In this document: positions 1 through 64,000 of the stretch, one piece after another
How the letters are laid out: the number at the start of each line of letters is the position of its first letter
Numbering within the stretch: position 1 is the first letter of the stretch
NCBI GenBank assembly: GCA_945868745.1
Contig: CAMBMK010000001.1
Location: forward strand, 1 to 64,000
Direction of reading: 5' to 3'
DNA: 64,000 nucleotides
Source of the DNA: an uncultured Bacteroidales bacterium
Lineage (GTDB): Bacteria > Bacteroidota > Bacteroidia > Bacteroidales > UBA932
Position numbers and translations under genes: made by a program
Notes under the pieces: model-generated
Seen by the model: the letters and a program-made list of their open reading frames with translations, nothing else
Database searches by the model: none
What the model was told of the DNA's origin: nothing

Positions 1-26
1 GGACAATCGGAAGATTACGGTCATTG

Positions 27-111
27 TGCCCAAAGCCGGGCTCGAACCGGCACGTCTTTAAGGGACAAAGGATTTTGAGTCCTTCGCGTCTGCCAATTCC
101 GCCATTCGGGC
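27..111 (-). tRNA. tRNA-Leu (anticodon CAA)
   Basis: Reverse complement GCCCGAATGGCGGAATTGGCAGACGCGAAGGACTCAAAATCC...GGTTCGAGCCCGGCTTTGGGCA folds as a class II tRNA; anticodon loop CTCAAAA. Confidence 0.93.
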
Positions 112-200
112 ATTCGGAAATGGAATTGCAAAGATAAAAACATTCTGCCAATTATCAAACTCCCGCCTTCAAATATATTCCTCCTTTTGAAGGAATTATG

Positions 201-208
201 TATCTTTG
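201..208 (+). promoter_or_regulatory. Bacteroidetes -7 element TATCTTTG upstream of aroB
   Basis: TATCTTTG matches TAnnTTTG; no clear -33 TTG at ideal spacing. Confidence 0.5.
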
Positions 209-239
209 CAGGTTAAGATTCTATAAGAAGCTGTTCCAA

Positions 240-1373
240 ATGGAAGAAATCAGGATACTCGAAAACGGCAGGGAAATCGGCCGTGTGGTCAGCGGACCGG
301 ACATTGGAGGGGTCTCGGCGCTGCTTGCAGGCGAAAAGGCCGTGTATATGGTCTATGACCGCAATGTGGAGCATTTCGCCGGCGCAATAGCGGAAACTGC
401 GGGATGCGGCATTTTCCGCAAAAAGGCCATTGATGCCACAGAACAGACAAAGAACATCTCCACGGTGATGGAAATCTGCAGATGGCTGCTCGAGGAGAAT
501 GCGGGCAGGAACGCACTCCTGCTTGCCGTCGGAGGCGGGATCACGACCGACCTCTCCGGCTTTGCCGCCAGCATCTACAAGCGCGGCATCCGATTCGCCT
601 TCGTGCCTACAACCCTCCTGGCGCAGATCGACGCCGCGGTAGGCGGAAAGACCGGCGTAAACCTGGATGCCTTCAAGAATATGATAGGAGTCATACGCCA
701 GCCGCTTTGGACCTACGAATGTCCGGAAGTCCTAGGCACACTCCCCTACAGGGAATTTGTAGGTGGAAGCGCCGAACTGCTCAAGACCTTCATCATCGAC
801 AACCGCGGCGATGACTTTTCCCGTGCAGTGAGCATTCTGACACGCATCAACACCGCCGAAAGCCGCAAGACAGCAATCGGGGCCTACGGTAACGGAATAA
901 TGGACCTTATCCACCGCGCCGCAGCCATTAAGGCGGGCATAGTGGGCAGGGACCAGTTTGAAAACGGTGAGAGGCGCCTGCTCAACCTCGGGCACACATT
1001 TGCCCACGCCATCGAAAAAAGCAGCAACAGCCTTCCGCACGAGGATTTCGCAGGCGATATGGTGGACACCCGCGTGCCTGCGGGCAACATTTCCCACGGT
1101 GAAGCCGTAGCAATGGGTATGGTGATGGCGGCCGAGCTCTCCGAAAAGACGGGCACGGCAGTCGAGCCCGTAGCCGCAACCCTGCGCAACAATCTGGCAG
1201 CCTGCGGTTTGCCTGTGGAGTGTCCGTTCACGCCCGAGGAACTTGAAGACGCCATGGGAAAGGACAAGAAGGCCGAAGGCGGGATAATCCATTTCGTCCT
1301 GATGCGCCGGATCGGAGAGACCGTCATCCGGGATATGACAGCAAGAGAAGCAATACAGACCCTGAAAAAATGA
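240..1373 (+). CDS. aroB: 3-dehydroquinate synthase
   Basis: GGGITTDLSGFAASIYKRGIRFAFVPTTLLAQIDAAVGGKTGVN and NLGHTFAHAIE motifs; start set to ATG at 240 (MEEIRIL) after the -7 element. Confidence 0.95.
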   Translation: MEEIRILENGREIGRVVSGPDIGGVSALLAGEKAVYMVYDRNVEHFAGAIAETAGCGIFRKKAIDATEQTKNISTVMEICRWLLEENAGRNALLLAVGGGITTDLSGFAASIYKRGIRFAFVPTTLLAQIDAAVGGKTGVNLDAFKNMIGVIRQPLWTYECPEVLGTLPYREFVGGSAELLKTFIIDNRGDDFSRAVSILTRINTAESRKTAIGAYGNGIMDLIHRAAAIKAGIVGRDQFENGERRLLNLGHTFAHAIEKSSNSLPHEDFAGDMVDTRVPAGNISHGEAVAMGMVMAAELSEKTGTAVEPVAATLRNNLAACGLPVECPFTPEELEDAMGKDKKAEGGIIHFVLMRRIGETVIRDMTAREAIQTLKK

Positions 1374-3355
1374 TTTGCACCACAATACAGCACAAGACCG
1401 CCGAAGAGATTTTCGCGATTCTCGAACGCCCCGAAGTGGAGATGGCGGAGATAAGGCTCGACCTCTGTCCCCTTGACAATGAGGAGATTGAGGAGCTTTT
1501 TTCGACCTCCGACAAGCCGCTCGTGGCCACCTGCAGGATAAGCGGCACCATTCCCGCCACCGAGGCCGAGGCACGCCTCACGCAGGCCATCCGCGCCGGG
1601 GCCGCATTTGCCGACCTTGAAATCGAAGCGCCGCCGATGATGAGCAAACGCATCAGGAGGATGGCGGGAGAATACGGGACAAGCCTCATCCGCTCCTTCC
1701 ATGATTTTGAAGGCACGGACTCCACCGCCGCCCTCAAGGCCCTTGTGGAAAAATGCCGCCACCTCGGCGCAGAAATAGTGAAAATCGTGACCACAGCCCA
1801 CTCTGACGAGGACTGCGCACGTGTCCTTTCGCTCTACGACGCCTTCGCACCGGAGACCCTCATCGCATTCTGCATGGGGGAAAAGGGCAGGGAGACGCGC
1901 ATAGACTGCCTCCGGAGGGGAGCCCCGTACAGCTATGCCGCCCTTTCCGTGGAAGAAGCCGCCGCGCCGGGACAATGGCCGGTTGAAGAGATGACCGCCC
2001 GTGTCTATGGCGGCAGGCATCCCCTGGATTGCGGCCTTCTGACAATGCCTGCATCGAAGAGCTTCGCGCAGAGGGCAATCATAGCCGCAGCCCTTGCCGA
2101 CGGCACATCCACCCTCCGGGGCTACTCCCCATGCGGGGACAACGAGTCCGCAATTGCGGCGGCACAGGCCATCGGAGCAAAGGTCATCAGAAACGGCAGT
2201 GAGCTGGAAATCACGGGAATAGGAGCTCGTGCAAACGGAGAGTTCACCTCTTCCACCCTGCACTGCGGCGAATCGGGATTCCTCACAAGGATGATGATTC
2301 CGGTGATTGCCGCCATAGCAAAGGGGCCGGTCCATTTCACCGGGGAAAAGACCCTGGTCAAAAGGCCTCTCAAGGGTGCCAGGGAGATGATGGAGGCGTT
2401 CGGAGTCACACTTGTGCCGGAGCGCGCGGGCGACAATCCCACCATTCCGCTCACGGTCCACGGGCCGCTCACGCCAAAGGACGCCGAGATTTCCGGCAAA
2501 GACGGTTCACAGCTTGTCTCGGGCCTTCTGACCGCCCTTCCTCTTCTTTCCGAAGACATTGAAATAAGCCTTTCCAGCCCGAAGAGCATCCCTTACATCT
2601 TCATCACCCTCGACGTCCTCAAGAAATTCGGCGTCAAGACAGAATGTGAGATGGAAGGAGGCGACGAATTTGCACAGACACAGGACTGGACCTATTGCGA
2701 CAAGATGACTTTCCGCATCCGCGGAGGCCAGCACTACAGGGCCGCCACGATGGACATCGAAGGCGACTGGAGCTCTGCCGCCGCATTCCTTGTCGCCGGA
2801 GCCATTTTCGGCGAAGCCTCCCTCGAGGGGCTGGACACAAGGTCGCTCCAGGCGGACCTCAGCATCATGGACATCCTCTCGCAGGCGGGGGCAAGCCTTT
2901 CGCAGGAGGAGGAAACAGGCATCATACATGTCTGCAGGGCACCTCTGCAGGCATTTGACATCGACGCCGGCAATTGTCCGGACCTCTTCCCGGTGATGAG
3001 CGTGCTTGCCGCATTCTGCCAGGGGACATCCCATCTGTCAGGAGTCGGAAGGCTCGCCACGAAGGAGAGCGACCGCGGGGCAGCAATATGCGCCATGCTC
3101 ACGCAGATGGGCGTACCGGTGCGCATCAAGGGAGACACAATGATTGTCCAGGGACAGTCCCTCACACGCCGCATCCTTTCAGGCAACATGCTCAGGGGCG
3201 GGCAGTACACCACCAACCACGACCACCGCATGGCCATGGCCCTGGCAATTGCGCAGCTCGGGGCCGACGGTCCTGTGGAAATGGACGACAGCGCTTGCGT
3301 GGGCAAGTCCTTCCCTGATTTCTTCAACCTGTTCAACAGATTCAACGGACAATAG
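1370..3355 (+). CDS. aroDA: Bifunctional type I 3-dehydroquinate dehydratase / 3-phosphoshikimate 1-carboxyvinyltransferase (AroD-AroA fusion)
   Basis: N-terminal ~215 aa with type I DHQase signatures (SFHDFEGT His, GAEIVKIVTTA Schiff-base Lys, APGQWPVEEM); remainder is EPSPS (LTMPASKSFAQRA, GESGFLTRM, DGSQLVSGLLTALPLL, TNHDHRMAMALAI). One uninterrupted 661-aa ORF; ATGA overlap with aroB. Confidence 0.92.
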   Translation: MICTTIQHKTAEEIFAILERPEVEMAEIRLDLCPLDNEEIEELFSTSDKPLVATCRISGTIPATEAEARLTQAIRAGAAFADLEIEAPPMMSKRIRRMAGEYGTSLIRSFHDFEGTDSTAALKALVEKCRHLGAEIVKIVTTAHSDEDCARVLSLYDAFAPETLIAFCMGEKGRETRIDCLRRGAPYSYAALSVEEAAAPGQWPVEEMTARVYGGRHPLDCGLLTMPASKSFAQRAIIAAALADGTSTLRGYSPCGDNESAIAAAQAIGAKVIRNGSELEITGIGARANGEFTSSTLHCGESGFLTRMMIPVIAAIAKGPVHFTGEKTLVKRPLKGAREMMEAFGVTLVPERAGDNPTIPLTVHGPLTPKDAEISGKDGSQLVSGLLTALPLLSEDIEISLSSPKSIPYIFITLDVLKKFGVKTECEMEGGDEFAQTQDWTYCDKMTFRIRGGQHYRAATMDIEGDWSSAAAFLVAGAIFGEASLEGLDTRSLQADLSIMDILSQAGASLSQEEETGIIHVCRAPLQAFDIDAGNCPDLFPVMSVLAAFCQGTSHLSGVGRLATKESDRGAAICAMLTQMGVPVRIKGDTMIVQGQSLTRRILSGNMLRGGQYTTNHDHRMAMALAIAQLGADGPVEMDDSACVGKSFPDFFNLFNRFNGQ

Positions 3356-3357
3356 TT

Positions 3358-4431
3358 ATGGACAGTTTCGGCCGCAAATTCAGAGTTTCCATTTTCGGAG
3401 AATCCCACGGAGAAGCCATAGGAGTGGTTCTGGACGGGGTTCAGCCAGGCATTCCGCTTTCTCCGGAGGATTTCAGCAAAGACATTCTGCGCCGCAAGAG
3501 CGGGGCGAAGGGCACCACACCGAGGATTGAGACTGACGAGCCGCAAATCCTCAGCGGGGTATACGACGGCTACACTACCGGCGCACCTCTGGCAATCGTA
3601 TTCCGCAACCTCAACACCCGTTCGGGCGACTACAGGCTGTTCCGCGACGTTCCGCGCCCGGGGCACGCCGACTACACTGCAAGCATCAAATGGCTGGATT
3701 TCAACGACCCGCGCGGCGGAGGACATTTTTCCGGAAGGCTCACCCTTCCGATTGTCGCAGCCGGGGTGGTGGCAAAGAAGATGATAGGGTGCCGGGTAAA
3801 CGCCGACATCATTGAAATCGGAGGCGTGACACGCGAAGAGGCCCTTTCCGCCCGGACCGATGCCGTATGCGGGGAGACCTGTCTTCCGGAAGGGGAAATG
3901 ACTCCCTCGCAAATCTGGAAAGACGTACTGGACAAGGCCATGGCCGAAAGGGATTCGGTCGGCGGCATCGTGGAATGCAGGGTGGAGAATGTGCCCGCAG
4001 GACTCGGAGAGCCGTTTTTCGATTCGGTCGAGTCGCTGGTTTCCCACGCGGTTTTCTCGATTCCGGGAGTGCGTGGCATAGAATTCGGAGACGGTTTCGG
4101 GGCCGCGAGGATGAAGGGGTCGGAGCACAATGACCCGTTTGACCTTGCCGGACAGGGCAACCTCAACCTCCACATCAATGTGCGCCCTTCCAAGAACGGC
4201 GCCGGCGGCATCAACGGGGGCATCACCAACGGCAACCCGATTGTGTTCAGGGTGGCTTTCAAGCCGACTTCCAGCATCAGCCGCCCGCAGAAGACATTCA
4301 ACTTCGCCACAGGAGAGATGACCTTGCTCGAAATCCCGGGGAGGCACGATGCCTGCATAGCACTGCGCACTCCGGTAATCGTGGAGGCGATGACAGCCAT
4401 TGTACTGGCAGACCTTACCAGAATGCTTTAG
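3358..4431 (+). CDS. aroC: Chorismate synthase
   Basis: MDSFGRKFRVSIFGESHGEAIGVVLDGVQPG; RSGDYRLFRDVPRPGHADYT; GSEHNDPF. Confidence 0.97.
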   Translation: MDSFGRKFRVSIFGESHGEAIGVVLDGVQPGIPLSPEDFSKDILRRKSGAKGTTPRIETDEPQILSGVYDGYTTGAPLAIVFRNLNTRSGDYRLFRDVPRPGHADYTASIKWLDFNDPRGGGHFSGRLTLPIVAAGVVAKKMIGCRVNADIIEIGGVTREEALSARTDAVCGETCLPEGEMTPSQIWKDVLDKAMAERDSVGGIVECRVENVPAGLGEPFFDSVESLVSHAVFSIPGVRGIEFGDGFGAARMKGSEHNDPFDLAGQGNLNLHINVRPSKNGAGGINGGITNGNPIVFRVAFKPTSSISRPQKTFNFATGEMTLLEIPGRHDACIALRTPVIVEAMTAIVLADLTRML

Positions 4432-4434
4432 TTT

Positions 4435-5885
<1,451 letters not shown>

Positions 5886-5886
<1 letters not shown>

Positions 5887-6473
5887 TGAATTACATCGAC
5901 CTTATAACGTCCGTTCTCGGACTTACCTGCGTAGTCCTTGCAGGCAGGAATTCGAAGGCGAATTTCTGGGTGGGCTACCTCTACACCGCCGCACTGTTTG
6001 TGATGTTCTGGCAGAAGAATCTCTATGCCAGCCTCCTGCTCCAGCCGGTATCACTCGTAATCAACATCATCGGCCAGTACCGCTGGAGCCATCCGCGTGA
6101 AGGCGAAGCCGTAGAAAAGAAGGAAAATGAGCTGAAAGTGTCCATGATGTCGTGGGCACAGAGGCTGATGGCCATTGCTTCGGTATTCATCATTGCCGGG
6201 CTTTGGGGCTGGACTCTGGATTCTCTGTTCCCCGCCGACCCGCACCCGTATCTCGATTCGTGCGTGACGGTACTGATTCTTGTGGCGCAGCTGCTTTCGG
6301 CCCTGAAGAAATGGGACTGCTGGGTGGCCTGGATTCTTGTCAACATCACCCAGATGGCGCTGCACATATCCGTTGGCAACCTGTTTATGCCTATTGTGTG
6401 CGGGCTTTACCTGGCCAACGGCATATGGTCGCTCGCTACCTGGACCAAACTCTATAAAACTGAAAACAAATAG
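5886..6473 (+). CDS. pnuC: PnuC-like nicotinamide riboside/mononucleotide transporter
   Basis: 195-aa multi-TM protein; GYLYTAALFVMFWQKNLYASLLLQPVSLVINIIGQYRW resembles the PnuC family; TAATG overlap with the sufB stop. Confidence 0.72.
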
Positions 6474-6476
6474 CTT

Positions 6477-7226
6477 ATGGCAAACGATATTTTGTTGAAA
6501 ATAGACAATCTCCACGCGAGGATTGGAGACCGCGAGATTCTGAAAGGCGTTTCGCTCGAAATAAAAAGGGGTGAAATCCACGCGGTCATGGGACCTAACG
6601 GCGCCGGAAAAAGTACGCTTTCCTCGGTGCTTACGGGAAAGCCTGCCTATGAGGTGACGGAGGGCAGCGTGCTGTTTGACGGGCGGGACCTTCTGGCTAT
6701 GAAGCCGGAGGAAAGGGCCTGGGCAGGACTGTTCATGTCTTTCCAGTACCCTGTGGAGATCCCGGGGGTGTCCATCACCAACTTCATGAAGACGGCCGTC
6801 AATGCAAAGCGTGAGGCGGCGGGGCTGGAGCCGCTCAAGGGCGGGGAGTTCCTCAAGCTGATGAGGGAGAAGATGGAGATGGTACGGATGAAGAGCGAGT
6901 TTGCCAAGAGGGAGGTCAATGTGGGCTTTTCCGGAGGCGAAAAGAAGCGCAACGAGATTTTCCAGATGGCGATGCTCGACCCTTCGCTCGCGATTCTCGA
7001 CGAGACCGACAGCGGTCTTGACGTGGATGCGCTCAAGATTGTAGCGGACGGGGTCAATGCGATGCACACACCCGAAAAATCCGCTATCATCATCACCCAC
7101 TACCAGAAGCTTCTGGAGTATGTCGTCCCGGATGTCGTACATGTGCTCAAGGACGGCAGGATAGTGGCCACAGGCGACCGGAGCATAGTGGATATCATTG
7201 AAAATGAGGGCTTCGACAAGTTTTAG
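6477..7226 (+). CDS. sufC: Fe-S cluster assembly ATPase SufC
   Basis: GPNGAGKSTL Walker A, VGFSGGEKKRNEIFQMAMLDPSLAILDETDSGLDVDAL. Confidence 0.97.
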   Translation: MANDILLKIDNLHARIGDREILKGVSLEIKRGEIHAVMGPNGAGKSTLSSVLTGKPAYEVTEGSVLFDGRDLLAMKPEERAWAGLFMSFQYPVEIPGVSITNFMKTAVNAKREAAGLEPLKGGEFLKLMREKMEMVRMKSEFAKREVNVGFSGGEKKRNEIFQMAMLDPSLAILDETDSGLDVDALKIVADGVNAMHTPEKSAIIITHYQKLLEYVVPDVVHVLKDGRIVATGDRSIVDIIENEGFDKF

Positions 7227-7229
7227 CGT

Positions 7230-7850
7230 ATGAAGGACCAAGGACATTATATCGCTTCGCCTGCTGCTCCGGGAGACTATGTTGTCGGGGCCGGAGAGAA
7301 GCTGGACCTTTTCTATTTCGTGCATCCCGGAGAGGACCGCGACATAAGGGTAAGGGTACACCTGACAGGTCCGGGAGCGTCCGTGAGCCTCGCCGGAGTG
7401 TATCTTTCCGGGGGCAGCGAAAAGGTCTCCATCCATACCGAGATCTACCACGAGGCGCAGGGATGCACTTCCGACCAGCTTTTCAACGGCATCGCCTCCG
7501 GCAGTGCGGCCGTGTCGTTCTACGGGAGGATTGTGGTGGCTCCGGGTGCAGACAGGACAGAGGCCTATCAGGTCAACCACAACATTGTCCTTTCTGACAA
7601 GGCAAAGGTGGACACCAGGCCGCAGCTTGAGATTTACGCCGACGATGTGAAGTGCTCGCACGGAGCCACTGTGGGCAGTCTCAACGCGGACGAGGAGTTC
7701 TACATGCGTTCGCGCGGCATCCCGCAGAAGGAGGCGAAGGTGCTTCAGATGATTTCCTTCGTCGCCCCTGTCCTGGAAAGGATTGCCGACCCGGGAGAGC
7801 GGGAGCGCACTGCAGCCGAAGTCGAGGAAGCAATAAGGAAGATGCTATGA
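7230..7850 (+). CDS. sufD: SufD-like Fe-S assembly protein (short form)
   Basis: 206 aa; AYQVNHNIVLSDKAKVDTRPQLEIYADDVKCSHGATVGSLNADEEFYMRSRGIPQKEAKVLQMISF is the SufBD C-terminal core. Confidence 0.9.
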   Translation: MKDQGHYIASPAAPGDYVVGAGEKLDLFYFVHPGEDRDIRVRVHLTGPGASVSLAGVYLSGGSEKVSIHTEIYHEAQGCTSDQLFNGIASGSAAVSFYGRIVVAPGADRTEAYQVNHNIVLSDKAKVDTRPQLEIYADDVKCSHGATVGSLNADEEFYMRSRGIPQKEAKVLQMISFVAPVLERIADPGERERTAAEVEEAIRKML

Positions 7851-8734
7851 TAAGCCATCCCAATGTAAAGGTCAACCTCGGGCTGGAGGTATTGAGGCGC
7901 CGTGAAGACGGCTTCCACGACCTTGAGACAGTGTTTGTCCCGTATTTCGGTATCAGCGACACCCTCGAAATCGTGAGGGGGGATGAGTGGAGCGGGACCT
8001 CCGCCCACCTTCAGGAGACATATTCCGAAGGGGTGTCACTCAGGCAGGCCATCTCTGCGGACGGCAAGGTGATGATAACAATCGCCCGGAAGGAAGGCGT
8101 GGACTGGGACCCGCTCAAAGACCTGACAGTCAAGGCCTACAACCTTCTCGCAGAAGATTTTCCGCTCGGGCCGGTAAAAATTTTCCTTGAAAAGACATCC
8201 CCTGTGGGGGCAGGCCTCGGAGGAGGGTCGGCAGATGCCGCCTTTGCTCTGGGGATGCTGTCGGATATGTTCGGACTCGGACTTGACAAAGAAGCTCTTG
8301 CCGGATATGCTTCCCGCCTCGGAAGTGACTGCGCATTCTTCGTCCACAACCGCCCCTGCCTTGGACAGGGACGCGGAGAGGTGCTTTCCCCAATCGTGGT
8401 GGAAGGCATAGACTTCGGATGTCCGGGCCAGGGATCATACGAGATGCAGGTCGTAGTCCCGGAGGGCATAAGCGTCAGCACGGCAGAGGCCTACCGCGGC
8501 ATTGTCCCGCGAGAGGTGTCAGGCCTTGCCTGCGACAGCCTCACCGAGATCATCGCAAGACCGGTTGAGCAGTGGCGTGACAGTCTTGTAAATGATTTTG
8601 AGACAACGGTTTTCGCTGCACATCCGGAGCTTTCCGCCATCAGGCAGTCGCTCTACGACAGCGGTGCGGTCTATGCCGCAATGTCCGGCAGCGGAAGCGC
8701 ACTGTTCGGCATCTACCGGAAATCTTCCCTCTGA
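7847..8734 (+). CDS. ispE: 4-diphosphocytidyl-2-C-methyl-D-erythritol kinase
   Basis: VKVNLGLEVLRRREDGFHDLETVF; SPVGAGLGGGSADAAFAL GHMP motif; start at ATGA overlap with sufD rather than the longer ORF start. Confidence 0.93.
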   Translation: MISHPNVKVNLGLEVLRRREDGFHDLETVFVPYFGISDTLEIVRGDEWSGTSAHLQETYSEGVSLRQAISADGKVMITIARKEGVDWDPLKDLTVKAYNLLAEDFPLGPVKIFLEKTSPVGAGLGGGSADAAFALGMLSDMFGLGLDKEALAGYASRLGSDCAFFVHNRPCLGQGRGEVLSPIVVEGIDFGCPGQGSYEMQVVVPEGISVSTAEAYRGIVPREVSGLACDSLTEIIARPVEQWRDSLVNDFETTVFAAHPELSAIRQSLYDSGAVYAAMSGSGSALFGIYRKSSL

Positions 8735-8788
8735 CAGCAGCGGGAGCACCCGCAGCGGACCGGACCACAATAACAGACAGAAAAACGG

Positions 8789-9226
8789 ATGAGACACGAA
8801 ATCACCATAAAGAACCTTGCAGACATTGACAGGGCTGCAGGAGAATTCCTTTCCCTTATCGGAGAGCAGCGCCTGATCGCATTCTATGCCCCGATGGGAG
8901 CCGGGAAAACAACATTCACGACAGCCATCTGCCACAGGCTCGGAGTCAGGGATGACGCCGTGAGCTCCCCCACATTCGCAATCGTCAACGAATACGCCAC
9001 CGCCTCCGGTGAGATGATGTATCATTTTGATTTCTACCGCATCACAAAGCCGGAAGAAGCCCTTGACATCGGTCTTTACGACTACCTCGACAGCGGATGC
9101 CTCTGCATTATGGAGTGGCCGGAAAATGTGGAAGACCTGCTTCCTGAAGAGACCCTCAAGGTGGAAATCCGCCCCCAGGAGGACGGCTCACGCCTTGTAC
9201 TGTGGGACTCTCCGGACCGGCAATGA
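8789..9226 (+). CDS. tsaE: tRNA threonylcarbamoyladenosine biosynthesis ATPase TsaE
   Basis: PMGAGKTTFTTAICHRLGV...VSSPTFAIVNEY, YHFDFYRI. Confidence 0.92.
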   Translation: MRHEITIKNLADIDRAAGEFLSLIGEQRLIAFYAPMGAGKTTFTTAICHRLGVRDDAVSSPTFAIVNEYATASGEMMYHFDFYRITKPEEALDIGLYDYLDSGCLCIMEWPENVEDLLPEETLKVEIRPQEDGSRLVLWDSPDRQ

Positions 9227-9262
9227 TCCACCCGTCCAAGTCAGGGGTCTTCAATAATTGCT

Positions 9263-10864
9263 TCAATAATCCATCTTGTCGAGGAAACGGAATCCCGCCG
9301 CCTCGGCCAAATGTCTCGGAAGTATCGGCCCCGGCCTGTCCGGGGGATGCCTCCCTTCAGCCCGCTGGACTTCCGCAGCCCACTGCAGGTCAGCAATTGT
9401 CCTCGCAAGCTTCACAACTCTCGTAAAAGCCCTGGCCGACAGCCCCATACGGCCGGTTATCTTCTCCATAAGGCTCCGGCACGGCCCGTCCAGCGGACAC
9501 AACTGCCTGATCTGCTTTCCGGTCATCTCGGCATTGACATTGATGCCGGACCCCGCGAAGCGCTCTTTCTGTGCACGCCGGGCAAGGATGACCCTTTCCG
9601 CCACCTTCGCGCTGGACTCGGCCTCAGGAGGATTGACAAGCTTTCCGGCAGGGACGCACCTGAGCCACAGCTGGACGTCAATCCTGTCCATCATCGGCCC
9701 GCTGAGCCTGCCCATATAGGAAAGCTGCTGCCCTACGGTGCACCTGCACCTGTCCCCCTCCCCGTAATACCCGCATGGACAGGGATTGGATGCCGCGACC
9801 AGCATGAATGATGCCGGATACTCCACCTTTGCCTTCAGGCGCGAGACAGTGACCTTCCTGTCCTCCAACGGCGCCCTGAGGGCCTCCAGCACGCTTTTCG
9901 GCATCTGTGCAATCTCGTCGATGAAAAGAACCCCGTTGTGGGCAAGGCTCACCTCCCCAGGCAGGATATTCTGCCCCGAGCCTCCGCCAATCAGGGAAAC
10001 AAGCGAGGCGCTGTAATGGGGAGCACGGAAAGGGCGGCGCCTCATCAGGCCTGTCCCCTGCCTCCCCGCCCCGGCCACAGAATAAATCTTGCTCGTCACA
10101 AGCGATTCCTCCACATCCATCGGAGGAAGGATTCCCGGAAGGGCCTTCGCCAGCGAGCTCTTCCCGGAGCCGGGAGAACCTATCATTATGATATTGTGTC
10201 CGCCTGCAGCAGCGATTTCCATACCCCTCTTGGCCTGCTCCTGGCCCACAATCTCCGAAAAGTCCATCATATCGGAAGACAACCTGTCACAAGGATTGTC
10301 CCCATCCCGACAGCTTTCCTCCCCCAGCCTGTTCCACACAAGAAGGTCATCCGCATCATCTTCGGAAAGAATCCTCACCGCATCTTCGAGCGTATCAGCC
10401 GCATAAATCCCGAAATCCTTATAGTCCGAAGCCTCGCGGGCGCTGCGCAGCGGAAGGATACACCCCTTCAGGCCGGTTTTTACAGCAAGTTCCACCATCG
10501 GAATGGCTCCGGGGATGTCCCTGAGCGAGCCGTCAAGTCCCAGCTCCCCCATCACAAGATAACCGCCGAGCATCGGCATCACCCTCTGTCCGCTTGCGGC
10601 GATTATCCCCAGGGCAATCGGGAGATCATATCCGGACCCGCTCTTGTGCATATCTGCAGGAGCAAGATTGATGACAATCTTCTTGCCCGGCACGTGGAAT
10701 CCCGAAGACTGGAGTGCCGTGACTGTCCTCAGGAGGCTTTCCTTGACGGCGACATCCGCCAGTCCTACAAGGTGGATGCCCAGTCCGCGGCTTATGTCAA
10801 CTTCTACGGTCACCGGCACGGCATCGATTCCGATGCATTTTGCCGCGTGGATGTTTATCAGCAT
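9263..10864 (-). CDS. comM: YifB/ComM family Mg chelatase-like AAA+ ATPase
   Basis: 533 aa; GSPGSGKSSLAKALPGILPPM, FRAPHYSASLVSLIGGG, NGVLFIDEIAQ. Confidence 0.93.
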   Translation of the reverse strand: MLINIHAAKCIGIDAVPVTVEVDISRGLGIHLVGLADVAVKESLLRTVTALQSSGFHVPGKKIVINLAPADMHKSGSGYDLPIALGIIAASGQRVMPMLGGYLVMGELGLDGSLRDIPGAIPMVELAVKTGLKGCILPLRSAREASDYKDFGIYAADTLEDAVRILSEDDADDLLVWNRLGEESCRDGDNPCDRLSSDMMDFSEIVGQEQAKRGMEIAAAGGHNIIMIGSPGSGKSSLAKALPGILPPMDVEESLVTSKIYSVAGAGRQGTGLMRRRPFRAPHYSASLVSLIGGGSGQNILPGEVSLAHNGVLFIDEIAQMPKSVLEALRAPLEDRKVTVSRLKAKVEYPASFMLVAASNPCPCGYYGEGDRCRCTVGQQLSYMGRLSGPMMDRIDVQLWLRCVPAGKLVNPPEAESSAKVAERVILARRAQKERFAGSGINVNAEMTGKQIRQLCPLDGPCRSLMEKITGRMGLSARAFTRVVKLARTIADLQWAAEVQRAEGRHPPDRPGPILPRHLAEAAGFRFLDKMDY

Positions 10865-10975
10865 AGTTCAAGTTTTTCGGCAAAGAAAACAAAAAGATCG
10901 GTCGGAAGTATGCTCCGGTACAAGCCGCGATTGAAATAAATACGAATTTTTACTTTTCCGACAAGAATTTTTACA

Positions 10976-10983
10976 TATTTTTG
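10976..10983 (+). promoter_or_regulatory. -7 element TATTTTTG upstream of nitrilase-family gene
   Basis: TAnnTTTG match 45 bp before ATG. Confidence 0.45.
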
Positions 10984-11027
10984 CAGCCTTTCCCTGCGGA
11001 CAGGCAAGGGAGAAAAACAGAAAAGAC

Positions 11028-11816
11028 ATGCGCATCACCATTATCCAGCCGGACATCGTCTGGGCAGACCCGGCTGCCAACAGAAAGAAGCTCAATGACC
11101 TGATTCTTCCATTGGAAGATACCGGCCTTGTAGTGCTTCCGGAAATGTTTTCCACGGGATTTGTGACGGAACCTGAAGGCACAGCGGAGCAGTCCGGAGA
11201 AAGCCTGCATTGGATGAAGGAGCTTTCAAAAAAAAAGGGATTTGCCATAGCGGGCAGTATTGCTGAAAAATCGGAAGAAAAATATTTCAACCGCTTTCAT
11301 TTTGTAATGCCGGACAGCACGGACACAACCTACGACAAGCACCATCTTTTCACCTACAGCGGAGAGCATCTGAAGTTTACCGGAGGACAGAAAAGGACGG
11401 TGGTGCAGTGGCAGGGCATGCGCTTCCTGCTTCAGATATGCTATGACCTGAGGTTCCCGGTTTTCTCCCGCAACACCATGCATGGCGGCATCCCGGAATA
11501 TGATGCCATAATATATGCAGCAAGCTGGCCTGAAAAACGCTCTGCCGCATGGAAGACCCTGCTGAAAGCAAGGGCCATTGAAAATCAATGCTTTGTAATA
11601 GGAGTCAACCGTGTAGGCAATGATCCGGGCAATGTCTATTCGGGCGATTCGGTCATCCTTGCCCCCGACGGCAGCACCATCGCCTGCGCCGAGCCTTACA
11701 GGGAATCCGTCATAAGCGGCGAACTCGATCCCGAGCTTCTGATGCGGATGAGGGAGGGTTTCCCGGTGCTTGAAGATGCCGACCGTTTCTCTCTGGAGAA
11801 AGGGAATATGCGCTAA
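11028..11816 (+). CDS. Nitrilase-superfamily omega-amidase (YafV-like)
   Basis: VVLPEMFSTGF, K in YDKHHLF, LLQICYDLRFPVF catalytic E-K-C. Confidence 0.87.
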   Translation: MRITIIQPDIVWADPAANRKKLNDLILPLEDTGLVVLPEMFSTGFVTEPEGTAEQSGESLHWMKELSKKKGFAIAGSIAEKSEEKYFNRFHFVMPDSTDTTYDKHHLFTYSGEHLKFTGGQKRTVVQWQGMRFLLQICYDLRFPVFSRNTMHGGIPEYDAIIYAASWPEKRSAAWKTLLKARAIENQCFVIGVNRVGNDPGNVYSGDSVILAPDGSTIACAEPYRESVISGELDPELLMRMREGFPVLEDADRFSLEKGNMR

Positions 11817-11838
11817 AACGATTTTTATCGGATTTTAT

Positions 11839-11869
11839 TTTGGTAGATTGAAATCCTTGTCTATATTTG
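11839..11869 (+). promoter_or_regulatory. Promoter of ilv/leu operon: TTTG-N19-TATATTTG
   Basis: TTTG at 11839-11842 and TATATTTG at 11862-11869 fit the Bacteroidetes sigma-ABfr consensus. Confidence 0.75.
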
Positions 11870-11897
11870 CCACCGGTTTCGAATTGAAAGCATAGTT

Positions 11898-11975
11898 ATG
11901 AATAGTTTGTTCATTATCGTCATTTCCATTAGCGTCCTCATTCTAAGAATGTTCGGACTGGGAAAGCGTGTATGA
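11898..11975 (+). CDS. Branched-chain amino-acid leader peptide MNSLFIIVISISVLILRMFGLGKRV
   Basis: 25 codons, of which 5 Ile, 3 Val, 4 Leu, between a consensus promoter and an intrinsic terminator upstream of ilvD. Confidence 0.85.
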   Translation: MNSLFIIVISISVLILRMFGLGKRV

Positions 11976-11998
11976 GCAGCTACAAGAACGTTAGCGTG

Positions 11999-12041
11999 AT
12001 TGCCTTTCTCAGCCAAAAAGAGAAAGGCAATTCTTGTTTTA
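11999..12041 (+). terminator. Attenuator (intrinsic terminator) of the ilv/leu operon
   Basis: Perfect 12-bp stem ATTGCCTTTCTC (11999-12010) / GAGAAAGGCAAT (12020-12031), 9-nt loop, followed by TCTTGTTTT. Confidence 0.85.
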
Positions 12042-12066
12042 TCTTAACAAATTGTAAGCAACTAAT

Positions 12067-13902
12067 ATGAAACATCAGTTACGCAGTTCAATCACGATGG
12101 AAGGCAGGAGGATGGCCGGTGCCAGGGCCCTGTGGAAAGCGGCGGGAATGACTCCGGAGCAGGCAGGACACCCTGTCATAGCCATAGTCAATTCCTTCAC
12201 GCAGTTTGTCCCGGGACATACTCACCTCCACGAAATCGGCCAGATTGTGAAAGATGAGATTGCTGCGGCAGGCTGCTATGCGGCCGAGTTCAATACAATT
12301 GCCGTGGATGACGGCATCGCCATGGGCCACGACGGGATGCTCTACTCCCTTCCTTCGAGGGACATCATCGCCGACAGCGTTGAATATATGGTCAATGCCC
12401 ACAAGGCCGATGCGATGATCTGCATCAGCAACTGCGACAAGATTACCCCGGGTATGCTTATGGCGGCAATGAGGCTCAATATCCCCGCTGTGTTCGTCTC
12501 CGGAGGCCCGATGGAAGCCGGTGTGCTCGGAAACGCAAGGCTCGACCTCATCGATGCAATGGTGAAGTCCGCCGACAGGACACTCTCCGACAAAGAGGTG
12601 GAAGAAATCGAGATGAATTCGTGCCCGGGATGCGGATGCTGCTCGGGTATGTTCACCGCCAATTCAATGAACTGTCTCACAGAGGCAATAGGTCTTTCGC
12701 TGCCCGGCAACGGCACAATCGTGGCTACCCACAAAAACAGGGTGGAACTGTTCAGGAAGGCCGCGGCCCTCATTGTGGAGAATGCCTGGAAATACTACCG
12801 CGACGGGGACGAAAGCGTACTTCCGCGCAGCATTGCCACCAGGACGGCATTCCTCAATGCGATGACACTCGACATCGCGATGGGAGGCTCGACCAACACG
12901 GTCCTTCACCTTCTCGCCGTGGCACACGAGGCCGGCACCGATTTCACGATGGACGACATCGATGCCCTTTCCAGAAGGGTCCCGTGCATCTGCAAGGTTG
13001 CCCCGAACACTGCAAAATACCATATCCAGGACGTGAACCGTGCAGGAGGGGTGGCCGCCATCATGAAGGAGCTCGCAAAGGGCGGACTTGTGGATACGGC
13101 CGCAAAAAGAGTTGACGGGATGACTCTCGGCGAAGAACTTGAGCGCTATTGCCAGGGAGGAGCCGGTTTCGGCGAAGAAGCCCTCAAAATATACCGCAGC
13201 GCACCTGCAGACAGGTTTTCCACCCGGATGGGCTCCCAGGAGACATATTATGACACCATGGACAATGACCGCGAAGGCGGCTGCATCAGGGATCTTCAGC
13301 ACGCCTACACCAAAGACGGCGGACTCGGCGTCCTCAAAGGCAACATCGCCCTGGACGGATGTGTCATCAAGACAGCCGGAGTGGATGAGTCGATATGGCA
13401 TTTCTCGGGCCCTGCAAAGGTATTCGATTCGCAGGAGGCAGCCTGTGAAGGCATTCTCGGAGGAAAGGTGGTGAGCGGCGATGTGGTCGTGATCACCTTC
13501 GAAGGCCCCAAGGGAGGTCCGGGCATGCAGGAGATGCTCTACCCTACCTCCTACATCAAGTCAATGCATCTCGGAAAGGAATGCGCCCTCATCACCGACG
13601 GAAGGTTCAGCGGAGGCACTTCGGGGCTGAGCATCGGACACATCTCCCCTGAAGCGGCCGCAGGAGGCAACATCGCCCTTGTACGCGACGGGGACATCAT
13701 CGATATCGACATTCCTTCAAGGTCCATCAGCGCAAGGCTCTCCGAAGAGGAACTGCAACGGCGCAGGGAGGAAGAAGAGGCGAAAGGAAAGAAAGCCTTC
13801 AGGCCGCCGCACAGGCACAGGGAGGTCAGCAAGAGCCTCAAGGCATATGCAGCCGCGGTGAGCTCCGCCGACAAGGGAGCGGTAAGGATTGTGGAAGACT
13901 GA
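12067..13902 (+). CDS. ilvD: Dihydroxy-acid dehydratase
   Basis: [63 protein letters not shown]. Confidence 0.97.
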
Positions 13903-13929
13903 CGAATTCTATTCAGACGAACTATACAA

Positions 13930-15660
13930 ATGGAACAGAACAATTTGATAACAGGGGCTGAAGCCCTCCTGAAAGCGCTGGTGGACGAGGGTGTTGACAC
14001 CATCTTCGGCTACCCCGGAGGACAGATAATGCCGGTTTACGACAAGCTGTACTACTATGGGGACCGGCTCCGCCACATTCTTGTCCGCCATGAGCAGGGT
14101 GCCATCCACGCCGCCCAGGGTTATGCCAGGGCAAACGGCAGGACAGGCGTCGTGATGGTGACCTCCGGCCCGGGTGCGACCAATGTGGTGACAGGCATAG
14201 CCGATGCGATGGCGGATTCGACTCCGGTTGTCGTCCTCACGGGGCAGGTCAGCGTGGCCGCCCTGGGGACCGACGCCTTCCAGGAAGCCGATGTCATCGG
14301 AATCACAAGTGCAATCACCAAGTGGAACCACCAGATCAGGCACGCCGACGAGATTGCCGAATCTGTTGCGAAGGCTTTCTACATTGCGGGAAACGGCCGT
14401 CCGGGCCCGGTGCTCCTTGACATCACCAAGGATGCGCAGAACGAGCTCGTGGAATACAGCTACCGCCACTGCACCGGCATCAGGACCTACAACCCCTACC
14501 CCGAGCCGTCCGATGCGGATATCGAACGCGCAGTTGAACTGATCGATTCGGCACAAAGGCCTTTCGTCGTGTTCGGACAGGGCATCACCATCAGCCACGC
14601 CGAAAAGGAACTCGCCGCCTTCCTCACAAAGGGCGACATCCCGGCAGGAGCGACGATGCTCGGCCTCAGCGCCCTTCCTTCGGATTTCCCCCTCTACGAA
14701 GGAATGATCGGGATGCACGGCAACATTGCCCCGAATGTCAAGACAAACGAATGTGACGTGCTCATTGCCGTGGGAATGAGATTCGACGACAGGGTGACCG
14801 GAAAGGTCTCCGAATATGCGCGCCAGGCGAAAATCATCCACATCGACATCGACAAGTGCGAAATCGGGAAGATAATCCAGCCGGAAGTCGGCATCTGCGG
14901 AGATGCACGGGAGGTCCTCACAAGGATCACGGCGAAAATGCGCAAAGCCAGCCACAGGGAATGGATCGGGAGCTTCGATGAATGCAGACAGGCGGAACAG
15001 CAGCTTGTCATTGAGCCGGAGCTCAGGCCGGACGGAGGCCACATAAGGATGGGCGAAGTCGTGGACATGGTCGCAAAAGTGACCGGCAACAAGGCCATTG
15101 TCATCACGGACGTGGGACAGAACCAGCTCATTGCCGCCCGCTACTCACGCTACTCCGGCCAGGGACGCAGCTTCATCACCTCGGGAGGTCTCGGCACAAT
15201 GGGATTCGGCATTCCGGCCGCCATCGGAGCCAAGACAGCCTGCCCGGACCGCCCGGTATGCCTGTTCGTGGGAGACGGCGGCACCCAGATGACAATCCAG
15301 GAGTTCGGCACGGTAATGCAGGAAGGCACCGGAGTCAAGATGGTGATCCTCAACAACAACTGGCTCGGCAACGTCCGCCAGTGGCAGGAGCTGTTCTTCG
15401 GCGGAAGATATTCCCAGACAAGGATGCTCAACCCCGACTACATGGGCATCTGCCGGGCCTACGGCATCGATAGTGCGGTAGTTGAAAAGAGGGAGGACCT
15501 CGAAAACGCCGTCAGGACAATGTTTGAAGACAATGACAGGCCTTACCTCCTTGATGTCCATGTACTTGAAGAAGGCAATGTGATGCCGATGGTCCCTCCG
15601 GGAAAAGGCATCAGCGAGATAATGATTAACGAAAAAGAATGGTACAAGAAAAATGGCTGA
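13930..15660 (+). CDS. ilvB: Acetolactate synthase large subunit
   Basis: FGYPGGQIMPVYDKL, HEQGAIHAAQGYARANGRTGVVMVTSGPGATN, GDGGTQMTIQEF. Confidence 0.97.
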   Translation: MEQNNLITGAEALLKALVDEGVDTIFGYPGGQIMPVYDKLYYYGDRLRHILVRHEQGAIHAAQGYARANGRTGVVMVTSGPGATNVVTGIADAMADSTPVVVLTGQVSVAALGTDAFQEADVIGITSAITKWNHQIRHADEIAESVAKAFYIAGNGRPGPVLLDITKDAQNELVEYSYRHCTGIRTYNPYPEPSDADIERAVELIDSAQRPFVVFGQGITISHAEKELAAFLTKGDIPAGATMLGLSALPSDFPLYEGMIGMHGNIAPNVKTNECDVLIAVGMRFDDRVTGKVSEYARQAKIIHIDIDKCEIGKIIQPEVGICGDAREVLTRITAKMRKASHREWIGSFDECRQAEQQLVIEPELRPDGGHIRMGEVVDMVAKVTGNKAIVITDVGQNQLIAARYSRYSGQGRSFITSGGLGTMGFGIPAAIGAKTACPDRPVCLFVGDGGTQMTIQEFGTVMQEGTGVKMVILNNNWLGNVRQWQELFFGGRYSQTRMLNPDYMGICRAYGIDSAVVEKREDLENAVRTMFEDNDRPYLLDVHVLEEGNVMPMVPPGKGISEIMINEKEWYKKNG

Positions 15661-16165
15661 TTCCATAAAGACATACACCGTAGTGATTTATACGGAGAAT
15701 TCCATCGGACTCCTTTCCCAGATCGCCAATGTTTTCACAAGGCGCAACCTCAACATCCTGAGCCTCAGCGCAGGAGAGTCCGCCGAAGAAGGCAGCTACC
15801 ATATCACGGTGGTGACGGACGGCACTGAAAGGAACGTAAGGGGCGCCGCACTTCTCGTGGAAAAGAGGGTGGATGTCATCCGGGTTGACTACTACACGGA
15901 CAGCGAGATTGTCTATAAGGAACTCGCTATGTACAAGGTTCCCACAAAGAGCCTGCTGGAAAGCGGAAGCATGGAAAAGCTCCTGTCGGGGCACCAGGCG
16001 AAGATTGTGGACATCAACAAGAAATTCACGGTAATACAGAAAACCGGTACTGCCGAAGACACATCGGCGCTTCTGGAAGACCTCAAGGACTACGGAATCT
16101 GTGAATTCATACGCTCGGGCCGCATCGCCGTTTCAAAGCAGTGGAATGCCGAAGAGGCAGAGTAA
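15653..16165 (+). CDS. ilvN: Acetolactate synthase small subunit
   Basis: ACT domain YTENSIGLLSQIANVFTRRNLNILSLSAGES; overlaps ilvB by 8 nt. Confidence 0.93.
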   Translation: MADSIKTYTVVIYTENSIGLLSQIANVFTRRNLNILSLSAGESAEEGSYHITVVTDGTERNVRGAALLVEKRVDVIRVDYYTDSEIVYKELAMYKVPTKSLLESGSMEKLLSGHQAKIVDINKKFTVIQKTGTAEDTSALLEDLKDYGICEFIRSGRIAVSKQWNAEEAE

Positions 16166-16207
16166 AAAAAGATAACAAAGAGTAAAAAATCATAAAAAAT
16201 CAACATT

Positions 16208-17251
16208 ATGGCAACAATCAATTTCGGCGGAGTTGACGAGCATGTGGTCACCCGCGAAGAGTTTACCCTCGAACACGCACGCGAAGTGCTCAAAGACGAA
16301 GTTATCGCAATCATCGGATACGGCATCCAGGGCCCCGGACAGAGCATGAATCTCCGTGACAACGGCTTCAAGGTCATCGTGGGACAGCGCAAGGGCAAAT
16401 CCTATGACAAGGCTGTAGCTGACGGATGGGTGCCGGGAGAGACACTCTTCGAAATTGAAGAGGCCTGCGAGAAGGCTACCGTCATCGAGTTCCTCGTGTC
16501 CGATGCGGCACAGATCGCGCAGTGGCCTGCAGTCAAGAAGCACCTCACCCCGGGCAAGGCCCTCTATTTCTCACACGGATTCGGCATCACCTACTCCGAC
16601 CGCACAGGCATCGTTCCTCCTAAGGATGTGGATGTCATCATGGTAGCTCCGAAGGGCTCCGGCACATCCCTGCGCCGTCTCTTCCTCCAGGGCCGCGGCA
16701 TCAATTCCTCATTTGCAGTATATCAGGATGCAACCGGACGCGCCCTCGAGAGGACTCTCGCCCTCGGCATCGGCGTAGGCTCGGGCTATCTGTTCGAGAC
16801 CGATTTCAAACGCGAGGTCTATTCTGACCTCACCGGCGAGCGCGGTACCCTTATGGGAGCCATCCAGGGCATCCTTCTCGCGCAGTACGAGACCCTCCGC
16901 GAGCACGGACACACCCCGTCCGAGGCCTTCAACGAGACCGTGGAGGAGCTTACCCAGAGCCTTATGCCTCTCTTTGCCGAAAAGGGTATGGACTGGATGT
17001 ACGCCAACTGCTCCACAACTGCCCAGAGAGGCGCCCTCGACTGGATGGGACCTTTCCACGATGCCACAAAACCGGTATTCGAGAAGCTCTACCAGAGCGT
17101 TGCAAGCGGCAACGAGGCACAGATTTCCATCGACTCCAACTCAAAGCCGGACTATCGCGAAGGCCTTGAAAAAGAGCTCAAGGCGCTGCGTGAAAGCGAG
17201 CTTTGGAGAACAGGTGCAGTAGTAAGGCAGCTCCGCCCGGAAAACGACTAG
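16208..17251 (+). CDS. ilvC: Ketol-acid reductoisomerase
   Basis: IGYGIQGPGQSMNLRDNGFKVIVGQRKG; APKGSGTSLRR. Confidence 0.97.
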   Translation: MATINFGGVDEHVVTREEFTLEHAREVLKDEVIAIIGYGIQGPGQSMNLRDNGFKVIVGQRKGKSYDKAVADGWVPGETLFEIEEACEKATVIEFLVSDAAQIAQWPAVKKHLTPGKALYFSHGFGITYSDRTGIVPPKDVDVIMVAPKGSGTSLRRLFLQGRGINSSFAVYQDATGRALERTLALGIGVGSGYLFETDFKREVYSDLTGERGTLMGAIQGILLAQYETLREHGHTPSEAFNETVEELTQSLMPLFAEKGMDWMYANCSTTAQRGALDWMGPFHDATKPVFEKLYQSVASGNEAQISIDSNSKPDYREGLEKELKALRESELWRTGAVVRQLRPEND

Positions 17252-17254
17252 CAA

Positions 17255-18754
17255 ATGGACAGAAACAGAGTATATATCTTTGACACTACCCTGAGGGACG
17301 GTGAACAGGTGCCGGGATGCCAGCTCAACACCGTTGAGAAAATCCAGGTTGCCAAGGCGCTGGAAGCCCTCGGGGTGGATGTGATTGAAGCGGGATTCCC
17401 GGTTTCGAGCCCCGGCGACTTCAACTCCGTGCGTGAAATCTCCAAGGCTGTCACCTGGCCGACAATATGTGCCCTGACAAGGGCCGTCGAAAAGGATATC
17501 GATGTGGCCGCGGATGCTCTCAAGTATGCAAAGCACGGCCGTATCCACACCGGCATCGGCACGTCCGACTACCATATCCGCTACAAGTTCAACTCCACAA
17601 GGGAGGAGATCCTCGAGCGTGCGGTGAAGGCCGTGAAATACGCCAGGAAGTATGTCGATGACGTGGAGTTCTACGCGGAGGATGCCGGAAGGACCGACAA
17701 CGAGTATCTCGCAAGGGTGGTGGAAGCCGTCATCAAGGCCGGAGCCACGGTGGTGAATATCCCCGACACCACAGGCTACTGCCTTCCGGAGGAATTCGGA
17801 GCCAAGATCAAATACCTCATGGAGCATGTGGACGGCATCGACAACGCCATCATTTCCACTCACTGCCACAATGACCTCGGAATGGCGACAGCCAACACGA
17901 TGGCGGGCCTTCTGAACGGTGCGAGACAGGCTGAGGTGACAATCAACGGCGTGGGTGAAAGGGCCGGCAACACCTCCCTCGAAGAGGTCGCGATGATATT
18001 GAAATCACACAACGAGATTCCGCTCAAGACCAACATCAACACCACCAGGATCTATCCTACGAGCAGGATGGTGTCCAACCTGATGAACATGCCGGTGCAG
18101 CCCAACAAGGCAATTGTCGGCAAAAACGCATTCGCACACTCTTCAGGCATCCATCAGGACGGAGTGCTGAAAAACGCGCAGACCTACGAAATCATCGACC
18201 CGAAGGACATCGGTCTTGACGAGAACTCCATCGTGCTCACGGCCCGCAGCGGACATGCGGCCCTCAAATACAGGCTCGAAGTGCTCGGAGTCAAGCTTTC
18301 CGACGAAAAGCTTGACAAGGTATACCAGGATTTCCTCAGGCTCGCCGACAAGAAAAAGGAAATCAGCGACGAGGACATACTCATGCTCGCCGGAGCCGAC
18401 AGGACACACGACCACCACGTCAAGGTGGACTGGCTGCAGGCCACAAGCGGCATCGGGATGAAGCCGGTCGCAAGCATCGGACTTGACATAAGCGGCGAGA
18501 AATTCGAGGCGGCGGCTACCGGAAACGGCCCTGTGGACGCGGCAATCAAGGCTGTCAGACAGATCATCAAGCGCCCTGTCACCCTCACGGAATTTACCAT
18601 CCAGGGTGTAAGCAAGGGTTCTGACGACACCTGCAAGGTCCATGTACAGGTGGAATCCGAGGGAAGGTCCTACTACGGATTCGGCATCAACACCGATATT
18701 GTCACAGCCTCTATCGAGTCATATCTCGATGCCATCAACAAAATTAGGAACTGA
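17255..18754 (+). CDS. leuA: 2-isopropylmalate synthase
   Basis: [66 protein letters not shown]. Confidence 0.95.
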
Positions 18755-18764
18755 CTGATACAAA

Positions 18765-20135
18765 ATGAATACGCTATTTGACAAAATATGGGACAGCCAC
18801 GTCGTCAACCGGATTGAGGACGGACCGGTCCAGCTCTATATCGACAGGCTCTATTGCCACGAGGTCACAAGCCCGCAGGCCTTTGACGGACTGCGCGAAA
18901 GGGGCATAAAATGTCTGCGCCCGGAGAAAATCTTCTGTATGCCGGACCACAACACACCTACCCACGACCAGGACAAGCCGATTGAGGACCCGGTGGGCAG
19001 GAAACAGGTGGATGCACTCACACGCAACACCGCCGAATTCGGGCTCACCCATTTCCCGATGATGGACCGCCGCAACGGAATCATCCACGTGGTAGGTCCA
19101 GAGAGAGGGCTTTCCCTCCCGGGAATGACAATTGTCTGCGGGGACTCCCACACTTCCACCCACGGGGCCGTCGGTGCGGTTGCATTCGGCATCGGCACAA
19201 GCGAGGTGGAGATGGTGATGGCATCGCAGTGTATCCTCCAGCAGAAGCCGAAGTCGATGAGAATCAGCATTGAAGGCAAGCTTGGGAAAGGAGTGACCGC
19301 AAAGGATGTCGCCCTCTACATCATGAAGATGATCACCACCTCCGGAGGCACCGGCTATTTCATCGAATATGCCGGCCAGGTCATCAGGGACATGTCAATG
19401 GAGGGAAGGATGACCCTTTGCAACCTTTCCATCGAAATGGGTGCCCGCGGAGGATTCATAGCTCCGGACGAGACCACCTTCAACTATCTCAAGGGACGCG
19501 AATATGCCCCGAAGGGAGAGGAATGGGACAGGGCCGTGGAGTATTGGAAAACCCTGCGCAGCGGTGACGATGCCGTGTTTGACCGCGAAATCACCTACCG
19601 GGGCGAAGACATCGAGCCTATGATAACCTACGGCACCAACCCCGGAATGGGCATGGCCATAACCGGAAGCATTCCTGAAGGATGCCCGCAGAAAGCCCTT
19701 GACTATATGGGATTTGAAGAGGGGCAAAAACTCCTCGGACACAAGGTTGACTATGTATTTCTCGGAGCCTGCACCAACGGCAGGATCGAGGATTTCCGCG
19801 CATTCGCATCCATTGCCCGCGGCCGCCACAAGGCAGAAAATGTCACTGCCTGGCTTGTTCCGGGGTCATGGATGGTAAAGCAGCAGATTGAAGATGAGGG
19901 CCTTGACAAAGTCCTTGCGGAAGCCGGCTTTGAAATCCGCCAGCCGGGATGCTCCGCCTGCCTTGCGATGAACGATGACAAGATTCCTGCAGGAAAATAC
20001 AGCGTATCGACCAGCAACCGCAATTTTGAGGGCCGCCAGGGACCGGGCTCAAGGACCATGCTCGCATCTCCGCTCACAGCGGCGGCGGCAGCCGTGACAG
20101 GCGTGGTTACAGACCCGAGAACATTAATGGACTGA
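18765..20135 (+). CDS. leuC: 3-isopropylmalate dehydratase large subunit
   Basis: [56 protein letters not shown]. Confidence 0.97.
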
Positions 20136-20140
20136 ATGTT

Positions 20141-20737
20141 ATGAAACAGAAATTCGACATAATTGAGAGCAGCTGCATTCCTCTTCCGCTTGAGAATGTG
20201 GACACTGACCAGATAATACCGGCGCGTTTCCTGAAGGCCACGACAAAAGACGAGAAGTTCTTCGGGGACAATCTGTTCTGCGACTGGAGATACAATCCGG
20301 ACGGGAGCCCGAAGGATTTTGTGATGAACGACCCTTCCTACAGCGGATGCATCCTTGTGGCAGGCAGGAATTTCGGCAGCGGTTCCAGCCGCGAGCACGC
20401 AGCCTGGGCGATTGCCGGAGCGGGATTCAAAGTGGTGATTTCCAGCTTCTTCGCCGATATCCACAAAAACAATGAGCTCAACAATTTCGTGCTTCCCGTG
20501 ACCGTTTCGGAAGGTTTTCTCGCAGAGTTGTTTGCATCAATCGACGCCGACCACGGCACAAGGGTGCGCGTGGACGTGCCCAACCAGACCGTGACCAACC
20601 TCGCCACCGGTTCTTCGGAGCATTTCGAGCTCAATGCATACAAAAAATACTGTCTGATGAATGCACTCGACGACATTGACTACCTTCTCGGGACAAAAGA
20701 CAGGATTGAGGAGTACGAGAACAGCCGCAGGATATGA
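20141..20737 (+). CDS. leuD: 3-isopropylmalate dehydratase small subunit
   Basis: NVDTDQIIPARFLK; AGRNFGSGSSREHAAWAI. Confidence 0.96.
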   Translation: MKQKFDIIESSCIPLPLENVDTDQIIPARFLKATTKDEKFFGDNLFCDWRYNPDGSPKDFVMNDPSYSGCILVAGRNFGSGSSREHAAWAIAGAGFKVVISSFFADIHKNNELNNFVLPVTVSEGFLAELFASIDADHGTRVRVDVPNQTVTNLATGSSEHFELNAYKKYCLMNALDDIDYLLGTKDRIEEYENSRRI

Positions 20738-22272
20738 TAGAAATACTTGACACAACGCTCAGGGACGGCGAGCAGACCGCAGGAGTCTCGTTCAATGCAG
20801 GCGAAAAGCTTGCCATTGCACGGCTGCTTCTCGAGGAGCTCAAGGTTGACCGCATCGAGGTGTGCTCCGCAAGGGTATCGGAGGGTGAGCGCACCGCCCT
20901 GTCAAGAATCTGTGCCTGGGCCTCCGCGTGCGGCCATCTGGACAGGGTGGAGGCACTCGGTTTCGTGGATGACGGCAGGTCCGTGGACTGGATTGCAGGC
21001 TGCGGCGGCACTGTGCTGAACCTCCTCACGAAGGGTTCCCTCAAGCATGTGACAGGCCAGCTGCGCAAGACTCCGCAGGAGCACCTGGACGACATCAGGC
21101 GCAATATCGACATCGCCGTCAGAAAAGGGATGGGCGTCAATGTCTATCTTGAGGACTGGTCCAACGGGATGCTCAACTCGGAAGACTATGTGTATTTTCT
21201 GATGGACGGACTCAAGGACACTCCCGTCAGAAGATACATGCTTCCCGACACCCTCGGGGTGCTGAGCCCGGACGAGACCTTCGCCCTGATCAGCAAGATG
21301 ACGTCGCGCTACCCTGACCGGCATTTCGACTTTCACGCCCACAACGACTATGACCTCGCCACTGCCAATACCCTCGCGGCACTGAAAGCCGGTGTGCAGG
21401 GCGTGCACGCAACGGTGAACGGACTGGGAGAAAGGGCCGGCAACGTCTCTATGGCCGGGGTAATCGGTGTTCTCAACGACCATCTCCATCTGCCTAACCC
21501 GCTGGACGAGAGCAAGCTCATCCACGTCTGCAAATATGTGGAAAGCATCTCAGGCGTGCGCATTGCCCCCAATTCCCCTATCGTCGGGGACTCGGTATTC
21601 ACCCAGACCAGCGGTGTCCACGCCGACGGCGACCGCAAGGGCGACCTCTACCAGAATGCCCTGCTCCCGGAGAGATTCGGCCGCAGACGCACATATGCGC
21701 TCGGCAAGACAAGCGGCAAGGCCAACATAATGAAAAACCTCGAAAGCCTCGGCATCAGCCTCACCACCGAGCAGATGAAGAAGGTCACGAGCCGTGTCGT
21801 GGAACTCGGCGACAAGAAGGAGACCATGACCACTGAGGACCTTCCGTTCATCGTGGCAGACGTGCTCAGGGGTGACGACAGTGCCGTAGAGGAGAATATC
21901 CGCATTGTCAACTACAGCCTTATGCTTGCGCGCGGAATGCATCCTGTGGCAAGCCTGCGCATCGAAATCCACGGCGACGAGTACGAGGACACCGAACGCG
22001 GAGACGGACAGTACGATGCGTTCATGAAGGCCCTGTGGAAGATCTACGACAAGCTCGGCAAGGCCCACCCGAAGCTGACCGACTATTCGGTGAGCATCCC
22101 TCCGGGAGGAAAGACCGACGCACTTGTGGAGACCACCATCGAATGGGATTTCGGGGGACACAGCTTCAAGACCCGCGGAGTCGATTCGGACCAGACGGAA
22201 GCCGCCATCAAGGCCACCTTCAAAATGCTCAACATCATTGAAAATTCTGAAATCAAAACTTACACGGTATGA
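20734..22272 (+). CDS. Second isopropylmalate/citramalate synthase-family enzyme (candidate citramalate synthase)
   Basis: [75 protein letters not shown]; regulatory C-terminal domain; ATGA overlaps on both sides. Confidence 0.85.
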
Positions 22273-23342
22273 ACTTTAAAATAGCAAAGCTTCCCGGCGA
22301 CGGCATCGGCCCGGAAGTGGTAAGCCAGGCCGTCAAGGCCGTTGACGCCGTCTGCCGCAGGTTCGGACACACTGCCGAGTACACCTTCGGATATGTCGGA
22401 GCCTGTGCAATCGACAGATATGGAGATGCCTACCCGGAAGAAACACACAATATCTGCATGGATTCGGATGCCGTCCTTTTCGGAGCCGTCGGCGACCCGA
22501 AATACGACAATGACCCTACCGCAAAGGTACGCCCGGAGCAGGGGCTCCTCGCAATCCGCAAAAAACTCGGACTGTATGCCAACCTGCGCCCTGTAGAGAC
22601 ATTCCGCTCGCTCATAGACCGTTCCCCGCTCAGGACAGAACTCGTTGACGGAGCCGACTTCATGTGCATCAGGGAACTCACCGGAGGCATGTACTTCGGC
22701 AAAAAGGGCCGCGAAGATGGCGGCAACACTGCCTACGACACCTGCATCTACAGCCGTCCCGAGGTGGAACGCATCCTCAAGCTTGCCTTCGAATATGCAA
22801 TGAGAAGACGCAAGCACCTCACCGTAGTGGACAAGGCCAACGTCCTCGAGTCCTCACGGCTCTGGCGCCAGATTGCCCAGGAGATGGAGCCGCAGTACCC
22901 GGAAGTAACTGTGGACTACCTCTTTGTGGACAATGCTGCAATGCAGCTCATACGCTGTCCGAAGGTATTTGACGTCATCGTCACCGAAAACACCTTCGGG
23001 GACATCCTCACCGACGAGGCCAGCTGCATTACCGGCAGTATGGGACTTCTTGCCTCCGCTTCCGTAGGCGAGCACACCTCCCTCTTCGAGCCTATCCACG
23101 GCTCATACCCACAGGCCGCAGGCAAGAACATCGCCAACCCTCTGGCCACCATCCTTTCAGCCGCAATGATGTTTGAATATGCATTCGGGCTTATGGAGGA
23201 AGGCAAGGCCATCAGGGAGGCCGTATCTGCGTCCATCGACGCGGGCATAGTGACCGAGGACCTCGCCGCTCCGTCGCAGAAAGCCTGCAGCACCTCAGAA
23301 GTCGGAGACTGGGTGGCAGAATACATTGACAAAGCCAAATAG
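22269..23342 (+). CDS. leuB: 3-isopropylmalate dehydrogenase
   Basis: [59 protein letters not shown]. Confidence 0.96.
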
Positions 23343-23389
23343 CCAACTCAAGGACAGCATTTGCAAAACAGCATCTTAATCAGTTTATT

Positions 23390-24427
23390 ATGAGCAACAT
23401 AAATTGGGACACAATAGGCTTTGACGCCTACAGGACACGCACCGTCATCCTGTCCCGTTTCCAGGACGGAAAATGGTCTCCGGCAGAGAAGACCGAAAAT
23501 TTCTCCTTCACTCTCGACCCGTTCGCACAGGTGCTCCACTATGCAGTAGCCTGCTTCGAAGGCCTCAAGGCTTTCACCCAAAAAGACGGGAAGATTGTGA
23601 TATTCCGTCCGGACGAAAATGCCGCCAGAATGAGGCGTACCGCCGATTATCTCGGCATGCCGGCTCCTGATGAAGACCTTTTCATCTCAATGTGCGAGGA
23701 GTGTGTAAAGAACAATCTCGAATTCATGCCTCCATACGGACACGGAGCTTCGATGTACCTGCGTCCGATCCTGATGGGTGTCCATCCGCAGATGCAGCTC
23801 ACACCTAATCCGGATGCCCTCTTCGCCGTCATCTGCGCCCCTGCCGGAGCATATTACGGCTCCAACATGAGGTCTTTCAGCGCAGTCATCCCGGGAGACT
23901 ACGACAGGGCCGCCCCTAAAGGCTCCGGAAGCTACAAGCTGGGTGCCAACTATGCAGCCACCTTCAAGCCATACAAGATAGCCCACGACCAGGGATACCA
24001 GGAGCTCCTGTTCCTCAACTCTGCCACCAGGGAATATGTCGATGAGTACGGCTCATCCAACTTCTTCGGCATCAAGGGCAACACCTATGTAACCCCGCTT
24101 TCCGACAGTGTCCTTCCGTCAATCACCAACAAGTCTCTCCAGCAGGTCGCAAAAGACCTCGGAATGGAGGTTGAGAAGAGAAAGATTCCTGTAGAAGAGC
24201 TCGCCGAATTCGACGAGGCGGCAGCCTGCGGCACAGCCGTTGTCATCACCCCTATGTACAGGATCGACATCAAGCCGGTGCTCGGCGGTGAGGAGATTGA
24301 AAGGTCATTCACCTACGGAGAGCCGGAGAAGGTGGGACCTGTCTGCACAAAGCTCTACAAGACACTGACAGGCATCCAGAACGGAGAGCTTCCCGACACC
24401 CACGGCTGGTGCCATGAGGTAAGATGA
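23390..24427 (+). CDS. ilvE: Branched-chain amino acid aminotransferase
   Basis: LHYAVACFEGLKAF; GANYAATFKPYKIAHDQGYQELLFL; DEYGSSNFF. Confidence 0.96.
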   Translation: MSNINWDTIGFDAYRTRTVILSRFQDGKWSPAEKTENFSFTLDPFAQVLHYAVACFEGLKAFTQKDGKIVIFRPDENAARMRRTADYLGMPAPDEDLFISMCEECVKNNLEFMPPYGHGASMYLRPILMGVHPQMQLTPNPDALFAVICAPAGAYYGSNMRSFSAVIPGDYDRAAPKGSGSYKLGANYAATFKPYKIAHDQGYQELLFLNSATREYVDEYGSSNFFGIKGNTYVTPLSDSVLPSITNKSLQQVAKDLGMEVEKRKIPVEELAEFDEAAACGTAVVITPMYRIDIKPVLGGEEIERSFTYGEPEKVGPVCTKLYKTLTGIQNGELPDTHGWCHEVR

Positions 24428-24432
24428 CATCT

Positions 24433-25683
24433 TTACGGGACGCCGTCATCCCCATTGTCAGGAAAATAGATTCCTGAGATATATCCGTTCAGAAGATATG
24501 CAAGATTCCGCCCGTTCCGCCACAGGAACGGGCTTCTTTCTTTTCCTGCCGGGGAAAAGGCGGCATAGAACCTGCCGTCACGGTATGCAGCGCAATCAGG
24601 GGAATAGATTTTCACGCTGTCTTCAGGAGAGTAATGCTTCCCGTCCACACAGAAACCGTCAACCCAGCCTTCCCGCCCGGCTTCGACATAGGCGGTCCCC
24701 TCCTGCGATATGCAGAAGCCCACGATGCCCGTTCCCTTGGCCGCGAGAGTCCCGTCGCTTTCCCAAAGACACCTGGAAAGGGTCCCGTCATATTCCACCG
24801 CATCGCCCTCAAGACAGACCCTTTCTCCGGATACCAGAAACCTGCAGTTCCTGGTCGTACGCAGCGGCTGGTGTTTGCAGACGATGCTGCGTTCCCCGCA
24901 GAATATCACAGGATTGCCATAGGAATACCGGGTGGTGCACGCATAGTACACCTCTCCGGCAATCCTCCTCATCGCAAGCACATTGAGCGACTGGTCCGAC
25001 AATTCTATCTGCGCCGGACCCTGACCGGCATAAAGATAGTATTTCCTCCCGCCTTTGGATTCGGTATAATAGCTGAAACACAGTTCTCCCCCATCCTCAT
25101 ACAACGGGTCGGAGTATGCATTCCCGAGCAGGATGCCCGACTCAAGCGAAAAAGCCGCCTCCCCGTCTTTCCTGAAGGAAAAACCCTCGCCGTAACGGCT
25201 TCTGCCCAGCGTATAGACGCTTTCGCCACTCACGACAACATCCACCACGACCTCATCCCCATCATATGAGAAAAGCACCTCCCCATCCTTTTTCACAGTA
25301 GTCGTCCCCCCTTCGGAATAATCGGAATACAGGTGCCCCCCGATTATCCTGTTACGGTCAGAATCCGGGCTTATCCTGTACTGGGCACCGGCCCGGACGG
25401 TCAGGAGCCTTTTCTGGTCACGATACACCACAAGGCTGCCGACCTTTCCGTAATCAGGGTCAGACCTCCAGTCATACCCGTCCGGATACTCTATCCCCAG
25501 CACAAATACCGAGGTATCGGCCGCCTCTGCGGAAGAGGCACCTCCACCGGCATACTTTGTACGCAGGGAACGCGGGGAAATGCTCATCCTGGTCCGGTCA
25601 TCATCCAGAAAGCCGCACGAGCAAAGGATGCCCAAGCAAAGGACAGCAAGCAGCACTATCCCGATTGAAGTCTTCACAGTCAT
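24433..25683 (-). CDS. Hypothetical lipoprotein, repetitive beta-strand-rich (propeller-like)
   Basis: From internal Met: MTVKTSIGIVLLAVLCLGILCSCGF signal with lipobox (ILCSC); recurrent beta-rich blocks; no family recognised. Confidence 0.6.
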   Translation of the reverse strand: MTVKTSIGIVLLAVLCLGILCSCGFLDDDRTRMSISPRSLRTKYAGGGASSAEAADTSVFVLGIEYPDGYDWRSDPDYGKVGSLVVYRDQKRLLTVRAGAQYRISPDSDRNRIIGGHLYSDYSEGGTTTVKKDGEVLFSYDGDEVVVDVVVSGESVYTLGRSRYGEGFSFRKDGEAAFSLESGILLGNAYSDPLYEDGGELCFSYYTESKGGRKYYLYAGQGPAQIELSDQSLNVLAMRRIAGEVYYACTTRYSYGNPVIFCGERSIVCKHQPLRTTRNCRFLVSGERVCLEGDAVEYDGTLSRCLWESDGTLAAKGTGIVGFCISQEGTAYVEAGREGWVDGFCVDGKHYSPEDSVKIYSPDCAAYRDGRFYAAFSPAGKERSPFLWRNGRNLAYLLNGYISGIYFPDNGDDGVP

Positions 25684-25710
25684 CTGTTTTCGTTTTCGGC
25701 AAAAATACAG

Positions 25711-25749
25711 AAAAAAGATGCGTCCGGGCAATCCCCCCGACGCATCTTT
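25711..25749 (-). terminator. Intrinsic terminator after the ECF sigma / beta-barrel operon
   Basis: GATGCGTC (25717-25724) / GACGCATC (25739-25746) stem; A-run at 25711-25716 gives a U-tract on the minus strand. Confidence 0.75.
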
Positions 25750-25822
25750 GTACGTTTCTTAACGGTTTGGAATGAATTTTAACGGCCCCTGATGAATTGA
25801 AATCTTCAGGTAATATTCCTAA

Positions 25823-27046
25823 CTAGAAATTGAACCTTGCTCCCACCTCGAAACTCATCATAAGCGGCTGCTGGGTCCTGATGCTTACCGGCTGGCCGTT
25901 GTCAAAGTAGTAGCGGATGCTCGGGTCGAGATACAGGCCGAAGAAATCATTGACCTTGAACTGGACGCCTATACCGGCGGCAACGGAATACTGAAGCTTG
26001 TCCGAAGTGTCCCCGTAGCTCTTGACCCCCGGGTAGCCCGCAACGCGGTACTTGTTGAAAATAAGCTTCTCCACGGAACCTCCGGCAAATGCGTAGAAGT
26101 TGACACGGCTTCCGCTGATGATGTCATAGTAGAGGCTGACAGGGATGCCGATGTAATGGAGGGTGTTGTGGATATCGGAGTTGTAGGTATTGATCACGAC
26201 ACCGTCCTCAGCCTCCTGATACACCCCTGTAAATGTCCTTTCCATAAGAGAATAGGTCACTCCCGTGCCGAGAGACCATTTCCCGCCGCGGTCCAGGTCG
26301 AAGCGGACCTTGAGGCCGAAGGACATCGGAATTGAATAAGTGGAATTGGTGCTTGTCTGAGTGACAGTGGTCTTTGCGGGACTGTCGTGGGACGATGCAA
26401 GCCAATGTGCGGACTGGGCGACAGATCCCGGGTGGCCGTTTGTCTGCATATCGCCTCCTGCGGTAAGGGATATCCTCCTGCGTCCCGAAGGCCTGCGGCT
26501 GTCTTCCCATTCCATCCTGGCAAATGCCTCGGCGGAGCCTGTCTCCTCCGCATATTTCCCGTTTTCCTGCGGAAGTGCGCACTCCTCTTCTTCAGGCCCT
26601 GAGGAGGCCACCACCTCTTCCGCAGCTGCAGTGGCGGCCTCCTCCGGCACCGCTGCCATCTCCGGAGCATCCGCTGCCGGCCTGACGGCATCCTTTACGG
26701 CAAGAGCCTCCGCAATCAACATTTCAGGCCTGACAGTCTTGACAGTCTCCAAAGCAGGGTTTTCATCTCCGCATCTGCCGTCCTCCTGCGGATTATCGGC
26801 AAATGCCACTGTTTCTATATTTTGGAAGTCAGAATTGTTCCCGTCCTGACGCAGTCCAAGAAATGCGGCAACTCCAATTGCGGCCGCAACCGAGGCTGCA
26901 ACTGCAACGCGGCGCCACAGAAGCGCCGTACGGGTCCTACGCATCCGTGACTCCAGGGTACTCCAAACCTGCGAAGGGACTTCTTCCTCCGCCTCGGAAA
27001 GCATGGATTTCACCATGGAATCGAACTCAAAAATATCGTTCTGCAT
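25823..27046 (-). CDS. N-terminal anti-sigma-like/TM segment fused to outer-membrane-type beta-barrel domain
   Basis: Cytoplasmic ~40 aa, TM ALLWRRVAVAASVAAAIGVAAFLGL, A/E-rich linker, C-terminal ~170 aa barrel-like (SFGLKVRFDLDRGGKWSLGTGVTYSLM...GARFNF*). Downstream of the ECF sigma gene. Confidence 0.75.
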   Translation of the reverse strand: MQNDIFEFDSMVKSMLSEAEEEVPSQVWSTLESRMRRTRTALLWRRVAVAASVAAAIGVAAFLGLRQDGNNSDFQNIETVAFADNPQEDGRCGDENPALETVKTVRPEMLIAEALAVKDAVRPAADAPEMAAVPEEAATAAAEEVVASSGPEEEECALPQENGKYAEETGSAEAFARMEWEDSRRPSGRRRISLTAGGDMQTNGHPGSVAQSAHWLASSHDSPAKTTVTQTSTNSTYSIPMSFGLKVRFDLDRGGKWSLGTGVTYSLMERTFTGVYQEAEDGVVINTYNSDIHNTLHYIGIPVSLYYDIISGSRVNFYAFAGGSVEKLIFNKYRVAGYPGVKSYGDTSDKLQYSVAAGIGVQFKVNDFFGLYLDPSIRYYFDNGQPVSIRTQQPLMMSFEVGARFNF

Positions 27047-27047
27047 C

Positions 27048-27686
27048 TTACATATTCCTTATCTTCTCCTGGAGAATCTTCCTCGCCCGCTGCAATTGCG
27101 AACGCGAAGTCGCCTCGGAGATGCCGAGCTCCTGCGCTATCTCGTTATGGGAATAACCTTCGATGACGGCCATATTGAATACCGTCCTGTACCCCGCCGG
27201 AAGGCTCATCACAAGCTTCATGAGCTCCTTGTACCCGATATTCTGCATCTGGGTGGCACCCCCTCCGGCCATGCCCGAAACCTCTTCAAGACCGACGCCC
27301 ATCTTCAGGGCATCCTTCCTTCGAAGCTCCATCAGCGCAGTATTGATAAAGACCTTTCTGGACCATCCTTCAAAAGACCCGTCCCCGGCATAGCTGTCGA
27401 GCTTGGAGAACAGGGTCACGAAACCATCCTGAAGCACGTCCTCGGCAGCATCCCTGCTGCCCATATATCGCAAACAAACTGCGAACATCTTGGGAGAAAG
27501 AAGGTCGAAAAGCTTTTTCTGGGCCTTTCCGTCACCTTTTCTGCACTTTTCCACAAGCTCTGCCCACAGGTCGGGCGTGGACTGTCCGGTCTCGTCTTGC
27601 CTACGGTCCTGATTGTTAAGATGCAAAAAACCGCCAAAACGTTGCATCTGCCTCCAATTTTTCAGAACTGACCCAAAATTAGACAT
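27048..27686 (-). CDS. ECF-type RNA polymerase sigma factor
   Basis: AEDVLQDGFVTLFSKLDSYAGDGSFEGWSRKVFINTALMELRR; YSHNEIAQELGISEATSRSQLQRARKIL. Confidence 0.92.
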   Translation of the reverse strand: MSNFGSVLKNWRQMQRFGGFLHLNNQDRRQDETGQSTPDLWAELVEKCRKGDGKAQKKLFDLLSPKMFAVCLRYMGSRDAAEDVLQDGFVTLFSKLDSYAGDGSFEGWSRKVFINTALMELRRKDALKMGVGLEEVSGMAGGGATQMQNIGYKELMKLVMSLPAGYRTVFNMAVIEGYSHNEIAQELGISEATSRSQLQRARKILQEKIRNM

Positions 27687-27729
27687 TTTCTGACGAATTT
27701 GTACTATTTTTGTATATCATAGTTTTGTT

Positions 27730-29379
27730 ATGACTATACGCACTGCAATATATTCCCTGGCGGCCGCAGTTGCCGCTGTTCTTTTTGCCTGCAGACCTTC
27801 GTTTGCCCAGGACATTGCGGACGACAGGATAATCGACGCTGTGGACAGGTATTCCGAATGGGATTTTGACGGCGCAATGAAGATTCTTGACGGTATCCTC
27901 AAAGACGACCCCGCCAATGATGCCGCGTGGTACTACAAGGGCCTGTGCAATCTTTTCCTGAAAGATTATGACAATGCCTGCGCCAATCTCAGGAAGGCAG
28001 CCGCAATCGACAGCACCAACTACTGGTACCGTTTCAACCTTGCAGGGGCCTACAGGATGGCCGGGCAGGCCGATATGACCATTGCCCAGTACAACCGGCT
28101 GCTGAAGGATTTTCCGGAAAAGACGGACATTTCCTACAATCTTGTGGACCTGTACCTCAGGGAGAACCGCTATGACGAGGCTCTCGCCACAATCAGGGAC
28201 ATCGAAGCCGTCAACGGAAAGAATGACGGCACCGTGATGACCTCATACCGCATTCTTCTCCAGCAGAAAAAGCAGGAGGAAGCCCTCGGGGTGCTGAAGT
28301 CCTACAATGAAGAGTATTCCTCCCCGCAGGTACTGTCGATGCTCGGTGACCACGAGATGGGGATGTTCAATGATTCCACAGCCATTGCCTATTACGACGA
28401 GGCCCTTTCCCTTGACAGCGGATACGCTCCGGCAAGGCTGGGAAAGGCCGAGGCCTACAGGATGACACGCAGATACCCGGAATATTTCAGGGAAATCGGC
28501 ATTATCATGGCGGACGACAATCTCGAAGGCGCTGCCAAGGCCGACTACCTGTCACAGGTCATCCGCAACACAGACCCACGGTTCCTGCAGACGTGGAGGG
28601 ACAGTATGGATTCAACCTTCGGGACAATGCTGGAGCACCATGCAAAGGATTCCTCCGTACTCAAGGCAAGCTCCCTTTACTATTTTTATACAGGACGCAT
28701 AGACAGGACGAAGGAGCTCGGGCACAGGCTTATGGAAGCGGACCCGGACAACGAGTATTCGGCCGGTTATTACCTCGGACTCCTGCAGGTCTGCCAGGAT
28801 TATGAGGCACTTGTGGAGGAGGCCCGCAAGGCCGAGGAGAGGTTCCCGGGGGTGTTTCTCGAGCAGATTGCCTTCGGAGAATACAATCTTGGGCACTACG
28901 ACAAGGTCATTGAGGCATACCAGGAGCTCATCCGCAAACATCCGGGCGACAGGGAGGTGCTTGTCGGCGCATATTCCGGCATCGGTGACATGTACCATCT
29001 GCTGAATGACGGGAAAAGCGCATTCAAGTATTATGAGAAGGCATTGAAAATCAATCCTGACTATGCTCCCGTGCTCAACAATTACGCCTATTATCTGTCG
29101 CTTGGCGGCAAAAAGATGTCCAAGGCCTACAGGATGAGCAAAAAGACGGTGGAAGCCGAGCCGGACAATGCGACATATCTCGACACATTCGGATGGATTC
29201 TCCACCTGATGGGCAAAGACCTCGAGGCCAAGCCTTTCTTCAAGCACGCGATGCTTTACGGGGGAAAGGAGAGCAGGACCGTGCTGCTGCATTATTCGGC
29301 AGTGCTTGAGGCTCTGGGAGAGACCGACCTGGCGAAGGTATATGCCGATATGGCCGAAAAAATAGAGGAGGACGAATAG
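27730..29379 (+). CDS. Tetratricopeptide-repeat protein, exported
   Basis: Signal MTIRTAIYSLAAAVAAVLFACRPSFAQ; multiple TPR-like repeats (DIYH/NPDYAPVLNNYAYYLSL). Confidence 0.85.
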   Translation: MTIRTAIYSLAAAVAAVLFACRPSFAQDIADDRIIDAVDRYSEWDFDGAMKILDGILKDDPANDAAWYYKGLCNLFLKDYDNACANLRKAAAIDSTNYWYRFNLAGAYRMAGQADMTIAQYNRLLKDFPEKTDISYNLVDLYLRENRYDEALATIRDIEAVNGKNDGTVMTSYRILLQQKKQEEALGVLKSYNEEYSSPQVLSMLGDHEMGMFNDSTAIAYYDEALSLDSGYAPARLGKAEAYRMTRRYPEYFREIGIIMADDNLEGAAKADYLSQVIRNTDPRFLQTWRDSMDSTFGTMLEHHAKDSSVLKASSLYYFYTGRIDRTKELGHRLMEADPDNEYSAGYYLGLLQVCQDYEALVEEARKAEERFPGVFLEQIAFGEYNLGHYDKVIEAYQELIRKHPGDREVLVGAYSGIGDMYHLLNDGKSAFKYYEKALKINPDYAPVLNNYAYYLSLGGKKMSKAYRMSKKTVEAEPDNATYLDTFGWILHLMGKDLEAKPFFKHAMLYGGKESRTVLLHYSAVLEALGETDLAKVYADMAEKIEEDE

Positions 29380-29382
29380 CAT

Positions 29383-30585
29383 ATGTTACGGAAGCGGATT
29401 GTTGCCCTGTGGTTTGCCGTGATGCTCATGGCCATGGCTGCACTGCAATTGTCCGCACAGGACACAAGGACACAGGAAAACAGGCGTGCGAAGCTCGAGC
29501 AGGAGATTGCCGTCATCAACAGGCAGCTCAAGGACAATTCGGCAAAGAGCAGCTCGGCTCTTTCTTCAATCAAACTTCTGCAGAAGAAGATTTCCAACCG
29601 CAATGCCCTCATCGGTGAAAGCAACCGCGAAATCAAGGAGATTGAGCGCAGCATCGCCCGCAAGCAGCAGGAGCTGGAAGTGCTCGGAAAAAGGCTTGAC
29701 ACGCTCACATCCTACTACGACAGGCTTGTAAAAAACGCCTACAGGAACAGGGATGCCAAGGTGTGGTATATGTACATTTTCGGCAGCGAGAACATCGGTC
29801 AGGCAATGCGCAGGATGGGTTATCTCAAGAATCTCTCCTCGCAGATGAACGTACAGGCAAAAAAAATCCTCCGGACAAAGGCCGAGATTGAAGAGGAGAG
29901 CACACGACTCCAGGCAATGAAGGCCGATGCCGAGGCCCTGAGGACAAAGAGACAGGTGGAGCTCAATTCGCTGAAAAGCGAAGAGGATGATTCACAGAAG
30001 CTTGTCGCGAAGCTGAAGAAGGACCGCAAGAAATATGAAAAGGAGCTTGCCGCCAAGAAAAAGCAGGTGGAGGCGCTCAACCGGGAGATTGAGAGGATCA
30101 TACGCGAGGCAACGAAAGCCTCTTCGGGAAGCGGCAGCACCAAAACCGGTTCTAAAACGACGGTTGACCATGCACTCGATGCCGAGTTTGCCAAGAACAA
30201 GGGAAAGCTCCCGTGGCCTGCAGACGGCCCGGTAATCGACAAATACGGGCAGCACTACCATCCGGTCTATACCTCCGTCAAGCTGCCGTTCAACAACGGC
30301 ATCACTATGGCAGTGGCCCCGGGAACAAGGGTCAAGGCAGTTTTCGAGGGTGTAGTCAAGCAGATTGTGGTGATGCCGGGATACAACAAGTGCGTGCTCG
30401 TGCAGCACGGCAACTATTTTTCATTCTACTGCAAGCTTGGCATAGTGTCCGTCAAGGCCGGTGACAAGGTCAGGACAGGTGACATAATCGGCACCGTGGA
30501 CACTCTCGACGGGGAGACACAGCTGCATTTCCAGATCTGGCAGGGCACGAAGCCGCAGAATCCGGAGCTCTGGCTGAAGAAATAG
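29383..30585 (+). CDS. Murein hydrolase activator EnvC-like (coiled coil + M23/LytM domain)
   Basis: Signal peptide, long coiled coil, C-terminal LPWPADGPVIDKYGQHYHPVYTSVKLPFNNGITM...GETQLHFQIWQGTKPQNPELWL. Confidence 0.9.
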   Translation: MLRKRIVALWFAVMLMAMAALQLSAQDTRTQENRRAKLEQEIAVINRQLKDNSAKSSSALSSIKLLQKKISNRNALIGESNREIKEIERSIARKQQELEVLGKRLDTLTSYYDRLVKNAYRNRDAKVWYMYIFGSENIGQAMRRMGYLKNLSSQMNVQAKKILRTKAEIEEESTRLQAMKADAEALRTKRQVELNSLKSEEDDSQKLVAKLKKDRKKYEKELAAKKKQVEALNREIERIIREATKASSGSGSTKTGSKTTVDHALDAEFAKNKGKLPWPADGPVIDKYGQHYHPVYTSVKLPFNNGITMAVAPGTRVKAVFEGVVKQIVVMPGYNKCVLVQHGNYFSFYCKLGIVSVKAGDKVRTGDIIGTVDTLDGETQLHFQIWQGTKPQNPELWLKK

Positions 30586-30600
30586 CACAGCGATACGGAC

Positions 30601-30634
30601 AAAAAAAAGAGGGGACGGCCATGCGGCTGTCCCC
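30601..30634 (-). terminator. Intrinsic terminator of mdh
   Basis: GGGGACGGCC ATGC GGCTGTCCCC hairpin (30611-30634) with an A8 run at 30601-30608 (U8 on the minus strand). Confidence 0.85.
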
Positions 30635-30652
30635 CCAATCTTTTATCCGGGA

Positions 30653-31639
30653 TTACAGATAAGGGTTGTATTTGCCCCAATCCTCGATTGCAGGGATGAT
30701 GCCGAGCTCAACGATCTCGTTTCTCATCTTGCAGAGGTGCTCATAAGAAGCCTGGAGGCTTGCAAGCTCTTCAGGAGTACCCTCAGGCTCAGTGAAATGA
30801 ACGCCGGTAGCATCGATTACGGTAGGCATTGCCATCATCACGTTCTGGAACTTGGAGTCATTGACATAAGTTCCTGCAGGAAGGGTGTATTTTTCACCGC
30901 CCATTGCAGCCTCGATCATCTTGACAGAGCAGTATGCAGGGCTCTGGAATGAAGAACGGCCGCGGAGCTTGATGATGTTGGAACCGCCCTGAACGGTATC
31001 GTGCTGGATCTTTGCCCAATCCTCTGCAGGGACGTTCATCTCGGAAAGAGGCTTTCCGCTGATCTTCACTGCCGATGTGAACACTGCCATTGACTCGCCG
31101 TGTCCGCCATAGGTGTGGGCACCGGTGACTTCAGCCTTCGGAACGCCGAAATAGCGGGCGAGCTCGGTCTGGAGACGGGTGGAGTCAAGGGCTGCAAGAG
31201 TGGTCACCTGCTCAGGCTTGAGGCCGGAGTGGAGAAGGACTACAAGACCGGTGAGGTCAGCAGGGTTGAAGATAACCACAACGTGCTTTACGTCAGGGCA
31301 ATACTTCTTGACATTCTTGCCGAAGTCCTCGGCGATCTGGCAGTTGCCCTTGAGAAGGTCTTCGCGGGTCATGCCCTCCTTGCGTGGGAAACCGCCTGAA
31401 GAGATGATGTACTTTGCACCTGTGAGAGCCTCCTCCACATTTGTGGTGGCTGTGAGGTTGAAGCCTTCGAAACCGCAGTGATCCATCTCTGCGGCAACAC
31501 CCATAAGACCAGGCTCGTAAACATCATAAAGGCAGATGTTTGGAGTAAGTTTGAGCATCATGGCGGTCTGGGCCATGTTTGAACCGATCATACCGGCAGC
31601 ACCGACGATGACCAGCTTGTCATTTGTCAAAAATCCCAT
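30653..31639 (-). CDS. mdh: Malate dehydrogenase
   Basis: KLVIVGAAGMIGSNMAQTAMM; SSGGFPRKEGMTREDLLKGN; GAHTYGGHGESMAVF. Confidence 0.9.
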   Translation of the reverse strand: MGFLTNDKLVIVGAAGMIGSNMAQTAMMLKLTPNICLYDVYEPGLMGVAAEMDHCGFEGFNLTATTNVEEALTGAKYIISSGGFPRKEGMTREDLLKGNCQIAEDFGKNVKKYCPDVKHVVVIFNPADLTGLVVLLHSGLKPEQVTTLAALDSTRLQTELARYFGVPKAEVTGAHTYGGHGESMAVFTSAVKISGKPLSEMNVPAEDWAKIQHDTVQGGSNIIKLRGRSSFQSPAYCSVKMIEAAMGGEKYTLPAGTYVNDSKFQNVMMAMPTVIDATGVHFTEPEGTPEELASLQASYEHLCKMRNEIVELGIIPAIEDWGKYNPYL

Positions 31640-31782
31640 AATTTATTATGAATTAAAATTTAATGCGTTTGGTATTTCCAAATCCGCCACAAAGATAAGC
31701 ATTTTAGTGATGTAAAAAACCCGTCCGGATGCAAAAATAAAGACAGCGGAGGGAAATGACGCTTTATTATTCAAAAAATTAC

Positions 31783-31790
31783 TATATTTG
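31783..31790 (+). promoter_or_regulatory. -7 element TATATTTG preceding the structured RNA candidate
   Basis: TAnnTTTG match; places TSS near 31796-31798. Confidence 0.6.
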
Positions 31791-31796
31791 CATCGA

Positions 31797-32015
31797 AAAT
31801 TTTGACACTTGTATATGGAGCCTCCCAGTCCAATAAATTTCGAACAAGGCAATTTCGCAGGTCTCGGTTCTGAAGACCCGCCCTTGCAAGTGTTTCCGGA
31901 ATCATATCTCATCATTTCAGATTCGGGTGAAAACAATCCGGAAGGTTGTTCCGTTGTCTATGGCTTTTCGTCACGGACAGGTTTGTCATTTATCGGAAAT
32001 TTAGGCCCATATAAT
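31797..32015 (+). ncRNA. Candidate structured small RNA (possibly 6S/Bacteroidales-1-type)
   Basis: Long-range closing stem TATATGG(A)GCCT (31812-31823) / AGGCCCATATA (32003-32013); AAATTTC (31835-31841) / GAAATTT (31996-32002); internal hairpins CAAGG/CCTTG + GGTCT/AGACC, TTCCGGA/TCCGGAA, TTCCGT/ACGGA. Confidence 0.5.
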
Positions 32016-32038
32016 TCATAATCAGTATAATAGCTTTT

Positions 32039-32674
32039 ATGGCACTTTATCTAAAAGAGAAACTGGAAAACGAAGCTACGATTGCCGTTTGGCAGATCAC
32101 CGAAACAGAAGAAGAGCTGGTCAACCTCAGCGCGACTCCTGCCGATGAGATGGAGGAGATATCCTTCATACGCAGTGAGGCCCTGCGCAAGCAGAAGCTT
32201 GCAGTCCGCGCCCTTCTCAACGAGCTCTTCGAGGACAAAGTCTATCTGAGCCATCACGACAACGGCAAGCCTTACCTCGAAAATATGGTGACCAACATCA
32301 GCATCACGCATACAAAGGATTTCGTGGCGGTGATTCTTCACGACGAGGAGGATGTGGGCATCGATATGGAGTCGCTGGACAGGGATTTCTCCGCCGTGGA
32401 GAAGAAGGCCCTTTCCGAAGACGAGATTGAGGACATCGACGACGACCGCAAAAATGAGCAGCTGGCCATTTACTGGTGCGCCAAGGAGGCCATTTTCAAG
32501 AGGGTTTCGGTCTATAATGTGAATTTCTCGGAGCAGATTGAGGTGGAGCGCTTCCATCCGAGGGGGGAAGGCGAGCTTGAGGCTACCTTCATCCACAAGG
32601 ACGGCTACGAGGAAGAGTTTGACCTTTCCTATATGGTTTTCGCCGGACACGTACTTGTCTGGGTTGTCGGATAA
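32039..32674 (+). CDS. 4'-phosphopantetheinyl transferase superfamily protein
   Basis: EDVGIDMESL and WCAKEAIFKR motifs of Sfp/AcpT-type PPTases. Confidence 0.85.
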   Translation: MALYLKEKLENEATIAVWQITETEEELVNLSATPADEMEEISFIRSEALRKQKLAVRALLNELFEDKVYLSHHDNGKPYLENMVTNISITHTKDFVAVILHDEEDVGIDMESLDRDFSAVEKKALSEDEIEDIDDDRKNEQLAIYWCAKEAIFKRVSVYNVNFSEQIEVERFHPRGEGELEATFIHKDGYEEEFDLSYMVFAGHVLVWVVG

Positions 32675-32907
32675 CGGATCAGAAGCAACTGTTAACCCTA
32701 TAATACATACTAACAGCAAGGGTGACTGCCGGCCCAGGCCTCCAGTCACCCTTATCAGTACCGCCATGTTTAAAGGGATTCCGTCTCTTTGTGTTTGAAA
32801 AACGAATAAATCGAATAGCGGAGACGCCCGCCGGAAAGCAGTGCAGGCGGCTGCCCCTGAAAGAGGTTGTACACGATAGTGGACCAGGATTGAGAGGTAC
32901 TACAACA

Positions 32908-32943
32908 AAATAAAGACCGACCCTACGGCCGGTCTTTATTTTG
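32908..32943. terminator. Bidirectional intrinsic terminator between PPTase-side transcript and tRNA-Pro
   Basis: AAAATAAAGACCG...CGGTCTTTATTTT near-perfect inverted repeat with A-rich/T-rich flanks on both strands. Confidence 0.8.
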
Positions 32944-32944
32944 T

Positions 32945-33017
32945 CGGGGTACTGTGACTCGAACACAGGACCCTCTGGTCCCAAACCAGATGCGCTAGCC
33001 AACTGCGCCACACCCCG
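32945..33017 (-). tRNA. tRNA-Pro (anticodon TGG)
   Basis: Reverse complement CGGGGTGTGGCGCAGTTGGCTAGCGCATCTGGTTTGGGACCAGAGGGTCCTGTGTTCGAGTCACAGTACCCCG; cloverleaf with loop TTTGGGA. Confidence 0.95.
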
Positions 33018-33238
33018 ATACACTAACCTTGAGCTCCAGCTCCAAGGCCCCAACAGCATTTTCTCTACCGTTTGGGATTGCAAAGATACAAACGTTTTTC
33101 TGATTTGCAAAATTTTTTCCATTATTCTTGCCCGGGAGTATCAGGACAATGGCGGCATCTTTGAAGATCGGCAAAAATGTGGTAATTTTGGGACGGGACA
33201 TTCTCCGGCAGAGGTCCATGAAAAAATCATTGACGGCT

Positions 33239-33904
33239 ATGATAATACAGGCAAAAGGAATTGAAAAGAGCTTCGGCAATCTGAAAGTGCTGAAAGGAAT
33301 CGACATCGAAGTACGCAAATCGGAAGTGGTCTCGATAATGGGAGCGTCCGGAGCGGGAAAATCCACCCTTTTGCAGATACTCGGCACCCTGTCAACCCCC
33401 GACGCAGGCTCACTCGCCATCGACGGCACCGACGTCCTCTCTCTCGGCGGCAACGCCCTCAGCAGCTTCCGCAACAGGAGAATAGGATTTGTCTTCCAGG
33501 CGCACCACCTCCTTCCGGAGTTTTCGGCCCTTGAAAATGTGATGATCCCGGCCCTGATCGGGCACAGGAGCACCAGAGATGCCCGCAGCGCAGCCGAAAA
33601 GCTTTTGGAGACAATGGGCCTTCGGGAAAGGATGGGCCACAAGCCGTCAGAGCTTTCTGGAGGAGAGGCCCAGAGAGTGGCAATCGCGCGCGCACTCGTC
33701 AACAATCCGGCAGTCCTGTTTGCCGATGAGCCGTCCGGCAACCTCGACAGCGTCACGAAAAAAGACATCCACCAGCTGTTTTTCGACCTGCGCGACCGCA
33801 CGGGGCAGACAATCGTCATTGTGACACACGACCCTTCCCTTGCCGAAATGTGCGACAGGACCCTGTTTATGAGAGACGGGCTCTTTGTGGAAAATGGCCT
33901 GTAA
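33239..33904 (+). CDS. ABC transporter ATP-binding protein, LolD-like
   Basis: [50 protein letters not shown]; start [13 protein letters not shown]. Confidence 0.88.
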
Positions 33905-33905
33905 T

Positions 33906-34658
33906 ATGGGAGACAACATTTTCAGATTCAAGCATTTTTCCGTCCGCAACGAGCGCAGCGCGATGAAGGTGGGGACCGACGGTGTCCTGCTCGGAGCCTG
34001 TGCGACCATAGGCGGCAACGATACCTGCATCCTCGATGCGGGCACCGGCACCGGCACAATAGCCCTGATGCTCGCCCAGCGCTATTCTTCCCTGCAGACA
34101 CAACACTCCAGGAGCATCCTCGGAATCGACATCGATCTCCCGTCCGCCGAAGAGGCAGCCGCCAATTTCTCCGCATCCCCCTGGGCGGGCATCCTCAGCG
34201 CGGACAACCTCCCCCTGCAGTCCGTCAGCGGCACATTCGACCTGATAGTCTCCAATCCACCCTTCTACGACGCGTCGCTGCCCAACCCCGACCCCAGGAA
34301 GAACACCGCCAGGCACTCGGCTTCCCGCGAAGAAGAGCTCCGGCAAGACGCTCCCCTTTCTTACAGGACACTGCTCGAATACGCCTCCACACACCTTTCC
34401 GCCTCCGGAAGACTCTCCGTCATCCTTCCCTCCGACTGCGAAAAAGACCTGCTGCGCACAGCAAGGACCTGCGGTCTGCACCCTTTCAGGATAATCAGGG
34501 TCCGCACCGTCCCGCACAAGGCACCAATGAGGATAATCGCAGAGTTTTCCTTCAACAGGGCGGCTCTGCCGGCGGAAGAAGCACTCACAATACAGGAAAA
34601 AGGCCGGTACACCGAAGAGTACACCGACCTTATGAAAGACTTCTACCTTTGGGCCTAA
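33906..34658 (+). CDS. tRNA1(Val) (adenine(37)-N6)-methyltransferase-like
   Basis: FRFKHFSVRNERSAMKVGTDGVLLGAC; DAGTGTGTIALMLAQR; NPPFY catalytic motif (SNPPFYDASL). Confidence 0.88.
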   Translation: MGDNIFRFKHFSVRNERSAMKVGTDGVLLGACATIGGNDTCILDAGTGTGTIALMLAQRYSSLQTQHSRSILGIDIDLPSAEEAAANFSASPWAGILSADNLPLQSVSGTFDLIVSNPPFYDASLPNPDPRKNTARHSASREEELRQDAPLSYRTLLEYASTHLSASGRLSVILPSDCEKDLLRTARTCGLHPFRIIRVRTVPHKAPMRIIAEFSFNRAALPAEEALTIQEKGRYTEEYTDLMKDFYLWA

Positions 34659-35182
34659 GGCCTATTTTTGGGAGCATCCCCCCTGTGGAAACGCGAAATC
34701 TGCTGCCTGCGGAACTTTTCCTCCGCGATAAACAACTTGGCCACCTTTTCCGTGGAAATGACCTTCTTGTACCTGGCAACATATTCAGAATCAATGTTAT
34801 TGGATTCCCTGACAGCCCTGAGATAGGCTTCGAGGGCGGCGGAAACCTTCTGCTCCGGCTCCTTTGCAGCAACGGCCGCCTCCAGATTTCTGTAAGCCTC
34901 CATCACCGCGTCCATCGACTTGAAATGATATTCCTCAGCCTCATTGTACAACGGCCAGAACACTTCCGCCTCCTGTGATGTAAGGCCCATTTCGGAAGTG
35001 AGGAAGGCGATTTTTTCCGCCTTCATGGTCTCCTTCCAATCCTTTTTTCCCTTTTGCGAACCGGTGTTCTGGAATCCCGGCTGCTCTTTCGGGCACTGCT
35101 GCGGCCCATTCTGCGAAAAGCCGGCAGCGGCAAACGTCAATGCTGCAAGTGCAGAGACTGCAATCCTGATGATACTATTCAT
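34655..35182 (-). CDS. Small periplasmic protein, Spy/CpxP-like helical
   Basis: Signal MNSIIRIAVSALAALTFAAAGFSQ; charged helical body (KAEKIAFLTSEMGLTSQEAEVFWPLYNEAEEY). Confidence 0.65.
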   Translation of the reverse strand: MNSIIRIAVSALAALTFAAAGFSQNGPQQCPKEQPGFQNTGSQKGKKDWKETMKAEKIAFLTSEMGLTSQEAEVFWPLYNEAEEYHFKSMDAVMEAYRNLEAAVAAKEPEQKVSAALEAYLRAVRESNNIDSEYVARYKKVISTEKVAKLFIAEEKFRRQQISRFHRGDAPKNRP

Positions 35183-35603
35183 AATTTTCTGCCAAATAGC
35201 CGATTTGGGCGAGCGAAACGCCCGAATCGATAAGATAATCTACAACATTTTCCAAAGATGACGACTCATCCTCTATAAGGGACTCGTCATAGATAGAGTA
35301 GGGAGCCGTCTCGGGAATCAGATACCTGAAAGCGATATAGTCAATGTCATCCTCTTCCGCAGGGACTCCCGCCGTCTTTTTCAGAATGACGGTAGCACAA
35401 AGGACGATGGCCACAAACGAAGCCGCAAGCGCAAGATACGGAGATACACGCGTCCACACGGTCACCCTTTCCTCCCGGCAGGAGGCAGGAATGGCGGAAA
35501 GACGCTTTTCAAGGCCTTCGAAATATCCTTCCGGAGCCCTGAATATCCTCTGCTGTATCTGTTTTCTGTTGTCCATCATCTCTTTAGACACCTTTCCGGC
35601 CAT
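35175..35603 (-). CDS. Single-TM protein downstream of ECF sigma factor (candidate anti-sigma factor)
   Basis: RAPEGYFEGLEKRLSAIP N-terminus, TM YLALAASFVAIVLCATVIL, position between sigma gene and Spy-like gene. Confidence 0.6.
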   Translation of the reverse strand: MAGKVSKEMMDNRKQIQQRIFRAPEGYFEGLEKRLSAIPASCREERVTVWTRVSPYLALAASFVAIVLCATVILKKTAGVPAEEDDIDYIAFRYLIPETAPYSIYDESLIEDESSSLENVVDYLIDSGVSLAQIGYLAENYE

Positions 35604-35607
35604 AAAG

Positions 35608-36183
35608 TTAAAAATTTCCTTCCAATTCCGATTTGATTTTTTCTGCGGCGATATGGTATGAGGCCTTCAGAGAACCGACGGAGGTGTCCGTTATCTTGGA
35701 AATCTCGTCATAGCCGAGGTCTTCGAAATAGCGCAGAGAAAACACAATACGCTGCTTGTGGGGCAGTTTGCGCAGACACATCATCAGCTTGCGTTCCGCC
35801 TCCGATGCATTGAAATAAGGGTCATCCCCGATTTTTCCCTCATCTTCCCCGGAAATGCTCTTGAACATAAGGGCGGCACGCACTCTCTTTCTCCTCAGGA
35901 AATTGAGGGACTCGTTGGTGGCAATGCGGTAGATCCATGTGAACAGCCCCGAATCTCCTCTGAATGAAGGGAGTGACTGCCAGACCTTCACGAACACCTC
36001 CTGGAGGAGGTCATCCGTATCTTCATGCGAGTCCAGGATGGTACGCACATGGTAATAGAGCCTTTCACCATAGTTCTTCACTATGGCATTGAAAGCCTCT
36101 TCCGTGCCGCCCTCCCTGTAGAGAGCTATGATTTCCTTGTCGGTCACAGCGTCCGGAACAACAAAAATCAGCCCAAAAAGCAC
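35608..36183 (-). CDS. ECF-type RNA polymerase sigma factor (RpoE-like)
   Basis: DTDDLLQEVFVKVWQSLPSFRGDSGLFTWIYRIATNESLNFLRRKR; EDLGYDEISKITDTSVGSLKASYHIAAEKI. Confidence 0.93.
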   Translation of the reverse strand: MLFGLIFVVPDAVTDKEIIALYREGGTEEAFNAIVKNYGERLYYHVRTILDSHEDTDDLLQEVFVKVWQSLPSFRGDSGLFTWIYRIATNESLNFLRRKRVRAALMFKSISGEDEGKIGDDPYFNASEAERKLMMCLRKLPHKQRIVFSLRYFEDLGYDEISKITDTSVGSLKASYHIAAEKIKSELEGNF

Positions 36184-36230
36184 TTTTCGCGGCCTTCCGG
36201 GCTGATTGAAACTGATATTATGGAATTATA

Positions 36231-37184
36231 CTATTTGCGTGAGATAGCCTTCTTGGCAGCCTCTGCAATATGTGCTGCATCAAGTCCATAGGCCTCCATG
36301 AGCACCTTAGGGGTACCTGTCTGGCCGAAGCGGTCTCCACCGTTGATGAACTCTACAGGAGTAGGGCAGTTGAGTGCAAGAACGCCTGCGACGAGCTCGC
36401 CGAGACCTCCGCACACATTGTGCTCCTCTGCGCATACTACAGCGCCTGTCTTGCGTGCAGAAGCGATTACTGCAGCCTCGTCAAGAGGTTTGATGGTGGC
36501 GATGTCGATGACCTCTGCGCTGATGCCTTCAGCCTCGAGGGCCTCTGCTGCGCTGAGGGATTCCCATACGAGATGGCCGGTAGCGAAGATGGTCACGTCC
36601 TTTCCTTCATTCATCACATAGGCCTTTCCGATTTCGAACGGCTCGTCGGCAGGAGTGAAGTTCGGAACTGAAGGACGGCCGAAGCGAAGATAAACAGGGC
36701 CGTCATACTTTGCAGCAGCGATGGTGGCAGCCTTTGTCTGGTTGTAGTCGCAAGGATTGATGACCACCATGTCCGGAAGGGCACGCATAAGTGCGATATC
36801 CTCCATGGTCTGATGGGTTGCACCATCCTCTCCGAGGGTGATTCCGGCGTGTGAGGAAGCAATCTTGACATTGGTCTTGCCGTAAGCCACTTCCTGGCGT
36901 ACCTGGTCGTAAACACGGCCGGTGACAAACTCTGCGAAAGAGCCGATGAACGGAATCTTTCCGGTAATGGCAAGTCCTGCAGCAGCACCTACCATATTTG
37001 ATTCTGCGATACCGCACTGGATGAAACGCTCAGGAAAATCCTTTGCGAAATCATCCATTTTGAGGGAGCCTTTGAGGTCGGCGGTGAGGGCAACTACCCT
37101 TGAATCAGCCTTTCCTGCCTCGTGGAGACCAGCACCGAAACCGCTGCGGGTGTCCTTTTTACCTGTGTCGATGTATTTTTTCAT
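36231..37184 (-). CDS. Transketolase C-terminal subunit (split)
   Basis: 317 aa; FIQCGIAESNMVGAAAGLA; THQTMEDIALMRALPDMVVINPCDYNQTK; central + C-terminal domains only. Confidence 0.92.
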   Translation of the reverse strand: MKKYIDTGKKDTRSGFGAGLHEAGKADSRVVALTADLKGSLKMDDFAKDFPERFIQCGIAESNMVGAAAGLAITGKIPFIGSFAEFVTGRVYDQVRQEVAYGKTNVKIASSHAGITLGEDGATHQTMEDIALMRALPDMVVINPCDYNQTKAATIAAAKYDGPVYLRFGRPSVPNFTPADEPFEIGKAYVMNEGKDVTIFATGHLVWESLSAAEALEAEGISAEVIDIATIKPLDEAAVIASARKTGAVVCAEEHNVCGGLGELVAGVLALNCPTPVEFINGGDRFGQTGTPKVLMEAYGLDAAHIAEAAKKAISRK

Positions 37185-37198
37185 AACTCTTTCTCCGA

Positions 37199-38044
37199 TT
37201 AAAAATCACCCAATGTCTCCTCAAGCTGGGTCATAGCCTGTTCGCACTGTTCCATTGAAGGAGCCTTTCCGTGCCATTTGCAGGTGCCTGCCATGAAATC
37301 AACTCCGTGGCCCATATCGGTCCTGAAGAGAATCATTGTCGGCTTGCCGGTACCCTTGTTGGCCTTTGCCTCTCCGAATGCCCTGAGGATGTCCTTCATG
37401 CAGTGGCCGTCAGCGATGATAACGTTCCATCCGAATGCCTTCCATTTCTCCTCGAGGTCGCCTTCACCTGCCACGGAAGCAACCGTACCGTCGATCTGCT
37501 GGCCGTTCCAGTCGGTGAATGCAATGAGATTGTCAAGCTTGTGGTAAACGGCGAACATACCTGCCTCCCAGATCTGTCCTTCCTCGCTTTCACCGTCGCC
37601 GCAGAGGGTATAGACGAAATTGTCCTCACCGTCGAGCTTCTTGCCGAGGGCGAGACCGGCTGCTGCGGAGAGACCCTGTCCGAGGGAACCGGATGCCTGG
37701 AAGATGCCCGGAAGTCCCTTGCGGATTGACGGATGTCCCTGAAGACGGGAACCGTACTGGCGGAAGGTGGCGAGCTCCGATACCGGGAAATAGCCGGCCC
37801 TGCCGAGAACGGAATAATAAACAGGGGTAAGGTGTCCTGCAGAAAGGATGAACATATCCTGTCCCTTTCCGTCACGGGTCCAGGTTGCAGGATCCTGTTT
37901 CATTACATTGAAATAAAGCGCGGTCAGAATATCTGCACTGCTCAGGGATCCGCCCGGATGGCCGGACTGTGACAGGGCAACCATTCTGACGATATCCCTT
38001 CTCACCTGGGAAGAGATTCTTTTAAGTTCTTCTACGTTTGCCAT
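37199..38044 (-). CDS. Transketolase N-terminal subunit (split)
   Basis: 281 aa; MVALSQSGHPGGSLSSADILTALYF; TLCGDGESEEGQIWEAGMFA TPP-binding motif. Confidence 0.92.
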   Translation of the reverse strand: MANVEELKRISSQVRRDIVRMVALSQSGHPGGSLSSADILTALYFNVMKQDPATWTRDGKGQDMFILSAGHLTPVYYSVLGRAGYFPVSELATFRQYGSRLQGHPSIRKGLPGIFQASGSLGQGLSAAAGLALGKKLDGEDNFVYTLCGDGESEEGQIWEAGMFAVYHKLDNLIAFTDWNGQQIDGTVASVAGEGDLEEKWKAFGWNVIIADGHCMKDILRAFGEAKANKGTGKPTMILFRTDMGHGVDFMAGTCKWHGKAPSMEQCEQAMTQLEETLGDF

Positions 38045-38098
38045 ATGAAATAGTTATATGATTCTGAAGATTATCTTTTAGTATGCAAATATAGCAAA

Positions 38099-38890
38099 TT
38101 ATCGCTCTGCTTCTTCCACAGCCTTGAAATATCTGTAGGAATTGACTTTGAGCTCGCCAACAGACAGTTCGTCGCACACGATCGTGCCGAATTCGTGGTT
38201 CTGAAGGCCGGAAAGGGTGCAATAATGCGATACAGGACCTTCCACGGCATCCCTCACGGCACGGGCTTTCTTGCTTCCGAATGCGAGAATCACCACCTCG
38301 CGGCTTCCGAGCACGGTGGCCACGCCGACGGTCAGCGCCTGCTTGGGCACCTTTTCGTAATCATTGTCAAAGAAACGGGAATTGACTTCACGGGTGTCAC
38401 GGGTAAGGGTGACAACCCTTGTGCGGGATGAAAGAGAGGAGAACGGCTCGTTGAATGCGATGTGGCCGTCTTCACCGACACCGCCGAGGAAGAGGTCAAA
38501 ACCACCGGCCTTTTCGATTGCGGCCTCATAGGCTGCACATTCGGCCTCAGTGTCGGCGGCATTGCCGTTGAGGATGTGGATATTCTCCGCAGGCTCGTCG
38601 ATGTGGTCGAAGAGATACCTGTGCATGAAGGAATGGTAACTCTCCGGATGGCTTTCAGGAAGGCCGACATACTCGTCCATGTTGAAGGAAATGACGTTTT
38701 TGAACGACACTTCCCCGTCACGGACCATCCTGATGAGTTCGGCGTAGGTTTCGATAGGTGTAGAACCCGTACACAGTCCGAGCACGAACGGCTCGGATGT
38801 CCTTGCAGCCTTCTCGTTGATCTTGGAAGCGATGTAATGGGCTGCCCACAGGGAGCCTTCGGCTGCGTTGTTTCTGATTATCAGTCTCAT
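38099..38890 (-). CDS. nagB: Glucosamine-6-phosphate deaminase
   Basis: [50 protein letters not shown]. Confidence 0.96.
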
Positions 38891-38980
38891 ATTTCAAAAA
38901 ATAATGTACATTGCAAGGGTATCTCCCGAAAGGCCATATACCCCTGGAAACAGCATATGGCGCAGACAGGGACCTTATAA

Positions 38981-39013
38981 AAAAAGAGTGTGTCACGCCC
39001 GGCGGACACACTC
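38981..39013 (-). terminator. Intrinsic terminator of the LacI-family regulator gene
   Basis: GAGTGTGTC (38986-38994) / GACACACTC (39005-39013) with an A-run at the left (U-run on minus). Confidence 0.85.
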
Positions 39014-39020
39014 TGACTTG

Positions 39021-40046
39021 TCATTTTGCATGTGTTGAACCTCCAGGCACAAGTTCCGGATTGAGGACGATGCTTTCCGCTCCCTTCCCCTGGATCATGG
39101 ACACGAGCACATCGACTGATTTTTCACCCAGAGCCTTGAGAGGCTGGACGATATGGGTAATGGTCGTTGCAAACAGGCTGTAGATGTCGCTCTCGTCAAA
39201 ACCTACAATCGCAAGGTCCTCAGGAGTCCTGAGCCCGAGATTCTTCATCGCGGAGAGCACCTGGGCGGAAAGCGAATAGGTAGGAAGGAACAGGCCGTCA
39301 GCCCCGCGCGAGAGGGCGTCCTTTATGAACTGCTCCACGTCGCCGACCTTGCCGTAATCGGTATAATAGACATTGACCCTGTCTGCCAGGCCGTTGCTCT
39401 CCATAGTCTCGCGGTAGCCCTTTTCCCTCTGTGCGAGGCTCGAGATGCCGAGAGAATATGATATCATCTCTATGTTGCGGCAGCCCGCATCAATCATCTG
39501 CTGCGTGGCCATACGTCCTGCCATCACGTCGTTGAGAAGAACCTTTCCGACACTTTCCTCCGTACCGAGGTCCATATCACGGTCGAGAAGGACCACCGGG
39601 ACCATTGCGTCGAGAGCCTTGCGGATAGCAGCTTCGCCTCCCGTACAAGGGGCCACGATGATTCCGTCCACATTGTGTGCAAGCACGGCGTCCATCACAT
39701 CGGACAGACGGTCGGCATTCTCTTCGGAGCTTGCAAAGAAGACCGTGTAGCCGTATTTGATGGCCTCTTCCTCGATATTCCTGGAAATACCGGCAAAGAA
39801 CTTGTTGGAAATGTCATTGGGAATCACCGCAATGGTGTTGGATTTGCCGCTCCTGAGGGATGCGGCGGAGAGATTTCTCCTGAAACCGAGCCTCCTGGCT
39901 ACTTCAAGTACCCTTTTTGCAGTGTCCTGGTTGACCGGGCAGTCAAGTTTTCCGTCTTCGCCTCTTTTGGCATTCATAACGAAAGAAACAAGCGTAACGG
40001 AAACACCTGCTTCACGCGCGACATCGCGGATTGTAACTCGTTTCAT
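39021..40046 (-). CDS. LacI family transcriptional regulator
   Basis: MKRVTIRDVAREAGVSVTLVSFVMNAK HTH; periplasmic-binding-like C-terminal domain. Confidence 0.93.
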   Translation of the reverse strand: MKRVTIRDVAREAGVSVTLVSFVMNAKRGEDGKLDCPVNQDTAKRVLEVARRLGFRRNLSAASLRSGKSNTIAVIPNDISNKFFAGISRNIEEEAIKYGYTVFFASSEENADRLSDVMDAVLAHNVDGIIVAPCTGGEAAIRKALDAMVPVVLLDRDMDLGTEESVGKVLLNDVMAGRMATQQMIDAGCRNIEMISYSLGISSLAQREKGYRETMESNGLADRVNVYYTDYGKVGDVEQFIKDALSRGADGLFLPTYSLSAQVLSAMKNLGLRTPEDLAIVGFDESDIYSLFATTITHIVQPLKALGEKSVDVLVSMIQGKGAESIVLNPELVPGGSTHAK

Positions 40047-40142
40047 GGCTTCTATAAATTCTGCGGAGGACGTATTTCCGCACATTATTCCCAAAGATAC
40101 CAAAAAAGTGCAACAAATACAAAAATCTTTTTTTGATGCTTT

Positions 40143-41150
40143 TTATTCGGAAGGCAGGAATCCCTTCTGCAGAAGCACCTCGGCTATCTGTATTGCATTG
40201 GTTGCTGCACCTTTGCGGATGTTGTCGGAGACACACCAGAAATTGATGCCGTTCTGTACGGAAAAGTCCCTTCTGAGACGGCCTACGAACACATCGTCGT
40301 GTCCGAGGGAATACAGCGGCATCGGATATACATTGTTGGCGGTGTCGTCCTGGACGGTAACTCCCGGGGTGTTTTCCCAGATTGCGCGGATGTCTTCGAG
40401 TTCGAATTCCTTCTCAAACTCGAGGTTGACGGATTCGGAGTGGCCGCCGAGCACAGGCACGCGCGCCGTGGTTGCGCTTACGCCGATAGTGTCGTCACGA
40501 AGGATCTTGTGGGTCTCGTTGACCATCTTCATCTCCTCCTTGGTGTAGCCGTTCTCGGTGAAGACATCGATATGAGGGATTACATTTTCGTCGATAGGAT
40601 AAGGATAATATGCCTTGTACTCACCCCAGGACTGTCCTGCGCGCTCGGCCTGCATCTGCGCCACGGCCTTGTTGCCGGAGCCGGTGACAGACTGGTATGT
40701 GGAGACGACAATCCTCCTGATGCGGTATTTTGCGTGGAGAGGCGCAAGAGGGAGGAGCATCTGGATTGTGGAACAGTTGGGGTTCGCTATGATATAGTCA
40801 TCAGCAGTGAGGACATCGGCGTTGATTTCCGGGACCACAAGCTTTTTGGTCGGGTCCATTCTCCAGCAGGAGGAGTTGTCCACGACGCGGCATCCGACAG
40901 CTGCGAAACGCGGGGCAAGCTCCTTTGAAGGGCCGCCGCCAGCGCTGAACACTGCAAGGTCCGGTTTTGCGGCAATCGCCTCGTCTGCGCTGATGACGGT
41001 GTACTCACGGCCGCGGAAGGTGACTTTCTTTCCGACGGAACGCTCGGAAGCTACAGGGAAAAACTCTGTTACAGGGAAGTTCCTTTCCTCGAGAACTTCA
41101 ATCATTCTGGTGCCTACAAGTCCTGTGACACCCACTACTGCTACTTTCAT
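40143..41150 (-). CDS. asd: Aspartate-semialdehyde dehydrogenase
   Basis: KVAVVGVTGLVGTRMIEVLEERNFPV; NPNCSTIQMLLPLAPLH catalytic Cys. Confidence 0.96.
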   Translation of the reverse strand: MKVAVVGVTGLVGTRMIEVLEERNFPVTEFFPVASERSVGKKVTFRGREYTVISADEAIAAKPDLAVFSAGGGPSKELAPRFAAVGCRVVDNSSCWRMDPTKKLVVPEINADVLTADDYIIANPNCSTIQMLLPLAPLHAKYRIRRIVVSTYQSVTGSGNKAVAQMQAERAGQSWGEYKAYYPYPIDENVIPHIDVFTENGYTKEEMKMVNETHKILRDDTIGVSATTARVPVLGGHSESVNLEFEKEFELEDIRAIWENTPGVTVQDDTANNVYPMPLYSLGHDDVFVGRLRRDFSVQNGINFWCVSDNIRKGAATNAIQIAEVLLQKGFLPSE

Positions 41151-41189
41151 ATTTTAATGTCATTTGTTGAGTTCCGCATTTGCGTAAGA

Positions 41190-43646
41190 TTACATGAGTA
41201 TGTCATTGAGCACACCGCTTGCCGTCTGGTATGCCCCGGCTCCGGCTCCCTGCACCACAAGAGGAGAAGGGTAGAAGGAGGAGGTGATGATGGCGGCATT
41301 GTCGGTCCCGCAGAGATTGTAGAGCGGATGCTCAGGGCCTACGGCCTTGAGCGCCATGGATGCGACATAGCCTTCCGGAGTCTTTTCGAGGGTCGCTATG
41401 AATCTCTGTCTCAAGCCTTTGTCGGCCGCCTCCCTGTAGGAGGACGCAAACTGTTCTTCGCTGCTGTCGAGCTTCGAGAAGAACTCCGGCACCTTTCCGG
41501 TGAAGAAGTCCGGCCCGAGGACAGGGGTTATGCGCACATCGGCCTCATCAAGCGGCACTCCGGCCTCGCGGCTGAGAATCAGGAGCTTGCGCAGCACGTC
41601 ACGGCCGCTCAGGTCAAGACGCGGGTCAGGCTCGGAATATCCGGCCTTCTGGGCATAGCGCACCACATCGGCAAATGTCTTTCCGTCGGTGCCTCCCGCG
41701 TATGTACTGAAGATGTAGTTCATTGTGCCGGAGAGCACGGCCTCTATTTTCAGGATTTCGTCGCCGGAGTTGACGCTGCGCGAGATGGATTCGAGAATCG
41801 GGAGTGCGGCGCCGACCGTTGTCTCGTATTTGAGGGATACACGGTTGTCAACGGCAGCCTTCTTGAGCATCTCGTACTGTCTGTAAGGTGCTGCAAAGGT
41901 GATTTTGTTGCTTGCGACAACCGAATAGCCTCTCTCGAAGAGGTTGAGGTATTTGTATGAAATGTCGGAGCTTGCCGTGCAGTCCACAAAGACGGAGTTC
42001 TGAAGCGAAATCTTGGCGAGCTCCTCAAAGAATGCTTCGTCGGCTGCGGATTTGCCCTTTGCAAGCTGGCCCTCAATGTCCTGCAGGCTGAGGCCTTCCT
42101 TGTCGATGACATACTTCCTGCTGTTGGAAATGCCGGCAAGGTGGAGGCGTTTTCCGGTACGCTCGGCAATGGATTCGCGGTTTTTGGCGAGGATGTCGAG
42201 AAATGCTTTGCCCACGGTGCCGTATCCGGCAACGAAGAGGTTGATGTCCTTGTACTTGGATGTCTCGAAAAACTCCTTGTGGATATATCTGATTGCCGCG
42301 TGGGCATCTTCGGAGGCCACGATGACGGATATGTTCCTCTCGGAGGAGCCCTGTGCGACAGCGCGTACGGCAATGCTGCGGCGTCCGAGTGCGGCCATCA
42401 TGCGTCCTGTGGTCCCCCTCTGGCCGAAGATGTCGTCACCGACAAGGCAGACGATGGAGTAGCCGGTCTCGACCTTCAGCGGGTTGAGCTTGCCGAGGGA
42501 GATTTCATATGCGAAACATCTGTCTGCGGCTTCCCTGGCCTTCTCGGCGTCCTTTTCGGACACGGCTACACACATCGTATTGACCGATGAGGCCTGTGTG
42601 ATGAGGATGATGCTGATGTCATTCTCGCTGAGCGTGCGGAAAAGGCGGTAGGAGAATCCGGGCACGCCGACCATCCCGCTTCCCTCGAGGGAGAGGAGGG
42701 CAATGTTGTCGGAGTTGGAGATGCCGATGATGTTGCCGCGGCTTCTCGGAGGGTTCTGTTCTATGATGGTGCCTTCCCCGTCAGGGTTGAAGGTGCATTT
42801 TACATAAATCGGGATTCTTTCGGCCACGACAGGCTGGATGGTAGGCGGATAGATCACCTTTGCCCCGAAGTGGGAAAGCTCGAGCGCGGCACGGTAGGAG
42901 ATATGCTTGATGAGGGTGGATGACGGCACTATTTTCGGGTCGGCGGTCATCATGCCCGGGACGTCCTTCCATGTCTCGAGGGCCCTGGACTTGCTTCCGA
43001 CGGCAAAGAGGGATGCGGTGTAGTCCGAGCCTCCGCGTCCGAGGGTGACCATACGCCCCTTTTCGTCGGCGGCAATGAATCCCGGCACCACGAAGAGGGA
43101 TGTGATAGGGTTGGTCTCTATCATGTTCTGGACTGCCGCATACGTCTTCTGGAAATCGACTGTCTCCTTTCCCGCCTCGCTGTGGACACGGATAATCTCC
43201 CTTGAATCAATCCATTTGGTGGCGATTCCGCGGCTGGCGAGCTTGGTGGCAAGGATCCGGCTGGAGATGAGCTCCCCGCAACCCTGGATGGCATCGAGGC
43301 TGGTCGGGCTGAGCTCTCCGAGAAGATAGACTCCGTGGGAAATGCTCAGGAGCGAATCGAAGATTTCGTCGCACATCTCGGTCACCTCCTCGTGCTTTTC
43401 AACCGGAAGAAGTTCGCGGATGATCTCGTGGTGACGGGCCTGGAAGGAGTCGAGGATTTCCTTGTAGGTCTCGTTACGGTCTGCCGCAAGATGGCCTACC
43501 CTGATCAGCGCATCGGTAAACCCGCTGACCGCAGACACGACGACAATCGTCCTGTCGCGCGATACGGCCCCGGCGATGATTTCCGCACATTGGGACATAC
43601 TTTCGGCACTCGCTACAGACGTGCCTCCGAATTTAAGTACCTGCAT
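41190..43646 (-). CDS. thrA: Bifunctional aspartokinase / homoserine dehydrogenase
   Basis: 818 aa; MQVLKFGGTSVASAESM aspartokinase; LFVAGYGTVGKAFLDIL and GTMNYIFSTYAGG homoserine dehydrogenase. Confidence 0.96.
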   Translation of the reverse strand: MQVLKFGGTSVASAESMSQCAEIIAGAVSRDRTIVVVSAVSGFTDALIRVGHLAADRNETYKEILDSFQARHHEIIRELLPVEKHEEVTEMCDEIFDSLLSISHGVYLLGELSPTSLDAIQGCGELISSRILATKLASRGIATKWIDSREIIRVHSEAGKETVDFQKTYAAVQNMIETNPITSLFVVPGFIAADEKGRMVTLGRGGSDYTASLFAVGSKSRALETWKDVPGMMTADPKIVPSSTLIKHISYRAALELSHFGAKVIYPPTIQPVVAERIPIYVKCTFNPDGEGTIIEQNPPRSRGNIIGISNSDNIALLSLEGSGMVGVPGFSYRLFRTLSENDISIILITQASSVNTMCVAVSEKDAEKAREAADRCFAYEISLGKLNPLKVETGYSIVCLVGDDIFGQRGTTGRMMAALGRRSIAVRAVAQGSSERNISVIVASEDAHAAIRYIHKEFFETSKYKDINLFVAGYGTVGKAFLDILAKNRESIAERTGKRLHLAGISNSRKYVIDKEGLSLQDIEGQLAKGKSAADEAFFEELAKISLQNSVFVDCTASSDISYKYLNLFERGYSVVASNKITFAAPYRQYEMLKKAAVDNRVSLKYETTVGAALPILESISRSVNSGDEILKIEAVLSGTMNYIFSTYAGGTDGKTFADVVRYAQKAGYSEPDPRLDLSGRDVLRKLLILSREAGVPLDEADVRITPVLGPDFFTGKVPEFFSKLDSSEEQFASSYREAADKGLRQRFIATLEKTPEGYVASMALKAVGPEHPLYNLCGTDNAAIITSSFYPSPLVVQGAGAGAYQTASGVLNDILM

Positions 43647-43661
43647 ATTGTGTAAGTTCGT

Positions 43662-44681
43662 TTATAATTTTTCAAGAATCGGAGTAAACAGCTCGGTAAT
43701 CTGCTCATTTTCAAGAAGGAATCCATCGTGTCCGAAAAGGGAGCTGATCTCGTGGTAACTTGCTCCCGGGATCTTTCCGGCCATCACCTCCATGTCCTTC
43801 GCCGGGAAAATGACATCGGTGTCGATTCCGATGACCGTCGTCCTGCACTTTATCATTGAAAGTGCCTTCTCCTCGCCCCCGCGGCCACGGCCCACATTCT
43901 GGCTGTCAACCCCATAGGAAAGATACCAATAGGAATATGCATCAAACCTGTCGGCAAGTTTCTTTCCCTGGTACCTCTGGTATGAAGCGGCCCTGTCGGC
44001 GAAAACGGTGTCATCGTCCGTTTCGAACTGGCGCACATTGTAGCCGGCATCGCACCTGTATGAAAGCAGGGCGATGGACCTTGCACACTTGAGCCCCTCC
44101 CTGCCCCCTTCGAGGCTTGCGCATTCGCGGAAAGTCGGGTCGGCCTCAAGAGCCATTCTCTGCGACTCCTCAAAACCTGTAAGCCAAGGAGTTACCCTTG
44201 AAAGTGTAGCCATGAACACGGCATTTTCCACAACATCGGGACTGCTGATGGCAAGCTCTATGGCCTGGAAGCCCCCGATGCTGGAACCTATCAGGAAGTC
44301 GATTTTGGCAATGCCGAGAGATTCCCTCACGATATTGATTGCCTTGACGATATCGCGTACCGTAACCCTCGGGAAATCAAAATAGTACGGTTCCCCGGTA
44401 AGGGGATTGACCGATGACGGGCCGGAGGACCCGTAGCATGACCCGAGCATATTGACGCAGACCACGAAATACTTTTCCGTGTCTATGAGCCTGCCTTTCC
44501 CCACAAGGGATGACCACCAGTCCGACGGGTCGCTGTTGGCCGTAAGCGCATGGCAAATCCACACCACTTTCTGCCCGTGGTAACCTCCTTCCGAACAATG
44601 ATATGCAATTTCAAGCCCCTCAATGCTGCCTCCCGCCTCAAAAGGGAATGTTTCCTTCAGTTTTATCTTGTGCAGTTCCAT
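43662..44681 (-). CDS. metX: Homoserine O-acetyltransferase (MetX family)
   Basis: WICHALTANSDPSDWW, GSCYGSSGPSS, LIGSSIGGFQAIELA nucleophile elbow, LFGHDGFLLE His. Confidence 0.92.
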   Translation of the reverse strand: MELHKIKLKETFPFEAGGSIEGLEIAYHCSEGGYHGQKVVWICHALTANSDPSDWWSSLVGKGRLIDTEKYFVVCVNMLGSCYGSSGPSSVNPLTGEPYYFDFPRVTVRDIVKAINIVRESLGIAKIDFLIGSSIGGFQAIELAISSPDVVENAVFMATLSRVTPWLTGFEESQRMALEADPTFRECASLEGGREGLKCARSIALLSYRCDAGYNVRQFETDDDTVFADRAASYQRYQGKKLADRFDAYSYWYLSYGVDSQNVGRGRGGEEKALSMIKCRTTVIGIDTDVIFPAKDMEVMAGKIPGASYHEISSLFGHDGFLLENEQITELFTPILEKL

Positions 44682-46375
44682 TACTGTTCCTTATCCTTCC
44701 ACAGGACTACCGCAGTCTGTCCCGTGCGCAGTTTTATCTTTCTGTTTCTTGCCTTTGCCGGGTGGTCGTGGTAATAATTCATATAGACCATTGATGACAC
44801 CCGTTTATTGCCTGGAAATTTCACGCGCTTGCGGTGCGCGCTATTGTTGCTGACTATGGTCATAAGTCCTTCCGGGGTCTGCATCTGGTGCATTGTCACG
44901 GCATAACGGCGCCTGGAAAATACCAACGGAAGGCCTTCCATTATGCCTTCAAGCTCCTTCTTCAGGAAAGAGGTGATGAGTTTGCGGTGTTCGGAAGCGG
45001 CTGCACCGAATGCAATTGCCGACGGAATCCACAACACCCTTCCCCTGCCGTATTTGTTGCGCAGCATCCTCAGGCTCTCGCCGGAGGCTTCGTTGTGGAC
45101 ATATCCGGCAAAGAGCTGTGTCCACAGTTTGTGCTTTCCTATCCTGACCTTGTAGCAGCCCGGCCTGCAGTTGTACTCCTCCACATATCCTCCGAAGACA
45201 TTGGCAAGAGGAAATTCGCGGCTGAATACCGAGTTCATATGCTCATCGAAGCAGAAGCTGAGTCCCTCGACAAACACGAATCCACCCCTCTTGACAAAAC
45301 CGGCAATACGCGGATAATAGCCTGTAGGTACTGAAATCTGGCCTGCAAATACCACGCAACGGCCTCTCGCATCGGCGATGTCCCAGTCATATTCGGAAAT
45401 CTCCCTGAGGTCCGGGATGACGCCCATGTCAGAGATAAGTTCATAGGCTGCCACGAAAGACTTGACCACGGCACCTTCATACCTCATTTCATAGTCAGGG
45501 TCGAAGCTTCCGGTGCGGCACAGCATCTTTTCCGCCATCAGGGACTCCCTTGTGTAAATGACAGTCACGGGAGACTTTACGGGAGTGGCCGCGGCGAAAA
45601 GCTCGGGACGCTGCGAAATCGTCCGGGCAATCGAGGCAACCTCTTCAGCCCTCGGTGTCATACGTCCCTGAAGATTGAGAAGGCTCATCTCCCCCGCCAG
45701 CAGTTCGTCTTCGGGAGAGTTCAATGACTTGATTATGATACCTTTTGCTCCTGCTCCTATTGCAGTCCAGATCCACTGGGAAATCTCGTGCAGCGTCGGA
45801 GTGAAACAATGTTCCCCGCTGTAGATATTGCTTCCGCCCTGAAGCTCGGTCACCCAGAAAGGCTTGTCGCCGGCTGCGGAGGATGCCATGTCACAGAATG
45901 CCGCTACTGCCTTGCCGATCCTGCGGCGCGGGAACCACCCGTAATCCAGCCCGGGCATTACCGACACACCAAGGGCATCTTTCGGGGAATCCTTGGCAAA
46001 ATCCGTAAGGCTTTTCCCGGTGACGATGATTTCATGGTCCGGGTCGATTGCCTTTATGGAATCATAGTCGCAGTCTCCGTCCCTGTATTCCCAGGCAAGA
46101 AGATGCGGACTGGAGGCAAAATGCCTTACAACCGAAAGGTAGAAATCCTTCTGTCCCGAAATGGAAAGAATAATCCTGACGGAATGCTTCCCTGCCGAAA
46201 GGAATGCCGTGTCATATATGCCGAAGCCGCCCTCATGACAGTATTCTTCGTGCACTACAATCCTGCAATGCGACAGGCCGCACTGCCCTACCGCGTGGAA
46301 ATAGGCATCCACCTGACTGTCGGTACGGTCAGGTTCGATGTTGAGCTGTACGGCAATTATCGGTGTTTCGGCCAT
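44681..46375 (-). CDS. GH42/GH-A clan-like glycosidase-family protein, atypical and short, no signal peptide
   Basis: 564 aa; PFWVTELQGGSNIYSG (nucleophile-Glu-like), LLAWEYRDGD; GATase-like beta-galactosidase trimerisation region (VVFAGQISVPTGYYPRIAGFVKRGGFVFVEG). Overlaps metX start by 1 nt. Confidence 0.6.
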   Translation of the reverse strand: MAETPIIAVQLNIEPDRTDSQVDAYFHAVGQCGLSHCRIVVHEEYCHEGGFGIYDTAFLSAGKHSVRIILSISGQKDFYLSVVRHFASSPHLLAWEYRDGDCDYDSIKAIDPDHEIIVTGKSLTDFAKDSPKDALGVSVMPGLDYGWFPRRRIGKAVAAFCDMASSAAGDKPFWVTELQGGSNIYSGEHCFTPTLHEISQWIWTAIGAGAKGIIIKSLNSPEDELLAGEMSLLNLQGRMTPRAEEVASIARTISQRPELFAAATPVKSPVTVIYTRESLMAEKMLCRTGSFDPDYEMRYEGAVVKSFVAAYELISDMGVIPDLREISEYDWDIADARGRCVVFAGQISVPTGYYPRIAGFVKRGGFVFVEGLSFCFDEHMNSVFSREFPLANVFGGYVEEYNCRPGCYKVRIGKHKLWTQLFAGYVHNEASGESLRMLRNKYGRGRVLWIPSAIAFGAAASEHRKLITSFLKKELEGIMEGLPLVFSRRRYAVTMHQMQTPEGLMTIVSNNSAHRKRVKFPGNKRVSSMVYMNYYHDHPAKARNRKIKLRTGQTAVVLWKDKEQ

Positions 46376-46444
46376 ATGACTTCAGAAAATATTTTTCCAA
46401 ACTGCTAATATAAGAAAAATCGGCCATTAATAGCCTTTCAAGGC

Positions 46445-46476
46445 AAAAAAAAGACATCCGACGGAGCGGATGTCTT
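46445..46476 (-). terminator. Intrinsic terminator after tRNA (CAT) / str operon
   Basis: AAGACATCCG (46451-46460) / CGGATGTCTT (46467-46476) perfect stem; A-run at 46445-46452 (U8 on minus). Confidence 0.88.
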
Positions 46477-46479
46477 CTG

Positions 46480-46553
46480 TGGTCCCAACAGGGCTTGAAC
46501 CTGTGACCCACTGATTATGAGTCAGTTGCTCTAACCAACTGAGCTATGGGACC
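46480..46553 (-). tRNA. tRNA with CAT anticodon (Met elongator or Ile2)
   Basis: Reverse complement GGTCCCATAGCTCAGTTGGTTAGAGCAACTGACTCATAATCAGTGGGTCACAGGTTCAAGCCCTGTTGGGACCA; loop CTCATAA. Confidence 0.93.
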
Positions 46554-46595
46554 TGAGTGCGGGACTTTGCGTCCCGCCTATGTTGCTCTGATATC

Positions 46596-46901
46596 TCAGA
46601 CTTTGATTTCGACCTCGACGCCTGAAGGCAGCTCGAGCTTCATCAGGGCATCAACAGTCTTTGCGTTGGACTCGTTGATGTCAAGAAGACGGCAGTAGGA
46701 GTTGAGCTCAAACTGCTCGCGGGATTTCTTGTTGACGAAGGTGGAGCGGTTCACAGTGAAGATCTTCTTGTTGGTAGGAAGCGGAATAGGACCGCAAACC
46801 TTTGCACCGGTAGAAGCCACTGTTTCGGCAATCTTCTTTGCTGACTTGTCAAGCAGCATATGATCGAATGATTTGAGTTTAATTCTGATTTTCTGACTCA
46901 T
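46596..46901 (-). CDS. rpsJ: 30S ribosomal protein S10
   Basis: [45 protein letters not shown]. Confidence 0.97.
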
Positions 46902-46927
46902 ATCAATACTTCTTCAAATGTTAACAA

Positions 46928-49042
46928 TTATTCGTCGTCATCTGCTTTGTAGCCGCTCTTCTCGATAATGTCCTTAGCGAGATTAGCAGGAACTTCCGCA
47001 TAGTGGTCAAAACTCATGGTGCTTGTTGCACGTCCCGAAGAAAGGGTACGGAGGATGGTCACATAACCGAACTGCTCGGCGAGCGGAACGAATGCGCGTA
47101 CGATCCTTGCGCCGTTGGCGGTCGAATCCATCGCATTGATCTGTCCGCGGCGGCGGTTGAGGTCACCGACGATGTCTCCCATATACTCTTCCGGAGTAAC
47201 GACTTCAAGATTCATGATAGGCTCGAGAAGCACAGGACCTGCCTTAGGGCAAGCGTGACGGAATGCCATCCTTGCAGCAAGCTCGAATGAGAGCTGGTCG
47301 GAATCCACAGGGTGGAAGCTGCCGTCGATGAGGGTCACCTTCATTGACGGAACCTCATATCCTGCGAGCACACCGTTTGCCATGGCTGACTCGAATCCCT
47401 TCTGTACTGCAGGAACGAATTCCTTAGGGATGTTGCCGCCCTTGACAACGTTCTCGAACTGGAGGCCTGTTGCGCCTTCGTCTGCAGGACCGATCTCAAC
47501 GATGATGTCTGCAAACTTACCGCGTCCTCCGGACTGCTTCTTGAATACTTCACGATGCTGTACAGGCTTGGTGATGGTCTCCTTGTAGTTGACCTGAGGC
47601 GCACCCTGGTTGATCTCGACGCCGAACTCGCGACGGAGACGGTCAACGATGATGTCAAGGTGAAGCTCGCCCATACCGCTGATGACGGTCTGACCGGTTT
47701 CGTGGTCTGACTTGACTGTAAACGTAGGGTCCTCCTCTGCGAGCTTGCCGAGAGCGATTCCGAGCTTGTCAAGGTCGCCCTGGGTCTTAGGCTCAACGGC
47801 GATTCCGATCACAGGATCAGGGAATTCCATTGACTCGAGTGCAATAGGATGTGCCTCGTCGCAGATGGTGTCTCCGGTACGGAGGTCCTTGAATCCGACA
47901 GCTGCGCAGATGTCACCGGCCTCAACGAACTCGATAGGGTTCTGGTGGTTGGAGTGCATCTGGTACAGACGTGCGATTCTTTCCTTCTTGCCCGTACGGG
48001 TGTTGTGGACATAAGAGCCGGCGTCAACCCTTCCGGAATAAACCCTCATGAATGCGAGACGGCCTACGAACGGGTCGGTGGCAATCTTGAACACAAGGGC
48101 GCTGAACGGCTCTGTAGCCTCAGGCTTGCGGAAGGTCTCCTCGTCGGTTCCCGGAACGGTGCCGACGGTGTTGCCCTTGTCGAGAGGGGACGGGAGATAA
48201 CGCATGACGGCGTCGAGAAGGAACTGGACACCTTTGTTCTTGAATGAAGAACCGCAGCAGGCAGGGATAATCTGCATTGCGATGGTACCTTTGCGGAGAG
48301 CAGCGATCACCTCTTCCTCGGTGAGCGAGTCAGGGGACTCGAAGTACTTCTCCATAAGGGCCTCGTCACATTCGGCTGCAGCCTCTATGAGTTTGTCCCT
48401 CCATCTTTCGACCTCGTCAACCATGTTTTCAGGAACGTCCTGAAGCTCATAGTTTACGAGATTGTCAGAGGTGTCATAGACATATGCCTTCCTTGAGAGA
48501 AGGTCAACAATGCCCTTGAACTTGTCCTCTGAGCCGATAGGGAGGCAGATCGGAACGGCATTAGCACCGAGCTTGGTATGGATCTCCTCGACGCAGGCAA
48601 GGAAATCGGCACCCACACGGTCCATCTTGTTCACATAAGCGATCTTCGGAACACCGTATTTGTCGGCCTGGCGCCATACGGTCTCGGACTGAGGCTGGAC
48701 GCGGCCTACCGCACAGAATGTAGCTACGGTACCGTCGAGAACTCGGAGCGAACGCTCAACCTCGACAGTGAAGTCAACGTGGCCAGGAGTATCGATAAGG
48801 TTGATCTGATATACGTCTCCGTTGTAATGCCAGAATGCAGTGGTAGCTGCGGAGGTAATGGTGATACCGCGCTCCTGCTCCTGGACCATCCAGTCCATTG
48901 TGGCAGCACCGTCGTGAACCTCACCGATACGGTGGGTCTTGCCGGTGTAGAACAGAATACGTTCCGATGTTGTTGTCTTACCGGCATCAATGTGGGCCAT
49001 GATACCGATATTCCTGGTGAATTTAAGATCTCTTTTAGCCAT
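46928..49042 (-). CDS. fusA: Elongation factor G
   Basis: [45 protein letters not shown]; 704 aa. Confidence 0.98.
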
Positions 49043-49055
49043 TCGACGAAATCAA

Positions 49056-49532
49056 TTAGAAACGGAAGTGAGCAAAAGCCTTGTTGGCTTCAGCCATTTT
49101 GTGCATATCCTCCTTGCGTTTGAATGCACCGCCTTCGTTGTTGTATGCAGCGATAATCTCTGCACAAAGTTTTTCTGCCATTGAGTGGCCGGAACGCTTG
49201 CGGGCGTAGAGTATCATATTCTTCATTGACACTGAAATCTTCCTCTCCGGTCTCAACTCAGTAGGCACCTGGAAGTTGGCTCCGCCGACGCGGCGTGACT
49301 TTACCTCGACCTGAGGGGTCACGTTCTCGAGAGCCTTCCTCCAAATATCTAGAGGAGCCTTGTCAGAATCTTTCATCTTCTCGCCTACCATGTCAATGGC
49401 ATCGTAAAAAATAGAATACGCGATACTCTTCTTCCCCTGCAACATAAGATTGTTCACGAAACGGGTTACATTTACGTCGTGAAACTTCGGATCAGGAAGT
49501 AGAATCCTCTTTCTAGGCTTCGATTTTCTCAT
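49056..49532 (-). CDS. rpsG: 30S ribosomal protein S7
   Basis: [45 protein letters not shown]. Confidence 0.97.
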
Positions 49533-49565
49533 TGTTGGAAAATTAAGGTGAAATTAAAACAAAAA

Positions 49566-49949
49566 TTACTTCTTAGATTTCTTTGGCCTCTTGGCACCGT
49601 AAAGAGAGCGGGACTGAGTCCTGCCTTCTACGCCGGCGGTATCCAAAGCTCCTCTAAGGATGTGGTAACGTACACCCGGAAGGTCCTTTACACGACCTCC
49701 ACGTACGAGCACGATTGAGTGCTCCTGGAGGTTGTGGCCCTCACCAGGGATGTAAGCATTGACCTCTTTGGAGTTGGTGAGACGTACACGGGCAACCTTA
49801 CGCATTGCTGAGTTAGGTTTCTTAGGTGTAGTTGTGTACACACGTACGCACACACCCCTCTTCTGAGGGCACGCATCCAGTGCGCGGGACTTGCTCTTCA
49901 CAGCAATGGTCTCGCGTCCCTTGCGGACTAATTGTTGAATTGTTGGCAT
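49566..49949 (-). CDS. rpsL: 30S ribosomal protein S12
   Basis: [53 protein letters not shown]. Confidence 0.98.
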
Positions 49950-50106
49950 AAATGATTAAAAATCTATTATTTATGTTACGCCCCAATTTGGGGGACTGCA
50001 AATATACGCATAAAAATTTATTTATCAACACATTTATCAACAAAACCTGCTTCATTTTTCGATACAGGGCAGTTAAATCTTTTTAGGAAAAAAAGATGAA
50101 TTTGCC

Positions 50107-50114
50107 TATCTTTG
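50107..50114 (+). promoter_or_regulatory. -7 element TATCTTTG upstream of GH2 gene
   Basis: TAnnTTTG match 47 bp before ATG. Confidence 0.55.
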
Positions 50115-50160
50115 AAATCTGCGGGCCCGAAAGGTCCTGTTTTACCAAACCCCTATAATA

Positions 50161-52734
50161 ATGAACACGAAACGCCTCATTGCAATCGCGGCGGCGTCCA
50201 TTATGACGCTTTCCCTCGCCGCACAGCCTTCCGGAAGAGAAGATTTCGGCCACAGCTGGTTCTTTATCCACAATCAGGACAGGGAAGAACTCGAATTGAG
50301 ATACAAGATGGACCGCGGTGCCGTGGACAGGGCTCCGGAAGTGGACCTTCCGCACGATTGGGGCACAGAAGGGGCTTTTGACATCAGTTACCCTGGAGAG
50401 AGCGGAAAGCTCGGATGGTGGGGACTGGCAAAGTATTGGAAAGATTTCATTCTCACCCCCGATATGCTCGAAGGGAAAAGATTTTTCCTCGAGGTTGACG
50501 GTGCAATGAGCAACGCCAGAGTGTATTGCAACGACAGATTCGTCGGCGAGTGGCCCTACGGGTATGCTTCCTTCAGGCTTGACGTCACGCCATACCTGCG
50601 CGAAGGCGGCAACTGCATCACATTCGACATAGACAACAAGCCCGAATCGAGCCGATGGTATCCGGGGGCGGGACTGTACCGCAACGTGTGGCTTGTCAGG
50701 GCCGACCCTGTGGGCATAGGACACTGGGGGACGCGCATCACCTCCTCCGTCAGCGGGGGCAAGGCCCTGGTCACCGTGAGCACCACCCTGCGCAATGCCC
50801 TGGAGGACTGCCCTGCCGGCCTTCTCACGTCCACCATCATAAGGAAGGACCCGACAAGCGGCAAGGAAGTCACCATTGGCACTCCGGCACAGCTCAGGAT
50901 TGAAGCCGTGAAAGACGGCATGGAGGTCACCCAGGTGATTGAGGTGGAGAACCCTTCGCTCTGGAGTCCCGACGAGCCGAATCTCTATACGATGGTAAGC
51001 TCCCTGGAGGCCGGCGGCAGCACCGACAGCCTGCGCACCCGTTTCGGAATACGGGAGATCGGATTCCGCGGGGACGGCTTCTATCTCAACGGGGAACGCA
51101 CATTCATAAAGGGAGTGTGCCTCCACCACGACGCCGGAGCCCTCGGTGCAGCCTGGAACACCTCCGCCTGGGTACGCAGGCTCAATATGCTCAAGGAGAT
51201 GGGCTGCAACGGCATACGCACTGCCCACAACCCTCCGGCACCTGAGCTTCTCGACCTTTGCGACAGCCTCGGATTCGTGGTGATGGACGAGCTTACGGAC
51301 ACCTGGACAGTGCCGAAGAAGCCCAACGGATATGCGACCCTCTTCGACGAATGGGCCGAGAAGGACCTCAGGGCAATGATAAGGCGCGACCGCAACCATC
51401 CGAGCGTAATCCTATGGAGCATAGGCAACGAGGTCGGCGAGCAGGGCTATCCTGACAAATACCACATCGCCTACAGGCTTTCGGACATCTGTCATGAGGA
51501 GGACCCGACAAGGCTCACCACCATCGGCAGCGACAATCCGTGGGCAAGCGAACAGGATTTCCGCAACACCGTTGACGTGTATGGTTTCAATTACAAGCCT
51601 CATCTCTACCGCAAGTTCATAGAAGCCAACCCCGGCAGGCCGGTGCTCGGAAGCGAGACCGCATCTACCATCAGTTCAAGGGGTTTCTACTGTTTCCCTG
51701 TGAGCGAAGAGCCGCTCGAGGGCCGCGCGGATTTCCATGTAAGCTCATATGACCTGTATGCCTGCCCGTGGTCACAGACCCCGGACACCGAGTTCCGCGC
51801 ACAGGACGAGAACCCGGAAATCGCCGGCGAATTCGTATGGACAGGCTTCGACTATATCGGCGAGCCTACCCCGTACAACAGCGACCTCACTATCCTGACC
51901 AATTTCCACGACGAGGCCGCCCGCGCAGCGGCAGAGAAGGAGCTTGCGGAGAAAGGCTCTGTAGCAGTACCTTCAAGAAGTTCCTATTTCGGCATCATCG
52001 ACCTTGCCGGATTCCCGAAGGACAGGTACTGGCTCTACCAGGCAAGATGGAGGAAGGACCTTCCTATGGCGCACATTCTGCCGCACTGGAACTGGAAGGG
52101 ACGTGAAGGAGAGATCACCCCGGTAATGGTCTATACATCCGGAGACAGTGCAGAGCTGTTTGTAAACGGCAGGAGCATGGGGCGCAAAGTCCTGGGAGAC
52201 AAGGAATACAGGCTTAGGTGGGACGATGTCGTCTATGAGCCTGGCACCGTGGAGGTCATTGCCTACAAAGACGGTAAGGAATGGGCCCGCGACAAGGTGG
52301 CCACAACCGGAGAACCTGCCAAAGTGATGGCTGCAGCAGAGCTCGGAAGCGGCCCTGGCGGGGAGTTCGGAGGAGACAGGAGGGTCCGCAACAGCGGCAG
52401 GAAGTGTTTCTTCGGACTGTTCAGGAGCAACAGGCATACCGTCAAATACAAAAAGGGAGACCTTATATATATTGACATAAAGGTGGCCGACAAGAAGGGA
52501 CGGATGGTGCCGACAGCCTGCAATGACCTGAAAATCACCGTCGAAGGTGCAGGAAAATTTGTGGCTGCCGATGCCGGTGACCCGACAAGCCTGGTGCCGT
52601 TCAAGTCAGACAGCCAGAAGGCGTTCAACGGCCTTTGCAGTGCGATTGTAAGACCTACAGGCAATGGCAGAATCACTGTCAGGATCGACAGTCCGGGCCT
52701 GAAGAGCGAAAAGATGATTATAGATGTGAAATAA
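50161..52734 (+). CDS. Glycoside hydrolase family 2 (beta-galactosidase-like), secreted
   Basis: Signal MNTKRLIAIAAASIMTLSLAAQ; DLPHDWGTEGAF; GVCLHHDAGALGAAWN; VILWSIGNEVGEQG acid/base; VLGSETASTISSRG nucleophile; 857 aa. Confidence 0.93.
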   Translation: MNTKRLIAIAAASIMTLSLAAQPSGREDFGHSWFFIHNQDREELELRYKMDRGAVDRAPEVDLPHDWGTEGAFDISYPGESGKLGWWGLAKYWKDFILTPDMLEGKRFFLEVDGAMSNARVYCNDRFVGEWPYGYASFRLDVTPYLREGGNCITFDIDNKPESSRWYPGAGLYRNVWLVRADPVGIGHWGTRITSSVSGGKALVTVSTTLRNALEDCPAGLLTSTIIRKDPTSGKEVTIGTPAQLRIEAVKDGMEVTQVIEVENPSLWSPDEPNLYTMVSSLEAGGSTDSLRTRFGIREIGFRGDGFYLNGERTFIKGVCLHHDAGALGAAWNTSAWVRRLNMLKEMGCNGIRTAHNPPAPELLDLCDSLGFVVMDELTDTWTVPKKPNGYATLFDEWAEKDLRAMIRRDRNHPSVILWSIGNEVGEQGYPDKYHIAYRLSDICHEEDPTRLTTIGSDNPWASEQDFRNTVDVYGFNYKPHLYRKFIEANPGRPVLGSETASTISSRGFYCFPVSEEPLEGRADFHVSSYDLYACPWSQTPDTEFRAQDENPEIAGEFVWTGFDYIGEPTPYNSDLTILTNFHDEAARAAAEKELAEKGSVAVPSRSSYFGIIDLAGFPKDRYWLYQARWRKDLPMAHILPHWNWKGREGEITPVMVYTSGDSAELFVNGRSMGRKVLGDKEYRLRWDDVVYEPGTVEVIAYKDGKEWARDKVATTGEPAKVMAAAELGSGPGGEFGGDRRVRNSGRKCFFGLFRSNRHTVKYKKGDLIYIDIKVADKKGRMVPTACNDLKITVEGAGKFVAADAGDPTSLVPFKSDSQKAFNGLCSAIVRPTGNGRITVRIDSPGLKSEKMIIDVK

Positions 52735-52764
52735 AACCCGGGAGAGGCCGGCTAAACGCCTCTC

Positions 52765-53808
52765 CTATACTCCATAGACATTGGTATCTTCACATGGGGC
52801 GCCGCTGGTGCCCCATTTTTCGTCCACCTGATCAAGAAGGGCGAAAAGTGCGTCGGGGTCCTTTTCAGTTACGAGCCTGATGCGTGTGTCCTTGAAATCC
52901 GGAAGACCTTTGAAATAGCAGCTCAGGTGCCTTCTCATTTCCAGCACTCCGGTCACAGGGCCCTTGAGGGCAAGCGAGAGGGTGAGCTGGCGCTTTGCAA
53001 GGGCCACCCTTTCCGATACGGCAAGGGAAGGAAGTTCCTCTCCCGTGGCAAGATAATGCTTGATCTCACGGAAAATCCACGGATGGCCGAAGGAGGCCCT
53101 TCCGACCATTATGGCATCCACCCCGTAGCGGTCAAATGCCTCCCGCGCCTTCTGCGGGGAAGTGATGTCACCGTTGCCGATTATGGGGATGTGCATACGG
53201 GGATTGGACTTGACCTCCCCGATGAGGGTCCAGTCAGCCTCGCCCTTGTACATCTGGCAGCGTGTCCTGCCGTGGATTGTCAGGGCGCTTATGCCGGCAT
53301 CCTGGAGCCTTTCGGCAAGACCGACTATGATTTTGGAGCTGTCATCCCAGCCGAGGCGCGTCTTGACGGTGACGGGCTTGCGCACGGCCTTGACGACCAT
53401 TTCCGTTATGAGGACCATCTTGTCGGGGTCCTTCATCATGCCGCTTCCGGCTCCGCGCCCCGCGATTTTGCTCACGGGGCAGCCGAAATTGATGTCGATT
53501 ATGTCGCAGCCCCTTCCTCCGGCGATTTCGTCGGCGTGGTCAGCCATCCTGGCCGCCTCCACCATTGCCTGGGGGTCGTTGCCGTAAATCTGGATGGCCG
53601 CCGGGGCCTCCCCATCGCAGATTTTCATCTTGGCGATGGCCTTGGCGGCATCACGGATGAGTCCGTCAGAAGGGACAAATTCGGTATAGACCATATCGGC
53701 ACCCTGCTCCCGGCACAAAACCCTGAAGGATGCGTCGGTGACGTCCTCCATAGGTGCCAGAAGCACAGGCTGCGGACCGAGGTCAAGGGTGCCGATTGTC
53801 ATGATCAA
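52765..53808 (-). CDS. dusB: tRNA-dihydrouridine synthase
   Basis: LLAPMEDVTDASFRVLCREQGADMVYTEFV; INFGCPVSKIAGRGAGS; LTIHGRTRCQMYKGEADW. Confidence 0.93.
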   Translation of the reverse strand: MIMTIGTLDLGPQPVLLAPMEDVTDASFRVLCREQGADMVYTEFVPSDGLIRDAAKAIAKMKICDGEAPAAIQIYGNDPQAMVEAARMADHADEIAGGRGCDIIDINFGCPVSKIAGRGAGSGMMKDPDKMVLITEMVVKAVRKPVTVKTRLGWDDSSKIIVGLAERLQDAGISALTIHGRTRCQMYKGEADWTLIGEVKSNPRMHIPIIGNGDITSPQKAREAFDRYGVDAIMVGRASFGHPWIFREIKHYLATGEELPSLAVSERVALAKRQLTLSLALKGPVTGVLEMRRHLSCYFKGLPDFKDTRIRLVTEKDPDALFALLDQVDEKWGTSGAPCEDTNVYGV

Positions 53809-56204
53809 TAGTTGTTGAGGCCTTTGATATCAACCTCTCCCCTGCGGCTCTGTCCCATAAGCCACTCGGAATAGAAGTCGGCCAGTTTCCAGAAGAAATA
53901 GTCGTCCATATCGCTGTAGGCGTGCCTCTGGCCAGGGAGAAGGACGAAATCGAACCTCTTGTTGGCCCTGATGAGGGCATCGATGACACGGATTGTGTTG
54001 GCAGGATGGACGTTGTCGTCGATGTCTCCGGTCACAAGCATAAGATGGCCCTTGAGATTGCGGACGAGCTCCTGGTTGGTGTGGATGCTGTAAATGAATG
54101 TGGTGTCACCCTCGACAACCTTCTCCTGGATGCCGTGGTGCTGTTCGCTCCACCAGCGGTTGTAGATGGTGTTGTCATGGTTGCCTGAGCAGGAGACAGC
54201 CACCTTGAAGAAGTCGGGATAGGTCAGGAGGGCTGCCGTGGACATGAATCCGCCGCCGCTGTGGCCGTGGATGCCCACCCTGTTGATATCCATATAGCTG
54301 TGGCGCTCGCAAAGCTGCTGGATTGCATATTTCTGGTCCTCGAGGCCATAGTCGCGGAGATTGCCGTAGCCGTAGTTGTGATACCATTTCGAGCGGTTCG
54401 GATGGCCTCCGCGGTTGCCGACGGTGACTACGATGAAACCTATCTGGGCAAGACGGTCGGTGCGGCAGAATCCCCTGCTCCAGGAGATGTTGACAGCCTC
54501 CACCTGAGGGCCCGGATATACATAGTCAGCTACAGGATAGACCTTTGTGCTGTCAAAGTCAAACGGCTTGTACATTGCGCCGTAGAGGTCGGTGACTCCG
54601 TCTGCGGCCTTGACCTTGAATCTCTCCGGGAACTTGTATCCGGCGGCGAAGAGAAGGCTGAAGTCGGCTTCCTCGAGGTCGAGGATCTTGCGGCCCTTCA
54701 CTGCATCGTAGAGGGCTACGGCAGGCTTGGCGTCAACCCTTGAATAGTTGGCCACGAACCAGCGGCCGTTGTCGTCAGACGAAGAGTGGACATCCATATC
54801 GTCCATATCCAGCTTGGTGATGGCGCCTCCGCCGAGGGACACCTTGTAGGTATGCATCTGGTAAGGATTCTCGCCCTTCTGGATGCCGCAGGCGCTGAAG
54901 AGCACATAGCCGGCAGCCTCATTGACGGAGATGACATCCTCCACATGGAATGCGCCTTCCGTGAGGTTGCGCACGAGGGTTCCGTCAGCATTGTAGAGAT
55001 AGAGGTTGGCCCAGCCGTTGCGCTCGGACCAGTGGATGAACTGCTTTCCGTTCTTTATGAAATATGGGTTGCGGTATTCCACGTAGGTGTTCATTTCCTC
55101 GTGCACTACCACTTTGAGCGAGTCGGCATTGACAGGGACATAGCAGAGATCGTATCTCTTGAGGTCGCGGCTGAGCCTGCCCACATAGAAGCCGTTCTCA
55201 TCGCCCATCCATTTGCTGCTCCAGAATTTGTTGTAGCTCTCCGGGATGGTGGTGCGTGCATTGTAGAGGAAGAGGTCCTGGTCCTTGTAGGCGGATGTCT
55301 TCACGATACGTGATGTGCCGTCTGCCACCGTGAATATATGGAGTTCACCCTTTGCACCGGGTTCGTTAGGCATCTGGTATTTGTAGGTCTCGAGCTCCGG
55401 ACGCGGAGACGAGAGGGAGTTGATCACCCAAAGCTCCTTGAGCGGGGAAAGGTCCCAGAGGAGGGTTGCGAAACGCTTCGAGTCCGGAGACCATACCAAT
55501 TCGGCAAAATGCCTTGCGGTGGAGTCCCTTTCAGTGTCGCCGGAATAGTTGTTGGCTCCCCAGGCCTTGTCGTAAGTCCCGTCAAATGTAAGCTGCCTTT
55601 CCACTATTGTGGAGTCCTTTTCGTCCTTGACCGCCTTGCGCAGCGAGGTCGAGTCCATCACGAAAAGGTTGTGGTTCTTGACATAGACACCCATCGTGCC
55701 GTCAGGGGAAACGCAGGCCCAGTCAGGATAGATCTTCTCTTCCTCCTTTTCCACGACGGTGAGCTTGCGCGAAGCGATGTCATAGGTGAAATGGAATGTG
55801 GAGTCGATGGATGTACGCACCTCGAAAGCGAAAGTATTGTCGTCCTTCAGACGGAGTCCGTCGATGCCGGGATGTTTGGCGTCAAACGGGTCTTTGGTGA
55901 TCTCTGTAATCTGCATCGCAAGCTTTTCGAGGTCGAAGACCGGCGTCTTTGTACCTGCGGCCGGATTGACGATATAGTAGGCAGTGCCTTCGGAGGTGCG
56001 CCAGCTGTACCAGAACCGGTCTCCGCTTCTGAACCAGTTTGGACGCACGGATGTGGAGAATACCATATTGCCGACCCTTTTCGAAGAGAACCTTTCCGCA
56101 AGGTCATAGTTCGGGGTGGTGACATGGTTTTCCTGTGCCTTTGCGGGCACAAGGGCGGCGATTGCAATCAATGCGGATGCCGCCTTCATAAGCAGATGTT
56201 TCAT
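53805..56204 (-). CDS. S9 family peptidase, dipeptidyl-peptidase IV-like, secreted
   Basis: Start MKHLLMKAASALIAIAALVPAKAQ; GIHGHSGGGFMSTAALLTYPDFFKVAVSCSGNHDN; C-terminal LLPGQRHAYSDMDDYFFWKLADFY; ATGA overlap with dus. Confidence 0.92.
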   Translation of the reverse strand: MKHLLMKAASALIAIAALVPAKAQENHVTTPNYDLAERFSSKRVGNMVFSTSVRPNWFRSGDRFWYSWRTSEGTAYYIVNPAAGTKTPVFDLEKLAMQITEITKDPFDAKHPGIDGLRLKDDNTFAFEVRTSIDSTFHFTYDIASRKLTVVEKEEEKIYPDWACVSPDGTMGVYVKNHNLFVMDSTSLRKAVKDEKDSTIVERQLTFDGTYDKAWGANNYSGDTERDSTARHFAELVWSPDSKRFATLLWDLSPLKELWVINSLSSPRPELETYKYQMPNEPGAKGELHIFTVADGTSRIVKTSAYKDQDLFLYNARTTIPESYNKFWSSKWMGDENGFYVGRLSRDLKRYDLCYVPVNADSLKVVVHEEMNTYVEYRNPYFIKNGKQFIHWSERNGWANLYLYNADGTLVRNLTEGAFHVEDVISVNEAAGYVLFSACGIQKGENPYQMHTYKVSLGGGAITKLDMDDMDVHSSSDDNGRWFVANYSRVDAKPAVALYDAVKGRKILDLEEADFSLLFAAGYKFPERFKVKAADGVTDLYGAMYKPFDFDSTKVYPVADYVYPGPQVEAVNISWSRGFCRTDRLAQIGFIVVTVGNRGGHPNRSKWYHNYGYGNLRDYGLEDQKYAIQQLCERHSYMDINRVGIHGHSGGGFMSTAALLTYPDFFKVAVSCSGNHDNTIYNRWWSEQHHGIQEKVVEGDTTFIYSIHTNQELVRNLKGHLMLVTGDIDDNVHPANTIRVIDALIRANKRFDFVLLPGQRHAYSDMDDYFFWKLADFYSEWLMGQSRRGEVDIKGLNNY

Positions 56205-56251
56205 ACTTTTGTATTGGTTGCTAGTTTGTTCCGTAAGTTGACAATTGAAGA

Positions 56252-56282
56252 TTGTAAAGTAACGCAATTCTGTTTAATTTTG
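56252..56282 (+). promoter_or_regulatory. Promoter TTG-N20-TAATTTTG upstream of BadF-type kinase
   Basis: TTG 56252-56254 and TAATTTTG 56275-56282 match consensus spacing. Confidence 0.6.
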
Positions 56283-56298
56283 CAAAAATAACAACAAA

Positions 56299-57141
56299 AT
56301 GATACTGATTGCCGACAGCGGGGCGACCAAGACTTCGTGGGCCGCCATATGCGGAGATGATGTCCTGAGATTCTCCGGAGAAGGGTGCAACCCCAATTTT
56401 ACGGATGCCGGGGAGATGGTCCGCAGCATCGGAGGGAGCATCCCGGAAAAGGTGCGCCGGGAAGAGGTCTCCGAGATACATTTCTACTGCGCCGGCATCG
56501 GCAAAGGCAACTCCGGAGCAGTCACCGGGGCCCTGGGCAAAGTGTTTCCCGCCGCCTCGATATGGTGCGGAAGCGACCTTCTCGGCGCTGCAAGGGCACT
56601 GCTCGGACACAATGCCGGCTTTGCGGCAATCCTCGGGACAGGGGCCAATACCTGCATCTACGACGGGACCGGCATCTCGCAGCACGTCGATTGCATGGGC
56701 TTCATCCTCGGCGATGAGGGCAGCGGGGCATATATCGGCAAACGTCTGATCTGCGACTATCTGCGCGGGAATATGCCTGAAAATGTGAGGATTGCGGCCG
56801 GGAAAGCCATCGGCCTTGACAGAGACGGCATCATAGAGAGGATCTACCGCCTGCCCCACCCCAACAGGTTCTGCGCGTCGCTTTGCAGGTTTGTCGGAGA
56901 GAACATCGGGGGCGACCCGTACTTCAGCAACCTGGTGAAGGATTCGTTCAGGGCTTTTTTCAACGGCATGGTCTGCCGATACGGGGGCTGGCGCTCCATG
57001 GAGCTCAACTGTACCGGCTCCGTTGCCTATGTATTCCGCGGGCAGCTTGCAGCCGTGGCAGGAGAATTCGGCATGAAAACCGGGATAATTGAAAAGGAAC
57101 CGCTGGACGGGCTGATAAGCTACCATAGGACAACAAAATAA
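56299..57141 (+). CDS. BadF/BadG/BcrA/BcrD-type ATPase, N-acetylglucosamine kinase-like
   Basis: MILIADSGATKTSWAAI phosphate-1 motif; AILGTGANTCIYDG; GFILGDEGSGAYIGKRLICDYL. Confidence 0.88.
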   Translation: MILIADSGATKTSWAAICGDDVLRFSGEGCNPNFTDAGEMVRSIGGSIPEKVRREEVSEIHFYCAGIGKGNSGAVTGALGKVFPAASIWCGSDLLGAARALLGHNAGFAAILGTGANTCIYDGTGISQHVDCMGFILGDEGSGAYIGKRLICDYLRGNMPENVRIAAGKAIGLDRDGIIERIYRLPHPNRFCASLCRFVGENIGGDPYFSNLVKDSFRAFFNGMVCRYGGWRSMELNCTGSVAYVFRGQLAAVAGEFGMKTGIIEKEPLDGLISYHRTTK

Positions 57142-57162
57142 TTATTGCTATCTTTGCCGGAT

Positions 57163-58332
57163 ATGCTGGACAAATACCTCCTCGCTCCATATTGGCTCAC
57201 GCTCAAGGCAAGACATGCTCTCTACGACAAGGGCGTGTGGAAGAGCAGTTCCGCCGAGGTCCCTACCATCTGTATCGGCAACATCACGGCCGGAGGCACA
57301 GGAAAGACTCCCCATACTGAGATGATTCTCAATACTTTGAGTGAGCTTCCGGAATGGAGGGAAAAGAATGTGGCCGTCCTTTCGAGGGGTCACAAGCGCA
57401 AGAGCGGAGGCTTCCAGCAGGTCAGCATTGACGGAAGCGCGTCCTTCTACGGGGACGAGCCGCTGCAGATAAAGAAGAATTTTCCGCAGGTGACGGTTGC
57501 CGTGGACCGCAACAGGATCGAGGGATGCACTTTCCTCTGCCATCCGGAGCTTCTGGCAACTGACAGAAAAGCCCGCAAATGCGCCAACAAGACCCTCCCC
57601 CCTGCAGACCTCATAGTCCTCGACGACGCCTTCCAGCACAGGGCCCTCAATGCCTTCATGAACATCATCCTCGTGGACTGGAACCGTCCGGTCAGCAAGG
57701 ATATGCTCCTCCCGCTGGGACGCCTGCGCGACCTTCCCGAAAGGATTGAAAAAGCCGACATCATCATTGCGACAAAATGCCCGGCATACCTTGAGAACTG
57801 GGAGAAGACATCGTGGCTCAACGGCATGGGCATAAGCGGCTGGGACCCTCAGACCTGCGAGGGACATTTCAGCAGCGGCAGGAAAGTCAAGGTGTTCTTT
57901 TCATACATCCACTACTGCGACCTGAAGCCTGTGTTCAGGGAAGAGGGAGACCCGCGCTACATCTATTCCAAGAAAATGGTCCTGTTCTCCGGCATTGCAA
58001 AGGACACTCCGCTGCGCCGGTTCCTCAGCGACAAGTATCAGATTGTGAGGAGGTTCAGGTTCTCCGACCACCACAAATACAACAGATTCGACATAGCCCA
58101 CATTCTGGCGGCATCCACCCTGAACCCCACCGCAGTGGTTGCCACGACCGAAAAGGACTGCCAGAGATTGCTGGACTGCAAAAAAATACCCGGACAGCTC
58201 AAGGAGAGACTGTTCCAGGTACCTATAAAAGTCGCCTTCCTCAGCGAGGAGGAAGAGGCTGTTTTCAGAGCTTCGCTTTCTGGGAAGCTTCAAGAATTTC
58301 ATTCTGGGCCTGAACCGACACCTCGTGGATAG
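57163..58332 (+). CDS. lpxK: Tetraacyldisaccharide 4'-kinase
   Basis: VPTICIGNITAGGTGKTPHTEMI; LSRGHKRKSGGF; GDEPLQIKKNFPQVTVAVDRNR; LIVLDDAFQHRAL. Confidence 0.94.
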   Translation: MLDKYLLAPYWLTLKARHALYDKGVWKSSSAEVPTICIGNITAGGTGKTPHTEMILNTLSELPEWREKNVAVLSRGHKRKSGGFQQVSIDGSASFYGDEPLQIKKNFPQVTVAVDRNRIEGCTFLCHPELLATDRKARKCANKTLPPADLIVLDDAFQHRALNAFMNIILVDWNRPVSKDMLLPLGRLRDLPERIEKADIIIATKCPAYLENWEKTSWLNGMGISGWDPQTCEGHFSSGRKVKVFFSYIHYCDLKPVFREEGDPRYIYSKKMVLFSGIAKDTPLRRFLSDKYQIVRRFRFSDHHKYNRFDIAHILAASTLNPTAVVATTEKDCQRLLDCKKIPGQLKERLFQVPIKVAFLSEEEEAVFRASLSGKLQEFHSGPEPTPRG

Positions 58333-59368
58333 CGTTGAACACCGCCTTCACGAAATCCTCGGCCAGTCCGTACTTCCTGCCGTTTTTCACCATCCCGTCG
58401 AGAACCTCATCCCAGCGCGCAGTCTGGAGAATGGCGATATTGTGGTCCCTCTTGTATTCACCGATCTTGCGGCTGATGTTCATACGCGACTGGAGGATAT
58501 AGAGAAGGTTGTCGTCAATGACGTCGATCTGGGCACGGAGATGGTCGATTCCCTCTTTGTACTCGAGGCTGTCGGAATCGGTTTCCCTTACCACAATCCT
58601 TGAGAGGAGGTCCTTGATTTCAGCCGGGGTGAGCTGCTGCTTCGAGTCGCTCAGCGCACACGAAGGGTTGCAGTGTGACTCGACCATAAGTCCGTCAAGG
58701 CCAAGGTCGAGAGCCCTCTGCGAAAGCTCGAGGACATAGTCACGCGAACCGCCCATATGGCTCGGGTCAGCAAAGAATGGAATCTCCGGAAAACGGGTCC
58801 TGAGCTCGATTGCAATCTTCCAGCCCGGATCGTTGCGGTAGATGATCTTCTGCGAGGAGGAGAATCCGCGGTGGATGACACCGAGCTTTTTGATGCCGGC
58901 GCGGTTGAGGCGCTCCAGGGCACCTATCCACAGGTCGAGGTCCGGATTGACCGGATTCTTGACGAGCACAGGGATGTCGGTATCCTTGAGTGCATCGGCA
59001 ATCTCCTGCACGAGGAAAGGATTGGCAGTGGTGCGGGCACCGAGCCATACCATATCCACGCCGTATTTGAGACATTCAAAGACATGCCTCTCGCTTGCCA
59101 CCTCGGTGGCAACCTTCATTCCGGTCTCCTTCTTTACCCGCTGAAGCCATTTCAGGCCCGGGACACCTATGCCTTCAAAGCATCCGGGATGGGTGCGGGG
59201 CTTCCATATGCCTGCACGGAACACATTGATTCCGAGCTCCCTGAGACCCTTGGCCGTTTCCAATACCTGCTCCTCGGTCTCTGCGCTGCATGGCCCTGCA
59301 ATTACCATCGGACGAGGTAATGTGAAGAATCCCCACTCCGATACCGGGGTACATTCCAGATTTGCCAT
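58265..59368 (-). CDS. Bifunctional DAHP synthase / AroQ-type chorismate mutase
   Basis: VIAGPCSAETEEQVLETAKGL; GFSSSQKIIYRNDPGWKIAIELRTRFPEIPFFADPSHMGGSR; C-terminal IDHLRAQIDVIDDNLLYILQSRMNISRKIGEYKRDHN. Confidence 0.94.
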   Translation of the reverse strand: MANLECTPVSEWGFFTLPRPMVIAGPCSAETEEQVLETAKGLRELGINVFRAGIWKPRTHPGCFEGIGVPGLKWLQRVKKETGMKVATEVASERHVFECLKYGVDMVWLGARTTANPFLVQEIADALKDTDIPVLVKNPVNPDLDLWIGALERLNRAGIKKLGVIHRGFSSSQKIIYRNDPGWKIAIELRTRFPEIPFFADPSHMGGSRDYVLELSQRALDLGLDGLMVESHCNPSCALSDSKQQLTPAEIKDLLSRIVVRETDSDSLEYKEGIDHLRAQIDVIDDNLLYILQSRMNISRKIGEYKRDHNIAILQTARWDEVLDGMVKNGRKYGLAEDFVKAVFNAIHEVSVQAQNEILEASQKAKL

Positions 59369-59370
59369 AA

Positions 59371-60225
59371 TTATCTGATGATTTTCTTGATTTTGTTTGC
59401 CTGTTCTATCAATTCCCTTGTACGGTCCGAATCATAGTCCTCGATTGCCTGGCGGAACTCCCCGATTTTTTCGATATAGGTGTCAAGCACCTTGAGCACA
59501 TTGTCACGGTTCTGCGAAAAAATCGGCACCCACATATCGGCATTGCTCTTGGCAAGCCTCACGGTCGATGAAAAACCTCCGGAGGCAAGGTCGAAGATAT
59601 GCTTTTCGTCCTTCTCCTTGTCAAGCACCGTCAGCGCGAGGGCGAACGAGGTGATGTGGGAGATATGGGACACATATGCAGTGTGGACATCGTGGCTCTC
59701 CGCATTCATATAGGTCGGGCGCATGTTGAGGGCGTCATAAAGCTTCTCAATCCCCGCCAGCGCGGCCCTGTCGCTCTCCTCGGAGTCGGCAAAGATGCAC
59801 GCCCTCCCGTCGAAAAGGTTGGGGACAGCCGCCCACGGACCGGAGTATTCGGTTCCGGCCATAGGATGGGTGGCCACATACCTTTTCCTCATAGGATGGT
59901 AACGCACGCTGCGCACAATGCTGGCCTTGGTGGAGCAGGTGTCGATGACGGTCTTGTCCGTCCAGCCGTTGTCCCTGAACATGTCCAGGACGCTCTGGAG
60001 CATCCCTACGGCCGCACCGACAGGTATCGCGATCACGATTATGTCGCTCCTGCGCACACAGTCTTCAATGGTGACTACTTCGTCCACCAGCCCGATTTTT
60101 TCGGCCGCAGCGGCATTGACCGGCTCAGACTCCACTCCGAGGACAGTCTGTGCAAAGCCACGCCTTTTGAGGTCTATGGCCATGGATCCTCCGATGAGGC
60201 CGAGTCCTATGATTCCGACAATCAT
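59371..60225 (-). CDS. tyrA: Prephenate dehydrogenase
   Basis: MIVGIIGLGLIGGSMAIDLKRRGFA; THPMAGTEYSGPWAA. Confidence 0.91.
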   Translation of the reverse strand: MIVGIIGLGLIGGSMAIDLKRRGFAQTVLGVESEPVNAAAAEKIGLVDEVVTIEDCVRRSDIIVIAIPVGAAVGMLQSVLDMFRDNGWTDKTVIDTCSTKASIVRSVRYHPMRKRYVATHPMAGTEYSGPWAAVPNLFDGRACIFADSEESDRAALAGIEKLYDALNMRPTYMNAESHDVHTAYVSHISHITSFALALTVLDKEKDEKHIFDLASGGFSSTVRLAKSNADMWVPIFSQNRDNVLKVLDTYIEKIGEFRQAIEDYDSDRTRELIEQANKIKKIIR

Positions 60226-60228
60226 TTA

Positions 60229-61437
60229 CTAAAGCAGATTCTTTATCTTGGCGGCTGCCTTTTCAAGGACTTCAGCCTTTGCGCACAGGGAGGCGCGGAT
60301 ATAGTTCTCTCCGTTGTGTCCGAAGATGAATCCCGGGGTGATGAACACGCCGGCATCATAGAGGAAACGGTTGGAGAGGCGTTCTCCGAGTGTCTTGTCT
60401 TCGTCACGGCCGGCAACGAGGAACCTGTTGTCAGGCTTCACCCTGCCCCATACGAACAGGCCGGCGGAATCGTGGTTGCACTCCGCACCGATGAGCTCCA
60501 TAAGGTTGCAGGCGGCCTCGCGGCGGCGGCGGTATTCGGCATTGAGCTGCTCAAACCATTCAGGACCCTGCTCGAGGGCTGCAATGGCGGCAATCTGCAC
60601 AGGCTTGAAGGTACCGGAGTCCATCTGGCTCTTGACCTTGAGGATTTCCGTGATGTAGTCGGCAGCACCCGCAACGAGTCCCACACGCCATCCGGACATA
60701 TTGTGGGCCTTGCTCAGCGAGTTCATCTCTACCACGCACTCCTTTGCTCCCTCTGCGGCAAGCATTGAAAGAGGCTGGTCGTTGAGAATGAAGCTGTAAG
60801 GGTTGTCATTGACAAGGAGGATGTTGTGCCTGAGGGCGAAATCCACGAGCCTCTGGTAGAGCTCAGGGGTTGCCTTTGCCCCGGTAGGCATTCCCGGATA
60901 GTTGGTCCACATCATCTTGACGCCGGTGAGGTCCATCTTTTCGAGGGCGTCGATGTCCGGCCACCAGTTGTTCTCCGGAAGGAGGTCGTATTTGATGACG
61001 TCGGCTCCGACGATTTCTGCGGCGGAGGTGTAGGTAGGATAGCTCGGGTCCGGGATGAGCACCTTGTCGCCTTCATTGATGAAGGTGAGGAAGATGATGA
61101 GGATACCCTCCTTCGAGCCCATGAGCGGCTGGATTTCGGTCACCGGGTCGAGGGTAACCCCATAGTAGCGCTTGTACCACGCTGCAAATGCTTCCTTGAG
61201 AGCCGGAAGACCGCTGTAGCTCTGATACTTGTGGCTGTCCGGAAGCTCGGCAGACTGCTGGAGTGCCTTGATTGCGGCTGCCGGCGGCATGCCGTCCGGG
61301 GCGCCGATTCCGAGATTGATGATTGGGTCGAGGCCTTTCTGTGCCCTTTCCGCATTGAGTTTTGCCATCTCCCTGTTCTTGATGGAGAAGAAATACTCGC
61401 GGACAGATTCTGTCCTGTGTGCTGGTCTGATTATCAT
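60229..61437 (-). CDS. PLP-dependent class I/II aminotransferase
   Basis: INLGIGAPDGMPPAA; MWTNYPGMPTGAKA; SLSKAHNMSGWRVGLVAGA PLP-Lys motif. Confidence 0.92.
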   Translation of the reverse strand: MIIRPAHRTESVREYFFSIKNREMAKLNAERAQKGLDPIINLGIGAPDGMPPAAAIKALQQSAELPDSHKYQSYSGLPALKEAFAAWYKRYYGVTLDPVTEIQPLMGSKEGILIIFLTFINEGDKVLIPDPSYPTYTSAAEIVGADVIKYDLLPENNWWPDIDALEKMDLTGVKMMWTNYPGMPTGAKATPELYQRLVDFALRHNILLVNDNPYSFILNDQPLSMLAAEGAKECVVEMNSLSKAHNMSGWRVGLVAGAADYITEILKVKSQMDSGTFKPVQIAAIAALEQGPEWFEQLNAEYRRRREAACNLMELIGAECNHDSAGLFVWGRVKPDNRFLVAGRDEDKTLGERLSNRFLYDAGVFITPGFIFGHNGENYIRASLCAKAEVLEKAAAKIKNLL

Positions 61438-62270
61438 AATGCTGAAATATATTCTCCTAATATCCTCAAATCGTCTATGAGAGGCCTGACTGCCGAAAGG
61501 GCCTGGTTGTACCTTTCATAGCTTTCGAACTTAATGTCTATATAAAAAAAGTACTGCCATTTCCTGCCCGGAATCGGGAGCGACTGGATCCTGGTGAGAT
61601 TCATGTCGTAGAAAGACAGGATGGTAAGGATGTGTGCAAGGGAACCCGGCTTGTGCGGAAGGGTGAAGCAGAGCGAGGCCTTGTCGATTGCGGCCTTGTC
61701 CGGATTGATGCTGTCGTCGAGGATGAGGAACCTCGTGAAGTTGGTCTTGAAGGTCTCGATCTCGGGACGGAGGATTTCAAGCCCGAACCGCTGGGCCGCC
61801 ACGGCGGATGCCACGGCACCGACTCCCATTACGCCATCCTTGGCTATGTCGGCTGCACTTTTTGCAGTGTCCTCGCTCTCAATCAGATGGATCCACGGGC
61901 ATTCCCTTTCGAAGAATTCTCGTGTCTGGTTGATGGCCATATAGTGGGTCCTGACCTCTTTGATGTCATTGACGGTCTGCCCCGGCATTGCCATAAGGTT
62001 CTGGTGGATATGGAGATAGACCTCTCCCTTGATTTTCCTCGGGTACTTTCGGAGAAGCTCGAAATTGGGGATGAGTCCTCCGGAAGTGGTGTTTTCGATT
62101 GCCATCACGGCAGCATCTGCGCGACCGTCGTCAAGGGCCTTGAAAAGCCCGTCGAACGTCGCACATTCAACTGTTTCCAGGGTTTCCTCTCCGGCTTCAC
62201 TGTAAAAACGCCTCGCGGCCTCTTCGTGGAAGCATCCGGAAAAGCCCTGGATTGCTACTCTTTTTGTCAT
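61434..62270 (-). CDS. pheA: Prephenate dehydratase
   Basis: VAIQGFSGCFHEEAARRF; MAIENTTSGGL; ACT domain HKPGSLAHILTILSFYDMNLTRIQSLPIPGRKWQYFFYID. Confidence 0.93.
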   Translation of the reverse strand: MTKRVAIQGFSGCFHEEAARRFYSEAGEETLETVECATFDGLFKALDDGRADAAVMAIENTTSGGLIPNFELLRKYPRKIKGEVYLHIHQNLMAMPGQTVNDIKEVRTHYMAINQTREFFERECPWIHLIESEDTAKSAADIAKDGVMGVGAVASAVAAQRFGLEILRPEIETFKTNFTRFLILDDSINPDKAAIDKASLCFTLPHKPGSLAHILTILSFYDMNLTRIQSLPIPGRKWQYFFYIDIKFESYERYNQALSAVRPLIDDLRILGEYISAL

Positions 62271-62362
62271 TGTGTCCGTTTTATATACGGGGTGCCGGCA
62301 TATTGCACTGGCACCCCCTGTTTTCCATTATCCCGCAGCCATGCAGCCGCAGGAAATGCGCT

Positions 62363-62932
62363 TTAGACCGTAAGGATGTCCTTTTCCTTTGCGGCTATCA
62401 CGTTGTCAATGTTCTTGACGTGCTTGTCGGTAAGCTTCTGGACTTCCTCCTCGCCCTCTTTCTGGGCATCCTCGGTGAGTCCGTCGCTCTTCTGGGCCTT
62501 CTTGAGCTGGTCAACGGCATCGCGGCGTGCATTGCGCACAACCACCTTTGCATTCTCGCCGGCAGCCTTGGCCTTCTTGATGAGCTCCTTGCGCCTTTCC
62601 TCGGTGAGGGCAGGCACGACGCAGCGGATAGATTCGCCGTTGTTGGACGGGGTGAGGCCGATGTTGGCATCCATGATCGCCTTCTCTATCTTTGCAATCA
62701 TGCTCTTCTCCCAAGGCTGGATGAGAAGGGTCTTTGCGTCAGGCGCCGTAACGGAAGCGACCTGGGGAACTGGGGTCGGGGTTCCATAATAATCCACCAC
62801 TACATTGTTGAATACGGAAGGGTTGGCCTTGCCGACACGGTAGGTTTTGAGATCTTCCTCAAGGAACGCTACTGCATCCTTCATCCTGGAGTCAGCCGCA
62901 TTCACGATGTTTTTTGCGTTCTCGGGTAACAT
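62363..62932 (-). CDS. frr: Ribosome recycling factor
   Basis: RMKDAVAFLEEDLKTYRVGKANPSVFNNVVVDYYGTPTPVPQVASV. Confidence 0.97.
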   Translation of the reverse strand: MLPENAKNIVNAADSRMKDAVAFLEEDLKTYRVGKANPSVFNNVVVDYYGTPTPVPQVASVTAPDAKTLLIQPWEKSMIAKIEKAIMDANIGLTPSNNGESIRCVVPALTEERRKELIKKAKAAGENAKVVVRNARRDAVDQLKKAQKSDGLTEDAQKEGEEEVQKLTDKHVKNIDNVIAAKEKDILTV

Positions 62933-62953
62933 TGCGTTGATTGGTTGTGTTAT

Positions 62954-63658
62954 TTATTTGTGCACAAGGGTGCCGACCTTTTCACCGGAAAGAAGGCGGG
63001 TAAGGTTGCCCTTGCAGTTCATGTCGAATACTATTATTGGCATATTGCCTTCGCTGCACAGGGAATATGCAGTCTGGTCCATAACCTTGAGATGCCTCTC
63101 GATGGCCTCGTCGAAGGTCAGCTCGTCGAATTTGACTGCCGACGGGTCCTTTTCAGGGTCGGCGGTATAGACCCCGTCCACCCTGGTACCCTTCAGAAGG
63201 GCATCGGCGCCTATTTCAAGAGCCCTCAGTGCAGCACCGGAATCGGTAGTGAAGAACGGGTTGCCGGTACCTCCCGAAATCAGGGCCACTCCGCCCCTTG
63301 CAAGGAAATCGGTCACATCGTCCCTCATATAATATTTGGCTATAGGCTCCATCGGGGTCGCGGTGAACACCCTTGCATCCACGCCTTCAGCCTTTATGAA
63401 CATCGAAAGGGCGAGGGAATTGATGGTCGTTGCGAGCATTCCCATCTTGTCCCCGTCCACACGGTCGAAACCGCGTCCGACTCCCTGGAGACCCCTGAAT
63501 ATATTGCCGCCTCCGTTGACTATGGCAATCTGGAGGCCCTTCCTGGCCGCGGAAGCAATCTCTTCCGCATAGGCCTTCAGGCTTGCATTATCGAGCCCGC
63601 GGCCTTCCTGGCCGCCGAGACTTTCACCGCTGAGCTTGAGCAGAACTCTCTTGTACAT
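62954..63658 (-). CDS. pyrH: UMP kinase
   Basis: MYKRVLLKLSGESLGG; IAIVNGGGNIFRG; GTGNPFFTTDSGAALRALEIGADALLKGTRVDGVYTADP. Confidence 0.97.
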   Translation of the reverse strand: MYKRVLLKLSGESLGGQEGRGLDNASLKAYAEEIASAARKGLQIAIVNGGGNIFRGLQGVGRGFDRVDGDKMGMLATTINSLALSMFIKAEGVDARVFTATPMEPIAKYYMRDDVTDFLARGGVALISGGTGNPFFTTDSGAALRALEIGADALLKGTRVDGVYTADPEKDPSAVKFDELTFDEAIERHLKVMDQTAYSLCSEGNMPIIVFDMNCKGNLTRLLSGEKVGTLVHK

Positions 63659-63745
63659 ATAGATGCCGATTGGCGTTTCTAAAATATTTTTGCGCCAAAC
63701 GGAAACAAAATTAAAAAAATATTATGAATGTTGCAAGAAACCTTT

Positions 63746-63753
63746 TATCTTTG
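63746..63753 (+). promoter_or_regulatory. -7 element TATCTTTG upstream of sdhC-like gene
   Basis: TAnnTTTG match 38 bp before ATG. Confidence 0.5.
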
Positions 63754-63791
63754 CAAGACAAGAGTGAATTTGAAAAACCAAACAACAATTT

Positions 63792-64000
63792 ATGGCTAAC
63801 GCATTCCACTATTCAATAGGCAGGAAATTCCTTCAGGCGATTTCAGGTGCATTCCTCATCGTTTTCCTTCTCCTGCACGGTACTATCAATTTTTTCTCTG
63901 TAATTGACACATTCACCGGCAAATTCGGTGCTGAAGACGGACTGTTCCAGCTCGGCTGTGACTTTATGGCACTGCCGATCGTTTCCATCATGGTCCCTGT
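63792..64000 (+). CDS. Succinate dehydrogenase/fumarate reductase cytochrome b subunit (partial, runs off window)
   Basis: MANAFHYSIGRKFLQAISGAFLIVFLLLHGTINFFSVIDTF resembles Bacteroidetes SdhC/FrdC N-terminus. Confidence 0.75.
   Translation, partial: MANAFHYSIGRKFLQAISGAFLIVFLLLHGTINFFSVIDTFTGKFGAEDGLFQLGCDFMALPIVSIMVP

Follow-up and report, generated by a model that had tools for sequence, protein, structure and literature searches.

A putative leader-peptide attenuator of the branched-chain amino acid operon in Bacteroidales whose codons track the downstream genes

Introduction

Transcription attenuation is best documented in enterobacteria, and its leader-peptide type is well established for proteobacterial ilv operons. 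In E. coli and Salmonella, the ilvL leader encodes a peptide rich in Ile, Val and Leu, carries competing anti-terminator and terminator structures, and senses all three amino acids. Vitreschak and colleagues reportedly predicted attenuators in the Bacteroidetes/Chlorobi in FEMS Microbiol Lett in 2004. Attenuation of both ilv and leu is listed in PMC1183508, a passage of which describes rare CUA control codons in the Salmonella leu leader whose replacement by CUG reduced sensitivity (Carter et al. 1986). For the phylum Bacteroidota, passages in two articles suggest leader-peptide attenuation of amino acid operons in Flavobacterium psychrophilum (PMC9723704) and attenuation by leader-like sORFs in leaders of B. 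thetaiotaomicron (PMC7366714). These cases share phylum and proposed mechanism with the locus described here, and the passages concerned name no branched-chain operon, covariation or codon analysis. The Bacteroid-trp RNA (RF01692), listed in PMC2864571, is a Bacteroidetes RNA motif with trp in its name; it does not match our locus. In the open-access papers searched we found no account of a Bacteroidales branched-chain attenuator, of covariation in its anti-terminator or of codon re-tuning.

Here we describe a locus in a 64,000-nucleotide stretch of DNA (the window) from an uncultured Bacteroidales bacterium that is almost certainly a ribosome-mediated transcription attenuator of a complete branched-chain amino acid operon. 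Like the enterobacterial ilvGMEDA operon with its ilvL leader, it has an Ile/Val/Leu-rich leader peptide and a competing anti-terminator and terminator, and it would sense three amino acids. Unlike that system, it has a Bacteroidota promoter, it precedes a single operon that holds ilv, leu, cimA-like and ilvE genes, and its anti-terminator strand may overlap the end of the leader ORF; the likeness is one of design rather than of compared sequences. The kind of mechanism, classic ribosome-mediated attenuation, is already known.

Results

Directly downstream of the leader region lie ten genes for Ile, Val and Leu synthesis (12067–24427, on the forward strand like all features below unless noted), identified from ORFs and NCBIfam models, whose shared strand and spacing suggest a single operon. 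NCBIfam assigned ilvD (start at 12067), ilvB (13930), ilvH (15653), ilvC (16208), leuA (17255), leuC (18765), leuD (20141) and a cimA-like gene (20734), while leuB (22269) and ilvE (23390–24427) were named from sequence. The cimA-like gene is a second LeuA-like gene (20734–22272) that resembles CimA, the citramalate synthase of Leptospira, while scoring under the cut-off of the CimA model, and suggests that Ile may be made via the citramalate route. A nitrilase-family amidase gene (11028–11816) lies just 5′ of the attenuator, a neighbourhood that is also conserved in many genomes of the same genus.

The original prediction described a promoter of the form TTTG-N19-TATATTTG and a 25-codon leader ORF with 5 Ile, 3 Val and 4 Leu codons, and direct reading bore out both. 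The Bacteroidota-type promoter (11839–11869) comprises a -33 TTTG at 11839–11842, a 19-nt spacer and the -7 element TATATTTG at 11862–11869, and transcription would start near 11875. Of 50 leaders, 37 have a perfect TAnnTTTG box 5′ of their ATG, compared with 6.9% of shuffles, and in most leaders with this box TTTG stands 19–20 nt ahead of it. Nearly all leaders have a Bacteroidota promoter close before their ATG. Between promoter and leader ATG (11870–11897 in the window) we observed a block of approximately CGGTTACAAATTGAAAGCA, conserved in many leaders of the genus, that is possibly a translation-initiation or early-transcribed element. The un-annotated leader peptide ORF, recognized from sequence and conservation, runs from the ATG at 11898 to the TGA at 11973–11975 and encodes MNSLFIIVISISVLILRMFGLGKRV, with 12 of its 25 codons specifying Ile, Val or Leu. 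Its codon-density profile places a control-codon cluster at I6–L16 (11913–11945; 5 Ile, 2 Val and 2 Leu), and the last control codon begins 12 nt 5′ of the anti-terminator strand.

A perfect 12-bp hairpin followed by a T-rich tail had been proposed 5′ of ilvD (ATG at 12067), and this was confirmed. The stem is formed by ATTGCCTTTCTC (11999–12010) and GAGAAAGGCAAT (12020–12031) around a loop of 9 nt, extends to 13 bp if a G-U pair at 11998/12032 is counted, and folds at -18 kcal/mol (z = -4.9). From this fold, strand 4 (12020–12032) and the T-rich tail TCTTGTTTTAT make up a predicted intrinsic terminator (12020–12042). The T tract is imperfect, and this terminator, with its loop of 9 and interrupted T run, went unreported in a strict consensus terminator scan. 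Strand 3 (11998–12012), delimited by fold, relatives and covariation, contains both the terminator 5′ arm (11998–12010) and the partner of anti-terminator strand 2 (12004–12012). Strand 2 is GGACUGGGAAAG at 11955–11966. An anti-terminator pairing of GGGAAAG (11960–11966) with CTTTCTC (12004–12010) had been put forward; the positions hold and this pairing covaries, but it is longer, with CUGGGAAAG (11958–11966) and CUUUCUCAG (12004–12012) forming 9 bp that include one G-U. Folding also yields a candidate protector strand 1 (11922–11937), consisting of AUUUCC at 11922–11927 and GUCC at 11934–11937, which could pair with strand 2 if no ribosome covers strand 1 and would thereby allow termination in an untranslated leader. 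This 1:2 pairing is weakly supported, forming in the fold with a mean z of -0.8 relative to shuffled strand 1. Rfam covariance models gave no match at the locus to an attenuator, T-box or riboswitch family.

In folds of the full-length RNA with a stalled ribosome, the terminator is still favored (-25 to -34 versus -22 to -24 kcal/mol). With strand 4 not yet transcribed, the strand 2–3 pairing is the predicted fold at all modeled stall positions. Given that the terminator is thermodynamically favored on the full-length RNA despite a stall, the model needs kinetic, co-transcriptional folding.

A chance origin of the leader ORF and terminator is excluded. Of the window's 641 short ATG ORFs, the leader ORF is the densest in Ile, Leu and Val codons, and it is the sole dense one with a terminator after it. 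When intergenic regions were shuffled, 0.5% gave an ORF of comparable density and 0.4% a comparable hairpin with a T-rich tail; the combination of dense ORF and terminator appeared in none of 20,000 shuffles of the intergenic region. An aspartokinase/homoserine dehydrogenase gene elsewhere in the window (41190–43661, reverse strand) has no leader upstream. In a search for other attenuators in the same genome (G000), which is 83% complete, hisG and trpE were not found although the full branched-chain pathway is present, making His and Trp auxotrophy possible.

The original prediction called for conservation of the Ile/Val/Leu ORF and terminator in relatives, and this was found. To collect IlvD relatives we drew on named genomes and on 101 genomes of the genus, scoring as leader an Ile/Leu/Val-rich ORF that starts with ATG or GTG and lies upstream of ilvD; in most cases a hairpin and T-rich tail accompany it. 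Such an ORF, mostly with a terminator, precedes ilvD at 33 of 58 Bacteroidota loci (29 initially, plus L013, L026 and L028, and L023 with a GTG start) and at none of 22 loci from other phyla. Terminator stems in most relatives resemble that of the window. Leader-bearing loci include ones labelled Bacteroides, Phocaeicola, Alistipes, Odoribacter, Labilibaculum and Paludibacter; examples are MINLHTSNLLAVLHIIRVVVMESRA (L008, labelled Candidatus Bacteroides merdipullorum) and MNSCLYIIINLILVVLRR (L058, labelled Alistipes). At the remaining 25 Bacteroidota loci, many labelled Prevotella or Prevotellaceae, a leader was not found at ilvD, some of these contigs being short or the operon being headed elsewhere. 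Within the genus, 21 of 30 loci carry a leader at ilvD and a 22nd carries one at leuA. A subgroup of the genus (L092, L094–L100) has no leader at ilvD, having lost the attenuator there or never had one. Six leaderless loci of the genus were checked over the fetched stretch: one has a leader and terminator before leuA, and at the other five, where ilvD is present, no branched-chain gene in that stretch has a leader combined with a terminator. The leaderless ilvD adjoins a divergent aspartokinase-like gene across a short upstream region in four of the five subgroup loci read at length.

The strand 2–3 pairing first proposed is also the one that covaries, both under permutation of species and in double changes within the genus. 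Cognate strand 2–strand 3 duplexes have a mean energy of -19.1 kcal/mol versus -14.3 kcal/mol for mismatched species pairs, an advantage that lies beyond all 2000 permutations in a test that related sequences inflate. Inside the genus, 14 double-change cells occur in strand 2–3 pairs versus at most 13 in any of 5000 shuffles, a comparison that relatedness likewise inflates. These permutation tests overstate significance since the relatives are not independent; even so, compensatory flips at several pairs are visible by eye, for example T-A replaced by C-G in L088, L103 and L104, and two A-T pairs flipped to T-A in L108.

We also examined where the control codons stand relative to strand 2. The Ile/Leu/Val codon fraction is 0.85–1.0 at 12–29 nt before strand 2 and then 0.26 at 9–11 nt. 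With a codon in its A site, a ribosome covers ∼12 nt counted from the first base of that codon, so a density edge at 12 nt is where it should lie if a stalled ribosome has to keep clear of strand 2. In this spacing analysis the control codons are placed such that strand 2 would stay free on a stall and be covered on termination. The stop codon, by comparison, wanders by 40 nt within the genus: at one extreme it lies 31 nt past the start of strand 2, at the other 9 nt ahead of it. The distance between the last control codons and strand 2 is what stays constant. Having the end of the leader ORF itself act as the anti-terminator strand, as in the original prediction, is not essential, the stop position being variable within the genus.

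The amino acid content of the leaders is selective. Ile, Leu and Val make up 0.95 of Ile/Leu/Val plus Phe and Met in leaders versus 0.77 in the operon proteins (p ∼1e-13); these three alone are enriched, and Phe, Met and Ala are not. Phe and Met codons also have T at the second position, and their depletion relative to Ile, Leu and Val indicates that the peptide was not selected for hydrophobicity alone. Leaders also use the codons ATT, CTT and CTA far more often than the genes do.

A clade of the same genus whose leuA shares at least 89% identity with the leuA of G052 (loci L119, L121 and L152–L176) provides a natural experiment. Here the leu genes stand under their own attenuator and ilvD often stands under another. 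The leuA leaders (n = 22) contain 117 Leu, 10 Ile and 8 Val codons (87% Leu among the three), and CTA accounts for 61 of the 117 Leu codons (∼52%) versus 3 of 1271 (0.2%) in the leuA, leuC, leuB and ilvD genes. This is contrasted by ilvD leaders from split arrangements (n = 9), with 24 Leu, 66 Ile and 58 Val (84% Ile plus Val). In L121 and L153, close relatives in which fusion may be a single event, ilvD follows leuB at a distance of 14–21 nt and lacks a separate attenuator. The leuA leaders of these two genomes, MRNIINISILSLLRNFGS and MHNIIVISILSLLRNFIS, have gained Ile, with 4 and 6 Ile plus Val compared with 0–3 in the 22 Leu-only leaders. Window-type leaders (n = 20), ahead of ilvD with the leu genes behind it, contain 100 Leu, 64 Ile and 75 Val. 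Downstream genes were read in the split and fused genomes and in the window, and at other loci of the genus to the end of the fetched flank. Collectively, the counts from split, fused and window-type operons indicate that leader codons track the downstream genes.

Discussion

The original prediction of a ribosome-mediated attenuator upstream of the ilv/leu operon is supported by conservation, covariation, codon spacing and the way in which leader codons match the genes behind them. In the mechanism we propose, RNA polymerase would start just past the promoter (11839–11869) and a ribosome would translate the leader ORF. Should Ile-, Val- or Leu-tRNA run short, the ribosome would stall at codons 6–16 with its leading edge ending just short of strand 2 (11955–11966), leaving that strand to pair with strand 3 (12004–12012) before strand 4 is made. 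As this pairing comes ahead of strand 4, the terminator would not form and ilvD–ilvE would be transcribed. With charged tRNAs abundant, the ribosome would get to the stop codon and cover strand 2, strand 3 would pair with strand 4, and transcription would be expected to stop near 12040, giving a predicted RNA of ∼165 nt. Translation of the leader, termination in vivo and a response to starvation are what these parts predict.

Could the ORF instead encode a product with a function of its own, a small hydrophobic membrane protein or a toxin-like peptide, with the hairpin as its own terminator? The peptide is indeed hydrophobic and has its own promoter upstream, but its length, C-terminus and stop position vary freely, its enrichment is limited to Ile, Leu and Val to the exclusion of Phe, Met and Ala, its content turns to Leu before leuA and to Ile/Val before ilvD, and the anti-terminator covaries; we consider this explanation extremely improbable. 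We give scarcely any credence to a leader that binds a ligand or protein (a riboswitch, a T-box or a target of a regulatory protein), in which the sensor governs the terminator and the ORF is incidental. A terminator and anti-terminator by themselves would suit any such sensor; however, no Rfam family matches, the leaders are short and variable outside strands 2–4, and what is conserved is the Ile/Leu/Val codons and their 12-nt spacing.

It is also very unlikely that the leader ORF controls translation of ilvD in the manner of a uORF rather than transcription termination. The leader does lie close ahead of ilvD in many relatives, but a strong stem, a T-rich tail and a covarying anti-terminator are what a transcription attenuator needs.

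Beyond this one locus, we think it probable that control of branched-chain amino acid synthesis by leader-peptide attenuation is both ancestral and general in Bacteroidales, with codons re-tuned where the ilv and leu genes split or fuse. Within that reading, an undivided operon would have one mixed Ile/Val/Leu leader. A split would go with a CTA-rich Leu leader plus an Ile/Val leader, and with ilvD fused behind leuB the Leu leader would acquire Ile codons. The sister-clade leuA leaders share their use of CTA with the Salmonella leu leader, from a different phylum, apparently by convergence.

Taken together, attenuation emerges on strong comparative evidence as the means by which many Bacteroidales control a central pathway, through leader ORFs short enough to escape gene finders. 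The split and fused operons tie codon identity to regulatory scope and predict the amino acid to which each operon answers, and the spacing to the anti-terminator offers a ready basis for reporter design in Bacteroides.
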